Origin: Fimbriimonadaceae bacterium
GTDB lineage: Bacteria; Armatimonadota; Fimbriimonadia; Fimbriimonadales; Fimbriimonadaceae
NCBI GenBank assembly: GCA_019187105.1
Contig: JABAQM010000001.1
Location: 3,068,734-3,132,733, forward strand
Direction: 5' to 3'
DNA: 64,000 nt
The stretch's first letter is position 1. Every line of letters begins with the position of its first letter. Below, piece after piece: positions 1 to 64,000 of this stretch. The notes beneath the pieces are model-generated. The model made no database searches and had not been told where the DNA came from. It saw only the letters and a list, made by a program, of their open reading frames with translations. Position numbers and translations under genes: made by a program.

Positions 1-627
1 CGACTGATAAACGGCGACCGCACCATGGCGGTATGGGCCACCTATTGGCGGGATCAGGGGCGGTTCCATCCGGCAACGATCGTCGGAACGGTTATGAGCA
101 ATGGCGGATTTGCGAGTTTCCTGAATGCGCATGGGATCGAGCTCATCCGTGCTGCGGTCGGGGACAAATACGTTTCCCAGGCCATGAGCGAGTCCGGCGC
201 CAAGGTTGGCGGGGAACAGAGTGGCCACATTATTTTCTCCGAGCGGGGGCCGACGGGCGACGGCCTTGTCACCATGCTCGAGTTCCTTCGTGTGATTCAA
301 CTCGCCGGCAAGTCGGCATCGGCGCAATACGACGCCTTTGAAAACTGGCCACAGATTCTGTTGAATCTTAAACTGGAATCGCGTGAAGGGTGGGATCGCC
401 ATCCACAAGTCGTCGCTGCCTTGAACGAGGCCGAGTCAATCCTTGCCGGAGCGGGTCGAATCAACGTTCGAGCAAGCGGCACCATGCCGATGCTGCGGCT
501 TATGGTCGAGGCGGCGGACAGCGACCGGCGCGACCAGGCAGCAGAGAAGATCTTCCGGGCGCTCGAGTCGGCCATCGGGGCCAGCGTCCACAGCCGGGTG
601 GACTTAACTCATGCTTTGGGCGATTGA
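1..627 (+). CDS. glmM: Phosphoglucosamine mutase, C-terminal part (5' end outside window)
   Basis: The reading frame is open from the first base, so the gene begins upstream of the window. GlmM converts glucosamine-6-phosphate to glucosamine-1-phosphate in the cytoplasm, feeding UDP-GlcNAc synthesis for peptidoglycan and envelope glycans. The visible part holds the stretch LINGDRTMAVWA that follows the metal-binding loop of the family, the sugar-binding motif GGEQSGHIIF (about codons 69-78), and the C-terminal phosphate-binding loop as RASGTMPMLRLMVEA. The catalytic serine region is outside the window. The 3' end overlaps the next gene by 17 bp, suggesting translational coupling. GlmU, the next enzyme of the pathway, is encoded separately near 54.6 kb. 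Confidence 0.93.
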   Translation, partial: RLINGDRTMAVWATYWRDQGRFHPATIVGTVMSNGGFASFLNAHGIELIRAAVGDKYVSQAMSESGAKVGGEQSGHIIFSERGPTGDGLVTMLEFLRVIQLAGKSASAQYDAFENWPQILLNLKLESREGWDRHPQVVAALNEAESILAGAGRINVRASGTMPMLRLMVEAADSDRRDQAAEKIFRALESAIGASVHSRVDLTHALGD

Positions 628-1369
628 CGTCGGCAATACGCAAACGGCAATCGGCCTCCACGACGGCCGGAACTGGGTTACAACGATTCGGCTCTCCACG
701 ATTTCAGATGAGACAGAAGACGAGTTGGCCGCTAAGCTCTCGTCGCTGCTACGCCTCGCCGGGCTCGATTTAAGATGCGACAAGCTCGTCATCGCGTCGG
801 TGGTGCCGGACCAAGACCGAAATTGGCAGCGCCTTGCCGCCAAGTGGCTTAAGGTCGAGGCGCGTTTCCTCAGGTCCGGTGGCGATGTTGGAATTCGAGT
901 TACCTATGACCCACCTCACGCGGTTGGCGCAGACCGGCTCGCGAACGCAGTCGCGTCTCTGGCGGAATTCTCTCCGCCAATTGTGGTGGTGGACTTTGGC
1001 ACCGCTACGACTTTCGATGTCATCGATGGGGAAGGCACCTATGTCGGCGGAGCCATACTTTCCGGGCCAGTCCTCGCGATCGAGTCATTGGCAACCAGGA
1101 CGGCCAAGCTGCCCCGCGTCGATTTGGCGAAGCCGGATCGAGCAATCGGCGCCACGACCGTACAAGCCATTCGTTCTGGAGTCATGTATGGATATGCCGG
1201 AGGCATTGACCGGATTTGCGACCGCATTCAAGCCGATCTCGGTCAAGGAGCCAGGCTCGTCGCAACCGGTGGACTGGCCCAAGAGATTATCGACATGTGC
1301 GACCACACGTTCGATGTGCGGCCAATGTTGACGCTGGAGGGCCTCAGGCTCTTCGCTGATCGAGTTTAG
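611..1369 (+). CDS. coaX: Type III pantothenate kinase
   Basis: This 252-residue protein catalyses the first step of coenzyme A synthesis, phosphorylation of pantothenate. It has the usual length and all main motifs: the phosphate-1 motif DVGNT at residues 6-10, PHAVGADR near 98-105, DFGTATTFDV near 123-132, and GATTVQAIRSG near 172-182. Type III enzymes use ATP with a monovalent cation and are not feedback-inhibited by CoA (family knowledge). The start overlaps the end of glmM. The stop overlaps by four bases the stop of the convergent gene on the other strand. Confidence 0.95.
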   Translation: MLWAIDVGNTQTAIGLHDGRNWVTTIRLSTISDETEDELAAKLSSLLRLAGLDLRCDKLVIASVVPDQDRNWQRLAAKWLKVEARFLRSGGDVGIRVTYDPPHAVGADRLANAVASLAEFSPPIVVVDFGTATTFDVIDGEGTYVGGAILSGPVLAIESLATRTAKLPRVDLAKPDRAIGATTVQAIRSGVMYGYAGGIDRICDRIQADLGQGARLVATGGLAQEIIDMCDHTFDVRPMLTLEGLRLFADRV

Positions 1370-2208
1370 AGCTCGATAAGTTCAGCCAAGCGAGTCTGAA
1401 AAAGATCAGGCTCGTGGACAAGCCTTAACCCGAAGTAAGTGGTTCCCATATTGAAGCGAATGCCGCTTACACCTGCATGCCGGGCATACTTGCTGACCTT
1501 ACCGGCGAGGATCCAGTCCGCGCACCGATCATCGTCGAGGTCAGGAACGACATAAGGGGCCATCAGCCGTAGCCAGCGATCGATGGGTTGCACATAAAGC
1601 CGGTCCTGATGGTCGAGCTGGTCCTCCAGGCCGGCCACGAACACGACGTCGCGCAGGAAGGTCGACGTGGTTTTTGGCCCTACGCCACGAATATCGACCA
1701 TCCGCAAAAAGGGGGGCTCCACGCGATCGGTCTGAAGAATGCTTCGCACCACCCAACCCGCAATTGAGCCAATGCAATCCTCTTGATAGATCTCTTGAGC
1801 CAGTTCGGCCATGCCTGCAATCAGTCCGATATTCAGCTGCTCCGAAGGACGCCGGTGCCGCTCCTCGCAGACTTCAACGAAGCATTCCCAGAACCGTTCG
1901 CCATTCCCACCGCTTACGATCGCCAGTTCGTCATCCTCCAAGCAGCGATCAAGTGCTTCAACGGCGATATCTCCAAGTTCTGCACGGTCCTTACCTCTTC
2001 TTGAAAAGGCGTAATGGTGGAGGAAGATCCTCAGGCAGGCGTTTGGATCTGACAGCGCATCCCGGACGTCGGTGATCGAGGGGTTTGGTTCGCGGATTGC
2101 GCGTCCAACGGTTGGCAAAAAAATTTCACCGACATAGCGATCGGCAAACTGGTTTGACACGTGCCAAAGCAGCGATCGGGCCCTCGGATCGATATCGATC
2201 ATGCGCAC
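1366..2208 (-). CDS. Hypothetical protein with a helix-hairpin-helix (HhH-GPD-like) segment
   Basis: This 280-residue protein has no signal peptide or membrane segment. Around residues 168-190 it has VDIRGVGPKTTSTFLRDV, which reads like the helix-hairpin-helix of HhH-GPD DNA glycosylases (consensus PGVGPKTA). About 30 residues later comes QPIDRWLRLM, placed like the catalytic aspartate segment of that superfamily. The rest is not recognisable to me and no iron-sulphur cysteine cluster follows. A DNA-base repair or DNA-binding role is therefore only a suggestion. The gene is convergent with coaX and overlaps its stop codon. Confidence 0.6.
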   Translation of the reverse strand: MRMIDIDPRARSLLWHVSNQFADRYVGEIFLPTVGRAIREPNPSITDVRDALSDPNACLRIFLHHYAFSRRGKDRAELGDIAVEALDRCLEDDELAIVSGGNGERFWECFVEVCEERHRRPSEQLNIGLIAGMAELAQEIYQEDCIGSIAGWVVRSILQTDRVEPPFLRMVDIRGVGPKTTSTFLRDVVFVAGLEDQLDHQDRLYVQPIDRWLRLMAPYVVPDLDDDRCADWILAGKVSKYARHAGVSGIRFNMGTTYFGLRLVHEPDLFQTRLAELIEL

Positions 2209-2279
2209 CGCCTTTCACTCCTTACGAGACGAATCTTAACAGCTTCTTGCCCTTGAATGCGGGCCGGATGCTTCTTTGC

Positions 2280-3755
2280 CTAGAATCTTGCGTCGGATGC
2301 CAGGTTTGTGACGACAGGAAGTGTGGGAGTCTGCTGGCTGCCGCCACCGCTTGTGCCAGTGTCGCCTCTCCGCATCCGGTTGTACACCTGCCACACGAAC
2401 TCGGTTATCGGAATTCGATTGGATCGCATCTCGTTGAAGACGCCGCACATGGCATCCGCATAGAGCCCGATCGTTCGACCTCCCTTGACGAAGCTCAGTA
2501 CGGGATCGCCTGGCAAGGTGGCTTGGGACTGGGAGATCATCCCGACCATCGGAATTTCCATACCGAAGTAGCGACCTTGATTGATCGTTCGTGGAACTTC
2601 GAAGAACGCAAAGACTTTCGCTCCCTTTGAAACAAAGAGCTGATAGAGGTCCGCCTTTGCAATCATTGTCGATGAATCGGTCAGCGATTCGGTGTCGATC
2701 CCTGCGAGGAAGTCTTTGCCGAGGAGATTGGCACCTTGTCCGGCAAAGTAGAGCAGCACGGTCGCACCGTCAGGAATTCGGTCTGCGAGCGCCTTGGCGC
2801 TCCGCAGGATTTGCTCGGCTCCGGCATTGGTGACGAGGTCGATATTCTCCTCGACATAGCCGGCATTCATCGTCAACGATTCACGGATCGCCATGACGTT
2901 GGTCGCGGCGAAGGGCAGGTTTCCGTCGCCGGCTCGAGACTCTGAATTGCCGATCAAGAGGGCATATTTTGTCGCTACCGGAGGCACCTTTCCAGCGATT
3001 GAAGTCGTCGGCGAGCTAGGATCGGTTGGTGGTCTTTCGGTCTCCCTCTTTGGAGGCGGAGGAGGCGGGTCAGTCGGGTTCTTGACTTGGTCCTGCTTGG
3101 TCTTCTCGACCGGGACGAGCTTAGCTCCATCGTCGATTCTCGTCGACTTGCCAATCTCGGTATTGGCGGTCGACGGGGCGACCGAAGCAATCAGCGCCGA
3201 CTCTTCCGGCAGCAGAAGGTCCGAATCGACCTTCCACGTCAACGCGTCAGCAACACGCTTAAATCTGGAATCCAGCTGCTCCTGAGCTTGGACATCTCGG
3301 TTCATCGAGTAAATCTTGGTGAGGAAGAAGAAGGTCTCGCGGCTATTCTGGCCCTTATCGAGGAGCATCTTGAATTCGGCTGCCACCTCGTTAAGCAGAA
3401 TGACCCGTGACGCCTCGTTGCTGTCGATGGCAGCCAATCGGTACCCGGAATATGCAGCGGCGAAGTTCGGCGAATATGGCTGCCCGTTTCGCCACGGTTT
3501 TGGCTCGGTAACGCTGGATAGCATCGTCGGCGAAGACGTATCTTCGGCACGAAGGGAAACCGCTTGCTTGAAGTGAGAGCGAGCGAGTCGCAGGAACTCC
3601 TCCTGCTTTCTATGCTGCTTGGCTTCGCTGGAGCTAGCTGCACGCAAAGCGCTGAGACCTTGCTCGTAGGCTTCACTCCAGCCTTGCGCATAGGCAGCCA
3701 CGGAGGCCAGCGAAAGAACCAAACCAAGCAATTTCAGTGCAGATGCTCGACTCAT
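2280..3755 (-). CDS. Secreted caspase-fold (peptidase C14-like) protein, apparently catalytically dead
   Basis: This 491-residue protein starts with a signal peptide (residues 1-23, ending AYAQG). The N-terminal half is helical, with a segment on responses to element loss typical of tetratricopeptide-like regions. A proline-rich linker (about 225-245) leads to a C-terminal caspase-like domain from about residue 262, opening KYALLIGNSES. In caspase-like peptidases the catalytic histidine lies in a FSGHG motif and the cysteine in DACHSG. Here the equivalents read YFAGQG (about residue 338) and FAFFEVPR, so both catalytic residues appear replaced. I infer a binding or scaffold role in the cell envelope. 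It lies 3 bp downstream of the barrel-protein gene and is probably cotranscribed. Confidence 0.7.
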   Translation of the reverse strand: MSRASALKLLGLVLSLASVAAYAQGWSEAYEQGLSALRAASSSEAKQHRKQEEFLRLARSHFKQAVSLRAEDTSSPTMLSSVTEPKPWRNGQPYSPNFAAAYSGYRLAAIDSNEASRVILLNEVAAEFKMLLDKGQNSRETFFFLTKIYSMNRDVQAQEQLDSRFKRVADALTWKVDSDLLLPEESALIASVAPSTANTEIGKSTRIDDGAKLVPVEKTKQDQVKNPTDPPPPPPKRETERPPTDPSSPTTSIAGKVPPVATKYALLIGNSESRAGDGNLPFAATNVMAIRESLTMNAGYVEENIDLVTNAGAEQILRSAKALADRIPDGATVLLYFAGQGANLLGKDFLAGIDTESLTDSSTMIAKADLYQLFVSKGAKVFAFFEVPRTINQGRYFGMEIPMVGMISQSQATLPGDPVLSFVKGGRTIGLYADAMCGVFNEMRSNRIPITEFVWQVYNRMRRGDTGTSGGGSQQTPTLPVVTNLASDARF

Positions 3756-3758
3756 ATT

Positions 3759-4892
3759 TTATTTGCCGCGAAACGTGAGGCTCAGTGCGACATCTGGCTT
3801 TCCTCCGCCCGTCGGCGCAGCAAAGTTCAGGTCCACTGATATATTGGAGTTTGGCGGCCGAACCCCTAGGCCAAACGTTATCGCGTTCCTTGCTGCGAAC
3901 TGGTCGCCGCCGGAAGGCACCGCCCGGAAGCCGACGCGAATCGGAATGCGATACTCGTTGAAAAGGTAGTTGTACTCGACTCCACCACCCAGGGCCATGT
4001 GGTTCTTTCGCGAGATGAGGGTGTTGCCCTTTCCACCGAAGAACGCATCCGCCTGGAGCGAAAGCAGCATGAAGTCCCTTCCGCCGCGCAATCCGTCGCG
4101 ACGATGGGCGGCGCCAAATGACAGTCTTCCCGGGATCCTATCGTAATAGGCATCGATGGCGGGACTCGCGTCTGTCGTTATCGGTGAACGGAAGGAAATC
4201 CCAAACACGGTGTTTGGAGCCGACGGTGGGACGAACTGCAGGCCAACGATAAAACCGATACCGGTCGCCGTCTCACTGTTATCGATGTTGATGAATCCGA
4301 TCTGGTTGTTTTGGTTGTCGAGGATATTGCCGGTGCCGCGGTTCCTCACATAGTTTCTGGCTTGCACGATTCCGGCGCCCGCTGCCCATCCGCTTGCACC
4401 AAGACGCGTGCCGTAGACCAGAGATAGAAAATCAGTCTTGACATGGTTCAGGTTGCGGAAATCAGTGATCCGGGTCCCAGCATCAGTAAGCTGGTCGGCT
4501 GTCTGCTGGTCGCGGAGATACCCACCAGTCGTGTAGCTGAAGCCAACCGCTCCACCTCTAAGTTTGATGGCGCCTCCCACATGGGTGGCAGACATAGCGC
4601 CGCTTGATTCTTCCGTATCTTGGCTGGGATCCTGGCGACGACCAGAGAGCTTGGATTCGGTCTCCGGCAGATTGCGGATGGCGAAGCCAAAGACAGAGCC
4701 ATCGAGCCACCCTAACCCTGCCGGGTTGTAGTAAGTCGAAAAGCTGTCGGAGCCGGAGACATAGGAGCCTCCCCCATAGCCCATCGCGCGGCCTCCCGCA
4801 TCGAAGGCGCTGAGCATGTCGGGAACTTGCGCCTGCGCGACTCCGCAGAACGCCACCCCTAAAGCGATGAACGAGAGCTTCCTTGCCGTCAT
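3759..4892 (-). CDS. Outer-membrane beta-barrel protein, PorV/UPF0164-like
   Basis: This 377-residue protein has a cleavable signal peptide (residues 1-22, ending AQAQ). Just after it comes the hallmark of the PorV/UPF0164/FadL-like barrels: DAGGRAMGYGGGSYVSGSD followed by YYNPAGLGWL. The rest alternates polar and hydrophobic residues, rich in glycine and aromatics, and ends in ALSLTFRGK, compatible with a beta-barrel. It probably sits in the outer membrane. Its transported or bound substrate cannot be read from sequence. It is followed at 3 bp by the caspase-fold protein gene, so the two products may work together at the cell surface. Confidence 0.75.
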   Translation of the reverse strand: MTARKLSFIALGVAFCGVAQAQVPDMLSAFDAGGRAMGYGGGSYVSGSDSFSTYYNPAGLGWLDGSVFGFAIRNLPETESKLSGRRQDPSQDTEESSGAMSATHVGGAIKLRGGAVGFSYTTGGYLRDQQTADQLTDAGTRITDFRNLNHVKTDFLSLVYGTRLGASGWAAGAGIVQARNYVRNRGTGNILDNQNNQIGFINIDNSETATGIGFIVGLQFVPPSAPNTVFGISFRSPITTDASPAIDAYYDRIPGRLSFGAAHRRDGLRGGRDFMLLSLQADAFFGGKGNTLISRKNHMALGGGVEYNYLFNEYRIPIRVGFRAVPSGGDQFAARNAITFGLGVRPPNSNISVDLNFAAPTGGGKPDVALSLTFRGK

Positions 4893-4955
4893 CTGTTTTC
4901 CGATTCCCTCCTGGACCGTGCCTTATTGTAACCCGATCGAGGCCGGGCCGTTCTG

Positions 4956-5951
4956 TTAACGTCCGCGACCTATGCTAACAATCACTTCCTGTTTAATAGC
5001 CTTGTTACCTGCCCGGTCGGTTGCGGTTACCACAATTTTGTACTGACTGGGCGTCTTTCTGAACTTTCGGACTCTGCCGGTCCACCGCGTATTGTTGCCC
5101 TCGTTCTTGACCTGAATGCGTGCCACGCGACCGATATACCGGTTGTCCATTCGCCGCAGTTGAACCGAAATTCCAGAGCTTGTTACCGCATTCGGAAACT
5201 GGTCTTCCACGATGATGTTGACGGTGACCCGCGAATTCGGCGGAATAACGTCAGTCGACCGGGGAGTATCGATCGTGGCTGCTGGTGCAACCCTGTCCAG
5301 GGTGACAGAGATCGTCTTCGTGGATTCGTTGCCCGATTTGTCCGTTGCCTTGATCGTGATGGTCTGCACGCCATCCTTCTGGATTGCGCTGGCATCCCAG
5401 TCCACGAGCACGTCGTTGGTGGAGCCGGTGTTGTTGGGGATGTCCTGGCTGTTGATCTGGACGCGCCACTCCTTGACCGCCGTCTCCTTCAGCTGCGCTC
5501 TGATCGGAACCTTCTTGGCGCCGTTAACGAAGGAGTTGTTCGGTGGGTTGAAAGAGATAAAGGTGGGCGATTTGACGTCGACCCGCACTTCGAGCGTGAC
5601 CTCGTTGTACGTGTTGTTCTGCTCCGTGGCCGTCACCTTGATCTGGTAGAGGCCTTCGACCGCGGTGTCGTTGAAGTTGACGGCGATACTGTCTTGGGCC
5701 TCGCCGTCGATATTCGGGTTGACCGTCTTCTCGATGGTGATCGTGCCGCCGTTGGGGTCGGTAATCGTTGCCTTGACCGTGACCTCAACGCGGGCGCCGG
5801 TGATCGAAAATCGGATCGTATTCGATTTGCCGAAGAAGATATCCTCGTTGCCTTGCTTGGTGGGCGAGGTGATGGTGAGCGTTCCCGCACTGGCAGCCAA
5901 GGCCAGAGACGTCAAAACGAGCAGGGCTACGATCCTCTTTATCAAACGCAT
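4956..5951 (-). CDS. Secreted protein with bacterial Ig-like domains
   Basis: This 331-residue protein has a signal peptide (residues 1-22, ending ASAG). The mature part consists of about three beta-sandwich repeats of bacterial Ig-like type. Typical strand signatures are present: YQIKVTATEQNN, QTITIKATDKSGNES and YKIVVTATDRAGNK. The last two are the classic Ig-like ATDxxGN turn. No enzymatic domain or sorting signal is visible; the C-terminus is basic (IGRGR). A structural or adhesive role outside the cytoplasm is inferred. The gene lies upstream of the barrel/caspase-fold pair on the same strand. Confidence 0.7.
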   Translation of the reverse strand: MRLIKRIVALLVLTSLALAASAGTLTITSPTKQGNEDIFFGKSNTIRFSITGARVEVTVKATITDPNGGTITIEKTVNPNIDGEAQDSIAVNFNDTAVEGLYQIKVTATEQNNTYNEVTLEVRVDVKSPTFISFNPPNNSFVNGAKKVPIRAQLKETAVKEWRVQINSQDIPNNTGSTNDVLVDWDASAIQKDGVQTITIKATDKSGNESTKTISVTLDRVAPAATIDTPRSTDVIPPNSRVTVNIIVEDQFPNAVTSSGISVQLRRMDNRYIGRVARIQVKNEGNNTRWTGRVRKFRKTPSQYKIVVTATDRAGNKAIKQEVIVSIGRGR

Positions 5952-6000
5952 ATCCTAATCCTCTATCGGCAGTTTAAACTCGGGTTCGAGCTCATTAAGT

Positions 6001-6795
6001 CTAGACGATTGAACGAACGAATTCGGCTACCCCTCCGTTAACGTTTGTGGAAACGACGACATTGGCGAGGGCTTTGGCTTCAGCGATCGCGTTCTCGACG
6101 GCTCCAGCGTAGCCGGCCCAACGCAACATCCCCAGGTCGTTTTCATAGTCGCCGATCGCGGCTGCCTCATCCTGGGCCACACCAAGGCGTTCGCAAATGA
6201 CCGCCAGGGCGAGGCCCTTGTCCACGCCAAAACCGAGGAATTCCAAATACTCAGGTTCCGAAACCACCACATTGGCGGACTCGGTCTGTTCGATATCCGA
6301 CAGCCGTTGCCGGTGCCGCTGAATCCGGTTGTGGTCATCGACCAGCATCATCTTTGTTGGCGTTGTCTGTCGCCCTTGACCTATCGATGCCTTTTGAGGC
6401 GAAACATTCGTGAGGCGGCTTGCATAAACTCCTGCCCAAATCCCGTCGCCTATCGACAAGGTTCGATCAACCTCGTACACATTGACGTGGACATCGTGTT
6501 CCTGGGCGTAATCCAGTAGCCGGTTACGAACGTGATCGGCCAGGGGACGATGGAAGACCGGGCTGCCGTCGCCAAGCGTGGCAAGTCCACCGTTGCAGGC
6601 GATGATCGGTCCGCGAAGACCAATTGCAGAGGCATACGCCCGAATACTTGGCGCCATGCGCCCGCTCGCCAGCACAATACTGATCCCGGCTTCTTGAGCC
6701 GCGACGAGGGCGGCGGCGCTATCCGCATTAGGTTGCCGGTCGGGACCAAGCAGCGTTCCATCAAGATCAACGGCAATCAACCGGATGCGGGACAT
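6001..6795 (-). CDS. Cof-type HAD-IIB family phosphatase
   Basis: This 264-residue cytoplasmic protein belongs to the haloacid dehalogenase superfamily, Cof/YbiV branch. Motif I is VDLDGTLL at residues 9-16 (nucleophile Asp and acid/base Asp), motif II is LASGRM near 42-47, and motifs III/IV are KGLALAVICERLG followed by AAIGDYENDLGML. In this family the last motif normally reads GDxxND; here GDYENDLGM fits. Members dephosphorylate sugar phosphates or FMN-like compounds, and the substrate cannot be predicted. The start is 10 bp inside the longest possible frame of the divergent CheW-like gene, so the two genes share a very short promoter region. Confidence 0.88.
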   Translation of the reverse strand: MSRIRLIAVDLDGTLLGPDRQPNADSAAALVAAQEAGISIVLASGRMAPSIRAYASAIGLRGPIIACNGGLATLGDGSPVFHRPLADHVRNRLLDYAQEHDVHVNVYEVDRTLSIGDGIWAGVYASRLTNVSPQKASIGQGRQTTPTKMMLVDDHNRIQRHRQRLSDIEQTESANVVVSEPEYLEFLGFGVDKGLALAVICERLGVAQDEAAAIGDYENDLGMLRWAGYAGAVENAIAEAKALANVVVSTNVNGGVAEFVRSIV

Positions 6796-6862
6796 GACTG
6801 GTAGGGAATACGAGCCTGGGGACCGAACATTAATGATGAGGCAGTGGGCCTCAACCTGTGCT

Positions 6863-7234
6863 ATGGATTTTAATCGCTTGGAGCCTCTTGCGGCTCACGC
6901 TGTCGTCGTAGACGTGAATTGCCGTCGCTTTGGCCTGTCGCTCGCCTCCGTGATCGAGGTGATCCGGATCGAATCGGACTTACCTTCCGACGTGATTCCC
7001 AGGAGAGGAGTGGATATCCCCATTATTGACCTGAGGAAAGCGCTTGGGGAACCAGATCGAGTTCATGGAATGGGTAGTAGGATCCTGGTCGTCCGAACGC
7101 CTCGTGGACAAATGGGGCTTGTGGTCGACAGCATTTCCAGCGTTCTCACCGGCAATTCCTCTGAGTCCATCCCGGCATCTCGAAGCTGGGAGTGGTTGGA
7201 CCCCCTTCTCGTCATTCCTCGCATCGAAGACTAA
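6863..7234 (+). CDS. CheW-like chemotaxis/signalling adaptor
   Basis: The frame is open from 6785, but starts at 6785 or 6833 add an unconserved leader, so I chose ATG 6863 (123 residues). The protein matches the CheW beta-barrel fold: FGLSLASVIEVIRI (the first conserved block), PIIDLRKALG (the central block) and ILVVRTPRGQMGLVVDSISSVL (the C-terminal block). CheW adaptors couple chemoreceptors to the CheA kinase. It is followed after 4 bp by an HDOD gene and then fliD, which supports a motility or signalling role. A shorter than usual C-terminus is noted. Confidence 0.72.
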   Translation: MDFNRLEPLAAHAVVVDVNCRRFGLSLASVIEVIRIESDLPSDVIPRRGVDIPIIDLRKALGEPDRVHGMGSRILVVRTPRGQMGLVVDSISSVLTGNSSESIPASRSWEWLDPLLVIPRIED

Positions 7235-7238
7235 CACG

Positions 7239-8096
7239 ATGGCCGCACCAAGTCTTGCCCCCTATGCCAAGGTGGTTGCTCAAGTTCGAAGTGAGCTGCC
7301 GCCAATGCCCCATGCGGTGATGAAGCTGTTGGAGGTTACGAACAATGAGCGAACGACGGCCTCCGATATCGAAAAAATCGTGTTCGAAGACCAGGCGTTG
7401 GCAGCCCGGCTGCTCGCGATCACCAATTCGGCGGCTTTCGGACTTCCCGGCCGGGTCGATTCGGTTGCCCGTGCCGTCGTGATCCTTGGTTTCCAGCGTG
7501 TCAGGAGCGTTGCCATGAGCCTCGCGGCCATGAGCATTTTCAAATCCAAGACTCCCCGGGTTCGCGAAGAGCAAATGTTGCTTTGGCGTCATTCGTTCGG
7601 TACGGCGGCAGCGGCAAAGGCCATCGCACGGCATCGGGCATTTTCGGCCGAGGACGCCGAACTCGCTTACCTGGGAGGGCTGATGCACGATCTTGGCAAG
7701 CTGTTTTTGCTGACCTATTTCGAAGCACCCTACTTCGCGATCAAGGAGCGGGCGAAATCCTCGCTTGAGGAAGCGAAGTTCGAGGTCGGCGTTTTTGGAA
7801 ACGATCACAGCACGATTGGTATGCAGCTGTCCAAGAGTTGGAACTTCCCGTTGTCGCTGGTCCACACCATCGGGAAGCATGAAGGTCCATTTCAGGGCGT
7901 TTGGTCCCCAGGAATTTTTGCGGTGCACACCGCGTCACGCCTTTCCCACTGGGTCACGTTTAACTCCGAAGAGGGCGAGCCCGAAGTGGACCCCGTGGCC
8001 TGGAACTGGCTCGAGCCCAATGAGTCCATCATGGCCGGCTTCGTGTCGATTGTCAGGGAAGCAGCGAGCGGAGTCGATCTCAAAACCGTTTTGTAG
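7239..8096 (+). CDS. HDOD-domain signalling protein
   Basis: I chose ATG 7239, directly after the CheW-like gene; the longer frame from 7044 only overlaps that gene. The 285-residue product is almost entirely an HDOD domain, an HD-superfamily module used as a protein-protein signalling device, often in motility and cyclic-di-GMP networks. Visible signatures are LPPMPHAVMKLLE (residues 21-33), AARLLAITNSAAFG, the VVILGFQRVRSVAMSL helix, and GGLMHDLGKLFLL, which retains the HD pair, whereas many HDOD proteins have lost it. No receiver or GGDEF domain is attached. It probably forms an operon with the CheW-like gene and fliD. Confidence 0.85.
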   Translation: MAAPSLAPYAKVVAQVRSELPPMPHAVMKLLEVTNNERTTASDIEKIVFEDQALAARLLAITNSAAFGLPGRVDSVARAVVILGFQRVRSVAMSLAAMSIFKSKTPRVREEQMLLWRHSFGTAAAAKAIARHRAFSAEDAELAYLGGLMHDLGKLFLLTYFEAPYFAIKERAKSSLEEAKFEVGVFGNDHSTIGMQLSKSWNFPLSLVHTIGKHEGPFQGVWSPGIFAVHTASRLSHWVTFNSEEGEPEVDPVAWNWLEPNESIMAGFVSIVREAASGVDLKTVL

Positions 8097-8153
8097 CCTG
8101 CTGAATCAGCGCTTTCCGATGAAACGAGATGCGAAAGAGGGAATAACCGAACT

Positions 8154-10406
8154 ATGAGCTACGGAACCGGAATCAACTTTGCTGGCCTCGCCAGCGGGAT
8201 CGATACGGAATCGATCGTTCGGCAGCTCATTCAACTCGAGCAGATCCCAATAAGGCGTCTCCAGACCCGGCAGGCCGAGCTTCAGGCCCGGATGGGAATC
8301 TATGGCCAGTTTAAGTCGACGGTTCAAAGTCTTGCGTCGGCCGCAGCCTCCCTGAATACGGCGGCCGCCTTTAATCCTATCAAGGCAACATCGTCCGATA
8401 CGGCTGTTGCCACGATCACGGCCGGCAGCGCGACAAATGCGGGAATCTACTCGCTCACCGTTAGTAAGCTGGCCCAGTCGCACAAAATTGCGAATCTGAA
8501 TCCCCAGGCCAGCGTTTCTGAGGCCCTCGGCATGACCGGCCAGTTCGTCGTCAACGGTCGAGTGATCGACGTTACCGCCACGGATTCGCTCACGACGATT
8601 GCGACCAAGATCAATGCGGAGTCAGTTGGCGCGACCGCAAGCATCATCGATGGCGGTCCGAACATGGGGTATCTGACCATCACCAGCAACAACGGAGGGG
8701 CCGCGAACAAGATCCAAATCGCCGACTTGGGTTCGGGTAACGTCCTCAGTTCGCTTGGCATGGTTGCAGGTGCGCCTGCGATTCGGGAGGCCATCACCGG
8801 TGGTGCCGCAAGCTGGAAATTCAGCTCCAATACGGCTTCGCTCGCCACGATGCTCGATACGACCGCCTTTCCGAGTGGACTCGTGTCGATCGGAACCGGT
8901 TCGATCACGGTCGACGGAAACGACACGCTCCAAACTATCGCCGACAAGATCAACAACCCCGGGAACGGGACCGGAGCCACCGCAACGGTCGTCTCCTCAA
9001 CCGAGAATGGTGTCACAAAGTATCGGCTCGAGATAACGGGAACGACGACGTTCGGAGCGGAGAACAATGTCTGGCAGGCGCTCGGTGTGCTTCAGCGAGG
9101 CTACGGCAACCAACTGGTGGGGGCTCAGGACGCTGAATTCACGCTCGACGGCGTAGCCCTAACAAGCACGACTAACGAAATCACCACCGCGATTCCTGGC
9201 GCAACCCTTACGCTGCTCCAAGCGGACGCGGGAACGCCCAAGACAGCCACGTTAACCCTGAGTCGCGATACGGAATCCATCAAGAAGGCATTCCGGTCCT
9301 TCAAGGACGCCCATAACGCCATTCTCGACTATATCAAGGCTGGTAGCTCCTTCGATACCGAAACGTACGAGTCGGGGCCGTTGTTCGGGGACTTTCTCGC
9401 GTCGCAAGTCGAATCCACGATTTCGAGCCTCGTTTACAGTTCGGTAACGACCGGCGGTGCCTTTTCGAACCTGACTCAGCTTGGTTTTTCGACCGACGAG
9501 GTCGGCAAGTTGACGCTCGATGAAGCTGCTCTGGACAACGCCCTCGCCACCGACCCCGAAGCCGTCGGCAAACTGATGCGCAGTATCGGAACGACGAGCA
9601 GCAATGACCTGACCTTCGTTTCCAACGGCACCAAGACGCAAGCGTCGTCGGGAGCTGGGTTCTTGGTCAACATCACCCAAATTGCTACCAAGGGCTACCA
9701 TGTGGCCGGCACGGCCCAGACAACTGGCAATCCCGCCAATGAAACCCTGACCTTCGGTGGGGCACTGTTTGGGAGCGATTACAACCTGGTTCTCGATGTG
9801 GGAAGCACCCTTGCGGACACGATCAACAAAATCAATAACGACGCCACGCTCAAGGGGAAAGTCATTGCGAGTGACGACGGAGGAAGGCTGAAGATCGAGT
9901 CGAAGGCATACGGCACGAACGGGAATTTCACGGTCGTCAGCGACCTTGCTGCAGCCTCGGACAACTCGGGTATCGGAGATGGAACCATCGGTTTTACGGC
10001 CGGTCTCGACGTCGCTGGAACCATAAACGGAGAAGAAACCACCGGCAGCGGCCAATTTCTGACCGGCAAGGCGGGCAACGCCACCACGGATAGCCTTCAG
10101 ATTCAATACACTGGGAGCCTGACCGGTGATGTCGGCTACATCAAGTTCACGAAGGGTGTGGCTGCCCTGATGCAGGACGCCGTAAATGGCCTCACCGATT
10201 CGACCAACGGCCTCTTTACGACCTCCACGGACTCTCTTCAGTCGCAGTTCGATGAGCTCGGCACCAACATCACGGACCTCGAAGCTCGCCTGAAGGTGCG
10301 CGAAGAGTCGCTCCGGCGGAAGTTCGCCGCCATGGAACAGGCTCTTACGCAGCTCCAGGCACAAAGCGCCCGGCTCTCATCGATGGCCTCCCAAATGGGC
10401 CGCTAA
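8154..10406 (+). CDS. fliD: Flagellar hook-associated protein 2 (filament cap)
   Basis: FliD caps the flagellar filament and helps flagellin subunits to assemble. The N-terminal FliD signature is clear: INFAGLASGIDTESIVRQL at residues 7-25, followed by a coiled region (about 30-65). Flagellin-IN type repeats occur near residues 90-170 and 240-300 (for example IYSLTVSKLAQSH and TIADKINN). The C-terminal coiled coil is at about 690-745. At 750 residues it is much longer than the usual 450-500, with the extra length in Thr/Gly/Asn-rich beta regions expected to be surface exposed. No other flagellar structural gene is in the window. Confidence 0.9.
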   Translation: MSYGTGINFAGLASGIDTESIVRQLIQLEQIPIRRLQTRQAELQARMGIYGQFKSTVQSLASAAASLNTAAAFNPIKATSSDTAVATITAGSATNAGIYSLTVSKLAQSHKIANLNPQASVSEALGMTGQFVVNGRVIDVTATDSLTTIATKINAESVGATASIIDGGPNMGYLTITSNNGGAANKIQIADLGSGNVLSSLGMVAGAPAIREAITGGAASWKFSSNTASLATMLDTTAFPSGLVSIGTGSITVDGNDTLQTIADKINNPGNGTGATATVVSSTENGVTKYRLEITGTTTFGAENNVWQALGVLQRGYGNQLVGAQDAEFTLDGVALTSTTNEITTAIPGATLTLLQADAGTPKTATLTLSRDTESIKKAFRSFKDAHNAILDYIKAGSSFDTETYESGPLFGDFLASQVESTISSLVYSSVTTGGAFSNLTQLGFSTDEVGKLTLDEAALDNALATDPEAVGKLMRSIGTTSSNDLTFVSNGTKTQASSGAGFLVNITQIATKGYHVAGTAQTTGNPANETLTFGGALFGSDYNLVLDVGSTLADTINKINNDATLKGKVIASDDGGRLKIESKAYGTNGNFTVVSDLAAASDNSGIGDGTIGFTAGLDVAGTINGEETTGSGQFLTGKAGNATTDSLQIQYTGSLTGDVGYIKFTKGVAALMQDAVNGLTDSTNGLFTTSTDSLQSQFDELGTNITDLEARLKVREESLRRKFAAMEQALTQLQAQSARLSSMASQMGR

Positions 10407-10456
10407 CCAAACGGCCACCAACGCTCCCCTCGCTGAAGATATGCTTCGCGTCAGCC

Positions 10457-10810
10457 GTGAGCATGATCACCCTGGCAATCTTGGCGGTCCTCACTCTACA
10501 GAATGAGGGCGGTCTGGTTGTGGAGACGATCCAACCGGGAACTGGCGCCACCGCATCAGCCCGTAGCAAGGTGGAAATTGATTACACCGTGCGTAGCGAA
10601 GACGGAAAGACGCTAGCGTCGTCCATCGACCGCGGACTGCCCATCTGGATGGACTTGGCCGACCCCAAGACCCTACCGCTCTGGCGACGGGGCATAGCCG
10701 GACTGAAGGTGGGTGGCAGACGCAAACTCTCGGCCACGCCATTTTGGTATGGTGGCGAAGCCAAACAGCCGGCCCTGATCGTTTTCGTGACCGTACGATC
10801 GGTTAAGTGA
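10457..10810 (+). CDS. FKBP-type peptidyl-prolyl isomerase-like protein, exported
   Basis: This 117-residue protein has a short hydrophobic N-terminus (MSMITLAILAVLTLQ) that looks like a signal peptide or anchor. It is followed by an FKBP fold: GGLVVETIQPGTGATA, VEIDYTVRSEDGKTLASS, LWRRGIAGLKVGGRRKLSATP and WYGGEA. These match the FKBP blocks in order, but several ligand-pocket aromatics are not at the usual places (for example the FDSS block reads ASSIDRG), so isomerase activity is doubtful. Its 3' end overlaps the stop of the convergent GNAT gene by 8 bp. Confidence 0.7.
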   Translation: MSMITLAILAVLTLQNEGGLVVETIQPGTGATASARSKVEIDYTVRSEDGKTLASSIDRGLPIWMDLADPKTLPLWRRGIAGLKVGGRRKLSATPFWYGGEAKQPALIVFVTVRSVK

Positions 10811-11447
10811 TCCGTGGATGCTGCAGCAGCGCCGCCGCATTGAGGGACTCGGCGTCATCCATGTAGTTCTCGATGACTCCTACCAAAGACAAACCGAGCC
10901 TGAGTAAGGGAGTGAGGGTGGAATCGATGATGCGGCCATTAATAACTTCTGTCGTATAATCCTGTACGGATCGTCCTGTCGTGCGCTTCCAATCGCGTAC
11001 CCCCGGAAGTCGACAGGCGGTCCCGTACCGAAGCAGCGACAGTTGGTCTGCCAATCGGAACCGCTCCTGATACAGCGCTCTTGCGACCCCCCGACCTCGA
11101 TGCCCAGGGTCGACGCTGATATCGACGCCGTACAGCGTGGTTCCATCGGGATCATGACGACGCAAACCGTGTCCACCCACGGTTTCCTCCCATGAGCGGT
11201 GACTGTCCCAGTTTTCCTCCGAGATGATGAGGCTGGTCGCCGATCCCACAACCTTGTCTCCGATCTTCGCCACAAACTGGCCTTCGGGAAATCGCTGCAG
11301 GTGTTCTTTGAGATGGGAGCTCGTCCAAAGGAGTTCTTCAGGAAACGGGGGCGGAAAGCAGAGCCGCTGTAATCTGACAACCCCTTCGATCGTTGCCTCG
11401 GAAAGGCTCTCAATACTCAGGGAGCGGTTGTCTTCGCCTTGTTCCAA
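10803..11447 (-). CDS. GNAT-family N-acetyltransferase
   Basis: This 214-residue cytoplasmic protein carries the acetyl-CoA binding motif A of the GNAT superfamily, GVDISVDPGHRGRGVARAL (about residues 107-125), preceded by FVAKIGDKVVGSAT, the usual beta-strand pair. The substrate is unknown. The C-terminal third does not follow the compact GNAT pattern and may define specificity. Its start codon lies about 30 bp inside the end of the mazG reading frame, so the genes are probably translationally coupled. Confidence 0.8.
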   Translation of the reverse strand: MEQGEDNRSLSIESLSEATIEGVVRLQRLCFPPPFPEELLWTSSHLKEHLQRFPEGQFVAKIGDKVVGSATSLIISEENWDSHRSWEETVGGHGLRRHDPDGTTLYGVDISVDPGHRGRGVARALYQERFRLADQLSLLRYGTACRLPGVRDWKRTTGRSVQDYTTEVINGRIIDSTLTPLLRLGLSLVGVIENYMDDAESLNAAALLQHPRIT

Positions 11448-11692
11448 AGGTCATCCCATTCCTGTGGGGTCAGCGAGCGCAGGGGTTTATCAGCGCCCTC
11501 TTCCATTTGTTGAAAGCGGGCCGCAAAGCGATCGACCATGCGCCGCAGCGCATCCTCTGGCTCCACTTTGCACCACCTCGCGATGTTGACGACCGTGAAC
11601 AGCCAGTCGCCTAGCTCGTCGGTGATACGATCTTGGTCTGCCGAGGCTATCGCCTCTCTTAGCTCCGTGATTTCTTCATCCGACTTGGCCGA
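11417..11692 (-). pseudogene. mazG: MazG nucleotide pyrophosphohydrolase, C-terminal part after a frameshift
   Basis: This stretch encodes the second MazG domain in a different frame from the upstream part. It opens DEEITELREAI and continues ITDELGDWLFTVVNIARW, the EExxE and ExxD metal-binding motifs of the MazG fold, then ends with the WNKAK tail typical of full-length MazG. Removing one G from the GTCGGATG run at about 11680-11685 (minus strand) joins the upstream GFEWDSLDSVFGQV directly to DEEITEL, the normal family sequence. It may be a real one-base insertion or a sequencing error. It is unlikely to be translated alone, although programmed frameshifting cannot be excluded. Confidence 0.75.
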
Positions 11693-12191
11693 ACACCGAA
11701 TCGAGCGAGTCCCACTCGAAGCCGACACGGGCAGCCCGTTTGCTGACCTCGAATGCCCGCAGAAGCGCTGGAAGCGTTTTCGGGACGCCGGCGAGAATGC
11801 TCGCCGGCTGGGCTCCACCTTTCTCTTCGGCCTTGATGCGGTCCCAGTTGGCCAATACCGTTTCGGCGTCGTGGGCAATGGTGTCGGCGAAGACGTGAGG
11901 ATGACGTCGAACCAGCTTGTCGCTGATCTCCTCAGCGACGGCTTCAATGTCCCATCTGCCGGCAGCCTTTGATATCTGCGCATGAAGGATCGGCTGGAGG
12001 AGAAGGTCACCCAACTCTTCGCGAAGCTTGTCCCTGTCGCCGGAGTCGATCGCCTCGAGTACCTCGTACGTCTCCTCCACGAGATGGGATTTCAAGGTCT
12101 CGTGGGTCTGGGCACGGTCCCAAGGACACCCGTCGGGAGCCAAGAGGCGATCCACAATCTCGACCAAGCGCTGGAGTTGTGAATCAGCCAC
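11676..12191 (-). CDS. mazG: MazG nucleotide pyrophosphohydrolase, N-terminal part (frameshifted)
   Basis: MazG hydrolyses nucleoside triphosphates to monophosphates and pyrophosphate, acting as a house-cleaning enzyme and modulating the stringent response. The N-terminal domain is intact: RLLAPDGCPWDRAQTHETLKSHLVEE (the classic CPWD-Q-H block; residues 16-41), EETYEVLEAI, then EELGDLLLQPILHAQ. The central linker, with RRHPHVF and NWDRIKAEE, is also present. Translation in this frame ends prematurely at residue 171, just after GFEWDSLDSVFGQV. The missing C-terminal domain continues in another frame (11417-11692). The 3' end of the PPIC foldase gene overlaps its start by 8 bp. Confidence 0.85.
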   Translation of the reverse strand: MADSQLQRLVEIVDRLLAPDGCPWDRAQTHETLKSHLVEETYEVLEAIDSGDRDKLREELGDLLLQPILHAQISKAAGRWDIEAVAEEISDKLVRRHPHVFADTIAHDAETVLANWDRIKAEEKGGAQPASILAGVPKTLPALLRAFEVSKRAARVGFEWDSLDSVFGQVG

Positions 12192-13143
12192 CCAGCAGGC
12201 CGCCGGAATCCTTCAGGTATTTGCTGATCGAGGATTGGAACGTGGGGATATTGACCTCGACTTTCGCTTTCGACCGTGCCTCCGCCATGAGCTTGGAAAT
12301 ATCAGTCTTAACTCGTCCGCGGTCAACCGCTAGCTTCCGGCGCAGCTGACGCTTGGTGCGGTCGTCCAGCGGTTGCACCCGCTCAGGCGTGATGTTCTCG
12401 ATGAGGAACTTATAAAAGCCGCCCTCGGTTCGAATCCAGTCAGTCGCGCTGCCGATTTTGACCCCGTCTACGGCCGTCTTGAGGTTCGTAGACATCACAT
12501 CGACAGGCAGCTCGCCAAGCAGGCCATCGTTGAACTTCGAGGCATGGTCGCTATGTTTTTTCACCGCCTCGGGGAAGGACATACCGCCCTTGAGGTCGGC
12601 TTCGGCAGCATCGCGCTTTGCTTCGTCCGGCACGGCCAGGAGGCGTAATTTGAACCGCTTTGGAAACGTGAACATCGTCGGGTTCGTTTTGTAAAACGCC
12701 TCGAGTTCTTGGTCGGTAACGGTGATGCCTTGGGAGACGATCTTGAGCTCGGCAAGCTCCAACTTGATGGCGTAATTAAGCTCAGCTTCTGTTCCACCCG
12801 ATGCCGCCCAGTTCTTAAGCAGGTCGGTATTTTCGGCGACCCGATCGTCAAGCTCCTGCTTGATTTCCGCCTCTGTCGGCGTGCATTTTCGTTGGTCGCA
12901 GAGCTGCAGCATCAGCTTTTCATCGACGATGCGCTGAAGGGTCAGGAACCCCGGGGGTGCGGGCGCGAAGCCGCCAGGCGTCATCTTGCCTACGCCGGAG
13001 AGAAACTCCATTCGCCGGTAGTACTCCGAGCCCTTGACAGCCTGGCCATTGACGACAACGACGTCCTTGGAAAGATCGACTTGGGCGGATGCCAAGCTCG
13101 CAACGGCGATCCATGCGACCGATAAGAAGCGTTTTAAGGTCAT
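12184..13143 (-). CDS. SurA/PrsA-like periplasmic foldase (PPIC family)
   Basis: This 319-residue protein has a signal peptide (residues 1-20, ending SLASAQ). It has the SurA N-domain arrangement: VVVVNGQAVKGSEYYRRM, then RIVDEKLMLQLC, long helices with EAEIKQELDDRV, ITVTDQELEAFYKTNP, and a parvulin-like region with RFKLRLLAVPDEAKRDAAEADLKGGMSFPEAVKKHS then GLLGELP. The parvulin core lacks several conserved residues, so chaperone rather than isomerase activity is likely. It would assist folding of exported proteins. It is first of a set with mazG and a GNAT gene. Confidence 0.82.
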   Translation of the reverse strand: MTLKRFLSVAWIAVASLASAQVDLSKDVVVVNGQAVKGSEYYRRMEFLSGVGKMTPGGFAPAPPGFLTLQRIVDEKLMLQLCDQRKCTPTEAEIKQELDDRVAENTDLLKNWAASGGTEAELNYAIKLELAELKIVSQGITVTDQELEAFYKTNPTMFTFPKRFKLRLLAVPDEAKRDAAEADLKGGMSFPEAVKKHSDHASKFNDGLLGELPVDVMSTNLKTAVDGVKIGSATDWIRTEGGFYKFLIENITPERVQPLDDRTKRQLRRKLAVDRGRVKTDISKLMAEARSKAKVEVNIPTFQSSISKYLKDSGGLLGG

Positions 13144-13206
13144 TTGACTCCTAAGACCGCATCCGAGCGGCCTACGTTAGTTTACTGATGTGAGTTCGAC
13201 TGGGCT

Positions 13207-13245
13207 CCCGAAAAAGAAAGACCGATCCATCGAAATGGATCGGTC
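13207..13245 (-). terminator. Rho-independent terminator after rpmE
   Basis: On the minus strand an 11-bp perfect stem (GACCGATCCAT / ATGGATCGGTC) with a TTCG tetraloop is followed by CTTTCTTTTTC. It lies 22 bp after the L31 stop codon and closes the long leftward operon that begins with the ABC ATPase gene. Confidence 0.88.
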
Positions 13246-13267
13246 AGAGAAGTTGCTCGCTCGCTGC

Positions 13268-13531
13268 TTACTTTTTTTGGTTCTGATTGGCGTAGCGCCG
13301 CATGAATTTCTCAACACGACCAGCCGTATCGACCAATTTCTTTTGTCCAGTGTAAAAGGGGTGGCTAAAGGCGCTGATTTCAACGTTGATCACGTAGTGC
13401 TCGACACCGTCGATAACCTTCGTCTCGTTCGACTTCATGGTCGAGAGACCGGTCCATTCGTGGTCGCCGTCCACGTAAACAACGGGAAAATTCTGCGGAT
13501 GCCCTTGCGCCTTCATAGTCCGAACGCTCAT
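13268..13531 (-). CDS. rpmE2: 50S ribosomal protein L31, type B (zinc-free)
   Basis: This 87-residue protein is a constituent of the large ribosomal subunit. The diagnostic C-terminal block [18 protein letters not shown], then [11 protein letters not shown], is present. It lacks the four cysteines of zinc-binding L31, placing it in the C-minus type B group, which in many bacteria is used under zinc limitation (family knowledge). The start codon overlaps by one base the stop of the WD40 protein gene. It is the last gene of the operon, directly before a strong terminator. No Zur-like operator was recognised. Confidence 0.93.
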
Positions 13532-16500
13532 TATGGCTGATTCGCTAGCCCGGATGCAACCGATGGATTGACCGGCTCCATCTCATTAGCGGCAGCCGCT
13601 TCCCATACGTGCAGCCGCCCATCTTCACCGACCGCGGCAAGGAGTGAACCGTCCAGACTCATGGCGACGCCGAAGGCAAAGCCATTGGCGTTCAGAGACA
13701 AGGTCGGATACTCGATGTCTGGCCTCCACAGCTTCACCGTCTTGTCCATGGACGCGCTTGCGATCGTCGATCCGTCGGTCGACCAAGCCAAATAGACAAC
13801 TGCCTGGTTGTGCCCCTTGAAGGTTCGCTTGATCTCGAATCGCTCCAGGTCAATCAGTCGGATGTAGGCATCTACGCTGCCAACTACGGCGGACTTTTGA
13901 TCGGGAGAAATCGCCAAACCGTTCAAGCTGTCCTGGGTTAGGCTCAGCTTCCTCGGACTCTTACCGGCTGCGATGTCGATCAGATACAGATCGCCCTTGG
14001 TGTCACCACCCAGTAATCGCTCCGACCCGATCGCCGCAATACAGCTGATGGTTTCCTTGCTGATCGGGAATTCTCGCTTGATGGCGCCGCGGGTCGCATC
14101 GATCTCGCGAACAATCCCATCGTCGCAGGCAGCAAACAGCCGCCCATTCGGGAGAAACCTTACGGAGCCGACTTCCTTGCTACAAGGGATCAGCTTGAGG
14201 CGCTTGCCGGCAACGGGATCATGAACCGCGACGGCGCCGTCCTGGCCGCCGCTAGCGAGAAGCTTGCCATCTGGCGAGAAGGCGACATCCCAGACTAAGT
14301 TGTCGTGGCCCTTCCACTTTCGGAGGACGGTTCGGGTTGCAGGATCCCAAATCACAATCATGCCGTCTTGACCACAGGTGGCGGCCATGGCGCGGTCCGG
14401 GGACAATGCCACGCTCAGTACGAAAGACTGATGCCCCTTGGCGGCAGCGTCGCTTGGCGCGGACGGAAGTTTCCATTGCAGAACCATGCCGTCCCTCGCC
14501 GAAGAGTAGATCGTTCCGTTCGGGGCGACCGCGACTTGGGTGATCCATTGCTTATGACCCCGAAGGATGAGAGGCGAAACTGGATTTCCGAGATCCCAAA
14601 CCTCGATGGCGTTGTTGAAGCACCCGGCAACGAGCCATTTTCCGCTCGGATGAAAGGCTAGGGACTGGATGAGGCCGTTGGCGCTCTTCAGCCGTTGGAC
14701 CTCGGTCAGATCCGAAACTCGCAAGACAATGACCGTCCCGTCGGCAAGGCCAACCGCAAGCTTATCGGATTGGCCAGAAAACGCGATCGACCAAACATGG
14801 GAATCGACTTTGGCGCGAGCCAAACGCTGCAAATCGTCGGTCCGCCAGATCTCCACCGAGCCGCTGGCATCGCCGGCCGCGACCTTGTCCCCGGTCGAGG
14901 TGACGGCCAGGCAGCTTGCCAACTGCGGTAGGAGCAGGCTGTCCTTCGGCACCAACTTTGAGTCCCAAGTCCGGAGATAGCGATCCTTTCCGGCGCTTGC
15001 CACCGCATTGCCCGATCCAACCAAGGCGATCAGGCCCCCGTCATGGGCGGCGACCTCGCCAAGCGGTTTGCCCTGTTCGCTCAAACGGACGAGACTGCCG
15101 CTCTCGATGCCGACAATAATGCCAGCTGGGACCGAACAGATAGCGGTGCCTGCTCCTTCTAAGTCGGCAAGCTTGCGGGACTGGCCATCAGCCGTGAACG
15201 CCCGGACGATGGGCTCCGCGCCAACCACCGCAATGCCGTTAGAAGGTAGCAGCGTGACCCCATAGGCGGGACGTTGAAACGCGGGAAATGCCCTCTCCGC
15301 GCGGCTCTGCATCATGTTGTAGAGCAGCCGCCATTCCAGTCCGCGTAAATCGGGTTCGCCCGGCTTGGGACGTTGCAGATCAAGGAGTTCCTGAGCCTGG
15401 GTCAGGTTGCCCGCTGCATAGGCCTGCTCGATCAAACGGCCGTTCAGCGCATAAATCAGCTTGGCTTGCTCCTTGCGTTGGGTTTCGGCCGCGATTGCCC
15501 GCTCGGAAGACGCGACTCGTTCCCTGTACTGACTTCCGCCAAAGATTGCCAGCGCACCGAAGATGGCAAAGATGAGCCCGGCAATCGACCAGGCTCGAAC
15601 AAGCCCCTGACGATAAGCTGCCTGCTGGCGCAACCGCTCGGCATCAGGGAGGCTGCCTTCCACCCATGATCGATCGAAGACCCTGGCGTACACCGGGTTC
15701 CTAACCGCCAGTGATCCATCGACGGTCCGAACGATGCCGGCTAAATGAAGTGCAGAAACTAGGGGGTTCGATTCATCATCGCGAACGGCAGGTTTGGCCT
15801 TAAGAACCCTGGCGTAGAGATCCAAAAGCGCGCTTGGGTCGGATTCGCCTTTGAGAATCCGGTTTCGAACAAAAGCCAGGTTGTCGTCCGTTTCCCGGGC
15901 CGATTTTGAGAGAAAGACCTGCTCGCAAAGCCGGTCGACGTCTCCGGGTCTATCAGCTTCGAGGTGTTCGCAAACCTCGCGACAGAGTCGCTGGGTCAAG
16001 TAGGGGTGACCTTTCGTCCAGTGGAGGATCCGGTGGATCAAGTCATTGCCGGATCGGCCGGCTTGGTCCAGGATGTGAGCCAGGGGCTGTACATCGGCTG
16101 TCGAAAAGTCCTCAAGCAGGATACGCGTCCCAACGTTGAACGGAGTGCGCCGAACATCCTGCATCAGGTCTCCCGGCGAGGCAACCCCGAGGAGGCAAAA
16201 CGTCAGGCGTTCGAAAGTCGGCTCCAAAGCGCGACGGTTGTGGCACTCTCGAATGGCCGCAAAGAATTCATCGGTCGGAAAGGGAAGTGACCGGACGGCA
16301 TCGATTTCGTCGATGAAAATCACCAGCTCACGGTCCGAGTCGGCAAGCAGCACAGCTTCGATCGCACCAAAGAAGCGCTGTAGCGGACCGACCCGCTGAT
16401 TATCGTGCCAATAGTCCTCAAGGAGATCGGTCAGGCCCAGAGAATCGCCGAGGTGGATCAGCAGGCCGTCGTACCACTGTTCAACCGTCAGGTTCTGCCC

Positions 16501-16719
16501 GATTGCGGTGAGGTCGAGAATGGCGACGCTGCGTCCGTTTTGCCGAAGCTTGACGGCTGTCCGCACCATCATGGAGCTCTTGCCCATTTGGCGGCTTGTC
16601 AGGACAAAGCAGAACTCCCCCGCCATCAGCTTGGTGAAGAGTTCGCTGTCAGCGGGGCGGACAACGTACGATGGATCGTCGTTGCGGAGCGTTCCCCCTG
16701 TGGTGAACCCCGACGTCAA
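13531..16719 (-). CDS. AAA-like ATPase fused to WD40 repeats, membrane-anchored
   Basis: The only upstream ATG (16791) would overlap the previous gene by 76 bp. I prefer the TTG at 16719, in a TTGA overlap with that gene's stop and behind a GAAGG site, giving about 1062 residues. The N-terminal part is an AAA_35-type P-loop domain: [14 protein letters not shown] (Walker A) and [10 protein letters not shown] (Walker B). A hydrophobic helix ([15 protein letters not shown]) separates it from a C-terminal beta-propeller of about twelve WD40-like repeats, such as [17 protein letters not shown]. This architecture resembles STAND-type signalling proteins. The function is unknown, and its operon position next to L31 is odd. 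Confidence 0.82.
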
Positions 16720-17576
16720 GCCATAACACCTTCGTTGGCGGTTTCGGAGTAGCCAGGCATCTCCGGCCAATACTCGGCCGGGCGGCCGCACCGGCGAGCC
16801 TGTTTATGAATCCGATCCATATTGCCACCCGAGTCGATCCAAGCAAACACCAAAGTCTGGGCAAGTCCCGCCACCAATCGATCCCGCACTCGATTGGCGT
16901 TGGGGTGGTACTTCCGAGCCGGAGGAACGGCTGAAATCGCGAGGTCTGTTCTCGGATCGAACTGGTACCGCCAAAGCCTGGCGGCCGCAAACGGCTCCTG
17001 ATCCAGGTTCTCACCCAGCGACTCAAAGAGGCCCGTATCAAGGACCAAGACTCTCGGTGCTCCCCAGCGAAGGGGCACAAGAGCGGCACGCTGATAGGCG
17101 GGCTTATCGTGGCCGGCAATCAAGACCCGACCGTCGAGCACGAGCCTCTCTACCCGGTCCTCGATCCAGTTCAGAGCGGCCTGCGGCGCGGATCGGGAGG
17201 CGAGTACGGCGACGGTGTTTGCCTCCAAAAGCCGCAGGTTGCCGTAAGCAAAGAGCACACCCGGTGGATCGGGATCGAACTTCTCGAGATTGCTGGGAAA
17301 ATGTGCATCGGTTGCATGGATCAGATGCAATCCTCGGGCGTCCCATTGACGCTCGATTTCCGCGGCTTCCTCGACGAGCCTCTTTCGCGCCTTGCACCAG
17401 TGGTCGGACTGGGCCGGCTTAAGGCGGTACTCCTCCTGCAGAGCCTCGCGGGACAACCGCATAAAGGACTCTGGAGAACGAGACAGGAGGTCGTTTCGAG
17501 CAAGAACGCGGACGACCGTTTTCGATCCGATACCGGGTGTCATACCAAGTGCGATTGCGATCGTGCGCCGCGTCAT
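16716..17576 (-). CDS. DprA-like (DNA processing A) Rossmann-fold protein, divergent
   Basis: DprA loads RecA on incoming single-stranded DNA in transformation. This 286-residue protein keeps the DprA layout: an N-terminal helix-hairpin-helix-like segment (GMTPGIGSKTVVRVL), then HFPSNLEKFDPDPPGVLFAYGN (matching YPxxLxxxxxxPxxLxxxG), VAVLASRSAPQAALNW in place of VAIVGSRxxSxYG, and LVLDGRVLIAGHDKPAYQRAAL in place of the SGxAxGID segment. The core glycine-rich motifs are degenerate and the C-terminus is not a typical DprA winged helix. A divergent paralogue is more likely than the main DprA. Its start overlaps the MTA phosphorylase stop by one base. Confidence 0.68.
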   Translation of the reverse strand: MTRRTIAIALGMTPGIGSKTVVRVLARNDLLSRSPESFMRLSREALQEEYRLKPAQSDHWCKARKRLVEEAAEIERQWDARGLHLIHATDAHFPSNLEKFDPDPPGVLFAYGNLRLLEANTVAVLASRSAPQAALNWIEDRVERLVLDGRVLIAGHDKPAYQRAALVPLRWGAPRVLVLDTGLFESLGENLDQEPFAAARLWRYQFDPRTDLAISAVPPARKYHPNANRVRDRLVAGLAQTLVFAWIDSGGNMDRIHKQARRCGRPAEYWPEMPGYSETANEGVMA

Positions 17577-18292
17577 CAGGCCAGTAACTCCTTGGCCGCC
17601 TGCACGATCACCTCAAGAGCACGTGGCCCTGACCGCTGCATTTCCATCACGACCTCTGCATGAGACAGCTTGGTTTCGGAGATTCCCGCGGCGAGGTTGG
17701 TAACGATCGCGATGCACGCATAGCGGACGCCATTCTCTCGCATCGCGATTGCCTCCGAGCTAGCGGTCATGCCGACCACGTCCACTCCAAGCTTGTGGAG
17801 CATCCGAATCTCGGCCGGCGTTTCGTACCTTGGTCCATCGCCGCCTCCGTAGACCCCGCCGTCGTGCACGTCTTCATTCGCTGCAAGGTGCTGCGCCATC
17901 TCAGGGTCGAAGGGCTCCGTGAAATCGGTGTGCTCGACGGTGGAGTGGAACGCCGTCACACGGCGACAGGTGAAGTCCACAAAGTCTCGGCAAGCGACGA
18001 GGGTCCCGGGCCCCCAATCTGGGCGCAGCGAGCCCACGGCCGCCGTCGAGAATACGCCTCGCAGCCCGAGGCGCCGGCAGGCTTCCGCCACGGCAAGGTA
18101 GTTGACTCGATGGGGAGGCAAGCGGTGTCCGGAGGCGTGCCGTTGAACGGCGACGATATCCAATCCGTGGAGGACGACCCGGCGGGCTCGGACGATGCCG
18201 TGAGAGGTAGGCACAGCGAGAGCCTGGCCCCCCAAGGCGGCTACCAGGGAACCGGTTCCGGTGCCAGCAATGAGCCCGACTGACCCTTGCAT
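17576..18292 (-). CDS. S-methyl-5'-thioadenosine (or -inosine) phosphorylase
   Basis: This is a 238-residue purine nucleoside phosphorylase family 2 enzyme of the methionine salvage route. It splits methylthioadenosine or a related nucleoside with phosphate. Family motifs are visible: GLIAGTGTGSL, the phosphate-binding RHASGHRLPPHRVNYLA, GVFSTAAVGSL, the MTAP signature GPRYETPAEIRMLHKLGVDVVGMT, and CIAIVTNLAAG. The base-recognition residues cannot fix whether MTA or MTI is preferred. The gene follows the ABC permease by 17 bp. Confidence 0.88.
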   Translation of the reverse strand: MQGSVGLIAGTGTGSLVAALGGQALAVPTSHGIVRARRVVLHGLDIVAVQRHASGHRLPPHRVNYLAVAEACRRLGLRGVFSTAAVGSLRPDWGPGTLVACRDFVDFTCRRVTAFHSTVEHTDFTEPFDPEMAQHLAANEDVHDGGVYGGGDGPRYETPAEIRMLHKLGVDVVGMTASSEAIAMRENGVRYACIAIVTNLAAGISETKLSHAEVVMEMQRSGPRALEVIVQAAKELLA

Positions 18293-18309
18293 GTGCGGCA
18301 GATTACCGC

Positions 18310-19494
18310 TCAGGTGCGGGCCACAATCGACTCTCGGCTAAAGAGGCCGACGACGATCATGATCATCGCCCATGCGATCGCTCCCGCAACGACTGCGGAG
18401 ATCAGAACGTCCGACCACACGATTTTGCTCAGAAGCGCATTGCGAATGACGACTGCGGTATTGAGGATCGGTACGAACGGAACCCAACTCGCCTTCGCCA
18501 TGTCGGTGAACCCGATGAATTGACTAAAGATCGCCGGCATGATGACAACGAAGCTCACCAGGGTCAGGTAGGTCTGGGCCTCCCTCATGTTCTTGGCCAG
18601 GGCACTGACCGCGAGAAGAACTCCAGAGAACAACATGACCAACGGGATTAAGGAGATCAGGATTGCGACCATCGCCAGCACGGGAATCCGCAACCCCTCC
18701 GGGAACAGGGATTGCGTTAGCGGAAGATTCAGAACTCCTATCACGATGACGCCGATTAGACTGGTCAGGCTGCTGAGCAGGCATATCACCGTCAGTGCCC
18801 AGAACTTGCCCATCGCGATTTGGGATCGCGTGGCCGGCGTGATGAGGAGCGTTTCCATCGTTCCACGTTCCTTCTCGCCCGCAACCATGTCGCTGACGGT
18901 GCTGAATCCTCCGTAGAAGGCCCAGATGACGATCAGGTAGGGCAGCATGCCGATGATCATCCCGCTCCCCATGCGTTCCTTGCGTGGCGCCGGTTTGGAA
19001 TCGAGTAGGATCGGCTGCGCGAACTCTTTGGGCAAGCTGTTCTCCGCCAGCTTCGCTTCCACGATCTTCGCGTTGGCCGCCTCAAACGCTTGGGACACGG
19101 CTCCAAGCGCGACCTTGCTCATCACCTCATCCTCGTCGTACCTGGCCTCGATCTTTGCCTGCCCGCTTGCGATCTTCGCGTCGAAATCCTCCGGAAATTG
19201 AAGAACCAGTTTGGCGTCGCCCGCCTGAATCTTGGCAATGCCGTCCTCAAGCGAATCGACGATAACGACCTTCATTCCTTTCGAATCGCGCATCGTTTTC
19301 ACGATGGAGTTCTCCGAGCCGGCGTTGACGATATGCAGCGTCGGCGGTTTGGGTTTGGAAAGCGATTTTTCCAACGATCCGAAGAGTAGGAGCATTAGCA
19401 CGATCAAGAAAATCGGCGCGACGAAGGCGCCGTTGATGACCCGTTTGTCGCGAAACATCTCGCGAAGCTCTTTCTTAAAGATGTGGAGCGACAT
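18310..19494 (-). CDS. natB: ABC transporter permease, NatB-type (ABC-2 family)
   Basis: This 394-residue integral membrane protein begins with the family signature IFKKELREMFRDKR, then a first helix (VAPIFLIVLMLLLFG). A large external loop (about residues 45-190) follows, then five further helices, for example LPYLIVIWAFYGGF, ALTVICLLSSLTSLIGVIVIGV and AVVAGAIAWAMIMIVVG. The motif MVAGEKERGTMETLLITPATR is characteristic of the ABC2_membrane_3/NatB group. It pairs with the ATPase encoded just upstream; the natA stop and natB start overlap by one base. NatAB in Bacillus exports sodium, but substrates in this family vary, so the symbol is by similarity only. Confidence 0.85.
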   Translation of the reverse strand: MSLHIFKKELREMFRDKRVINGAFVAPIFLIVLMLLLFGSLEKSLSKPKPPTLHIVNAGSENSIVKTMRDSKGMKVVIVDSLEDGIAKIQAGDAKLVLQFPEDFDAKIASGQAKIEARYDEDEVMSKVALGAVSQAFEAANAKIVEAKLAENSLPKEFAQPILLDSKPAPRKERMGSGMIIGMLPYLIVIWAFYGGFSTVSDMVAGEKERGTMETLLITPATRSQIAMGKFWALTVICLLSSLTSLIGVIVIGVLNLPLTQSLFPEGLRIPVLAMVAILISLIPLVMLFSGVLLAVSALAKNMREAQTYLTLVSFVVIMPAIFSQFIGFTDMAKASWVPFVPILNTAVVIRNALLSKIVWSDVLISAVVAGAIAWAMIMIVVGLFSRESIVART

Positions 19495-20246
19495 TAGGCT
19501 GCCTCCCGGCGGTAGCCGACCAGGGCCAGAAAGGCCCGTTCAAGATCCTGCTGTCCCGTCGAAGCAAGCAGCTCGTCGACAGAACCTTCACCCAGGATCT
19601 TTCCGGCATGGATGATGGCGATATGGTCGCAAAGCCGCTGGGCCTCGCTCATGATGTGGGTGCTGAAGACCACCGTTTTGCCTCGCGACCTGCTTTCTTC
19701 GATGAATTCCATGATCGTCTGGCTCGTGACGACATCCAGCCCTGCGGTTGGCTCATCGAAGAACAGCACGGGTGGATCGTGGAGTATCGTCCTCGCGATC
19801 GAAACGCGCTGTTTCTGCCCCGTCGAAAGTTTGTCGCACAGTCGCTCCGCAAACTCGCCAATGTTCAGCTTTTCAACGGCAAACTGGATTCGGTCCTGAA
19901 GCTCTGCCCCTTTAAGACCATAAAGTCCACCAAAGTACGCCAGCAATTCCTGGGGAGTCAACCGGCCATATAGCGCCGTCGATGTGGAAAGAAAGCCGAT
20001 ATGGGCGCGGACACGGTCGGGTTGGCGGGCGATGTCGAAGCCGGCCACGGTGGCGGTGCCGTGATCCGGCCGAAGGACGGTGGAAAGGATCCTGAGCAAG
20101 GTGGTCTTGCCGGCGCCGTTCACGCCCAAAAGACCGAAAATCTTGCCCGGCTGGGCCTCAATCGAGACGTTGTCGACGGCCAGGAAACCGCCCTTTTTGG
20201 GATCCTTGAAGCTTTTGCTGATGCCCTCGGTCTTTACCATTCGCAA
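19494..20246 (-). CDS. natA: ABC transporter ATP-binding protein, NatA-type
   Basis: This 250-residue cytoplasmic ATPase energises the adjacent permease. Walker A reads GVNGAGKTT (residues 41-49), the signature LSTGQKQRVSIAR, Walker B PVLFFDEPTAGLD, and the switch histidine sits in VVFSTHIM. It is the first gene of a leftward, tightly overlapping set of six genes reaching rpmE2 at 13268. The gene upstream (20358) is divergent, so the 111-bp gap should contain promoters for both; I could not assign a convincing -35/-10 pair there. Confidence 0.9.
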   Translation of the reverse strand: MRMVKTEGISKSFKDPKKGGFLAVDNVSIEAQPGKIFGLLGVNGAGKTTLLRILSTVLRPDHGTATVAGFDIARQPDRVRAHIGFLSTSTALYGRLTPQELLAYFGGLYGLKGAELQDRIQFAVEKLNIGEFAERLCDKLSTGQKQRVSIARTILHDPPVLFFDEPTAGLDVVTSQTIMEFIEESRSRGKTVVFSTHIMSEAQRLCDHIAIIHAGKILGEGSVDELLASTGQQDLERAFLALVGYRREAA

Positions 20247-20357
20247 GTAGTTTACGGAGTAATCGCGACGAACGATACGGGGATCCGTCGCCGTCCATTA
20301 GTCAGTCCCCAGGCGGTTGTCGGGGATTTTCTTGTTGGGATCGATAGGAGGAGTTGA

Positions 20358-23303
20358 ATGACTGGAAAGAAGTGGATGGCCCTTGCGGTTGTGGTGGGCC
20401 TCGCCGTAGCGTCTTACGGCCAGCAGTTTATCGAGCACAAGGGTCGGCAGGTCGATAAGAAATCGGTCATGTCGATCAAGCGTCACCTGAACGTGTTGAA
20501 GAAGTCGGCCGGCGAGCACAGCCGGGAGGCTGACGAGCGAGAAGTCTCGCGCCGCAAGGGAACCGATTCCAAGCACAAGGAGATGGAAGAGGCGGGAACG
20601 GACTTCTGGGAAGCCTGGCTTGAGTACCTCCGAAAGCGCGCATATCCCAACGATCGAATCGATGACGAAGCGATTTACCGTGCGATCGAACACCGTTCGG
20701 GCATGCCCGCCGAACGGATAGGGATTTCTCGAAACGGAATCGCCGGCCTCAACGGCAACTGGCAGGAGCTCGGCCCCTTCAACCTTGATGTGCCTTATCG
20801 CACGTACTACGGCATTCGCCCGACGACCGGACGTGTCAACACCATTGCGGTCGATCCCACGAACGGCAACACGATTTACATCGGCGCATGCAACGGAGGC
20901 GTCTGGAAGACCACCGATGCGGGCGTGAGTTGGACGCCGCTAAGCGACGGTTGGGAGCACCTTGCGATCTCGCGGATTGTGATCGATCCAACCAATCCGA
21001 ACATCGTGTACGTCGGCACCGGCGACTTCCATGCGGGTGACGGCTTTACACAGGGACTCATGAAATCGACCAACGGTGGTGCGACGTGGGTGAACCTGGG
21101 CCGTTCGCAATTCGGTAACCGATGCGTATCCGGAATTGTCGTCGACCCGGAAAATCCCAACACCGTAACGGTTTCAACCGGTGGCCCCGGATCGGGAGAC
21201 TACGGCCAGGTCTGGCGCAGTACCGATGGTGGCCAGAACTGGGCCGTCTCGTTGAGCACGGCCACTCGCTGGGCGAACGTGGTTTGCAGCGCCCTCGAAG
21301 GCGGAACCACGCGCTATTACTACACGATCGGCAACGGTACCGGCGGCGGCAATATTTGGCGCTCGTCAGACCGCGGCGCGACTTGGACCCGGCTTACTTC
21401 GCCGCTGACGACCTCGGTTCAGTACGTGGAGATAACGGCGTCGCCCACGAACCCCAACCATGTCTATATTCTGTTGGGCTCCGCACAGAAGATCTTTCGC
21501 AGCCAAGACAAGGGCGCGACGTGGACGGATATCACCGGCAACTTCCCAGGCGGATACAACTGGTCGCAGAGCTTTTACAACTATCACATCGTTTGCTCGA
21601 CCAAGACTGTCAGCAACGTAACCAGCGATGTCCTCTACGTGGGCCAGATCGACTTTATCCAGTCTCAGAACGCGGACACCGTCTGGCGGAGCATTGCCCA
21701 GACCTATACGGGCAGCGCCGTGGCCCATAACGACCAGCATGGTTGTGCCTTCAATCCGTCCAATCCCAACGAGGTCTTCTTTAGCGGCGACGGCGGCATC
21801 TTCAAGACCAACTACAACCCGAGTACGGGGTCATTCACCGTCTCGCGCCTCTCCAAAGACGTCAACGTGGTCACCTTTTACTCGGGCGACTGGCACCCGA
21901 CCGATCCGAATCGGATGATCGGCGGAACCCAGGACAATGCGACGCCGGTCGTCTATAACTCCGATATCAACAACTGGGAAAATGTGGGTGGAGGCGACGG
22001 CTGCGGTTGCGGCATCAATCCGAGTAATCCAAACATCCAGTACGCTTCGTCCCAGTTCCTCGGCATCTATCGAACCGCCAACAACTGGAGCTCCACCAGC
22101 GATATTTCGCCGAACGTGGGCGAGGATCGAACACCGTTCATCGGAATGCTTTACGTCGACCCCAACTCGCCGCACAACGCCTTTGTCGGAACCAACTACC
22201 TGTGGCGCTACAACAACAACTCGAACAACTGGACGGCTCGCCTCGGCAACACGGTGTTGTCCCCTGGCGACGTCGTGCGTTCGATGGCGATCCCGGTTGG
22301 CGACTCGAACTTCATCGTTTGTGGCACGGGAGATGGCCGAGTGTGGTACTCGGCAAACGCGGGCACCAACTGGACGCAGATCAACACCGGTAGCCCTGGC
22401 CTGCCGAATCGCTACATTTCCTCGGTAAACATCAACCCGGCGAACAAGCTCGACGTCATCGTCACGCTTGGCGGTACCGGCTCGGGCCACGTTTACCGCT
22501 GCATGGATATCTCGGCCGCAACCAGGGTCTGGCAGAACTTGTCTGGATCGGGCGCAACCGCACTTCCAGACATCTCGGCGAACTGCTTTGCCCGAGACCT
22601 CACCGATCCTCAGAACACGTGGTACGTCGGCGGGGACATCGGCGTGTTTGTCACGTTCGATGCCGGGCAATCTTGGGCGAACGCTTCGGGTCCCAACGGG
22701 CTGCCGAATGTTCGCGTTGATGCCATGAAGGCGATTCCCGGCACCGGTTTTCTCAACATCGCCACCTACGGTCGCGGCATGTGGCGGATCCCGCTTTCGG
22801 CCACGTTCACGTTCGGCATCATGCCGGATTCCTACTCGGTTGGCAGTCCAGGTGTCGAGGTCGGAGCCAACAGCGTGGCGAAAATCCGAGTCGATGACGC
22901 GGTCCGGGCAGAAGCCACGAACACTGCCGTTGCCAATTCGAACCTACCGTCGATCAAGTACGCCGTGCTGTTCACCAGCCCGAAGAAAACGAATATCACG
23001 GGATTGACGGCTCGCATCGACGCTCAGACGCAGTACGCCGGCATCGAGCAGCGAATAGAGTTCGCTAGCCGAACCAATTCGAACACCGTCTACCAAAAGG
23101 ACCTGTACACCTTCGGTACTGGCAACCAGGACGTCACTCGCACGGCAACGCTTACCGATAGCGCCGAACTGGCCGACGTCCTAGATCCCGCCTCGGGCAA
23201 ATTCGAAGTTCGCGTGCGATATCGAAAGGTCGGGGTTCTGCCGACCGCAAAGTTTGCGGGACGCGTGGACTTCGTCGAAGTCGACGTAACCGGCAACAAC
23301 TAA
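20358..23303 (+). CDS. Large secreted beta-propeller (sortilin/BNR-repeat) protein
   Basis: This 981-residue protein has a signal peptide (about 1-21) and a good Shine-Dalgarno (AGGAGG, 6 bp before ATG). Residues 35-125 are charged and helical. From about 140 it has many BNR/Asp-box-like repeats of the Vps10/sortilin/xyloglucanase propeller type: GGVWKTTDAGVSWTPL, LMKSTNGGATWVNLG, VWRSTDGGQNWAV, IFRSQDKGATWTDITG and VWYSANAGTNWTQI. The C-terminal 170 residues form a beta-sandwich-like region without propeller motifs. It could be a glycan-binding or glycoside-acting exoprotein; no catalytic residues can be assigned. A terminator follows directly. Confidence 0.8.
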   Translation: MTGKKWMALAVVVGLAVASYGQQFIEHKGRQVDKKSVMSIKRHLNVLKKSAGEHSREADEREVSRRKGTDSKHKEMEEAGTDFWEAWLEYLRKRAYPNDRIDDEAIYRAIEHRSGMPAERIGISRNGIAGLNGNWQELGPFNLDVPYRTYYGIRPTTGRVNTIAVDPTNGNTIYIGACNGGVWKTTDAGVSWTPLSDGWEHLAISRIVIDPTNPNIVYVGTGDFHAGDGFTQGLMKSTNGGATWVNLGRSQFGNRCVSGIVVDPENPNTVTVSTGGPGSGDYGQVWRSTDGGQNWAVSLSTATRWANVVCSALEGGTTRYYYTIGNGTGGGNIWRSSDRGATWTRLTSPLTTSVQYVEITASPTNPNHVYILLGSAQKIFRSQDKGATWTDITGNFPGGYNWSQSFYNYHIVCSTKTVSNVTSDVLYVGQIDFIQSQNADTVWRSIAQTYTGSAVAHNDQHGCAFNPSNPNEVFFSGDGGIFKTNYNPSTGSFTVSRLSKDVNVVTFYSGDWHPTDPNRMIGGTQDNATPVVYNSDINNWENVGGGDGCGCGINPSNPNIQYASSQFLGIYRTANNWSSTSDISPNVGEDRTPFIGMLYVDPNSPHNAFVGTNYLWRYNNNSNNWTARLGNTVLSPGDVVRSMAIPVGDSNFIVCGTGDGRVWYSANAGTNWTQINTGSPGLPNRYISSVNINPANKLDVIVTLGGTGSGHVYRCMDISAATRVWQNLSGSGATALPDISANCFARDLTDPQNTWYVGGDIGVFVTFDAGQSWANASGPNGLPNVRVDAMKAIPGTGFLNIATYGRGMWRIPLSATFTFGIMPDSYSVGSPGVEVGANSVAKIRVDDAVRAEATNTAVANSNLPSIKYAVLFTSPKKTNITGLTARIDAQTQYAGIEQRIEFASRTNSNTVYQKDLYTFGTGNQDVTRTATLTDSAELADVLDPASGKFEVRVRYRKVGVLPTAKFAGRVDFVEVDVTGNN

Positions 23304-23320
23304 ATTGCTTCGGGTTAAAA

Positions 23321-23358
23321 TGGGTGGACCTCCGAATTTCGGGGTCCGCCCACTTTTT
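23321..23358 (+). terminator. Rho-independent terminator after the propeller gene
   Basis: A stem TGGGTGGACC / GGTCCGCCCA (one mismatch) with a loop that itself can pair (TCCGAATTTCGG) is followed by CTTTTTG. It starts 18 bp after the stop codon and separates the propeller gene from rpoC. Confidence 0.8.
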
Positions 23359-23369
23359 GTCCCCTGGGA

Positions 23370-23401
23370 TAGACATTCCTGCACCCCCAACCGGGTACAA
23401 T
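23370..23401 (+). promoter_or_regulatory. Possible rpoC promoter
   Basis: TACAAT (23396-23401) is a good -10 hexamer; the best upstream partner, TAGACA at 23370, is 20 bp away, longer than ideal. It lies between the preceding terminator and rpoC and would give a leader of roughly 115 bases. Confidence 0.3.
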
Positions 23402-23524
23402 TCAGAGTTCCTTGCACGTGCCTTCCCCCGATTCCCGCTGTCTGAGCCGCTGATGGCTTGCGGACGAGGGTGTCCATTTGTCTTCTGGGAACTCGACGAG
23501 GGAGGGTAGGCGGGACCTTTACTT

Positions 23525-28228
<4,704 letters not shown>

Positions 28229-28237
28229 TCGACCCTT

Positions 28238-28268
28238 TGGCGGCCCCCGATCAGGGGCCGCCATTTTG
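28238..28268 (+). terminator. Rho-independent terminator after rpoC
   Basis: A GC-rich stem GGCGGCCCC / GGGGCCGCC with loop CGATCA is followed by ATTTTG. It begins 10 bp after the rpoC stop codon. Confidence 0.82.
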
Positions 28269-28290
28269 GGCTCAAGGATGGCTTATCGGA

Positions 28291-28296
28291 TATACT
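28291..28296 (+). promoter_or_regulatory. Candidate -10 element for the E1 gene
   Basis: TATACT lies just after the rpoC terminator; no canonical -35 is seen at 17 bp. If used, transcription would start near 28303, downstream of the ATG at 28278, which supports the later ATG at 28365 as the true start. Confidence 0.35.
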
Positions 28297-28364
28297 CTCA
28301 GGCTGAACGCGCCATTGCGTTCGAACTCAATTTCAACGTTGAAACGGAGGGTATTTCAACTCAA

Positions 28365-30332
28365 ATGTCGCTAGCTGCGGGCGCCAAGCCAACCACAAAA
28401 CTCGATTTCCTACGACTCATGATGCTCAGCCGAGAAGGCGATCGCCGCGAAGGCATCCTGCTCCGGCAGAGCAAAGGTTGGTTTCAGGTCAGCGGCATGG
28501 GGCATGAGGCGCTCGCCGCGATCGAGATGTCGCTTAGGCCCGATGACTGGATTTTCCCCTACTACCGATCTCGAGCCCTAATGCTCGCTCGGGGTCTCTC
28601 GAACTTCGACCTCGCCCTGGCATACTTCGCCAAGCGAGAAAGCAGTTCTGGTGGGCGGCAAATGCCGGGCCACTACTCCAGCCGAGAGCACAACATTTTT
28701 AGCGTATGCACGCCCACAGGAGGCTCCCTCATTCCCGCGTGCGGCACGGCATGGGCCATGAAGCTCAGCGGCAAGGATTCGCTCTGTGTGGCAAGCGTTG
28801 GCGACGCGGCATCGCGGCAAGGCGAGTTCTATGAGGCAATCGCATTCGCAATCCAGGAAAATCTGCCCGTTGTCTTCATGATCGAAGACAACAAGTACGG
28901 AATTTCTACGCCGACCGACAAGTTCTTTGCCTATAACATCGGCGGCATTCTCAGCAACGACCATATGGTCAAGGTGGACGGCCGGTATGTCGACAAAGTC
29001 GATGCTGCCTTTCGAGACGCTGCGGAAAAGGCTAGGAGCGGAAAAGGCCCAACGATACTCTGGTGCGATATCGATCGCCTTTCAAGCCACACGTCCAGCG
29101 ACGATCACCGCGTCTATCGGGCCCAAGAAGACATCGATGCCATGGTGCTTCGAGATCCGATCGTCCTCCTTAAACATGAGCTGATTGGAGCCGGCGATCT
29201 TACCGAGGCAGAATTTGACCGGATTCAAGTAGAGGTGGCAAAGCAAGTCGACGAGGACTACCTGCGAGCCGAAAAAGCTCCCGACCCCGTCGCCGGAGAA
29301 GTGTACGACCATTGCTGGGGTGGCGAGCGGCCTGCCGAACGGCCCCCCATCGAAATCGGGCCAATGACGATGGTCGAGAGCATCAACAAGACGTTTCGCA
29401 AGGCGCTGGAAAACGATCCCGAGGTCATTTTCTTCGGAGAAGACATCGAAGATCCCAAAGGCGGCGTCTTCGGACTTACCAAGGGATTGTCCGAGGCGTT
29501 TCCGAAGCAGGTCTTCAATTCGCCGCTTGCCGAGGCCACCATCATCGGCGCTGCCGTTGGCATGTCGGCTTATGGTATGAAGCCGGTTTTTGAGCTCCAG
29601 TTCATCGATTTCATCTGCCCCGCGTGGAATCAGATTGTCACCAACCTGAGCACCCTTCGGTGGCGCAGCTTTGGCCATTGGAAGTGCCCGATGGTTGTCT
29701 ATGCTCCTTATGGCGCATATCTGCCCGGAGGCTCTCTATGGCACAGCCAGGCATACGAAGCGGGACTAGCTCATGTTCCTGGCCTAAAAATCGCGATCCC
29801 TTCGACGCCGGAAGACGCTGCTGGTCTTTTTTGGACGGCCATGCAGGGCGACGACCCGACATTCATCCTCATTCCCAAACACATCTTCCGAAAGCGAGTG
29901 TCGGTCGATTCAGTCGAACCGGTTCCATTTGGCAAGGCAAAGCTGCTTCGGGAGGGAAGCGATGTGACGCTCGTTACCTGGGGCAATACGATCGAGCTTG
30001 CCGAGGAAGTCGCCGATCAAATGGCCGGGGAAACCAGTATCGAGATTATCGATCTGCGCTCGATTGTGCCATGCGACTTTGAAACCATCTCAAAATCGGT
30101 TGAGAAGACGGGCCGACTGGTGGTTCTCCACGAAGACACCAGGACCTGCGGCTTTGGGCAGTCCATCTTGGCCGAAATGACGGGAATTCCGGAACGCTTC
30201 AACCTGTTCCTGGCACCACCTCAGTTGGTCGCGAGGGAAGACGTGCATATCGGCTACAACCCGATCTATGAATATGCCGCGCTGCCTGATATCGAGCGCG
30301 TCAAGCAGGCTGTCAACGTTACGCTTGCTTAA
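28365..30332 (+). CDS. 2-oxoacid (branched-chain type) dehydrogenase E1, fused alpha and beta subunits
   Basis: A thiamine-diphosphate enzyme that decarboxylates 2-oxoacids and passes the acyl group to an E2 lipoyl protein. I chose ATG 28365 because a likely -10 element and the rpoC terminator lie before it; the frame is open to 28065, with another ATG at 28278. The alpha part (about residues 1-330) has GMGHEALAA, the ThDP motif region GDAASRQGEFYEAIAFA (GDA rather than GDG) and EDNKYGIS. The beta part (from about 345) has FFGEDIEDPKGGVFGLTKGL and FNSPLAEATIIGAAVGM. About 655 residues is typical of fused E1 proteins. No E2 or E3 gene is nearby, so its partners are encoded elsewhere. Confidence 0.88.
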   Translation: MSLAAGAKPTTKLDFLRLMMLSREGDRREGILLRQSKGWFQVSGMGHEALAAIEMSLRPDDWIFPYYRSRALMLARGLSNFDLALAYFAKRESSSGGRQMPGHYSSREHNIFSVCTPTGGSLIPACGTAWAMKLSGKDSLCVASVGDAASRQGEFYEAIAFAIQENLPVVFMIEDNKYGISTPTDKFFAYNIGGILSNDHMVKVDGRYVDKVDAAFRDAAEKARSGKGPTILWCDIDRLSSHTSSDDHRVYRAQEDIDAMVLRDPIVLLKHELIGAGDLTEAEFDRIQVEVAKQVDEDYLRAEKAPDPVAGEVYDHCWGGERPAERPPIEIGPMTMVESINKTFRKALENDPEVIFFGEDIEDPKGGVFGLTKGLSEAFPKQVFNSPLAEATIIGAAVGMSAYGMKPVFELQFIDFICPAWNQIVTNLSTLRWRSFGHWKCPMVVYAPYGAYLPGGSLWHSQAYEAGLAHVPGLKIAIPSTPEDAAGLFWTAMQGDDPTFILIPKHIFRKRVSVDSVEPVPFGKAKLLREGSDVTLVTWGNTIELAEEVADQMAGETSIEIIDLRSIVPCDFETISKSVEKTGRLVVLHEDTRTCGFGQSILAEMTGIPERFNLFLAPPQLVAREDVHIGYNPIYEYAALPDIERVKQAVNVTLA

Positions 30333-30393
30333 CGCCGTCTGAGCCTGGCTCCCCGCATTGATACTGGGATTGTGTTTTTTTTTGCAGGCTTTA

Positions 30394-30422
30394 TTGACAG
30401 CTAGCCAGGATTCTGTTATGTT
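30394..30422 (+). promoter_or_regulatory. Sigma-70-like promoter of the first PEP-CTERM gene
   Basis: TTGACA at 30394-30399 and TATGTT at 30417-30422 are separated by 17 bp. The site is 60 bp upstream of the start codon of the PEP-CTERM gene. Confidence 0.6.
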
Positions 30423-30482
30423 CTCTCAGACTCGGGCGGGACAAGCCCCTGGCTATTTCCAAAGGAGATTAGGAGACAGAGA

Positions 30483-31172
30483 ATGAACAAGAAAACTTTC
30501 GCAGCAATCATGCTCGTCATGGGCGTTGCTTCGGCAAACGCAGTTAAGCTGATGGATCAGATCGGCATCGCCACCGGCGGCGGCTACGTCACCGGTAACG
30601 GCAACCACGAAGATGGCTCGGGGCTCTTTGGTTCCTACCTCGACCTTCGCGTCGCCGACGACTTCAAGGTCACCGGCGGTCCTTACACGCTCACCTCGGT
30701 CAAGGTCGGCAACCTCGGCTTCGGTGGCGGCAACGCGATGGCTCGCGTTCGAATCTACGCCGACAGCGGCACCCTTCCCGGTGCTGAGCTCTTCTCGGGC
30801 ACGTTCGCGATCAGCAGCGCTGGCTTCGTTGACAGCGTTTTCGGCCTCGTTGGCAACGTCCACACCGCTGACGTCAGTGGCGCTGGCTGGGTCCTTGGAC
30901 CGGGCAGCTACTGGGTCAACATGCAGACGGTTAGCCCTGGAGACTGGGAGTACACCGCTCGATCGAGCTCGGTGACCGGTGACGACAGCGCTCTCGGCGA
31001 CGGCCCCAACGGCGGCGGCGGCTATGGCTTCCCGCTGTGGATGAATGCCGGTGCAGCAGGCTTCGGCGCAGGCGACTCGGCCTATGAAGTCAACGGCGAC
31101 CTCGTTCCTGAGCCCGCCACGATGATCGCTCTCGGCCTCGGCGCCGCTGCGATGATCCGACGACGACGCAAA
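30483..31172 (+). repeat. Tandem gene repeat, unit 1
   Basis: The coding sequence here and at 31395-32084 appears identical base for base except in the last sense codon (AAA versus AAG). The flanks differ apart from a shared GCTATTTCCAAAGGAGA stretch before each start. The repeat spacing is 912 bp. Confidence 0.9.
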
Positions 31173-31175
31173 TAA
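30483..31175 (+). CDS. PEP-CTERM sorting-domain protein, copy 1
   Basis: This 230-residue exported protein has a signal peptide (residues 1-20, ending SANA) and a C-terminal PEP-CTERM tail: VPEPATMIALGLGAAA, then the basic MIRRRRK. Such tails are recognised by exosortase and removed at the membrane. The middle part is Gly/Asp/Ser-rich and predicted beta, with a segment FKVTGGPYTLTSVKVG that recalls choice-of-anchor type domains. A strong Shine-Dalgarno (AAGGAG) and a sigma-70 promoter precede it. The gene is duplicated immediately downstream with an identical protein sequence. No exosortase gene is in the window. Confidence 0.88.
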   Translation: MNKKTFAAIMLVMGVASANAVKLMDQIGIATGGGYVTGNGNHEDGSGLFGSYLDLRVADDFKVTGGPYTLTSVKVGNLGFGGGNAMARVRIYADSGTLPGAELFSGTFAISSAGFVDSVFGLVGNVHTADVSGAGWVLGPGSYWVNMQTVSPGDWEYTARSSSVTGDDSALGDGPNGGGGYGFPLWMNAGAAGFGAGDSAYEVNGDLVPEPATMIALGLGAAAMIRRRRK

Positions 31176-31200
31176 CCGATCTTTAGCGATCAACCAACCT

Positions 31201-31234
31201 CGACCCCCGGGTTTCTCGGGGGTCGTTTTCTTTT
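31201..31234 (+). terminator. Rho-independent terminator after PEP-CTERM copy 1
   Basis: Stem CGACCCCCG / CGGGGGTCG with loop GGTTTCT, followed by TTTTCTTTT. The two gene copies therefore have separate transcription ends. Confidence 0.88.
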
Positions 31235-31394
31235 GGGGGAAGGGATTAGTGACCTTAATATTGCTGGCTAGGATTGGTACCGGATTTCAGCCACGACGGG
31301 CGGAAATCGTACTCAACGGCGCGCTTTTTGACATAAGATAGATTCAGCTTACTGGGGGTAACCATCCCTGAGCTATTTCCAAAGGAGAACGGAT

Positions 31395-32084
31395 ATGAAC
31401 AAGAAAACTTTCGCAGCAATCATGCTCGTCATGGGCGTTGCTTCGGCAAACGCAGTTAAGCTGATGGATCAGATCGGCATCGCCACCGGCGGCGGCTACG
31501 TCACCGGTAACGGCAACCACGAAGATGGCTCGGGGCTCTTTGGTTCCTACCTCGACCTTCGCGTCGCCGACGACTTCAAGGTCACCGGCGGTCCTTACAC
31601 GCTCACCTCGGTCAAGGTCGGCAACCTCGGCTTCGGTGGCGGCAACGCGATGGCTCGCGTTCGAATCTACGCCGACAGCGGCACCCTTCCCGGTGCTGAG
31701 CTCTTCTCGGGCACGTTCGCGATCAGCAGCGCTGGCTTCGTTGACAGCGTTTTCGGCCTCGTTGGCAACGTCCACACCGCTGACGTCAGTGGCGCTGGCT
31801 GGGTCCTTGGACCGGGCAGCTACTGGGTCAACATGCAGACGGTTAGCCCTGGAGACTGGGAGTACACCGCTCGATCGAGCTCGGTGACCGGTGACGACAG
31901 CGCTCTCGGCGACGGCCCCAACGGCGGCGGCGGCTATGGCTTCCCGCTGTGGATGAATGCCGGTGCAGCAGGCTTCGGCGCAGGCGACTCGGCCTATGAA
32001 GTCAACGGCGACCTCGTTCCTGAGCCCGCCACGATGATCGCTCTCGGCCTCGGCGCCGCTGCGATGATCCGACGACGACGCAAG
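31395..32084 (+). repeat. Tandem gene repeat, unit 2
   Basis: Second unit of the near-perfect 690-bp duplication described for 30483-31172. Confidence 0.9.
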
Positions 32085-32087
32085 TAA
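31395..32087 (+). CDS. PEP-CTERM sorting-domain protein, copy 2
   Basis: The protein is identical to the copy at 30483: 230 residues, signal peptide, Gly-rich beta region, PEP-CTERM tail ending MIRRRRK. It has its own Shine-Dalgarno (AAGGAGA, 7-8 bp before ATG), its own upstream region, with TTGACA at 31328 but no clear -10 at the right distance, and its own terminator. The two copies could thus be expressed under different conditions. The near-perfect identity implies very recent duplication or ongoing gene conversion. Confidence 0.88.
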   Translation: MNKKTFAAIMLVMGVASANAVKLMDQIGIATGGGYVTGNGNHEDGSGLFGSYLDLRVADDFKVTGGPYTLTSVKVGNLGFGGGNAMARVRIYADSGTLPGAELFSGTFAISSAGFVDSVFGLVGNVHTADVSGAGWVLGPGSYWVNMQTVSPGDWEYTARSSSVTGDDSALGDGPNGGGGYGFPLWMNAGAAGFGAGDSAYEVNGDLVPEPATMIALGLGAAAMIRRRRK

Positions 32088-32113
32088 GCAGAACAAATCG
32101 TCTGAACAATATC

Positions 32114-32148
32114 TGGCTCCTCGCCTAAAGCGGGGGGCCAATTTTTTG
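32114..32148 (+). terminator. Rho-independent terminator after PEP-CTERM copy 2
   Basis: An imperfect GC-rich hairpin (GGCTCCTCGC / GCGGGGGGCC around TAAA) is followed by AATTTTTTG. Confidence 0.75.
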
Positions 32149-32161
32149 TAAACTGCTATCG

Positions 32162-33277
32162 TTGAGCCATTCGCCGGTCGCGGTCTATATCCACACCCCG
32201 TTCTGCCCAAGTAAGTGCGGCTACTGCGACTTTAACTCGTTCGCGATGACGGGGGCGATCGTCGATCGCACCGTAGATGCCATCTGTCGCCAGATCCGCG
32301 AGAGCGGCTGGCGCGGTCGCCCCGCAAAGACTGTCTTCATCGGCGGCGGAACGCCGACCTACCTTTCCGCCGAACAGCTCTGCTCGATCTTGGCGGCAGT
32401 CCAAGATTCCCATCCGACGGACGAACAAACGGAGATAACCTCCGAAGCCAATCCCGGCACGGTCGACCTCGCCAAGCTGACCGCCATGCGAAGGGCAGGA
32501 TTCAACCGACTGAGCCTTGGCGCCCAGAGCTTCGACCGCGGCGATCTCGTCCGGCTGGGCCGCGTCCACGATGACCTTGCCATCGTCAGCGCGGTCTATG
32601 AGGCGCGCGAAGCCGGCTTCGAAAACCTCAACCTCGACCTCATGTTTGGCTTGCCCGGCCAGTCGATTGCCGCTTGGCAAAGGAATTTGGACGTTGCTCT
32701 TGGCTTGGCCCCCGACCACCTGAGTCTCTATGGGCTGACCATCGAACCCAATACGCGCTTCTTTCGCTACGACCGCCGGGGAATGCTGAACTTGCCCGGC
32801 GAGGAAGAACAGGTGCACATGTACGACCTGGCCACGAAGACCTGCGCGGCCGCGGGCCTTAGCGCTTACGAGATATCGAACTTTGCCAAGGAAGGGAAGG
32901 AATGCCGGCATAACCTTGCCTACTGGAAGGGTGAGGAGTATCTGGCTTATGGTCCCGGGGCAGTGGGTTGCGTGGATTCCGGCGCCCAGACGCGGCTTCG
33001 GTTTACGAACATCAAGCATCCTGAGCGCTATTGCGAAGCGATTGAGAATCGAGCCGATCCTTGGTTCGATAAGGAGACGATCGACGAACGCACCCTCCAC
33101 ATGGAGCGCGTGATGCTCGGACTTCGCCTCTCGGCAGGGATTCCCATGGCTTGGGCCGAACATCAGGCGGTGGCCCAGATGGTCGGCCGCGGGTGGTTGG
33201 AGCAGACCGAAGATCGCGTCGCGCTGACTCCCCAGGGCCGCCACTTCTGTTCGGAAGTCACCGCCTCGCTGATCTAA
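32162..33277 (+). CDS. hemW: Radical SAM heme chaperone HemW (coproporphyrinogen oxidase-like)
   Basis: This 371-residue radical-SAM protein has the CxxxCxxC cluster as C15, C19 and C22 in TPFCPSKCGYCDFN. GGGTPTYLS and EANPGTVD follow, and the C-terminal HemN-like domain includes ISNFAKEGKECRHNLAYWKGEEYLAYGPGA in part. HemW lacks the extra cysteine of the true oxygen-independent coproporphyrinogen oxidase HemN and is thought to deliver heme to target proteins. The only plausible start is the TTG at 32162; no Shine-Dalgarno is obvious, which suggests weak or leaderless initiation. Confidence 0.9.
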   Translation: MSHSPVAVYIHTPFCPSKCGYCDFNSFAMTGAIVDRTVDAICRQIRESGWRGRPAKTVFIGGGTPTYLSAEQLCSILAAVQDSHPTDEQTEITSEANPGTVDLAKLTAMRRAGFNRLSLGAQSFDRGDLVRLGRVHDDLAIVSAVYEAREAGFENLNLDLMFGLPGQSIAAWQRNLDVALGLAPDHLSLYGLTIEPNTRFFRYDRRGMLNLPGEEEQVHMYDLATKTCAAAGLSAYEISNFAKEGKECRHNLAYWKGEEYLAYGPGAVGCVDSGAQTRLRFTNIKHPERYCEAIENRADPWFDKETIDERTLHMERVMLGLRLSAGIPMAWAEHQAVAQMVGRGWLEQTEDRVALTPQGRHFCSEVTASLI

Positions 33278-33789
33278 TCGCCCGATCAAAAAAAGAGGCC
33301 CCTGGGGTGTGGGGCCAATTCAACAGATAGCATAACTTATTGTTGGGGTGCCAATAGTTTTCTTAACTATACAGCGGGCAAACGCCGCATCAGCCTGCCT
33401 AAGCGCCATTTATGCGGCGAGTCTTGCGTCTCTAGCGGATTTCTTACGGCGCCCGTGGCTGCCGGGAGCTGGGAGGTCCTGGTGGAGGTGGAACGCCGGC
33501 AACGGCACGCGGAAACCGCGCCACCGACAGCCGTCGCGGGCATAAAACAGGGCCCCCAAGGGGAGAGAGGGGGCCCACGGAACCAAGTATGCCAGTTTTC
33601 TATCTCAATGTTGGGGGCTTAGAGATATCGATCAATGTACACCGAAACAAGGACAAGGCAGCCCGCTTCATCGCTATTTATGCAAAGGCTTAGGGTCTCC
33701 ATACGGAATTTTTATAGCACTTGACCGCGTGAACGTTATGACTTTAGCCGCGCCATAACGCCGGCTGGACCGATCAAGGCGACGACCAT
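33278..33789. other. Gene-free 512-bp stretch with strong secondary structure
   Basis: No convincing gene is seen between hemW and the accA fragment. The stretch holds several potential hairpins (GCACGCGGAAACCGCGC at about 33510-33526; GGGCCCCC near 33550 pairing with GGGGGCCC at about 33570) and a minus-strand terminator at 33288-33316. Short open frames exist on both strands (33348-33545 plus; a minus frame ending about 33416) but lack recognisable domains. It may be a decayed gene or an unrecognised structured RNA read leftward toward that terminator. Confidence 0.4.
33288..33316 (-). terminator. Minus-strand Rho-independent terminator
   Basis: Read leftward, GGCCCC / GGGGCC with an 8-base loop is followed by TCTTTTTTTGATC. 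No annotated leftward gene ends nearby: the closest is 34134, about 800 bp away. It may serve read-through from the island or an unseen RNA. Confidence 0.65.
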
Positions 33790-33984
33790 GGCGGTCCCGA
33801 CGCGCGGGACGGCCTCCGGGCCGTCCTGGAGGCCGTAGAAAGCCGACCGCTGGAGTTGGCTGCCGCCATATCGCACCTCCGGTTGGGAGATCTCATTGCG
33901 GTCGCCGGGCCGAGTGGCGAGGAGTTGAAGCGGCTGCGGAACGAGAAGTTCCGGGCCATGGGCCAGATGCTGTCTGGGTCTTAG
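33790..33984 (+). pseudogene. accA 3'-end fragment (acetyl-CoA carboxylase alpha), inverted relative to the intact gene
   Basis: The frame ending at the TAG 33982-33984 reads GPSGEELKRLRNEKFRAMGQMLSGS, closely matching the C-terminus of the intact accA at 51210 (GASGEELKRLRYEKFRAMGQML). By eye about 88 percent of the last 60 bases are the same. Upstream, GGPDARDGLRAVLEAVE is a weak match to the preceding accA helix (GGAHRNAMEASEIVKSA); the rest of the gene is missing. The fragment points right, whereas the intact accA points left, so the toxin island lies between two facing accA 3' ends. Confidence 0.75.
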
Positions 33985-34133
33985 TAAGGCGTACCAGTTT
34001 AAGACCTGAATTGTTCGTTAATCTTCGCGATCGCTACGATGCCGATCAACCTGTGGACACACTAGCACAATGTAAGCGCAATGAGTCCACATGCAAACAA
34101 GTGGTAGAGTCGCTCACTATTAACTAGCTGATT

Positions 34134-34679
34134 TTAATCATCTGCCTCAGGAAAGATGTCGCTATTCCTGCGATACTGCTCACCGAATAAATGCCGACGG
34201 AGATCCTTGCTGATTTCTGGCTGATGTGACTTTGTTCCTCGGCCAACATCCGAGGGCAAGAATACTCGTTCCGGAGTCACCTCCGAAAGTCCGGCAAGAA
34301 AGACGGAATAGTACTTCTCACATGCTAATATGTCCCTGCGTATAATTTCGCGTCGGAGTTCTGGAGATATGGAAGCCTCGTCATCGTACGCTCTAAGACT
34401 ATCAAGTACCCTGGATCGCCGATCGCAAAACGTTGAAAGGGGTGCGTTGAGGGCGCATTCTCGGAGGTCTTGCCTGTATGGGTACGTTGGAGTGAATTCA
34501 CTAAAATCAATGCCGGAGTCCATGTCAAATTGGGCACCAAAGGTATAACGCCGTAGATGCAGATACAGCCGAACTCTTCCCAAGTCCTTATACCAATACT
34601 TTCGAAGTTTACGAAATCCCAGCTCTCTGCTTAGGCCCTCGAAGGTTGTTCGAACCGTATCGGAATCGACGGGCTTCAT
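34134..34679 (-). CDS. Putative immunity protein for the type-B Rhs toxin
   Basis: The frame is open to 34724; I chose ATG 34679 because it aligns with the start of a paralogue at 46602 on the other strand (shared: RKxxKYWxxDxxxxRLYLHLRxYTF, DSGxDFxEYxPxYPxRxDLxECAL, SVTPERVxLPxD, DLRxHLFGxxY). The protein (about 181 residues) has no signal peptide. It directly follows an Rhs tip carrying the type-B toxin, and its paralogue follows a truncated tip of the same type. This pairing is the basis for calling it immunity. Its base composition is clearly more AT-rich than neighbouring housekeeping genes. The family is not one I recognise. Confidence 0.7.
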   Translation of the reverse strand: MKPVDSDTVRTTFEGLSRELGFRKLRKYWYKDLGRVRLYLHLRRYTFGAQFDMDSGIDFSEFTPTYPYRQDLRECALNAPLSTFCDRRSRVLDSLRAYDDEASISPELRREIIRRDILACEKYYSVFLAGLSEVTPERVFLPSDVGRGTKSHQPEISKDLRRHLFGEQYRRNSDIFPEADD

Positions 34680-34704
34680 GAGTGGCTTACCCGCGGACAG
34701 AAGA

Positions 34705-35424
34705 TCATGGCAAAGGTGGGCCATTGACGACGCTTACTTTACCGCCAACCACTTTATACCAAACGATTACGCCGTGCTCAGCGTCATTCTCAATCATATA
34801 GCGAATAAGTTGTCGCTGGTACTTTCGAATTGTCTTGGGGTTACTTGTGATCATCTTGAAGTCCAGAACGGCGCCTTCCTTCGGATCGAAGATGTCCGGT
34901 CGTCCACGGCCAAAAAGGCTTTTTAGGTTGTACCTCACGCCAGGCGGATTGCCGTGCAAGGCTTTGTATGCAGCGGTTAGTTGCCTATGCGCTTCCTGCC
35001 CCTGGAGCATCCTCTTGACGCCCTTTGACAGGGCCTTCACGATGGTGCCACCGCCTACGACTGCCAGGACCAGGAATAGGCCGTTCTGAATCGACGGGTC
35101 ATCGATGAATTCGTTTATCGAAGTCATGAAGTCGTAGGTGCACCATGCCCGCCAAGCGGCAACCCCCCACAAGACCAACGGAACAGCTAAGGGAATTTGC
35201 CCCGTCGGGTCGGCATTCGTCAGCGGGCTGTTCCCGCAGTAGGCGTACCAGTTGCCCCCATCCCGAGCCTTATCCCGGCTCAGGAAGCGACCCGCGGACG
35301 GGTCGTAGTAGCGGTGCCCCAGAAGCTGAAGTCCCGAATCCGGTTCCGACTGGTACCCAAACGCCCCGCCATACCCAAACGGCCGACCACGAACCCGAGG
35401 AGGCAACGGTCTGCCCATAGGCAT
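34705..35424 (-). CDS. Orphan Rhs-core fragment with type-B C-terminal toxin (PD-(D/E)XK-like)
   Basis: The first 85 or so residues are the end of an Rhs core: FGYGGAFGYQSEP, LQLLGHRYYDPSAGRFLSRD, then the junction motif NADPTG. After the junction the protein is unrelated to other tips: a hydrophobic stretch, then GRGRPDIFDPKEGAVLDFKM. The spacing of RPD and DFK resembles the PD-(D/E)XK nuclease motif. The core upstream is in another frame because two bases are missing at about 35392 (TCGGCCG instead of TCGGGGCCG), and no proper start or promoter is seen. This looks like a silent cassette that could replace the tip of the full Rhs gene by recombination. Confidence 0.72.
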   Translation of the reverse strand: MPMGRPLPPRVRGRPFGYGGAFGYQSEPDSGLQLLGHRYYDPSAGRFLSRDKARDGGNWYAYCGNSPLTNADPTGQIPLAVPLVLWGVAAWRAWCTYDFMTSINEFIDDPSIQNGLFLVLAVVGGGTIVKALSKGVKRMLQGQEAHRQLTAAYKALHGNPPGVRYNLKSLFGRGRPDIFDPKEGAVLDFKMITSNPKTIRKYQRQLIRYMIENDAEHGVIVWYKVVGGKVSVVNGPPLP

Positions 35425-35735
35425 CGTAAGTCCGCGAAGCGGAAATAGTCTGCGACGACGTCGATTGCGCGTCGATGTTCTTTAGGCCGTAGTGCTGATA
35501 GCGCGTATCCGAACCAGTCCGAACCGACACGCCCGGCGTGAAGTGGGACACGCCGTCGCCCAGCACCGGCGCGGTAACCCCCGCCCCTGCACGGCGATAC
35601 GTCCGCGAGCCGAAGCTACCCGACGCCGAGACCCGCGTATCCAGCCCGTTGTAGACGTAAGCCGACGACCCCCCTGCCCGGGTACGAAATCGAGGTCACT
35701 CGGTCTTCGCAGTCATAGGCAGAACGCGGCTGTCC
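35270..35735 (-). pseudogene. Frameshifted Rhs-core remnant upstream of the type-B tip
   Basis: Rhs core sequence continues upstream of the type-B cassette in broken frames: DGVSHFTPGVSVRTGSDTRYQ, then AQSTSSQTISASRTYDAYGQ up to the two-base deletion near 35392. Further upstream, EDRVTSISYPG is separated from YNGLDTRVSASGSF by an extra G in a GGGGGG run near 35670. The similarity to the full gene stops near 35735. The 170 bp from there to the next gene shows nothing recognisable. Confidence 0.75.
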
Positions 35736-35918
35736 CGATGCCCAATCACGTTTGACGACACCTAGCACCGACTGCAATGAAAGTGCAACTGGGGTTGGCC
35801 CACGCCAAGACGACGCTGGACCAGTGTCTGCCCAGTTTCGAACGGTGAAGGGGATCGTCCGCCGGACGGCGATGAACGCTTCGTTCCGACTCCCGATTCT
35901 TCGGAGCCCGCCTCCAAC

Positions 35919-36581
35919 TCATGAGTTATCTTCCAAAGTCGCTAAGAATTCCTCAAGCGAGTATATATGGCCCTCAGAAAATTCTGTAGGTTGCTGACCC
36001 TGCCGCGCTTGACGGACATAGTCTTCAACGGACGTAAACATGGGGTCAATGTATCCGAAGTATGCATTAACGAGATAATCGGACATCTCAAGAGGAATAA
36101 TTGAGAACCAGGTTGCCTGTGCCATGCCTATCCGACGTACAGAAATCCAACGGATCACGTCTTCGTCGCTTCTTATAGAGTTAAGGAACGTGATCCCCAA
36201 TTCTGAGATTTCCTTAACGAGGCGACTAATAACCGCAGAGGGGTTTACCAACGTATTGAAAGACCATGTCGACTTCGATCCAGAACCAACTTCAAAATTC
36301 AGCCTAGCGCGAAGTATGTCGAGATCCATTCTGATTTGCGCCGTCATATAGGATGGTTTTAGGTTGTCCCGATTGATCCAGCCAAACAACTTCTTTGAAA
36401 GAACCGCAACTTCGGGCATCACGTACAAAGTTCCAGCCTCGGCTAAAAAGATTGGTGCTATATAATGAATGACTTCGTTCACCTCCCGTACATAGACATC
36501 ACCTTCCAGGAAGAACCCAATTGGGTTAAGCTTTTCGTTTAACTCATCAAGTATCTTGGATTTCAAGGGACTCTTGGTCAT
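35919..36581 (-). CDS. DUF4304-like putative immunity protein for the type-A Rhs toxin
   Basis: This 220-residue cytoplasmic protein starts in a 4-bp ATGA overlap with the stop of the complete Rhs gene, the position expected of an immunity gene. Its N-terminus, LNEKLNPIGFFLEGDVYVREVNEVIHYI, follows the DUF4304 pattern (an 'xPxGFxxxGxxYxRxxxxVxHxI' style). The same pattern recurs in 43102-43704 and 47819-48280. Later conserved features shared with 43102 are VRRIGMAQATWFS against IRKIGLPLITWFS. It presumably binds and blocks the adjacent nuclease tip. Sequence composition is AT-rich compared with the core. Confidence 0.72.
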   Translation of the reverse strand: MTKSPLKSKILDELNEKLNPIGFFLEGDVYVREVNEVIHYIAPIFLAEAGTLYVMPEVAVLSKKLFGWINRDNLKPSYMTAQIRMDLDILRARLNFEVGSGSKSTWSFNTLVNPSAVISRLVKEISELGITFLNSIRSDEDVIRWISVRRIGMAQATWFSIIPLEMSDYLVNAYFGYIDPMFTSVEDYVRQARQGQQPTEFSEGHIYSLEEFLATLEDNS

Positions 36582-39500
36582 GGTACTCGGACAAGGACGA
36601 TAATTATGCCCTGGGCCCTCAGCCAGTTGTCCTTCATTTCTTGCAAAGTGCCATGATACCTAGAAGTCCCTGACTTGACTTCGACGAAGACAGTTTTGCC
36701 GTCAGCCCGAGTATATTTCAGGTCAAGGAGACGCTTACCCCATGGAGTGTCAAAGTAGTTGAGCTTATCGGTGGCATCTTTGTACCCCTTCTTTATTAGG
36801 CCCTGCAGTACGGCTTTTTCGGCCAGCTTTCCTTTGGTGAGATTCTTTTGGATGAGAGCCAGCGGCTTGGCAGCAGGCGCTAGTACCTTGGGAAGAAGTC
36901 TAGCTACGCCTCTCGCTACGAGACCACCAGGCACAAGACATGAGGCAAGCAGAATCCAACCCTTTGGGTCGTCAGGGTTCTCCATAATCTCGTTTAGAGC
37001 CCACGCGCAAGTGCCGCCTGCAATGAATGCTCCTGCAAGGAGGAAGAAGAATGTCCCCGTCGGGTCCGCACGCGTCAGCGGCCCATTCCCGCAGTACACG
37101 TACCAGTTGCCTCCGTCTCTCGCCTTATCCCGGCTCAGGAAGCGACCCGCGGACGGGTCGTAGTAGCGGTGGCCTAGCAGTTGCAGACCCGAATCCGGTT
37201 CGGACTGGTACCCAAACGCCCCGCCATACCCAAACGGCCCCGACCACGAACCCGAGGAGGCAACCGTCTGGCCGAAGGCGTCGTAAGTCCGCGTGGCCGA
37301 AATCGACTGAGAGCCGGACGACTGGGCGTCGATGTTCTTGAGCCCAGCGTGCTGATAGCGCGTATCCGAACCCGTCCGCACCGACACGCCCGGCGTGAAG
37401 TGGGACACGCCGTCGCCCAAGACCGGCGCGGTGACACCCGCCCCAGCTCGGCGATACGTCCTGGAGCCGAAGGATCCGGACGCCGACACCCGCGTATCGA
37501 GGCCGTTGTAGCCGTAAGTCGATGACCCGCTGCCCGGGTACGAGACCGAGGTCACGCGGTCTTCGAAATCGTAGGCAAACGTGGTCGTCCCGGCCGCCGT
37601 GGTGACGCCGGTGGTTCGTCCGGCGAGGTCCAGCGTGTACTCCCGGACCGGATTCCCGTTAACGGAAATCGAAACCAGCTCGTCCCGCTCGTTGGTGGCA
37701 TAGGTCTCCGTCACGCTGCCGACGGTCCGCGTCAGGCGGTTGCCGTTGGCGTCGTAGGTGTAGCCCGCGGCATAGCCACTGCGTGTTTCCGAAGTCAGCT
37801 GCCCGATGGCATCGTGCGTAAACGACGTCGAAACCCCATCGACCAGGGACGAGGTCATCCGCCCCGCCGAGTCGAACGCATACGCCACCGAGCGCAGCAC
37901 CGCCTGGGCGTCGTTCTTCAGCACGACCGAATTCATCCGGCCGCGGTCGTCGTAGCCAAACTCCTCGCGGGCGCCGCTGCCGAACTTGGTCCACGCGGGC
38001 CGCAATCCGGCGTCATAGCCATGCTCGGTGATCTCGCCGTGGGGGTTGGTCACCTTTTCCAAGAGGCCGTGAGCGGCCCCATACTCGTGCAGCGTCTCGC
38101 CGATGCCGGGCTCGATGACCTTCTTCAGCTTGCCGCCGTCGTCGTCAAGGTACTCATAGTTCACCGTGCCCTGCGGCGCGGCGAAGGTGGTCAGCTCATC
38201 GGCGGCGTTAAAGGTCCAGCTGCTCGTCCCCGACCCATCGACCATCGAAAGCGGCCGGTCCCAATGGTCATAGGTGACCACGGTGTCGGTCCCGGTGGGA
38301 TAATCGACCTTCCACATCCGGTCGGCATCGTCGTAGAGGTAGGCGATGGTCTCAGAGAGCGGGTTGGTGTAGGCGGTGACATTGCCGTTGCCGTCAAACG
38401 ACCACTCCTCGATTGCCGCCGGCGTGCCGGGCAGCGTCAACCTATAGGCGTCCCCTCGAGCCGTGTAGTCGTAGGAGCGCGTGTACCCGCGCGCATTCTC
38501 GATCGCCGTCAACCAGCCGTTGCTGTTGTAGGTGAACTCGGTGGTCTTGCCTTCGGCGTTGGTGACGGTCTTGATCGCGTCGGCTTCGTCATACGTCGCC
38601 ACCGTCTGATGGAGCATCGGATCGGTTACGGACAGGACGTTGTCTTCGTAGTCGTAGGTGATCAGGGTGTCGTCTTCGAAACCCAGTCCCCAGGTCCGCT
38701 GGAGGATAGGTCGGCCCCAGGTGTCGTACTCGAACTGCTGATTGGGATTGATCGTGTCGCCGATGGTAACGGGCTTCCCATACCGGTCGTAGGTGATCGT
38801 CGCGGTCGACCCACCGGGCGGAGTCATCTCGACCAGATCACCGTCTGCGTTGATCGTGATTTCTGTCGTGCGGTTCTTCGAATCGATAACCTTGTCGAGT
38901 TCGCCGTTGCCGTCCAGGAAGGTCTCGGCGAAGGTGCGCCCAAGCTGGTCGACCACCTTCTTGACCTGGCCGTTCGCGTGATAGTGGTAGGTAATCGGCG
39001 TGGTCTCGTTATGGCGGAGCACGGTCTCGACCTCATTGGTCGACTTGTAGGTGATCGTGGTGACGTGAGACAGCGGATCGGTCGCCGTCAGCAGGTTGCC
39101 GTTGCTATAGGTGTAGTTCCACTGCTCTTGGTTGCGATCGATGACTTGCGTGACATTGCGGTCGGTATCGTACAGGTACGACTCGCTGTAGCTCCCGCTG
39201 CCGGTATTGGGGTCGACCACCGATGCGAGCTTGCCGGCAGAGTAATTATGGGTCCACTGCTGGCCACCCGGGACGGTAATGACGGTGTTCGTCGCCGAGT
39301 ACGTGAACTGGAAGGTGTAGGGCGGATCGGCTGGGTGCGGCGTAGTGATCTTCGTGCACTTGCTCGCCGCGTATTCGTACTTCCAGATCTTCCCGTTACG
39401 GTTGGTATGCCACAGAATGTCACCCTGGGTGTTGACGATGAAGTCGTGGAATCGCCGCACCCCGAATTCGCCGGGAAGCTGCGGATACTTGATCTTCTTT

Positions 39501-40528
39501 AGGTAGCCCGAGTTGTATTCGAACAGCCAGTCCCGGTCGGGCGTGCCGTAATTGCCGGCGACGCGAGTAAGCAGACCGCTCTCCGAGTCGTATTCAAACG
39601 TCAGCTTTCGAGGATGCAGGGCCGATGCGCAGCGGACCTCTTCGACCCGGTTCTGCCCATCGCGAAATACGCTGGTTGCGTATCCATTACGATCTTCGAT
39701 CGCGACCAGAAAGCCCCCCGTGTTGAATTGAAACTTCGTCTGGGATTTCGCGGTTAGCGTCCAGGTGTTGTCCTGGTTCTTCACCAAGGTCTCGAAGAAT
39801 CCCGGCGGCCGGTTGAAGGCGCCGTTGCCGCCCTCACTATAGGGCACGGTGAGGCCGTCGCCCCAGCGGACGATCGCCGAGGAGCCAGGCGTGTGGCTCA
39901 CCTTCATGTCGTAGGTGTGGCTCCACCCGGCGCTCATGTTGGCGCCGGCATAGCTGCCGATGGAGTTGTGATAGAGGGTGAGGCTGACACCGGTTTGGCC
40001 GCGGCTGGGCCAATCGACGAGGTGGATCGCGGTGAGCTTGTTCCCGGTATGGGTGTTGACGCCGCCCGGTCCCCATCCGACGCCCGGGTTGCCCGACCCA
40101 TTCGGCCCTTGGCCCGGGAGCGGGGGGCCGCCCGGTCCGCCCGAGCCTTCGCCGCCGATGGGCGGTCCGGAGCCGTTGCCGCCGCCGCCATCGAGTCCGG
40201 CCATGCCAAGCTCCCAGAAGCCGGCCATCCAGATGCTCTCGCCGCGACGGATGGCCTCGGCGAATTCAACGTTGCGCAGGTCGTTCAGGAGGCGCGGCGT
40301 CCATAGCCCACCGCGCGTTTCTGGTTCACGGCCGGGGTTCTTGCCGAGGAATATCGGGCCAGGAGCGGTCGTGTAAGTCTTTCGTTTGGCCGTTTGCGCT
40401 TTGGTGGCAGCGGTTAGGATCGAGTCGATCACCCCTGCGCTGGATTGCATCACCATGCACAAGCTCATGCCAATAGCCGTCGCCCGCATGATCAACGAAG
40501 AGTTCGCTTGGCCCCTGAACATTTCCAT
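36578..40528 (-). CDS. Full-length Rhs/YD-repeat polymorphic toxin with type-A nuclease tip
   Basis: The frame is open to 40567; ATG 40528 follows GGAGGAAAG and starts a signal-like segment (residues 10-30), giving 1316 residues. A Gly/Pro-rich linker lies at about 105-150, then DUF6531-like and about fifteen YD repeats (YDxxGR type: YTYSNGNLLTATDPLSH, EFTYNSNGWLTAI). The core ends with LGHRYYDPSAGRFLSRD and RADPTG at about residue 1156. The variable tip (about 160 residues) contains KGKLAEKAVLQGL, RLLDLKY and VFVEVKSG, a PD-(D/E)XK-type arrangement. Such proteins encapsulate and deliver toxins to competing cells. A consensus promoter lies 98 bp upstream and the immunity gene overlaps its stop. 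Confidence 0.9.
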   Translation of the reverse strand: MEMFRGQANSSLIMRATAIGMSLCMVMQSSAGVIDSILTAATKAQTAKRKTYTTAPGPIFLGKNPGREPETRGGLWTPRLLNDLRNVEFAEAIRRGESIWMAGFWELGMAGLDGGGGNGSGPPIGGEGSGGPGGPPLPGQGPNGSGNPGVGWGPGGVNTHTGNKLTAIHLVDWPSRGQTGVSLTLYHNSIGSYAGANMSAGWSHTYDMKVSHTPGSSAIVRWGDGLTVPYSEGGNGAFNRPPGFFETLVKNQDNTWTLTAKSQTKFQFNTGGFLVAIEDRNGYATSVFRDGQNRVEEVRCASALHPRKLTFEYDSESGLLTRVAGNYGTPDRDWLFEYNSGYLKKIKYPQLPGEFGVRRFHDFIVNTQGDILWHTNRNGKIWKYEYAASKCTKITTPHPADPPYTFQFTYSATNTVITVPGGQQWTHNYSAGKLASVVDPNTGSGSYSESYLYDTDRNVTQVIDRNQEQWNYTYSNGNLLTATDPLSHVTTITYKSTNEVETVLRHNETTPITYHYHANGQVKKVVDQLGRTFAETFLDGNGELDKVIDSKNRTTEITINADGDLVEMTPPGGSTATITYDRYGKPVTIGDTINPNQQFEYDTWGRPILQRTWGLGFEDDTLITYDYEDNVLSVTDPMLHQTVATYDEADAIKTVTNAEGKTTEFTYNSNGWLTAIENARGYTRSYDYTARGDAYRLTLPGTPAAIEEWSFDGNGNVTAYTNPLSETIAYLYDDADRMWKVDYPTGTDTVVTYDHWDRPLSMVDGSGTSSWTFNAADELTTFAAPQGTVNYEYLDDDGGKLKKVIEPGIGETLHEYGAAHGLLEKVTNPHGEITEHGYDAGLRPAWTKFGSGAREEFGYDDRGRMNSVVLKNDAQAVLRSVAYAFDSAGRMTSSLVDGVSTSFTHDAIGQLTSETRSGYAAGYTYDANGNRLTRTVGSVTETYATNERDELVSISVNGNPVREYTLDLAGRTTGVTTAAGTTTFAYDFEDRVTSVSYPGSGSSTYGYNGLDTRVSASGSFGSRTYRRAGAGVTAPVLGDGVSHFTPGVSVRTGSDTRYQHAGLKNIDAQSSGSQSISATRTYDAFGQTVASSGSWSGPFGYGGAFGYQSEPDSGLQLLGHRYYDPSAGRFLSRDKARDGGNWYVYCGNGPLTRADPTGTFFFLLAGAFIAGGTCAWALNEIMENPDDPKGWILLASCLVPGGLVARGVARLLPKVLAPAAKPLALIQKNLTKGKLAEKAVLQGLIKKGYKDATDKLNYFDTPWGKRLLDLKYTRADGKTVFVEVKSGTSRYHGTLQEMKDNWLRAQGIIIVLVRVP
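37291..37591 (-). repeat. 301-bp inverted repeat, left arm (inside full-length rhs core)
   Basis: The reverse complement of this segment is identical, as far as I can read, to 42073-42373. It covers the core from TTFAYDFEDRVTS to QSISAT. The match ends abruptly on both sides. Confidence 0.85.
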
Positions 40529-40625
40529 CTTTCCTCCGATTCCTCTGATTACCGACCCAGCGGTCACCAGGCGTTATGCCTGATCGTGAACCTATGACCG
40601 CAATTCCCTGTCGATAGTAGCGGGC

Positions 40626-40654
40626 ATTGTATCAAAGAATTCCGCCCAAGTCAA
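40626..40654 (-). promoter_or_regulatory. Strong sigma-70-like promoter of the full-length rhs gene
   Basis: On the minus strand TTGACT (-35) and TACAAT (-10) are separated by exactly 17 bp; an A/T-rich stretch (AATCTTTTTTCGC) lies just upstream. The predicted start is about 90 bp before the ATG at 40528. No comparable promoter was seen before the truncated cassettes. Confidence 0.75.
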
Positions 40655-40774
40655 GTCTTTTGCGAAAAAAGATTAAATTGGAATAAGAAGACTCCGGCCC
40701 CACCGTTCCTGCCGACTGGTCCGTGGGTCGAACGATCGCCAGGGGGGCCGAGTCCGTGCTGTCGCTACCGCCCG

Positions 40775-41002
40775 GTGGCGAGATCAGCCGCCACGAGGAC
40801 GGCGAGATTGGAGGTAATGGTGGGCGCTCCCTTCGGGCTAGACTTCATTCCTCTGCCAGGTTATACGAGACGGCAAAGGGAAATCGTTGAAGCCCAGATA
40901 CTCAGAGACCTTGGAGGGCCTGGTGGTGGCAAAACGGCAAATGACAGGTGGCCAATAAACAAGGGCTTACGTGAGGCCCTGGGTCTTGAATCGCCGAAAT
41001 GA
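40775..41002 (+). CDS. Remnant of an Rhs-type toxin tip
   Basis: The frame encodes 75 residues, with possible starts at GTG 40775 or ATG 40817 (behind GGAGG). The C-terminal part, FIPLPGYTRRQREIVEAQ then LRDLGG and NKGLREALG, looks like the tail of a polymorphic toxin tip rather than a complete protein. No Rhs core precedes it. It ends just before the LRR gene, as a toxin would before its immunity gene. I cannot assign it to a toxin family. Confidence 0.4.
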   Translation: MARSAATRTARLEVMVGAPFGLDFIPLPGYTRRQREIVEAQILRDLGGPGGGKTANDRWPINKGLREALGLESPK

Positions 41003-41015
41003 TGGCAGAAGCAAT

Positions 41016-41888
41016 TTGAGTAAGGACTACGGAAAGATCCGCCCTGGACACTTTGGTCCCATCTTGGACCTCCGACGAGCATGGAGTCCAGAAGTTGCCA
41101 AATACATGAAGGCAAACAGAATCACTGGACTCTGGCTGGACTATTCCGAAGATTGGCACGATGACAACATCGACTTTATACTTACCATAGACAATCTCTT
41201 GGAGCTAGTTATCTTCTTTCATGGATACTATCCAGTCATTAGCTTTGGTGATAACGGCCTTGCTTCAGGTATGAAAATCGTTCGCGCAGAAAAAGACTAC
41301 GACCTTACGCCGATTAGCGAGTTAAAATTGTTGAAGCGGCTCCAACTATCTGTGTTCGGTAAACCTAGGCTAAGCTTCGATGGTCTCGTTTCTCTGCAAG
41401 AGTGCTGGGTGGATTGGTCAGCAGGATACGAGAGTCTACTCCAGCTAAAATCACTGCAAAGTCTTACGATAAACTCCACACCCGCGAACCTTATCCCAAA
41501 GATAAGCGCCCTGACATCTCTAGTCACCCTCTGCTTGATGTCGTGCAAGGCCGCCAACCTCGATGATCTGGTAGCCCTATCGAAGTTAGAGTATCTGGAA
41601 CTGGCTCGGTTCAAGAAGCTAAAAGACGTTGACTTCATTGCAAGCTTAACTTCACTGAAGCACCTAAATTTGCGCAACTGCGGTGGTTGCTCTTGCCTTC
41701 GATCGCTTGAAGGGCTACCTAAACTAGAGGTGGTTGTACTTGACGACCTTGGCCTTGTAGAGAGCTTAGACCCACTAGTCAATCTGGGAACTTTAAGGAA
41801 GGTGGTCTTAATGGGAAAGACCAGGCTCGTCGAAATGAACAGCATTCGGACTTTGCGGGAAAAGTTGCCCAGCGTGGAGATTGTTTGA
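41016..41888 (+). CDS. Leucine-rich-repeat protein, putative immunity protein
   Basis: The frame is open from 40971 (ATG, overlapping the toxin remnant); TTG 41016, directly after the remnant's stop, fits the toxin-immunity spacing better. The protein has about 290 residues. From residue 100 on it consists of LRR-like repeats: LKLLKRLQLSVFG, LKSLQSLTIN, LTSLVTLCLMSCK, LSKLEYLELARFK, LTSLKHLNLRNCG and LPKLEVVVLDDLG. LRR proteins are known among immunity proteins of polymorphic toxins, and the location supports that role. No signal peptide is seen. The gene is AT-rich like other tips and immunity genes here. Confidence 0.65.
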   Translation: MSKDYGKIRPGHFGPILDLRRAWSPEVAKYMKANRITGLWLDYSEDWHDDNIDFILTIDNLLELVIFFHGYYPVISFGDNGLASGMKIVRAEKDYDLTPISELKLLKRLQLSVFGKPRLSFDGLVSLQECWVDWSAGYESLLQLKSLQSLTINSTPANLIPKISALTSLVTLCLMSCKAANLDDLVALSKLEYLELARFKKLKDVDFIASLTSLKHLNLRNCGGCSCLRSLEGLPKLEVVVLDDLGLVESLDPLVNLGTLRKVVLMGKTRLVEMNSIRTLREKLPSVEIV

Positions 41889-41949
41889 ATGACCTCTGCA
41901 CTCAGACCTTGAAGTAGAACAAACGGCGCGATAGGGCGGTTGGGGTGGG

Positions 41950-43098
41950 GTGACGGAAACCTACGTCACCAACGCGCGGGACGAGCTTCTATCGGTGCTC
42001 GTCGACGGGGTTCCGGTTCGGGAATACACGGTGGACCTCGCTGGTCGCACGACGGCTGTCACGACCGGAGCGGGGACGACCACGTTTGCCTACGATTTCG
42101 AAGACCGCGTGACCTCGGTCTCGTACCCGGGCAGCGGGTCATCGACTTACGGCTACAACGGCCTCGATACGCGGGTGTCGGCGTCCGGATCCTTCGGCTC
42201 CAGGACGTATCGCCGAGCTGGGGCGGGTGTCACCGCGCCGGTCTTGGGCGACGGCGTGTCCCACTTCACGCCGGGCGTGTCGGTGCGGACGGGTTCGGAT
42301 ACGCGCTATCAGCACGCTGGGCTCAAGAACATCGACGCCCAGTCGTCCGGCTCTCAGTCGATTTCGGCCACGCAGACGTACGACGCCTTCGGTCAGACGT
42401 TGGGGTCTTCCGGCAGTTGGTCCGGACCGTTTGGCTATGGCGGAGCCTTTGGGTACCAGTCCGAACCCGATTCGGGGCTGCAGCTCCTAGGGCATCGGTA
42501 CTACGATCCGTCTGCGGGCCGCTTCCTCAGCCGGGATAAGGCGAGGGACGGCGGCAACTGGTACGCCTACTGCGGGAACTCGCCGCTGACGAGCGCGGAT
42601 CCGACTGGCAAGACTCCTGTGCATGTTGTCATCGGCCTGGTTGTTGCAGAGATAACAATTTATAACTTCCTTGATAGCGCAAACGATGCCTACAACTTTG
42701 TAACAGACCCCAGCCCGATGACGGGTGCTATCCTGGCCATCGGTTACATTGATCCTGGTCCGGTCGGAAAGGCGCTCTTCAAAAAGCTCGTAAAAGCTAT
42801 TCCGGATGGCGCGTCTCAGTTGCAAAAGAATATTCTTAAGGGCAAGGCAGCCGAAGCAGCAGCAAAAGCTGACCTAGAGGCGAGGGGACATACGGATGTT
42901 CAGTTTAAGCGCAACTATGAAAAGACGCCAGAGGGAAGGAGGATGTATGACCTCGACTCCATTACACCCGAAGGAACTCCGGCGAAGACCGAGGTGAAGG
43001 CAGGAGATTCGCCTTACGAAGGAACAAAGCAAGAGTCAAAAGACCAGTTTCTAGAAGAGCGAGATGGCATTCCAGTACATGAGATGAGGTTTCGTTAG
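41950..43098 (+). CDS. Truncated Rhs-core cassette with type-A toxin tip (PD-(D/E)XK-like)
   Basis: The frame begins at a GTG inside core sequence (TETYVTNARDELLSV), so this is probably a silent cassette lacking a native start. About 215 residues of core follow, ending LGHRYYDPSAGRFLSRD and SADPTG. The tip has a hydrophobic region, then KGKAAEAAAKADLEARG, GRRMYDLDSI and AKTEVKAGDSPYEGT, parallel to the tip of the complete gene at 36578, so both belong to one nuclease-like family with diverged sequences. The core is a mosaic: before 42073 it resembles the cassette at 44.5 kb, after it the full-length gene. A DUF4304-like gene follows after 3 bp. Confidence 0.78.
   Translation: MTETYVTNARDELLSVLVDGVPVREYTVDLAGRTTAVTTGAGTTTFAYDFEDRVTSVSYPGSGSSTYGYNGLDTRVSASGSFGSRTYRRAGAGVTAPVLGDGVSHFTPGVSVRTGSDTRYQHAGLKNIDAQSSGSQSISATQTYDAFGQTLGSSGSWSGPFGYGGAFGYQSEPDSGLQLLGHRYYDPSAGRFLSRDKARDGGNWYAYCGNSPLTSADPTGKTPVHVVIGLVVAEITIYNFLDSANDAYNFVTDPSPMTGAILAIGYIDPGPVGKALFKKLVKAIPDGASQLQKNILKGKAAEAAAKADLEARGHTDVQFKRNYEKTPEGRRMYDLDSITPEGTPAKTEVKAGDSPYEGTKQESKDQFLEERDGIPVHEMRFR
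42073..42373 (+). repeat. 301-bp inverted repeat, right arm
   Basis: Partner of 37291-37591 on the opposite strand; no mismatch was found by reading both copies. Sequence to the left instead matches 44520-44640 closely. Confidence 0.85.
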
Positions 43099-43101
43099 GA
43101 C

Positions 43102-43704
43102 GTGAACTGGACTAAGGCTACGATTCTTCGGCGTATAACAAACATTCTGGGGCCATATGGATTCAGAAGAAATGGACAGGTTTACACTCGCCACATTGAC
43201 GAAGTGTCGCATCACATCTTCTTTGGTTTCGAGCAACATCTCGACCTGCTGTGCGTGACTGCCGAGGTCTGCGCGACTTCGGCAGCCTTACGTCCGATCG
43301 TTGATGAACATGCCAAGGATGAGTGGATTGACGCCGAGCTTCGTATCGACCTTGAGAGATTGCCAGCTGCAATGCAATATGAGTCTATCAACACATCTAA
43401 GCTACGATGGAGTGCGCTAAGAGATAGCGAAGACTTTGAAACAATTCTTTCAATCGAGTCTCACCTCGTCAATTTTGCGATACCATTCCTGAGTTTAGTT
43501 TCGACAACGGATGGACTAGTGCAAGTGCTATCGATCCGTAAGATTGGGTTGCCACTCATCACATGGTTCTCAAGGCGCCTGATTGCTGCCAGATCAGAGT
43601 ATCTCGTCTTCTGCTGGTTCGGCCTCATCGATTCCGGCGAGGTTAGCCAGCAGAGTTTTCGCGCTAGTTGGACATTAACGGGAATGAGATCGACGGAAGA
43701 CTAG
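43102..43704 (+). CDS. DUF4304-like putative immunity protein, paralogue of 35919
   Basis: This 200-residue protein starts with GTG 3 bp after the type-A tip. The N-terminus (LGPYGFRRNGQVYTRHIDEVSHHI) shows the DUF4304-like pattern found in 35919-36581 and 47819-48280. Shared blocks with 35919 include ELRIDLERL versus QIRMDLDIL and IRKIGLPLITWFSRRL versus VRRIGMAQATWFSIIP. Both paralogues follow type-A tips, so toxin and immunity have diverged together. The protein is cytoplasmic with no signal peptide. Confidence 0.72.
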   Translation: MNWTKATILRRITNILGPYGFRRNGQVYTRHIDEVSHHIFFGFEQHLDLLCVTAEVCATSAALRPIVDEHAKDEWIDAELRIDLERLPAAMQYESINTSKLRWSALRDSEDFETILSIESHLVNFAIPFLSLVSTTDGLVQVLSIRKIGLPLITWFSRRLIAARSEYLVFCWFGLIDSGEVSQQSFRASWTLTGMRSTED

Positions 43705-43908
43705 GTCGCTGATTTACCCCATGGCGTCGCCAAGAATGGCAGCCGCATCTGAATCCACCGGATCCTCTGAGGTGCCATAGCTCTAGTACTTAGAGGATTC
43801 ATCTCGTCGGCTGGCCAGCAGTGGTCGTTCGACGGCAACGGCAATGTCACCGCCTACACCAACCCGCTCTCTGAGTCCATTGCCTACCACTACGACGATG
43901 CCGACCGG

Positions 43909-45534
43909 ATGTGGAAGGTCGACTATCCCACCGGGACCGACACGGTGGTCACCTATGACAACTGGGACCGGCCGCTTTCGATGGTCGATGGGTCGGGGAC
44001 GAGCAGCTGGACCTTTAACGCCGCCGATGAGCTGACCACCTTCGCCTCGCCGCAGGGCACGGTGAACTACGAATACTGCGACGACGACGGCGGCAAGCTG
44101 AAGAAGGTCATCGAGCCCGGCATCGGCGAGACGCTGCACGAATACGACCTGCTTAACGGCCTCCTGAAGAAGGTGACCAACCCCCACGGCGAGATCACCG
44201 AGCATGGCTATGACGCCGGATTGCGGCCCGCGTGGACGAAGTTCGGCAGCGGCGCCCGTGAGGAGTTCGGCTACGACGACCGGGGCCGCATGGATGAGGT
44301 GGTGCTGAAAAGCGACGCCCAGGCGGTGCCGCGCTCAGTGGGCTATCAGTTCGACCCGGCGGGGCGGATGACGTCGTCGCTGGTCGACGGGGTCTCGACC
44401 GACTTCGTGCACGACGCGATCGGGCAGCTGACTTTGGAAACGCGCACCGGCTATGCGGCGAGCTATACCTACGACAGCAACGGTAACCGCCTGACGCGGA
44501 CCGCCGGCGGCGTGACGGAGACCTATGCCACCAATGCGCGGGACGAGCTTGTATCGGTGCTCGTCGACGGGGTTCCGGTTCGGGAATACACGGTGGACCT
44601 CGCTGGTCGCACGACGGCTGTCACGACCGGAGCGGGGACGACTTCCTTTACGTACGACCTGGAAGACCGGGTGACCTCGGCTTCTTATCCAGGGAGCGGC
44701 TCGTCGACCTACGGCTACAACGGCCTCGATACGCGGGTGTCGGCGTCGGGGTCTTTCGGCTCGCGGACGTATCGGCGTGCCGGGGCGGGCGTCACCGCGC
44801 CGGTGCTGGGCGATGGGGCGTCGCACTTCACGCCGGGGCTCTCGGTGCGGACGGGTTCGGAGACTCGGTTCCAGCATTTCGGGCTGAAGAACATCGACGC
44901 GCAATCGACGTCGTCCCAGACTATTTCCGCTTCGCGGACTTACGATGCCTATGGGCAGACCGTTGCCTCCTCGGGTTCGTGGTCGGGGCCGTTTGGGTAT
45001 GGCGGGGCGTTTGGGTACCAGTCGGAACCGGATTCGGGACTTCAGCTTCTGGGGCACCGCTACTACGACCCGTCCGCGGGTCGCTTCCTGAGCCGGGATA
45101 AGGCTAGGGACGGCGGCAACTGGTACGCCTACTGCGGGAATTCGCCGCTGACGAATGCGGACCCGACCGGGCCGATAGTACACTTCATCTTAAAGAAACT
45201 AGCTGGAATCCTAAAGGATATACTTATAGATCTAGCTTGGGACCATGTTGCGAAGTTAATCGGAAAACAACATGGGGCAAGGATTCACAAGGTCCTAGGG
45301 GACTTTGTAAAGGACATAGCAAAGCAGCTTGGAATTGAAGACTATGTTCATGTTGAACAGGCTTACAGGGGAGCAGTCCCATATGAAGGGTGGAGACCGA
45401 AGGGTACCATATCAGCCGATGTTGCTATTGGACCAAAGAACGCACCTTGGATTGTGGTTGACTGGAAGACGGGAAAGAAAGGGATGACCCGAAGGCAGAT
45501 AAATGATATCGAAAGGGCATGTATTCAACGGTAG
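43909..45534 (+). CDS. Truncated Rhs-core cassette with type-C toxin tip (PD-(D/E)XK-like)
   Basis: Core homology begins near 43822 (QWSFDGNGNVTAYTNPL) and the frame is open from 43771, but no start codon exists before ATG 43909, which is internal. About 420 residues of YD-repeat core end with LGHRYYDPSAGRFLSRD and NADPTG. The tip (about 120 residues) contains helical regions and then GTISADVAIG with IVVDWKTGKKG. The D-x(n)-DWK spacing again suggests a PD-(D/E)XK nuclease, but it is not closely similar to tips A or B. A distinct candidate immunity gene follows at 45617. This is the longest of the orphan cassettes. Confidence 0.75.
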   Translation: MWKVDYPTGTDTVVTYDNWDRPLSMVDGSGTSSWTFNAADELTTFASPQGTVNYEYCDDDGGKLKKVIEPGIGETLHEYDLLNGLLKKVTNPHGEITEHGYDAGLRPAWTKFGSGAREEFGYDDRGRMDEVVLKSDAQAVPRSVGYQFDPAGRMTSSLVDGVSTDFVHDAIGQLTLETRTGYAASYTYDSNGNRLTRTAGGVTETYATNARDELVSVLVDGVPVREYTVDLAGRTTAVTTGAGTTSFTYDLEDRVTSASYPGSGSSTYGYNGLDTRVSASGSFGSRTYRRAGAGVTAPVLGDGASHFTPGLSVRTGSETRFQHFGLKNIDAQSTSSQTISASRTYDAYGQTVASSGSWSGPFGYGGAFGYQSEPDSGLQLLGHRYYDPSAGRFLSRDKARDGGNWYAYCGNSPLTNADPTGPIVHFILKKLAGILKDILIDLAWDHVAKLIGKQHGARIHKVLGDFVKDIAKQLGIEDYVHVEQAYRGAVPYEGWRPKGTISADVAIGPKNAPWIVVDWKTGKKGMTRRQINDIERACIQR

Positions 45535-45616
45535 ACCGGGCTTAATTATCGAAGTAGGAAGGGGCGGGACCCAGGAACACGTTGTGTGGCCCCTAGTACG
45601 GAAAGGCAGGTAGGCA

Positions 45617-46207
45617 ATGCGAACGGTGATAACTGAGTTGGCGCGTCGTCTTGATAATGGGTTCGTGGTTATGGCTGATGAGCCAAAGGCCATCCGATTG
45701 CTGGAGTCTCCGTTCTTGTTTGAGAAGTTGTCGATATGGTATGTGCCACCGTTATCGGTTGTACGAGTTGCCGTCACTACTCCGCTTGTAGTACCCCTCG
45801 GAGAAGCGTTGGTCGGAATCCGTTACCGTGACCTGATCGAAGTCGAAGTCGAGCATAAACCTGGCCCTCGTGACAAGGAGATGATCCTTGGCCGTGTGCT
45901 ACCGACGATTGCGGAGAAGACGAGGATACCGACAACCGATGCCACATTTATTGATCCTACGACCGGACACTACCGTGAGGCCATAGACCATTTCTTGCCC
46001 GCTATCTATCTATTAACGTACTGTGCTTACCACGGACTCAAGCCGCGACAGGATCAGCAGGAGGAGGCAGAGCATTGGTTATTCCCGCATAAATATATTA
46101 GTAACTTGCACTGCGCTGCTTACGAGGTAGGTACTCTTTTGATATCTCTGATGGATGTAGCGCCAAGACATGGCGCGGCGTGCGGTTCGGACAATCCTGC
46201 AAGATAA
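45617..46207 (+). CDS. Putative immunity protein for the type-C toxin
   Basis: This 196-residue protein starts 82 bp after the type-C tip, behind a GGAAAGGCAGG purine run. I do not recognise the family. The N-terminal half is beta/alpha (WYVPPLSVVRVAVTTPLVVPLG; residues about 41-62) and the C-terminal part helical (HYREAIDHFLPAIYLLTYCAYHG), possibly forming a hydrophobic helix. Function is inferred only from position after a toxin tip. The last dozen residues (RHGAACGSDNPAR) run into the next cassette and may not be native. Confidence 0.5.
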   Translation: MRTVITELARRLDNGFVVMADEPKAIRLLESPFLFEKLSIWYVPPLSVVRVAVTTPLVVPLGEALVGIRYRDLIEVEVEHKPGPRDKEMILGRVLPTIAEKTRIPTTDATFIDPTTGHYREAIDHFLPAIYLLTYCAYHGLKPRQDQQEEAEHWLFPHKYISNLHCAAYEVGTLLISLMDVAPRHGAACGSDNPAR

Positions 46208-46252
46208 CCGAGAGCTTGTCAAGCAGCAGCTCGTTAAGAGATAACCTGAAAC

Positions 46253-46567
46253 AGGGGATACGCGGGTCTCGGCCTCGGGTAGCTTCGGCTCGCGGACGTA
46301 TCGGCGTGCCGGGGCGGGCGTCACCGCGCCGGTGCTGGGCGATGGGGCGTCGCACTTCACGCCAGGGCTCTCGGTGCGGACGTCGGGTGAGACGAGGTTT
46401 CAGCAGCCGTTCTTGACTTTAAAATGATTACCAGTGACAAGGGCCTTATTTCAAGATATGAAAGGCAAGTAATAGGATACATGGAATATAATGGTGTCGA
46501 CAACGGAGTAATCGTGTGGTATCGGATGGAGGATGGAATGGCCACGATTGTCAATGGCCCAAGATAG
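46253..46567 (+). pseudogene. Broken Rhs cassette with the end of a type-B toxin
   Basis: About 150 bp of Rhs core (DTRVSASGSFGSRTYRRAGAGV... up to LSVRTSGETRFQQ) is joined out of frame near 46405 to the last 53 codons of a type-B toxin, which read VLDFKMITSDKG, then VDNGVIVWYRMEDG and IVNGPR. These align with the intact type-B tip at 34705 (VLDFKMITSNPK, EHGVIVWYKVVGG, VVNGPP). The core-tip junction and the first part of the toxin domain are deleted. The gene cannot make a toxin, yet its immunity gene downstream is intact. Confidence 0.78.
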
Positions 46568-46601
46568 TCACAACTCCGCCACAAAGGATACTTGAGCAAT
46601 C

Positions 46602-47144
46602 GTGAGGCAGAATCTGGATCTGGTTGTTAAACCTCTTTTCGAGGAAGTTTGTAGAAGTCTTACCTTTCGAAAGAAGGGAAAGTATTGGCTTCATGACTTT
46701 GACAAGACAAGGCTCTATTTGCATCTTCGCAAGTACACGTTCGCGAGTGCGTACGATTTAGATTCTGGATTAGACTTTCAAGAGTACTCACCTTCATATC
46801 CTCAGCGAAGGGACTTGGACGAGTGCGCCTTAGGTGCGCCCCTTGGTTCGTTCTGCGACAAGTCCATTGCTGTCGAAGACCGAATGGCTGCTTACGATGA
46901 TACGAAGGCAATGTCCCAGGACTTTAGACGGCTAGTCTTTACTAGGGACGTGCTCAGTGCAATGGAGTACTATAGCGAGTTTGCGGTTGGTTTGGTATCC
47001 GTAACGCCCGAGCGAGTTTTGCTTCCAACCGATGCAGGGCAAGGCCTACCTCCTGGTCGTCCGCTAATCAGTAGAGACCTGCGGCACCATCTCTTTGGTA
47101 ACCGGTATGGCCCTAACAAAGAATTATTTCCGGACCTCGACTAG
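46602..47144 (+). CDS. Putative immunity protein for the type-B toxin, paralogue of 34134
   Basis: This 180-residue protein starts with GTG 34 bp after the truncated type-B toxin. It is homologous over its whole length to the leftward gene at 34134: LTFRKKGKYWLHDFDKTRLYLHLRKYTF and VSVTPERVLLPTDAGQG against the matching segments there. Two members of the same family, each next to a type-B tip on opposite strands, is the main evidence for an immunity role. It could still protect against the type-B toxin although its own neighbour is broken. AT-rich. Confidence 0.7.
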   Translation: MRQNLDLVVKPLFEEVCRSLTFRKKGKYWLHDFDKTRLYLHLRKYTFASAYDLDSGLDFQEYSPSYPQRRDLDECALGAPLGSFCDKSIAVEDRMAAYDDTKAMSQDFRRLVFTRDVLSAMEYYSEFAVGLVSVTPERVLLPTDAGQGLPPGRPLISRDLRHHLFGNRYGPNKELFPDLD

Positions 47145-47176
47145 GTGGGGTTGGCCATGCCGGTCACCGAGGAGGG

Positions 47177-47812
47177 ATGGCTCTCGAAGGTCTGGGCGCC
47201 AGCGCGCGATGGTGTCAAAGTGGAGCAGATAGTCCTGGACGGGCGTTTGGGTATCAGTCCGAACCGGATTCGGGCCTGCAACTGCTGGGCCACCGCTACT
47301 ACGACCCGTCCGCGGGTCGGTTCCTGAGCCGGGACAAGGCGAAGGATGGACGCAACTGGTACGGGTACTGCGGGAATTCGCCGCTAACGAGTGCGGATCC
47401 TACGGGAGAATTCGTTTGGTTCATTGTTGGCGCAGTTGTGGTGGCAGCCGTTCTAACATCAGGGTGTAGAGGGGTCAGGGCCTTTCCGCGGCGAGCACCT
47501 AAGGTGGCACCTCCCAACTCGGGCCTGCCCAAGCGAGGTCCAGGACACAACCAAAGAGCAGACTACGGAAGACGCTATCATGAACAGTGGCAACCAAAAC
47601 CCGGCTACGTGATAGAGTACGTTCTACCAAGCGGAAAGAAGGTTGACGCTCTAAATGAAAAGACGCTGCATATCATCGAGCTCATCACAACCACCGCCAA
47701 TAGAGCGGCTAAAAGGAGGCAAGTTGAAGGCTACATTCGTGTGCTCAATCAAGTTAAACCTGGTCCAAAGCCATGGACTTATTCTTTTGAGACCTATGTC
47801 AATCCTTACTAA
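47177..47812 (+). CDS. Truncated Rhs-core cassette with type-D toxin tip (restriction-endonuclease-like)
   Basis: The first 25 residues are not core-like; from FGYQSEPDSGLQLLGH onward it is the end of an Rhs core (GHRYYDPSAGRFLSRD, SADPTG). The tip has a hydrophobic helix (FIVGAVVVAAVLTSG), then YGRRYHEQWQPKPGYVIEYVLPSGKKVDAL and TLHIIELIT. This order (a WxxxPG segment, then GKKVDA and IIEL) recalls the Tox-REase-9 group, where the last motif is normally ELK; here it reads ELI, so the catalytic lysine may be missing. A DUF4304-like gene follows after 6 bp. Expression as written is doubtful without a core start. Confidence 0.7.
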   Translation: MALEGLGASARWCQSGADSPGRAFGYQSEPDSGLQLLGHRYYDPSAGRFLSRDKAKDGRNWYGYCGNSPLTSADPTGEFVWFIVGAVVVAAVLTSGCRGVRAFPRRAPKVAPPNSGLPKRGPGHNQRADYGRRYHEQWQPKPGYVIEYVLPSGKKVDALNEKTLHIIELITTTANRAAKRRQVEGYIRVLNQVKPGPKPWTYSFETYVNPY

Positions 47813-47818
47813 GAGCCC

Positions 47819-48280
47819 ATGACACCGCAACATAAGCAGCATATTTATCGAGTTCTATTGTCACCTCTAAAAGACTTAGGATTTCGCGTTGTGCGCAATC
47901 GAGCAACAAGAAGCGTCGACGACATTGTCCATATTGTGGAGGTTCAGTTGTCGTCCTTCGGCGAAACGGCTTACGTTATACTCCGCATAAACTCTTCGAC
48001 GTTACCACTAATCAAAAATATGTCGCACATCGAGGCAAGACTCAATCACTTGCCCGAACTTCGAAATCGAATAGACGAACAGTGGCTGGTTGTCTCAGAC
48101 ACTGCGCTGGGTCACCAGCGATTGGAGGAAGCCAAACAACAGATTCTTTCTATTGGCGTGCCGTTACTAAACAGGGTTACAAGCCTGGCTGACATGGTTC
48201 GCTTTGTTCGTTCGACCGAGAGCGAGCATCACGGGATTGAGGCAAATCTATACTACCATGTGCACGGGAAACCGATCTAG
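47819..48280 (+). CDS. DUF4304-like putative immunity protein for the type-D toxin
   Basis: This 153-residue protein begins 6 bp after the type-D tip. The N-terminal LLSPLKDLGFRVVRNRATRSVDDIVHIVEVQLSSFG fits the DUF4304 pattern better than the two paralogues at 35919 and 43102, and is followed by TAYVILRINSS and ARLNHLPELR. It is cytoplasmic. Its distance from the other two suggests that one immunity fold serves several different nuclease tips in this locus. Confidence 0.7.
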   Translation: MTPQHKQHIYRVLLSPLKDLGFRVVRNRATRSVDDIVHIVEVQLSSFGETAYVILRINSSTLPLIKNMSHIEARLNHLPELRNRIDEQWLVVSDTALGHQRLEEAKQQILSIGVPLLNRVTSLADMVRFVRSTESEHHGIEANLYYHVHGKPI

Positions 48281-48358
48281 GATGTGAAGCATTTGTGCGG
48301 TTACCTTCGAATAGCCGGCATGTGAGGACCCACTGCTGCGCCAAGTAAGCTTCCCGCC

Positions 48359-48795
48359 ATGACGTACACCGAAGCCCTACCCGAACTGATCGAAGACGCC
48401 TCTCGTGAGCCGTTCAAGAATGCGGACCGGAACAAGGATAAGCTCGATTACAAGGCCGGCGAATTCAACCGCACGCCGATGGAGATGCTCGTGGAGTGCG
48501 CCACCGTTCCCGCTTCCCTCGCCAAGACGATCCGCGACCAGGCCCTTCCGGCTGACATGGAAGAGGAAACCCACGCAACCGGTGGATTCGACTCGATCGA
48601 GGCGTGCCGTAGGCATTTCGATTCGACCAAGGGCGAGTTGTATGAGGCCATCCGCGCCTTCCCCGACGAGAAGCTCGGCGAGATTCTAGACACCCCGTGG
48701 GGGAACTTTCCTTGGCGCGATTTTATGCCTATGCCTATTGGAACCCGATGTATCACGTCGGCCAGATGGCCTACATCCAAATGATCCACGCCGAC
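48359..48795 (+). pseudogene. DinB-like (DUF1569/DinB superfamily) protein, frameshifted
   Basis: The first 123 codons (frame of 48359) read like a small DinB four-helix protein: EALPELIEDASREPF, then EFNRTPMEMLVECATVPASLA and TPWGNFPWRDFM. At about 48727 one G appears to be missing: with ATGGCC instead of ATGCC the sequence continues AYAYWNPMYHVGQMAYIQMIH, the expected C-terminal helix, which is found in the next frame. In the first frame translation stops at 48784. It is GC-rich, unlike its immunity-gene neighbours. It may be a broken chromosomal gene caught in the island, or intact with a sequencing error. Confidence 0.65.
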
Positions 48796-48840
48796 GGCAA
48801 TGGACTTTTAGGGTCCAAGCGGGGGCCGCCATCGCTCGCA

Positions 48841-49155
48841 ATGACCCACATCTCGGTGCTTCCCATCTACTCTTCCAGCGATAAGAGAGAAATCCTCGAC
48901 ATGGAATATCGCCTAAACAGAGACCACGGCGGGCCGCTGAATAAGGAAGCCTATTCCAGGTATGTTCGAAACGGTTGGCAGACCGGTTTACCAGAGCATT
49001 TCGCGAAACAGCTCGCAGGGTTGATGTTGCCGTGGTGGATCCAGCTACCTGTTGCCCTCGAAGAGTATGTGAAGAACGAACATATTATACCAATGGTGGA
49101 GACAGCACGCAAAAGGAGGCAGCAGAGTCTTGAATATTGGCTATCAGAAGAGTGA
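48841..49155 (+). CDS. Hypothetical protein in the immunity array
   Basis: ATG 48841 starts a 104-residue frame, which is also open upstream into the shifted DinB segment, so a fusion is possible. Readable features are YSSSDKREILDMEYRLN, HGGPLNKEAYSRYV and a hydrophobic segment LAGLMLPWWIQLPVAL, followed by a basic C-terminus. I do not recognise a family. It sits among unknown small genes downstream of the toxin cassettes and could be an orphan immunity gene or a toxin remnant. Confidence 0.4.
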   Translation: MTHISVLPIYSSSDKREILDMEYRLNRDHGGPLNKEAYSRYVRNGWQTGLPEHFAKQLAGLMLPWWIQLPVALEEYVKNEHIIPMVETARKRRQQSLEYWLSEE

Positions 49156-49319
49156 GAGTGCGATTCCGACATTATACAGTATCATAGTTAGGTTCGCCTC
49201 GGAGATTACGACCGAGAGGAGAGTGGATTATTAGCTCCGACTTAGTCTTAACGCTCTTCCATCACTTTGGGGGTCCTGAGCACGTTTCCCTAGATGCAAG
49301 CGCTTCACTTCTTAGTCAC

Positions 49320-49754
49320 TTGCTTGGCCAGTTGAATCGGAAGGCAGACCTGAACCGGCCCAGAGTTCAACTGGCTGCAATCTTACAAGTCAGGGGATCA
49401 ATTCAGGACTTCCGTCAAAGTAAGGGGCCAACGACTCGCGTCATGGGTAATGGGACAATGATCCGAGGCATTACGACAATTGATGGATCTGCGGTCATGG
49501 AGAACGGCGGAGACCATTACCGACGGGTGGTGGCCACGGAGATCGGAAATCTGCTCCAAGCCATGATTCAGCGACTCCTCGTCCAGAATCCACGGTTTGA
49601 CAGCAAGGGCTTCTTAGCTGACCTGAATAAGGCCCTGGCTGTGTTTATTGACAACCCCGAAATGAGTGAGATCTTGCAGCTGAAAGATGGTGCCAGGGAA
49701 GGCTACGAAGCTTTTTTGCGTATATTGGAAGAGCGTACAAAGGAACAGAAGTAG
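49320..49754 (+). CDS. Hypothetical protein in the immunity array
   Basis: The frame starts with TTG 49320 but stays open to 49188, and the upstream codons (TLFHHFGGPEHVSLDASASLL) look like real protein, so an unusual start such as ATT 49227, behind GAGAGGAGAG, is possible. The C-terminal half is helical (VVATEIGNLLQAMIQRLL, FLADLNKALAVFI, YEAFLRILEERTKEQK). The central part has a Gly/Thr-rich segment (VMGNGTMIRGITTIDGSA). No known domain is recognised. The function is unknown; position suggests an orphan immunity gene. Confidence 0.45.
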   Translation: MLGQLNRKADLNRPRVQLAAILQVRGSIQDFRQSKGPTTRVMGNGTMIRGITTIDGSAVMENGGDHYRRVVATEIGNLLQAMIQRLLVQNPRFDSKGFLADLNKALAVFIDNPEMSEILQLKDGAREGYEAFLRILEERTKEQK

Positions 49755-49869
49755 CAAAGAATGAGCGAACTTACGGGCATCTACGAGCTCCAAGCATTTG
49801 TAAGAAAATGAAACTGGTCGACTCGTTGGTTGGACGAGCTAGAGCGAATCGCCAGCGAAACTTTGGGAA

Positions 49870-50388
49870 GTGGGTAAGTCCGGATTAAGCTTAAGGTCAG
49901 AGATGCTTAACAGAATACATCCTCACCGGTTCGGACTGTCAGGTTTCAGCCACGGACCGGAGTGGCTCTATTACCAACGGGTTAGTCATGACTCGGCCTT
50001 GCTCAGACTCTTCCGGGAAGTAACAGGCAGTAGTCGCGACAGTTTTGCGATCGACTTCCATGTTGTTACGGGTGGTTCACTAGCCGGTGGTGAAATTCGA
50101 GACGGCATTCGTCGACGAGAAACAGAGTGGCCAAAGGAAAATTCCGCTTGCGTTACGATCGGAGTATCGCTGAGCACAATCGAGACTCCATCCGAGGAGG
50201 ACTTTCGACTGGCGTACGCGAACCTCCTAAGGAACGGAGCGAACTCGTTGGCTAGCTATTACGAAAGAAAGAGCCTTCCTTTGGACTTTGCGGCGATTCG
50301 AATGGATATGGATTCAGTTCTCGAAGCCTATCTTAGATTGACTCTTCCGATTCCCAATACGCCCTCGTATAGTAAGGGTTCCTGGTAG
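49870..50388 (+). CDS. Hypothetical protein in the immunity array
   Basis: This 172-residue frame starts with GTG 49870; ATG 49903 (MLNRIHPHRFGL) is an alternative start. It shows alternating beta strands and helices (SFAIDFHVVTGGSLAGG, SACVTIGVSLSTIE, FRLAYANLLRNGANSLASYY) and no signal peptide. I do not recognise it. It follows 115 bp that contain only very short frames. Its composition and setting match the other immunity-like genes. Confidence 0.45.
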   Translation: MGKSGLSLRSEMLNRIHPHRFGLSGFSHGPEWLYYQRVSHDSALLRLFREVTGSSRDSFAIDFHVVTGGSLAGGEIRDGIRRRETEWPKENSACVTIGVSLSTIETPSEEDFRLAYANLLRNGANSLASYYERKSLPLDFAAIRMDMDSVLEAYLRLTLPIPNTPSYSKGSW

Positions 50389-50541
50389 GTGACTCAGGCC
50401 GAGCATTAAGCGGTATTTCGGTGAAAACCATGTTGCGATATGTAATGCCAGACTATGGGAAGCTCCGCGCGGCTTGTTCTGCGGACTTTTGTGGAGCATG
50501 CTGACAGAGATCCGTTTCGGCACGTGCCAAAGTAAAAACCC

Positions 50542-51138
50542 ATGTCGCACCCACGCCCTTACCCATCTCCTACCAGGACCTTTGAAGAGCAGTATGCGGA
50601 TGGCATTGATCGCGTTTTGTTTCATGGTCGAAACATGGTTCAGGCTGCGGTCATAAACATCCCAGGCGACGACGTCGCTCTTGAGCTGAGAGCAGAGCCG
50701 AATCTCAATGGGAAGGACCGGGTCGCCACGGTCGACGCTTTTAACTGTCTCATTGCAACCCCCGGTTCTCTAGATTGGGCGGTGCAGTTTCAGGTTGACG
50801 CTCTAAAAGAGATTGGGTACACCCTCTTCACCAAGGTTAAGCCCAACGCCATCGTTTGTATCGGACACAAGTACAAAGACGAAACCGGCATGTGGCGATG
50901 GCGAGAGGGTAACTACGGCGTTGAGATTCAACTCAATGGGCGGTCATCGGCGCGGCTTGCGATGTCCGAAGGCCTGGAGTATGTCGAGTTTGAAGTCATG
51001 GTCCTGCACGCGAGACTCGTTCGGTGCAGACCCCTTCACGGGAAAGATTTGCCTTGGTTTGGCGGCTTCCGCAAGCCGCGAGTCCGAGACTGGCCGGACG
51101 ATGGTTATCCGGGAATAATTGAGTTGGAGCCGACGTAG
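50542..51138 (+). CDS. Hypothetical protein at the right end of the island
   Basis: This 198-residue protein has no signal peptide. Recognisable segments are FHGRNMVQAAVINIPGDDVALELRAE, ALKEIGYTLFTKVKPNAIVCIGHKYKDE and YVEFEVMVLHARLVRCRPL. The mixed alpha/beta pattern with an Imm-like small soluble fold is compatible with an immunity role, but I know no matching family. Its stop is 72 bp before the convergent stop of accA. It has no toxin gene next to it. Confidence 0.45.
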   Translation: MSHPRPYPSPTRTFEEQYADGIDRVLFHGRNMVQAAVINIPGDDVALELRAEPNLNGKDRVATVDAFNCLIATPGSLDWAVQFQVDALKEIGYTLFTKVKPNAIVCIGHKYKDETGMWRWREGNYGVEIQLNGRSSARLAMSEGLEYVEFEVMVLHARLVRCRPLHGKDLPWFGGFRKPRVRDWPDDGYPGIIELEPT

Positions 51139-51176
51139 GAAGGAATTCCACAGCTAAGGTTTGCAGTGGACAAGAG

Positions 51177-51218
51177 GGCAGTTAATCTCATTTGGTGCGA
51201 TGAGACTTTCTAACTGCC
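51177..51218. repeat. Imperfect inverted repeat at the island/accA boundary
   Basis: GGCAGTTA (51177-51184) pairs with TAACTGCC (51211-51218), and inside it ATCTCAT pairs with ATGAGA. It overlaps the accA stop codon. It may be a bidirectional terminator without a U-run or a scar of the rearrangement at this border. Confidence 0.45.
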
Positions 51219-52187
51219 AGGAGTCAGCATCTGTCCCATGGCGCGGAACTTCTCGTACCGCAGCCGCTTCAGCTCCTCGCCGCTTGCCCCGGCGAGGTCG
51301 TCCAGGGATTGCAGGATCGCCGATTTGACGATCTCCGAGGCTTCCATCGCATTCCGGTGGGCGCCGCCAAACGGTTCGGGCAGAATCTCGTCGATCAAGC
51401 CGAACTCCTTGGCCGATTGGGCGGTGAGGCGCAGCGCCGCCGCCGCCTGGGGGCCCTTTTCCGGCTGACGCCACAGGATCGCCGCGCACCCCTCGGGCGG
51501 GATGACGCTGTAAATCGCGTGCTCTTGCATCAGGACGCGGTTGGCGACGCCGATGCCGATCGCGCCGCCGCTGCCGCCCTCGCCGATCACCGCCGTGACC
51601 ACCGGCACCCGCAGCTCAAACATCGCGAGCATGGAAGCGGCAATCGCCTCGCTGATGCCGCGCGACTCGCTCTCCACCCCCGGATCGGCGGCAGGGGTGT
51701 CGACGAACGTGATCACCGGCAGCTTGAAGCGGTTCGCCATTTCGAACAGCCGGATCGCCTTGCGATAGCCTTCGGGCTTGGCCATGCCGAAGTTGCGGGC
51801 CTGCCGCTCCTGGATGTTGCGGCCCTTTTGGTGGCCGAGGACGACTACGGGACGCCCATCGATGCGCGCGGTGCCCCCGACGATGGCTTGATCCGCGCCA
51901 TAGCGGCGGTCACCTTGCAGCTCGACGAACTCGGTAAACGCGGTGTTGATGTAATCGAGGGTGTACGGACGCTTGGTGGCGCGGGCGACGAGAACCTTTT
52001 CCCACGGCCCGAGCCGCGAATACATGATCGAGATGTAGTTCTCGATGCGCTTTTCGTAGCCGGCAATCTTGGCTTCGATATCCTTGCGCTTGGCAGGATC
52101 GGAACGCTCGGCGATCACGCGGAGCTTGGCGATCGAGTCCTCGAGCTCGCGCAGCGGCCGTTCCCAATCGGCCCAGTTACTGGCCAC
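51210..52187 (-). CDS. accA: Acetyl-CoA carboxylase carboxyltransferase subunit alpha
   Basis: This 325-residue cytoplasmic protein forms, with AccD, the carboxyltransferase that moves the carboxyl group from biotin to acetyl-CoA for fatty acid synthesis. The N-terminal helical part contains the GYEKRIENY stretch. The crotonase-like core shows LQGDRRYGADQAIVGG, NFGMAKPEGYRKAIRL, FVDTPAADPGVESESRG and the oxyanion-loop segment GEGGSGGAIGIG. Length is normal. It overlaps accD by 11 bp. Its 3' end borders the Rhs island, and a diverged, inverted copy of that 3' end marks the far border at 33.98 kb. Confidence 0.95.
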   Translation of the reverse strand: MASNWADWERPLRELEDSIAKLRVIAERSDPAKRKDIEAKIAGYEKRIENYISIMYSRLGPWEKVLVARATKRPYTLDYINTAFTEFVELQGDRRYGADQAIVGGTARIDGRPVVVLGHQKGRNIQERQARNFGMAKPEGYRKAIRLFEMANRFKLPVITFVDTPAADPGVESESRGISEAIAASMLAMFELRVPVVTAVIGEGGSGGAIGIGVANRVLMQEHAIYSVIPPEGCAAILWRQPEKGPQAAAALRLTAQSAKEFGLIDEILPEPFGGAHRNAMEASEIVKSAILQSLDDLAGASGEELKRLRYEKFRAMGQMLTPGS

Positions 52188-53025
52188 GCACGCCTCCGAG
52201 CACGCCGACGACCTGGATCAGGGTATCGCGGAGCTCGCGACGGGGCACGATCCGGTCCACCATCCCGTGCTTGTAGCAGAACTCCGCGGTTTGAAAGTCG
52301 TCTTGCGCCTTGACAACCTGGGCCTGCTTGCTGACGCGCGCTCCGGCAAACCCGATCATTGCCTTGGGCTCGGCGAAGATGATGTCGGCGACGCTGGCAT
52401 AGGAGGCCAGCACGCCCGCCATCGTCGGATCGGTAAAAACGGCGACGAAAGGCGCTCCGGCCTCTCGGCACCGTTCGACGGCCGCGGTGGTCTTCGCCAT
52501 CTGCATCAGGCTCAACAGCCCTTCCTGCATGCGGGCTCCTCCTGAGGCACAGAAGATGATGCAGGGGCATTTCTCTTCGGCCGCGCGCTCCAGGGTGCGA
52601 GTGATCTTTTCGCCGGCGACGCTGCCCATGGAACCGCCCATGAACCCGAAATCGGAAACGGCGGTGGTTACGGCCATGGCGTTCAGCATGGCGCGGCCGG
52701 AGACGATCCCGTCGCCGCGTTCGAATTTGGTCATCGATTGCGACAGCTTGGTGTGGTAATCGGGAAACTGCAGCGGGTCGCCGCTCATGAGCTCCTGGTC
52801 AAGCTCTTGAAACGAGCCCGGATCGAACGTGACCTCGATGCGCTTGGAGGCGCTGAGGCGGTGGTGGTGGCCACAGTGGGTGCACACATGGAGATTCGCT
52901 TCGAACTCGCGTTTGAAGAGGATCTTCTTGCAAGAGGTGCATTGCAGGAAAGCATCCGCCGATGACGGTTGTGCGGAGGCCCCTGACCGCATAGGCTCCA
53001 GAGGATACCCTGGGGTGCCGTTCAT
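52177..53025 (-). CDS. accD: Acetyl-CoA carboxylase carboxyltransferase subunit beta
   Basis: The frame is open to 53271, but the upstream part belongs to another, frameshifted gene. ATG 53025 gives 282 residues, close to the family norm, and overlaps that gene's proper stop (TGATG). AccD carries the zinc ribbon (C29, C32, C48, C51) and the acyl-CoA carboxyltransferase core, with DYHTKLSQSMTKFERGD, FMGGSMGSVAGEKITR, IIFCASGGARMQEGLLSLMQMAKT and FTDPTMAGVLASYASVADI. It pairs with AccA, encoded directly downstream. Confidence 0.93.
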   Translation of the reverse strand: MNGTPGYPLEPMRSGASAQPSSADAFLQCTSCKKILFKREFEANLHVCTHCGHHHRLSASKRIEVTFDPGSFQELDQELMSGDPLQFPDYHTKLSQSMTKFERGDGIVSGRAMLNAMAVTTAVSDFGFMGGSMGSVAGEKITRTLERAAEEKCPCIIFCASGGARMQEGLLSLMQMAKTTAAVERCREAGAPFVAVFTDPTMAGVLASYASVADIIFAEPKAMIGFAGARVSKQAQVVKAQDDFQTAEFCYKHGMVDRIVPRRELRDTLIQVVGVLGGVRGQ

Positions 53026-53271
53026 CAGGACGAGAATAACGGCAGGAGGATCCAGGTCGCGACCCCGATCAGCAGGAGGACCACGAAGGCGATCCGAACC
53101 CACTTTGGCCCGCCAAGCGCCATGCCGGGGAACACGTGGACCCGGCGTCAGCTGCGGCGCGGGCGCTCCGGTGGCCAGGACGGGAGGAATGTTGCCGCAA
53201 TGCTCGCACATATCACCCGTGGCGAGCTCGCCGCAGTCTTCGCAAACCCAGGGCGGGCGTTCGTCGCTCAT
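53025..53271 (-). pseudogene. Small zinc-ribbon plus transmembrane protein, frameshifted
   Basis: The first 55 or so codons encode a zinc ribbon (VCEDCGELATGDMCEHCG, residues 9-26) and a Pro/Ala linker. In the given frame translation would run on into accD. If one base of a CCCC run (53127-53130) is removed, the sequence becomes GPKWVRIAFVVLLLIGVATW, an evident membrane helix, and ends at a TGA overlapping the accD start. The start overlaps the response-regulator stop (ATGA). These flush overlaps suggest an original 81-residue tail-anchored zinc-ribbon protein. It may be broken here or the base may be a sequencing error. Confidence 0.65.
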
Positions 53272-53834
53272 ACCGATGTGGCGAGAATGATGGCTTCGGC
53301 CACTTCCTTCATCGACTTCCTCGCATTCATCGACTGCGTCTGGATCCGGCGGTAGGCCTCTGCCTCCGTGACGTTCTGCGTTTTCATCAGGATGCCCTTG
53401 GCCCGGTCGATCAGCTTCCGGGTCTCGAGACGATCCTCGAGGCTGGCGACCTCCTGGGAGAGCTGGAGATTGGCTTCATAGCGGCTCCGCGCAACCTCGA
53501 TCGCGGGGGGCAGGTCCCCCGGCTTGAACGGTTTGACCAGGTAACCAAAAACGCCGGCTTCCTTTGCGCGCTCCACCAACTCCTTGTCGCTGTATGCGGT
53601 GAGCAAGATAACCGGGGCGATTCCTCCATCGGCGATCTTTGCTGCGGCATCGATGCCGTCCTGGTGCGGCATCTTCACATCTAGGATGCACATGTCCGGC
53701 TTGTTGGCTTCGGCCAGGTTGACAGCCTCTATCCCGTCGCCGGCTTCGGCGATGATCTCGTAGCCCAGGTTCTCGAGCATCTGGCGCAGATCGAGTCGTA
53801 TGATGGGGTCGTCGTCGGCAATCAGTACGCGCAT
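53268..53834 (-). CDS. ANTAR-domain response regulator
   Basis: This 188-residue cytoplasmic protein has an N-terminal receiver domain with the acidic pair ADDD (residues 6-9), the phospho-acceptor Asp in CILDVKMPHQDG (about residue 52), LLTAYSD, and the conserved Lys in YLVKPF. A coiled linker leads to a C-terminal ANTAR domain (KLIDRAKGILMKTQNVTEAEAYRRIQTQSM in part), which binds RNA hairpins and prevents transcription termination in the AmiR/NasR/EutV class. No clear tandem-hairpin ANTAR target was found in the window. It is the first gene of a set with the zinc-ribbon gene, accD and accA. Confidence 0.9.
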   Translation of the reverse strand: MRVLIADDDPIIRLDLRQMLENLGYEIIAEAGDGIEAVNLAEANKPDMCILDVKMPHQDGIDAAAKIADGGIAPVILLTAYSDKELVERAKEAGVFGYLVKPFKPGDLPPAIEVARSRYEANLQLSQEVASLEDRLETRKLIDRAKGILMKTQNVTEAEAYRRIQTQSMNARKSMKEVAEAIILATSV

Positions 53835-53899
53835 GGCTTTGGTCCTTCCGCTTGCACCACGCTGTGCCGGCAGCTATTAGTCAGAATACTCGCCGGAAA

Positions 53900-54520
53900 C
53901 TATGACGTTCCAAACAGACGGTCGCCAAAGTCCCCCAAACCGGGAAGAATGTACTTCAGCTCGTTGAGCTCGCGGTCGAGAGCGGCGGTCACGATGTCGA
54001 CGTCGGGGTGATCGCTCTGCAGGCGAGCGACGCCCTCCGGCGCACTGACGACGGAAACCATGACGATCGCCTTCGCCCCCGCGCCTTTGATCAGTGCCAG
54101 GGCTTGCGATGCCGAGCCGCCGGTGGCCAGCATCGGATCGAGGCAGAGGGTAAATCGCTCTCCGATGGCTGGCAGCTTGCAGTAGTAGCTGTGGGCAATC
54201 GCGGTATCGTGGCTGCGCTCCAAGCCGATATAGCCGACGGAGACGTCGGCGAACATTGCAAGGGCGGGTTCGAGCATGCCGAGGCCCGCCCGAAGAACGG
54301 GGACCACCACCAAACCCTGATCCATCGACTCTCCGGAACAGGGTTCCAAGGGCGTTTGAACGGTGTCAGTCTTGGTCCTCAGCGTACGGGTGGCTTCCAG
54401 AATGAGAAGTTGCGAGAGCGTCATCGCGTGTTTGCGGAACGCTTCCGGACGGGTGTTTTGATCGCGGAGCCGCATGACGAGATGCTTGGCAAGGGGATGG
54501 TCGAGGACGCGCACGGCCAT
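53900..54520 (-). CDS. upp: Uracil phosphoribosyltransferase
   Basis: Salvages uracil to UMP using PRPP. The frame is open to 54571, but ATG 54520 gives the canonical start AVRVLDHPLAKHLVMRLRD and 206 residues, matching the family length of about 208. Motifs present include VVPVLRAGLGML, ERSHDTAIAHSYYCKLP (a family block with some divergence), the PRPP-binding loop LDPMLATGGSASQAL, and GDFGDRLFGT at the C-terminus. PRPP synthase (prs) is encoded 1.4 kb away on the other strand. Divergent from glmU with a 53-bp gap. Confidence 0.94.
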   Translation of the reverse strand: MAVRVLDHPLAKHLVMRLRDQNTRPEAFRKHAMTLSQLLILEATRTLRTKTDTVQTPLEPCSGESMDQGLVVVPVLRAGLGMLEPALAMFADVSVGYIGLERSHDTAIAHSYYCKLPAIGERFTLCLDPMLATGGSASQALALIKGAGAKAIVMVSVVSAPEGVARLQSDHPDVDIVTAALDRELNELKYILPGLGDFGDRLFGTS

Positions 54521-54573
54521 GAACCGATCATACGCCACGAACCGCTCCTTCGGGGTATCGTCCCTTCGCACCC

Positions 54574-55968
54574 ATGACCCGTCGCGATGTCGCCGCCATC
54601 ATCCTCGCAGCCGGCAAGGGCACGCGCATGAAATCGGACTTGCCCAAGGGCCTGCATCCGATCATGGGACTGTCGATCGTCGAGTGCATCGTCCGGTCGG
54701 TGCGCAAGGCTGGTATCGACCGCATCGTCGTGGTGATCGGGCACCAGGCCGAACTGATGGAATACCAATTGGCCCACCTGGGGGTCACGTTCGCCCACCA
54801 ATCGCCTCAATTGGGCACCGGCCATGCGGCGATGCAGGCGAGAGACGCCTTGGCTGGCCACAACGGTCCGGTCATGGTGTTGCCGGGCGATACGCCGCTG
54901 ATAACAGAGGCGGAAATCGGTGCGCTCGTTGACGCATATTTGGAATCGGCGGCTGCGGCCGCGATGCTCACCTTCGAAGCCAAAGACCCCTCGGGATATG
55001 GTCGCATCATCCGAGACCCCAACGGCCACGTTGCCGGCATCGTCGAAGAAAGGGACGCCTCGTCGGAGCAGCGCAAGATCCAGGAGGTCAACCCGGCGAT
55101 GTACATCTTTACGGGTACCGAGCTTTGGGAAACGCTGCCCAAGCTATCGAATTCGAACGCGCAGGGCGAATACTACTTGACCGATGCCATCGGGGCGATC
55201 GCAGGGTCAGGGAAGCGCGTCACCGCTGTTTCGGTTGATCCAGATTCGGTCGCAGGGGTCAATGACCGCTGGCAGCTCGCCCAGCTTTCATCAGTCCTCC
55301 GAATGCGGCTACTGAAGACCCATGCCCTTGCCGGCGTGACCATAGCTGACCCCGAAACAACGTGGATCGGCCCGGACGTGGAGCTCAGTCCAGACGTGTG
55401 CATCGAGCCGTCTACTATTCTGATGGGCAGGACCTCCATCGGCGCCGGTTCGACCATTGGGCCTAACACGCGGGTGGTCGACACCCGAATTGGTATGAAC
55501 TGCATCATCCTGATGAGTCATCTCAACTCAGCCGTGGTTGAAGATGACGTGCGATGCGGCCCGTTCGCCAATTTAAGGCCCGGGACGATTTTGCGGAAGG
55601 GTGTACGGATCGGCAACTTTGTCGAGGTCAAAAATGCGGAGCTTGGCGAGCAGGTCAGCGCTTCACACCTGACCTACTTGGGCGACAGCACAATCGGCGC
55701 GCGTTCCAATATCGGCGCGGGTACGATCACGTGCAACTACGACGGGTTCGACAAGAACCGGACGGAAATTGGGGAAGGGGCATTCATTGGGTCGAATTCG
55801 ACCCTGATTGCGCCAGTGCACATCGGTAATGGGGCGTTCGTCGCGGCAGGCAGCACGATCAATCGTGATGTGCCCGCCGACGCGATGGCGATTGGACGAT
55901 CACAGCAGGAAGTGAAGGAAGAATGGGCGAAACGATGGCGGCAACGAAAGGCGGAACGGTCGAGCTAA
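54574..55968 (+). CDS. glmU: Bifunctional UDP-N-acetylglucosamine pyrophosphorylase / glucosamine-1-phosphate N-acetyltransferase
   Basis: GlmU acetylates GlcN-1-P and then transfers UMP from UTP to give UDP-GlcNAc. The N-terminal uridyltransferase domain starts AAIILAAGKGTRMKSDLPKGLH (residues 7-28; Rossmann signature LAAGxGTRM), with PQLGTGHAAMQA, VLPGDTPL and GEYYLTDAI. The C-terminal half (from about 250) is a left-handed beta helix of hexapeptide repeats, with GPFANLRPGT, NFVEVKNAELG, ASHLTYLGDS and GAGTITCNYDGFDKNRT. Length, 464 residues, is typical. It overlaps prs by 46 bp. Confidence 0.96.
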   Translation: MTRRDVAAIILAAGKGTRMKSDLPKGLHPIMGLSIVECIVRSVRKAGIDRIVVVIGHQAELMEYQLAHLGVTFAHQSPQLGTGHAAMQARDALAGHNGPVMVLPGDTPLITEAEIGALVDAYLESAAAAAMLTFEAKDPSGYGRIIRDPNGHVAGIVEERDASSEQRKIQEVNPAMYIFTGTELWETLPKLSNSNAQGEYYLTDAIGAIAGSGKRVTAVSVDPDSVAGVNDRWQLAQLSSVLRMRLLKTHALAGVTIADPETTWIGPDVELSPDVCIEPSTILMGRTSIGAGSTIGPNTRVVDTRIGMNCIILMSHLNSAVVEDDVRCGPFANLRPGTILRKGVRIGNFVEVKNAELGEQVSASHLTYLGDSTIGARSNIGAGTITCNYDGFDKNRTEIGEGAFIGSNSTLIAPVHIGNGAFVAAGSTINRDVPADAMAIGRSQQEVKEEWAKRWRQRKAERSS

Positions 55969-56927
55969 ACGGCGATCTGACCGGGATGAAGCTTTTTGCG
56001 GGCAATGCGCACCCGGAACTGGCGCAGCGCATCGCCGATCACCTCGGGATCGAGCTGGGGCGGCTCACCTCGACCAAGTTCAGCGACGGCGAACTGCGGA
56101 TCATGGTCGACGAGAGCGCTCGAGGCAATGACATCTTCGTCATTCAGCCCACGTGCTATCCCGTCAACGACACGCTGATGGAGCTCTTGATCCTGCTCGA
56201 TGCCTTCCGCCGAGCTTCAGCCCGACGGATCACGGTTGTTATGCCCTACTTCGGCTACGCGCGGCAGGACAAGAAGATCAAGCCTCGCGAGCCAGTGACG
56301 GCATCCTTGGTTGCGAAGCTCATAGAAGTCGCCGGCGCTAACCGGGTCGTGTCGATGGATCTCCATGCCGACCAGATCCAGGGGTTCTTCCAGATCCCGG
56401 TGGACCACCTTTACGGCGGCCCCATCATTGGCCACTGGATGATCGAGCAAGGCTACGATCAAGACGACATTGTGGTGGTCAGCCCCGACGTTGCTGGCGT
56501 TAGCCGGGCAAGGTCGCTTGCTGAAATGCTCAAGGCGCCGATCGGTATCGTCGCCAAGCGACGTCCGGAGCCGAACAAGGTCGACATCGTCGAGATCATC
56601 GGTGACGTCGCCGGCAAGAAGTGCATCATGATCGACGACATGATCGACACTGGAGGGAGTGTGATCATGGGCGCCGAGGCACTCCTCAAGCGCGGGGCCA
56701 CGGAAGTGATCGCGAGTTGCAGCCATGCCGTTTTTAGCGGGAATGCGAGCCAACGCCTGCAGGACAGCGTGATCAGCAAGGTCGTCTGCATGGACTCGAT
56801 TCCGATTCCGAGTGTGAAGATGTTCCCGAAGCTCACGATCCTGCCAAGCGCAACGTTGATCGGCGAGGCGATCCGGCGGATCCACAAAAATGTCTCGATC
56901 AGCGTGCTGTTCGAGGACTGGCGCTAG
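55923..56927 (+). CDS. prs: Ribose-phosphate pyrophosphokinase
   Basis: Makes PRPP from ribose-5-phosphate and ATP for nucleotide, histidine and tryptophan synthesis. It has 334 residues; starting at 55935 (MAATKG) is an alternative. Family motifs are KLFAGNAHPELAQRIA, TKFSDGELRIMVDESARG, the flexible loop YFGYARQDKKIKPREP, the divalent-cation site VVSMDLHADQIQGFF, and the PRPP-binding loop IMIDDMIDTGGSV. The gene overlaps glmU and starts the block that leads into the uncharacterised membrane operon. Confidence 0.95.
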   Translation: MGETMAATKGGTVELNGDLTGMKLFAGNAHPELAQRIADHLGIELGRLTSTKFSDGELRIMVDESARGNDIFVIQPTCYPVNDTLMELLILLDAFRRASARRITVVMPYFGYARQDKKIKPREPVTASLVAKLIEVAGANRVVSMDLHADQIQGFFQIPVDHLYGGPIIGHWMIEQGYDQDDIVVVSPDVAGVSRARSLAEMLKAPIGIVAKRRPEPNKVDIVEIIGDVAGKKCIMIDDMIDTGGSVIMGAEALLKRGATEVIASCSHAVFSGNASQRLQDSVISKVVCMDSIPIPSVKMFPKLTILPSATLIGEAIRRIHKNVSISVLFEDWR

Positions 56928-57405
56928 ACGATTCGAATCGATTGGGGGTTCCAAGCTGTCTTATCAGGAAAGTGACACCGAGGGCGTGCAAGCTTTGAAA
57001 TGGGTGGTTCGTCTCGGTGACCGCCATCCGGAGCGCCGGTGGATCGTCGTTGCCCTCGCCTGTTTCGCCGGCCTCGCCGGTCAGCTCATGTTCCGGCATC
57101 CCGTTATGGCGGCGGTCGGTTTTGGCGTCGTGATGCTTTCCGCTGCCGAGATGTTCCTCCCCCTGAGATACCGGATCGACGAGCAGGGGGTGTCGGCCCG
57201 CTGCGGAGTTTCGGAAACCGCAATGGCGTGGAGCGATGTAAAGCGGGCATGGGTGAACGACGAGGGCATCAAGTTGTCACCGCTTGAGACGCCGAGCAAT
57301 ATGGACGCCTTCCGCGGCGTCTACCTTCGCTTCGGCGATAACCGTGACCCCGTCTTGGAACTGGTGCGTCGGTATTGGGGGAAAGATGTTCCAGTTGTGG
57401 GATGA
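56890..57405 (+). CDS. Uncharacterised small membrane protein (operon member 1)
   Basis: The longest frame begins inside prs (56890); a later GTG at 56986 (MQALKWVVRLGD) is a better candidate, giving about 139 residues. Two adjacent hydrophobic helices (WIVVALACFAGLAGQLMF and AAVGFGVVMLSAAEMFL) are followed by a cytosolic beta-rich region YRIDEQGVSARCGVSETAMAWSDVKRAWV that resembles a PH-like (bPH) domain. Its end overlaps the next gene. It begins a run of six genes of unknown function, followed immediately by recO. Confidence 0.65.
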   Translation: MSRSACCSRTGARRFESIGGSKLSYQESDTEGVQALKWVVRLGDRHPERRWIVVALACFAGLAGQLMFRHPVMAAVGFGVVMLSAAEMFLPLRYRIDEQGVSARCGVSETAMAWSDVKRAWVNDEGIKLSPLETPSNMDAFRGVYLRFGDNRDPVLELVRRYWGKDVPVVG

Positions 57406-57697
57406 CGAGATCACTCCAGAGGCCACGCAGCAGACGATCGACCGCCTAGCCGATGAGATCGTCAAGCGAGGACTTCAAACCCCCGCCGTTTTCTTTCTGG
57501 AATCTCATAAGCCACTCCACTTCTTCGGCAGTATGTCGATGGTGGGGTTTTCGCCATTCTTAGTCCCATTTGTGGGATTCGACAACGTCAACAATTGGTC
57601 ACGAATCATGGCCAAACGCGAGAATATTGAAATGCTCATTCAACGCATCGAAGAGAGATCGTCGGCAGCGCCGCCGACGGAGGAGGGAGCCGCATGA
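57386..57697 (+). CDS. Uncharacterised protein (operon member 2)
   Basis: The open frame begins at 57284, but ATG 57386 follows GGGGGAAAG and gives a clean 103-residue protein: FQLWDDEITPEATQQTIDRLADEIVKRGL, then AVFFLESHKPLHFFGSMSMV and FLVPFVGFDNVNNW, ending in a helix. The middle resembles the family of small proteins with an FLExHKPL motif that accompany DUF6754-type genes, though this association is from memory and not verified. No classical signal peptide; one possible hydrophobic segment. The stop overlaps the next start (ATGA). Confidence 0.65.
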   Translation: MFQLWDDEITPEATQQTIDRLADEIVKRGLQTPAVFFLESHKPLHFFGSMSMVGFSPFLVPFVGFDNVNNWSRIMAKRENIEMLIQRIEERSSAAPPTEEGAA

Positions 57698-58632
57698 ACA
57701 TTGAGTCATGGGGTGAACAGTATTACAACAATGGCTGGTTCGCCATCCTCTTCACATTCGTCCTGATCGCTTTCATTCTGCTGAACATCAAGCGGGCGCG
57801 AGGGGGGAAAGATCTCTACATTCGCCGTATCGCCGGCTTGAATGCGATTGACGAGGCGATAGGGCGCGCTACTGAAATGGGCAAGCCCGTTCTGATGGTT
57901 CCTGGCCTCGGTGACCTGAACGCGATCTCGGTGCAGGCCATCAATATCTTCGCGCATGTCACACGCACGGCAGCGCGGTTCGCCAATCCCATCCGGCTCT
58001 GCTGCAACAACGCCGCCGTTTATACGGTCGCCCAGGAGGTGATTCGCGATGTGTACCAGTCCGAGGGGTTGATCGAGCGATTCGATCAGGACTCGGTCCG
58101 GTTCGTTTCCGACCGCCAGTTTGCGTTTGCCGCCGGTGTTTCGGGAATCATTCTTCGTGAACAAACTGCAGCCACGTTCTTTCTGGGCGAGTTCTTCGCC
58201 GAGTCGTTGATCTTTGCCGAAACAGCGAACTCGATTGGCGCCATTCAAGTTGCGGGCTCGACTCAGAACACGCAGACGCCATTCTTTATCGCCGCTTGCG
58301 ACTACGTTCTCATCGGCGACGAGTTCTACGCAGCCAGCGCCTACCTCACTCGCGAGCCCGTATTGGTTGGCAGCTTGGTGGGACAGGACTGGTGCAAGCT
58401 CTTGATCGGCGCATCGGTGCTAATCGGCTTCATTTCCGTGAGCTGCGAAGGGAGGCAGCGTGTGGACTGGGAATGGAAAGACGGCGCCAAAGCCACCGCG
58501 GTGGAAGAAAAGCTGATGAACCCGGGGGATACCACGCTCATGAAACTGTTCCGGCCGAACCCTGCCCATCGACCGCCGGTAACGGTCGATCGCCAACCGG
58601 CAGCTCCGGAAGGGGGCACGACCGGTGGCTAA
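57694..58632 (+). CDS. DUF6754-like membrane-anchored protein (operon member 3)
   Basis: This 312-residue protein has one N-terminal helix (WFAILFTFVLIAFILLNI, residues 15-32). A conserved-looking soluble part follows: GKDLYIRRIAGLNAIDEAIGRATEMGKPVLMVPGLGDLNAISVQAINIF, then AAVYTVAQEVIRDVYQ, GEFFAESLIFAETANSIGAIQVAGS and ALTREP-like FYAASAYLTREPVLVGSL. A second helix occurs near 235-255. These blocks match what I recall of DUF6754. Function is unknown. Position in a coupled operon suggests a membrane complex with its neighbours. Confidence 0.6.
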   Translation: MNIESWGEQYYNNGWFAILFTFVLIAFILLNIKRARGGKDLYIRRIAGLNAIDEAIGRATEMGKPVLMVPGLGDLNAISVQAINIFAHVTRTAARFANPIRLCCNNAAVYTVAQEVIRDVYQSEGLIERFDQDSVRFVSDRQFAFAAGVSGIILREQTAATFFLGEFFAESLIFAETANSIGAIQVAGSTQNTQTPFFIAACDYVLIGDEFYAASAYLTREPVLVGSLVGQDWCKLLIGASVLIGFISVSCEGRQRVDWEWKDGAKATAVEEKLMNPGDTTLMKLFRPNPAHRPPVTVDRQPAAPEGGTTGG

Positions 58633-59539
58633 TCTTTTTGACTTCGCAACTTTTTGGTCGGCTCCGGCCGGCAGCGGGGCGCTGTGGGGCAAAATAGCGC
58701 TCGCCCTCGTTGTTGGCTTTGCCTTCTTGGTGGCGTGCCTCTATTTGCCATCCAATCTGCGAAGGCCTGTCGTTGCAACGTTCACCTTCGTCTCAGGTCT
58801 CTTCTACGTTCTCTATTTCCTTTGGCCTCGGCCTTTCGATTGGCAGCCCGGAGAAGCAACGACGGGGACGTCCGAGGAAATCGGAGCATGGTTCGCCAGT
58901 GCGAACCCTGTTGTCAGCAACTTCGCTTCGATTCTTACCGCCTTCTTGTTGGGCTTGGGCGCCTATTCGATCCTCCGTATCCATCTCGGTAGGATTTCGA
59001 AGCAGCAGAGGGACTGGGGATTTAGCGTGGTCCTCATCGCCAGCATGCTGTTGATGATCGTTTTCGGCTACCTTGACTGGATACAGCGACAGGATCCCAC
59101 GATGGGGCCGAAGATGGCCCTTGAGGAGAACTGGGGTCTGGTTCAGAAGGGAAGAGACTTTCTGTTCGACGGCCTCTTGCAGCAGATGGATGCCGCGATG
59201 TTCTCAATCATCGCCTTTTACATCCTTTCGGCTGCCTATCGCGCCTTTCGGATTCGCTCAATAGAGGCGACGATCATGCTCGCTGCAGCCTTCATCATGA
59301 TGCTGAGCTTGCTCGGTGGAATCGTTGAGCCGGCCAATGACTTCGTCCTTAACACGTTGGCGAGAGGCAATCCCGACGCCTTTGTCAACAACTTCCAGCT
59401 GGGCACGATCGCGGCGTGGATCAAGGATACATTCCAGACATCCAGTATTCGCGCGATCGAATTCGGTATCGGTATCGGCGCTCTTGCGATGGGCCTTCGC
59501 CTTTGGCTCAGTCTCGAGCGAGGAGGCGTGAGCAGCTGA
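58625..59539 (+). CDS. Uncharacterised polytopic membrane protein (operon member 4)
   Basis: GTG start overlapping the previous gene by 8 bp; 304 residues. Seven or so transmembrane helices are visible, for example IALALVVGFAFLVACLYL, VVATFTFVSGLFYVLYFLW, FASILTAFLLGLGAYSIL, FSVVLIASMLLMIVFGY, AMFSIIAFYILSAAYRAF and ATIMLAAAFIMMLSLLGG. Between them lie small cytosolic and external loops. No known transporter signature is seen. The stop overlaps the next ATG by one base (TGATG), so translation is probably coupled. Confidence 0.7.
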   Translation: MANLFDFATFWSAPAGSGALWGKIALALVVGFAFLVACLYLPSNLRRPVVATFTFVSGLFYVLYFLWPRPFDWQPGEATTGTSEEIGAWFASANPVVSNFASILTAFLLGLGAYSILRIHLGRISKQQRDWGFSVVLIASMLLMIVFGYLDWIQRQDPTMGPKMALEENWGLVQKGRDFLFDGLLQQMDAAMFSIIAFYILSAAYRAFRIRSIEATIMLAAAFIMMLSLLGGIVEPANDFVLNTLARGNPDAFVNNFQLGTIAAWIKDTFQTSSIRAIEFGIGIGALAMGLRLWLSLERGGVSS

Positions 59540-60501
59540 TGGCACAAGTTGAACACCGATCTTTCGCTCAGGTGCTGAACGCGGTCCCACGATGGGTTCT
59601 GTTCATGATCCTCATCGTCCTGACCTCCTTGGCTCTGTTCGTCAAAGTCGTCATTCCAAACAAGCAGTTCCCGCCGACCGTCGATTTCTATCGACAGCTC
59701 ATGCTGGCGCCGGAAGGCAGTACAGTCCTCATCCAGTCGGATTGGACGAACTCAACCCGAGGCGAGAGTGGCGCGGCCTTCGAGTCGATTGTTCGCATCC
59801 TGATGCGTCGCAACCTGAAATTTGCTGTCTATTCGGCGGCCGATCCTCAGGCGCCGCAAGTGGCCCGCGACGTGATCCAGCGAATCTCGGAGGAAGAGGT
59901 TAAGGAAGGAGGACGCCGTTACGTGCGGTGGGCCGACTGGGTTAACCTCGGCTACTTCCCGAATGCGGAGGCACATAACAACGCGATGGCGGCCAACCTT
60001 CGGGCTGCCCTAGCTGGCCGGCGGGAGATGACCCCCGAAGGGAAGATGGAAGACCCGATCAACTCCCCGGTACTCAAGGACATCCAGTCCGTCGGCGACT
60101 TTTCTCTGGTGCTGATCTGTACCGCCAGCAACTCGATGAATATCGCCATCGAACGGCTATCCGGTAAGAGCAATCTCATGGGTTCGGTAACCGGCGTCAT
60201 GGTTCCCGAGACCAGCGTGTATTACTCGTCTGGCCAGCTCAAGGGCATGGTCGGTGGCCTCAAAGGTAGCTACGACCTGGAGACGATGATGCAGTTCGGC
60301 GTCAATACCGGGGAAAAGGGCTCAGCCGATGTCCCCGGCGTCGACCCAATTCCTGGCTTTGCAGGAAGGACCAATCTCGCAAGGGCGACTAACTACTACT
60401 TCACGCTGCACGTGGCAATCGGACTCTTGATCCTGGCCGTCGTGATCGGAAACGTGGGTATGGTGCTTGCTCGACGCGAGCAACGACGAGGTGAAGCATG
60501 A
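59539..60501 (+). CDS. Uncharacterised protein with two membrane helices (operon member 5)
   Basis: ATG 59539 overlaps the upstream stop and was preferred over the longer frame from 59416; 320 residues. It has one N-terminal helix (VLFMILIVLTSLALFVKVV) and one C-terminal helix (VAIGLLILAVVIGNVGMVL), with a large soluble domain between. That domain starts STVLIQSDWTNSTRGESGAAFESIVRIL, which looks like an alpha/beta fold, and includes RWADWVNLGYFPNAEAHNNAMAANLRAAL. The topology is like a single-span pair holding a domain on one membrane face. It shares a 4-bp ATGA overlap with the next gene. Function unknown. Confidence 0.7.
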   Translation: MAQVEHRSFAQVLNAVPRWVLFMILIVLTSLALFVKVVIPNKQFPPTVDFYRQLMLAPEGSTVLIQSDWTNSTRGESGAAFESIVRILMRRNLKFAVYSAADPQAPQVARDVIQRISEEEVKEGGRRYVRWADWVNLGYFPNAEAHNNAMAANLRAALAGRREMTPEGKMEDPINSPVLKDIQSVGDFSLVLICTASNSMNIAIERLSGKSNLMGSVTGVMVPETSVYYSSGQLKGMVGGLKGSYDLETMMQFGVNTGEKGSADVPGVDPIPGFAGRTNLARATNYYFTLHVAIGLLILAVVIGNVGMVLARREQRRGEA

Positions 60502-61235
60502 GCCTATTCGATCTGAAACTTTGGGCTGGCGTGCTCGTAACCGTCGGCCTCTACTCGGTGCTCTTCAAAGAGAACAAGTTCTATCGGTTCTTCGAGCACA
60601 TGTTCCTGGGCCTTGCCGCCGGCTGGATGCTCGTCGCGCTTTGGACGGAAACGCTCAAGAGCGCATGGTGGGACAACATGGTGGGAGTCGCCGCCGAAGG
60701 CACCACCCCAGGTACCTCAGGCAACTGGGCCTGGGCCCTCCTGCTACCGATCGGGATGATGGCGTACTTCGTCTTTTCCAGGAAGCATAACTGGATGAGC
60801 CGAATACCGATCGGAATCATCTTGGGCCTCTGGTCGGGACAGCAGATTCAAGTTTGGTTTGAACGGTACGGACCGCAGATAGCCAACTCGATGAAGCCGG
60901 TGATCCCAACCACAACGGATGCGCTGTTCCAGCCTGGAACGACGGGGATGGAGACCGCTGCCGCCGCCGCCGTACGCAACGAGGTCTATGCTTCGGAAGC
61001 GCTGAACAACCTGATCTTCGTCATCACGCTCCTCTGCGTGCTGAGCTACTTCCTGTTTAGCTTCGAGATCAAGAACCGCCTCCTCCGTAACATGACGGTG
61101 GCTGGCCGGTGGCTGCTCATGATCGGTTTCGGAGCCATCTTCGGATCAACGGTCATGATGCGGTTCACGCTTCTGATCGACCGAATGTACTTCGTCTGGC
61201 AGGAGTGGCTCATGCAGGGTCTCTTGGGCCGCTAG
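60498..61235 (+). CDS. Uncharacterised polytopic membrane protein (operon member 6)
   Basis: This 245-residue protein starts in a 4-bp overlap with the previous gene. About six hydrophobic helices are seen: LWAGVLVTVGLYSVLF, MFLGLAAGWMLVALW, WAWALLLPIGMMAYFVF, IPIGIILGLWSGQ, LIFVITLLCVLSYFLFSF and LLMIGFGAIFGSTVMM. It ends immediately before the recO start codon. A role in one complex with operon members 3-5 is inferred from context only. Confidence 0.7.
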   Translation: MSLFDLKLWAGVLVTVGLYSVLFKENKFYRFFEHMFLGLAAGWMLVALWTETLKSAWWDNMVGVAAEGTTPGTSGNWAWALLLPIGMMAYFVFSRKHNWMSRIPIGIILGLWSGQQIQVWFERYGPQIANSMKPVIPTTTDALFQPGTTGMETAAAAAVRNEVYASEALNNLIFVITLLCVLSYFLFSFEIKNRLLRNMTVAGRWLLMIGFGAIFGSTVMMRFTLLIDRMYFVWQEWLMQGLLGR

Positions 61236-61964
61236 TTGTCGCAGGAACAGGTCGTTGAAGCCATCGTTTTGGTTCGCCGCGATGCGGGAGAATCAGACCG
61301 ATGGCTTCGGCTTTTGACACGCGAATCCGGCGTCGTCGACGTCATTGCCAAAGGCGCGCGCAAATCGGCGAGTCGGCTCGCAACCGTATCGGAACCGCTC
61401 GCTAACAGCGTCCTCCACCTGGCCAAGGGCAGGAGCCGGACCTTCATCACCCAGGCCCAGCCGAAGCGCGGATTTCCGAAACTTCGCTCCGATCTGGATC
61501 GCCTGATGGTGGCACTGTCCCTCGCCGAAATCTACGCTGCGATTGCGCGTCACGGTGGGCAAGGGGAGGAAGAATACGAGCAGCTGCTCGGCGACCTTGG
61601 AATGATTGAAGAACACCTGGCGCCGGGGACAGCCTGGATTACCGCAGTTTTGAGGCTCCTTGCGATGGAAGGCGTCATGCCGAGCTGGCACCGATGTGTC
61701 GTTACCGGTTCACCGATCGAGGAGAACCCGGTCATCCTCTCGCCTTCGGCGGGCGGATACGTTTCAAGAGCATCGGGCAGCTCTCCTGCCGACGCCATTT
61801 CAACGAAGGCCGAGGTGGCCCTCTCGCTAGCCAAAATGCCTCTCGAAATGCCGCCCGAATCGAGCCTCAAGCTGCAGCGTGAGTGCATGGTAATCCTTGC
61901 GATCTTCGCGCGTGCCCTCGCCGAAGCGCCCCTCACCGCAACCGACCAATTGCTTGCACTCTGA
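61236..61964 (+). CDS. recO: DNA repair protein RecO
   Basis: RecO anneals DNA strands and helps RecR load RecA on SSB-coated gaps. The 242-residue protein begins with TTG directly at the upstream stop. The N-terminal OB fold is recognisable: EQVVEAIVLVRRDAGESDRWLRLLTRESGVVDVIAKGARKS in outline, with LEPLANSVLHLAKGRS-like VSEPLANSVLHLAKGRS. The C-terminal domain retains HRCVVTGSPI, where many RecO proteins have CxxCG and further cysteines of a zinc ribbon. Here only one cysteine of the set remains, so zinc binding has probably been lost. It may be cotranscribed with the membrane operon. Confidence 0.85.
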   Translation: MSQEQVVEAIVLVRRDAGESDRWLRLLTRESGVVDVIAKGARKSASRLATVSEPLANSVLHLAKGRSRTFITQAQPKRGFPKLRSDLDRLMVALSLAEIYAAIARHGGQGEEEYEQLLGDLGMIEEHLAPGTAWITAVLRLLAMEGVMPSWHRCVVTGSPIEENPVILSPSAGGYVSRASGSSPADAISTKAEVALSLAKMPLEMPPESSLKLQRECMVILAIFARALAEAPLTATDQLLAL

Positions 61965-61998
61965 CCGTCCATTCAAGATTGCTTGTAAACTCCACGGC

Positions 61999-63612
61999 AT
62001 GACGTGGCGTCATGCATTCGCACTGGCCCTTTCGGCCGTGATCGTCGTCGGCTGCACCGGCGGTGGCTTTTCGGAGAAGGTCCAGCAGGGTAAGGGAAAT
62101 GTCTTCCGGTACCCGCTGGTAACGAGTCCGACAACCATGGATCCGGGCGCGGTGCAGGATGGCGACACCATCGACTGCCTGCAGCAGATTTACGAAGGAC
62201 TTGTGGGGTGGGGAGAGGATAACAAGCCACAACCGCGACTTGCCGAGCGAATCGACATCGAGGATGGCGGCAAGACTTACATCTTCACCCTGCGCGACAA
62301 TATCAAGTTTCACAACGGGCGGGCCATAACAGCTGAGGACTTCAAGTGGTCGATGACGCGCAACCTCCAGAAGGGAGTGAATTCGCCTGTCGCCCAGCAG
62401 TATCTGAGCGATATCGTTGGTGTGAACGCCGTCGCCGAAGGGAAGGCCCAGGAGATTTCTGGAGTCGAGGTTCGCGATCCCAAGACGCTGGTCATCCGCC
62501 TCGACAAGCCCCGGCCCTACTTTCTTGGCAAGCTGACGTACCTCGTGGCAGCCGCGTTGCCCAAAGAAGTGGTGCCGTTCGACAAGCCGATGACGGAGAC
62601 GTCCCAGATGATCGGTGCGGGGCCGTTTAAGCTTGCGCGGTATGTGCCGGATCAAATTGTCGTTTTAGAACCCAATGCCGACTATTGGGATGGCAAGCCT
62701 GAGATCGATCAGATCGAGCGTCCAATCATTCTCGATGCTTCGACTCGGCTCAACAAGTACAAGGGTGGTGAACTGGACCTTGTTCAACTGGAACGCCAAG
62801 ATATCGCCGGCCTCCAGCAGGATCCCGAGCTTAGCAAGCACTTGAAATTCTTCGACCGCCCCGCGATTTGGTACGTTGCCATGAACCAGATTGCGTTTCC
62901 GGTGTTTCGCGATGTTCGCGTGCGGCGTGCGTTCGCGATGGCGATCGACAAGGAGCCGATCGTTAAGGACCTGCTTGGCGGCGTCAACACGATCGCCAAC
63001 AGCATCATCCCTCCCGGTGTCCCCGGTCATCGATCGGATGCAAAGGCCATACAGTTCAACGTAGAGGAGGCCAAGAAATTGCTGGCCGATGCCGGATTCC
63101 CGGGCGGCAAAGGATTCCCTCCGGTGGAACTTAACTTCCGGGAAGCCAGGCCCGACATTCGAATCGTGGCGGAAGCGGTTGCCGGCCAACTGAAGCAGAA
63201 CCTTGGCGTTGAAGTGAGCTTGAAAACCAGCGAGTGGGGGGCCTATCTGGAGAAGTGGAACCAGAAGACCGTCATCCCGTTCTATCACATGCGGTGGGCG
63301 GCCGACTATCTCGATCCCGAGAACTTCCTGAGTTTCATGCTCGCAACATACGGCCCCGAAAACAAGCTGGGCTACTCAAACCCCGAGTTCGATCAGCTTT
63401 GCCGAACGGCGGATATGACGATGGATTGGGACAAGCGCCAAGAGCTTTATTCCAAGGCGGAGGACATCGTGCTTCAGGATGCCCCTTGGATTCCCATCTA
63501 CTTCCAGCGTGATGCCGAGCTCATCCGACCCCGGGTTGCTGGTCTCAGGGAGTCGCTCTTTGGCCACTTGCCGCACAGCAGGGTTCGAATCGCATCCGCA
63601 ACGGGACCGTAA
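61999..63612 (+). CDS. ABC transporter substrate-binding lipoprotein, peptide/nickel type (SBP family 5)
   Basis: The frame is open from 61897; ATG 61999 begins a lipoprotein signal peptide with the lipobox ending VVGC (Cys 19), giving 537 residues. The SBP_bac_5 fold shows FRYPLVTSPTTMDPG, LQQIYEGLVGWGEDNKPQPRLAERI, YIFTLRDNIKFHNGRAITAEDFKWS, IGAGPFKLARYVPDQIVVLEPN, and VRVRRAFAMAIDK-like RDVRVRRAFAMAID, all in normal order. It delivers oligopeptides or a similar solute to an ABC importer. No permease or ATPase genes are adjacent, so the partner is elsewhere or beyond the window. Confidence 0.92.
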   Translation: MTWRHAFALALSAVIVVGCTGGGFSEKVQQGKGNVFRYPLVTSPTTMDPGAVQDGDTIDCLQQIYEGLVGWGEDNKPQPRLAERIDIEDGGKTYIFTLRDNIKFHNGRAITAEDFKWSMTRNLQKGVNSPVAQQYLSDIVGVNAVAEGKAQEISGVEVRDPKTLVIRLDKPRPYFLGKLTYLVAAALPKEVVPFDKPMTETSQMIGAGPFKLARYVPDQIVVLEPNADYWDGKPEIDQIERPIILDASTRLNKYKGGELDLVQLERQDIAGLQQDPELSKHLKFFDRPAIWYVAMNQIAFPVFRDVRVRRAFAMAIDKEPIVKDLLGGVNTIANSIIPPGVPGHRSDAKAIQFNVEEAKKLLADAGFPGGKGFPPVELNFREARPDIRIVAEAVAGQLKQNLGVEVSLKTSEWGAYLEKWNQKTVIPFYHMRWAADYLDPENFLSFMLATYGPENKLGYSNPEFDQLCRTADMTMDWDKRQELYSKAEDIVLQDAPWIPIYFQRDAELIRPRVAGLRESLFGHLPHSRVRIASATGP

Positions 63613-63618
63613 AAGTTT

Positions 63619-63645
63619 GGAGCCCAAGCCTGCGGCTTGGGCTCC
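63619..63645 (-). terminator. Hairpin between two convergent genes
   Basis: GGAGCCCAAGCC / GGCTTGGGCTCC is a perfect 12-bp stem with loop TGC. Read leftward it is followed by AAACTTTTA; read rightward the downstream sequence is not U-rich. It probably ends the leftward gene at 63672 and may act on both strands. Confidence 0.65.
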
Positions 63646-63671
63646 TGGATTCACGCTATGTGTCGTTTCGG

Positions 63672-64000
63672 TTAAGGCTTGTTTGAAACTTTTAGCCAGT
63701 CCTTGAGGGGCCATACCCTGACCGACGTATGCTTGGGTGCCCCTTCCTTTTGGGGAATGAACACCACGCTAAGTCGGGTCGTCGTCTTTGGACTCTTATA
63801 ATTGATCACGAGCTTGTTCATGCCAGTGAGCGGAGATTCCCCCAAGTCGGTATTGATCGTTCCGACCGAGAACCTTGCATTCCTAGGATTCCGGATGTAA
63901 GCCTTCATGACCTTGCCGTTCAGCGTGAGGGTTGCGGTTCGATAGTTCACGTCGAGCGTGGCGTAGGTATGCATGCCCCACTCCACAACGGTCCCCCGCT
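63672..64000 (-). CDS. C-terminal part of a heparinase II/III-like protein (continues beyond window)
   Basis: The minus-strand frame is open to the window edge (GTG at 63986 is internal), so this is the 3' end of a longer gene. The last 108 or so residues form a beta-rich domain: YATLDVNYRTATLTLNGKVMKAYIRNPRNARFSVGTI, then NKLVINYKSPKTTTRLSVVFIPQ. This resembles the C-terminal beta-sheet domain of heparinase II/III-like polysaccharide lyases. The catalytic part is not visible, so the assignment is tentative. Confidence 0.5.
   Translation of the reverse strand, partial: RGTVVEWGMHTYATLDVNYRTATLTLNGKVMKAYIRNPRNARFSVGTINTDLGESPLTGMNKLVINYKSPKTTTRLSVVFIPQKEGAPKHTSVRVWPLKDWLKVSNKP

Follow-up and report, generated by a model that had tools for sequence, protein, structure and literature searches.

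Two neighbouring PEP-CTERM genes of a Fimbriimonadaceae bacterium are the same over nearly their entire coding length, and the likely explanation is an older tandem duplication whose coding parts were later homogenised by homologous recombination, either as gene conversion or as unequal crossing-over with contraction. The observed basis for homogenisation is fourfold: the identity itself, the boundaries at which it stops, a contrast at silent sites, and a mosaic tract in another gene pair of the same genome.

Two gene copies and their flanks

The two genes lie head-to-tail in the window, by which we mean the whole stretch of 64,000 nt that was analysed. The features on which the argument draws are as follows.

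30394..30422, + strand: promoter-like site of copy 1, TTGACA-17-TATGTT, 10/12, a consensus match only
30434..30468, + strand: leader of copy 1, ending in an exact 17-mer at 30452-30468; 77% over 35 nt against the copy 2 leader
30483-31175, + strand: copy 1, PEP-CTERM gene, 693 bp, 230 aa (open reading frame list, PF07589, TIGR02595)
31176..31394, + strand: spacer, 219 nt, resembling neither the flank upstream of copy 1 (leader excepted) nor that downstream of copy 2
31201..31225, + strand: terminator-like stem-loop after copy 1, with a T-run
31354..31388, + strand: leader of copy 2, whose 3' end is the exact 17-mer at 31372-31388; 77% over 35 nt against the copy 1 leader
31395-32087, + strand: copy 2, PEP-CTERM gene, 693 bp, 230 aa; 692/693 nt as copy 1
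32114..32140, + strand: terminator-like stem-loop after copy 2, with a T-run and unlike that of copy 1

An earlier note on this DNA had claimed near-identical tandem PEP-CTERM genes that differ only in the last sense codon, and both points hold: the open reading frames lie where it had placed them, and the sole nucleotide difference is A at 31172 versus G at 32084, a silent exchange of AAA for AAG before the TAA stop, such that the two proteins are identical. The copies start 912 nt apart, and their likeness breaks off abruptly, as the base preceding the ATG and the base following the stop both differ between them. No conversion tract is visible within the pair, a single difference being too few to reveal one. 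Antisense frames on the - strand, at 30453-31193 (246 aa) and 31344-32210 (288 aa), span the two copies and are probably a by-product of codon usage.

The flanks had been described as unrelated save for a stretch of 17 bp at the ribosome-binding site. The 17-mer is indeed exact, and contains a Shine-Dalgarno-like AAAGGAGA, but it sits inside the longer, weaker leader match. Upstream similarity rests on this leader: the alignment score of the upstream flanks is reached by 0/500 dinucleotide shuffles under both scoring schemes, and by 159/500 and 18/500 under the two schemes once the last 30 nt are removed. For the sequence upstream of the 17-mer, one scheme returns the shuffle level (172/500) and the other a marginal value (11/500), so that some faint similarity further upstream is possible. 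Downstream, local scores over 100 nt reveal no similarity (177/500 and 324/500 dinucleotide shuffles reach them under the two schemes), and a global alignment of 60 nt stands weakly above simple shuffles (z = 2.2). Common descent of the flanks is thus demonstrated for the leader only.

We rejected the 17-mer as a genome-wide element of PEP-CTERM genes: a search of the 3.3-Mb genome for its 15-nt core finds exact matches in the two leaders of this pair and nowhere else, and with up to two mismatches it finds seven places, these leaders among them, against four for a reversed control. A core found exactly at the window pair alone makes the leader look like a relic of common origin. Rfam gave no match over 30300-32300 up to an E of 1.

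The proposal that the two genes have different promoters and terminators survives in part. Each gene is followed by its own T-run stem-loop, although two such structures in the region are no excess over the 1.7 found in shuffled sequence. Copy 1 has a candidate sigma-70-like site (one found, 0.5 expected), but the promoter scan of the region found none for copy 2, leaving unsupported the suggestion that one product has two promoters so that its expression can be flexible or high.

Silent sites and comparable gene pairs

Silent sites carry much of the case. None of 143 fourfold sites differs between copies 1 and 2, whereas copy 1 differs at 48/97 such sites from its closest paralogue in the same genome (at 1146 kb, 70% nt identity), a contrast that a general freezing of silent sites does not explain. 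The chance of seeing 0/143 is 1.4e-14 at 20% silent divergence, 6.5e-4 at 5%, 0.056 at 2% and 0.24 at 1%; the count is therefore compatible with silent sites that have diverged by about 2% at most, not 5%, and the copies are homogeneous down to about that level. Silent sites that are the same between copies and free to vary within the family are one mark of a concertedly evolving pair, and the window pair bears it.

Neighbouring PEP-CTERM genes elsewhere show how unusual this identity is. Our survey covered 39 neighbouring pairs from 32 clusters, picked by eye as lying on the same strand with tails within about 1.35 kb, in a non-random sample comprising the bacterium's own genome and six relatives hand-picked for few contigs and list size. 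Coding identity at the nucleotide level exceeds 95% in two of the 39 pairs, both in the own genome, with the window pair as the extreme; 37/39 fall below 95% and 36/39 below 80%. Since most pairs lie so far below the window pair, neighbours usually diverge and homogenisation is occasional. Start codons were set by rule of thumb, and the flank scores of the survey depend on them. A candidate pair at 473 kb in the own genome was left out, its second member being absent from the Pfam list; a second motif within one long frame of genome G018 was dropped; and the own-genome cluster at 3165 kb includes a tail below cut-off. The 33 stretches fetched were the 32 clusters plus one around the 1146-kb paralogue (L135), which was not used.

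The second highly similar pair belongs to a trio of tandem PEP-CTERM genes at 2446-2448 kb (L132, G000 C1:2444700-2449000). Its genes 2 and 3, at 2447-2448 kb, share 97.1% nt identity, their 18 differences in 612 nt being clustered at both ends around an identical core of 391 nt, and on the stop-codon side the match continues into the terminator. A run of this length was reached by 0/2000 permutations, whether of all sites or of silent codons; the same tests show nothing for the trio's first pair (699 and 456 of 2000). In all, permutation tests were applied to 14 comparisons, with all-site and silent-codon counts out of 2000 given here in that order. Two further tandem pairs look mosaic on both: in G007 (L105) the genes are 0.859 alike overall with an identical last tenth (0 and 7/2000), and in G010 (L108) 0.672 alike, again with an identical last tenth (0 and 0/2000). 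The tests disagree for two other G010 pairs (L107, 2 and 715/2000; L109, 452 and 0/2000) and for two G005 pairs (10 and 199/2000; 2 and 161/2000). Copy 1 compared with the non-tandem 1146-kb paralogue gave 17/2000 for all sites and 52/2000 for silent codons, and the low all-site value means that uneven constraint alone can lower the identical-run test.

The two G005 pairs, four genes at two loci (L117, C2:42900-46700; L122, C4:263500-267000), present a different distribution of likeness: signal peptide, tail and some flanks are about 0.9 alike and the middle of the protein has diverged. Likeness amounts to 0.87-0.91 in the tenth at either end of the coding sequence and to 0.48-0.71 in the middle, and to 0.90-0.92 over the 60 nt upstream and 0.67 and 0.93 over the 60 nt downstream.

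In G040, from another family of the same order, a pair is 94.8% identical over the 179 codons available, and permutation tests find no tracts in it (133 and 1439/2000, with the start of gene G040B set by a fixed offset). A separate contig has a third copy and, at its end, the start of a further one. The ends of contigs C82 and C69 (L009 and L021) fall inside near-identical tandem PEP-CTERM genes, which would fit a three-gene array broken by assembly. The spacers in G040 are still similar, so this array could just be of more recent origin.

In a tree of 20 homologues, with 6/16 inner branches well supported, the window copies join the own-genome 1146-kb paralogue (100/100), and the G040 copies, three in all, form a group of their own (99/98); the own-genome homologue at 1059 kb joins one from G016 instead. 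Such a topology fits lineage-specific expansion and homogenisation alike. Among the relatives searched, no close-relative orthologue was found at the same gene position, and none of the 60 was a same-genus genome.

Accounts of the identity

In the account that we favour, a PEP-CTERM gene would have been duplicated in tandem long ago, and its noncoding flanks would have diverged nearly past recognition save for a leader of 35-40 nt. Recombination, presumably of the RecA type, between direct repeats of 690 nt would then have copied one coding sequence over the other, so recently that they differ at just one silent site; the tract would end at the start and stop codons because homology ends there. 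Homologous recombination is expected between adjacent direct repeats of this size. The earlier note had opted more narrowly for gene conversion limited to the coding part. Homogenisation is backed by the silent sites, the mosaic pair and the survey, but conversion proper is inseparable from unequal crossing-over: judged from one genome the two would look the same, and both would leave unique flanks.

Unequal crossing-over taken by itself, by which the tandem array would have passed to three copies and contracted again, equalising the coding parts and keeping outer flanks and spacer, is a possibility to which we give some, though clearly lesser, weight. PEP-CTERM arrays with three and with four members occur in the own genome (at 2446-2448 kb and 948-951 kb), which together with the G040 contig ends indicates that copy number in such arrays varies; this route needs two events, however, and the sequence gives it no preference over conversion. 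We consider it improbable that the identity is an artefact of assembly or polishing, whereby copies truly some percent apart were given one consensus or one copy is spurious. Near-identical neighbouring repeats are a typical place for such errors, but a spurious copy is unlikely to carry its own leader and terminator, the 97.1% pair in the same assembly retains its differences, and the window lies within a 3.30-Mb contig of a two-contig genome. Slightly less probable still is a simple recent tandem duplication with flanks later altered by indels or insertions. Adjacent copies in the same orientation would suit it, yet it requires new flanking sequence on both sides, reaching to the very start and stop codons, within the time in which the coding sequence gained one substitution, and no duplication border is visible. 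As had been argued from the outset, duplication copies a block together with its borders; the spacer neither starts like the sequence downstream of copy 2 nor, leader excepted, ends like that upstream of copy 1, and on these grounds we rejected it.

The protein, its locus and what the pair may mean

The encoded protein ends in a PEP-CTERM tail (PF07589, 28.2 bits against a cut-off of 20.7; TIGR02595, 27.3 bits against 16), and by eye begins with MNKK, a hydrophobic stretch and ANA, resembling a signal peptide. PEP-CTERM proteins are sorted to the cell envelope by exosortase, of which the genome has a sole match (PF09721, 154.5 bits, C1:2143417-2144187). The window protein is thus like other members of the PEP-CTERM/exosortase system: it has the tail, and its genome combines one exosortase with 56 PEP-CTERM matches, 51 of them over cut-off. 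Such proteins are present in 40/41 genomes of the family sample. The window protein is probably secreted and sorted by exosortase, which would place it at the surface. The middle of the protein was not assigned a choice-of-anchor R domain (NF041539), scoring 22.4 bits against a curated cut-off of 30; a paralogue (L003) scores 26.1 and a G040 copy (L009) 19.3, and the G016 homologue (L010) is unlisted for this model at an E of 0.01. Single-sequence structure prediction was unusable (mean pLDDT 33.6), and solved structures gave no match up to an E of 1.

The pair is preceded by a fused dehydrogenase E1 gene and followed by a radical-SAM gene with a HemN C-terminal domain, which we take to be HemW. 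Relatives of the E1 protein, at 70-78% identity, were found in Fimbriimonadaceae bacterium, Chthonomonas sp. and Armatimonadetes bacterium (11/12 loci), the twelfth, at 34%, being from an acidobacterium. Neither the window PEP-CTERM protein nor HemW was detected at these 12 loci (tblastn, E up to 1e-4; flanks of up to 6 kb, some shortened by contig ends). Likewise, neither E1 nor the window protein was detected within 1.5 kb of HemW at 29 non-self loci (same program and limit), which cover 29 of the 57 non-self genomes where HemW has a match. A protein scan of genome contigs gave 59 pattern matches, none of them a relative.

Further along the window, on the - strand, is an RHS-repeat protein gene (36578-40567, within a locus at 34705-40567). 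An apparent displaced copy of its C-terminal core, bearing another tail, lies at 34705-35424 and in neighbouring frames (- strand); two direct repeats of 185 nt (89%) and 289 nt (85%) link it to the gene, and frames without a Pfam match lie beside them at 35919-36581 and 34134-34724. The arrangement looks akin to the orphan-tail cassettes known from polymorphic toxin loci.

Homogenisation of gene copies is a known, ordinary process. For instance, PMC5485169 describes tufA and tufB of Salmonella as near-identical in their coding parts, with conversion bounded by the gene and, as cited there, greatly reduced in recA strains. The window pair is similar in that identity ends at the gene bounds, but the tuf genes, of 1185 nt, lie 762 kb apart in inverse orientations and are highly expressed (PMC5485169), whereas the window copies are adjacent and known from sequence alone. 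More broadly, 26 prokaryotic genes in long-lasting concerted evolution are described in PMC6053082, where high similarity of paralogues at silent and replacement sites is ascribed to recurrent conversion; independent duplication is named there as an alternative for a tandem fla pair and argued against for a tandem mtrA pair. Those cases were shown with orthologues across species, unlike the window pair, for which no close orthologue was found. For PEP-CTERM/exosortase systems, PMC1569441 reports rapid paralogous expansion and a greater likeness of PEP-CTERM regions inside a species than across species, and it places PEP-CTERM sets among the fastest to evolve in the genomes that carry them. In the open-access literature, which excludes most subscription papers, we found nothing linking PEP-CTERM with gene conversion or with Fimbriimonas.

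It is conceivable, albeit highly speculative, that tandem PEP-CTERM arrays of Fimbriimonadaceae act as recombination engines, some keeping the exposed middle identical, as in the window pair, and others preserving the 5' flank along with the signal peptide and sorting tail as the middle diversifies, as in G005. If true, recombination in arrays would be a switch between dosage and antigen-like variation. The window pair provides a clean, small case of homogenisation ending at coding boundaries, in an abundant and little-studied family of surface proteins from an understudied phylum, and cautions against concluding from coding sequence alone that near-identical PEP-CTERM neighbours duplicated recently.
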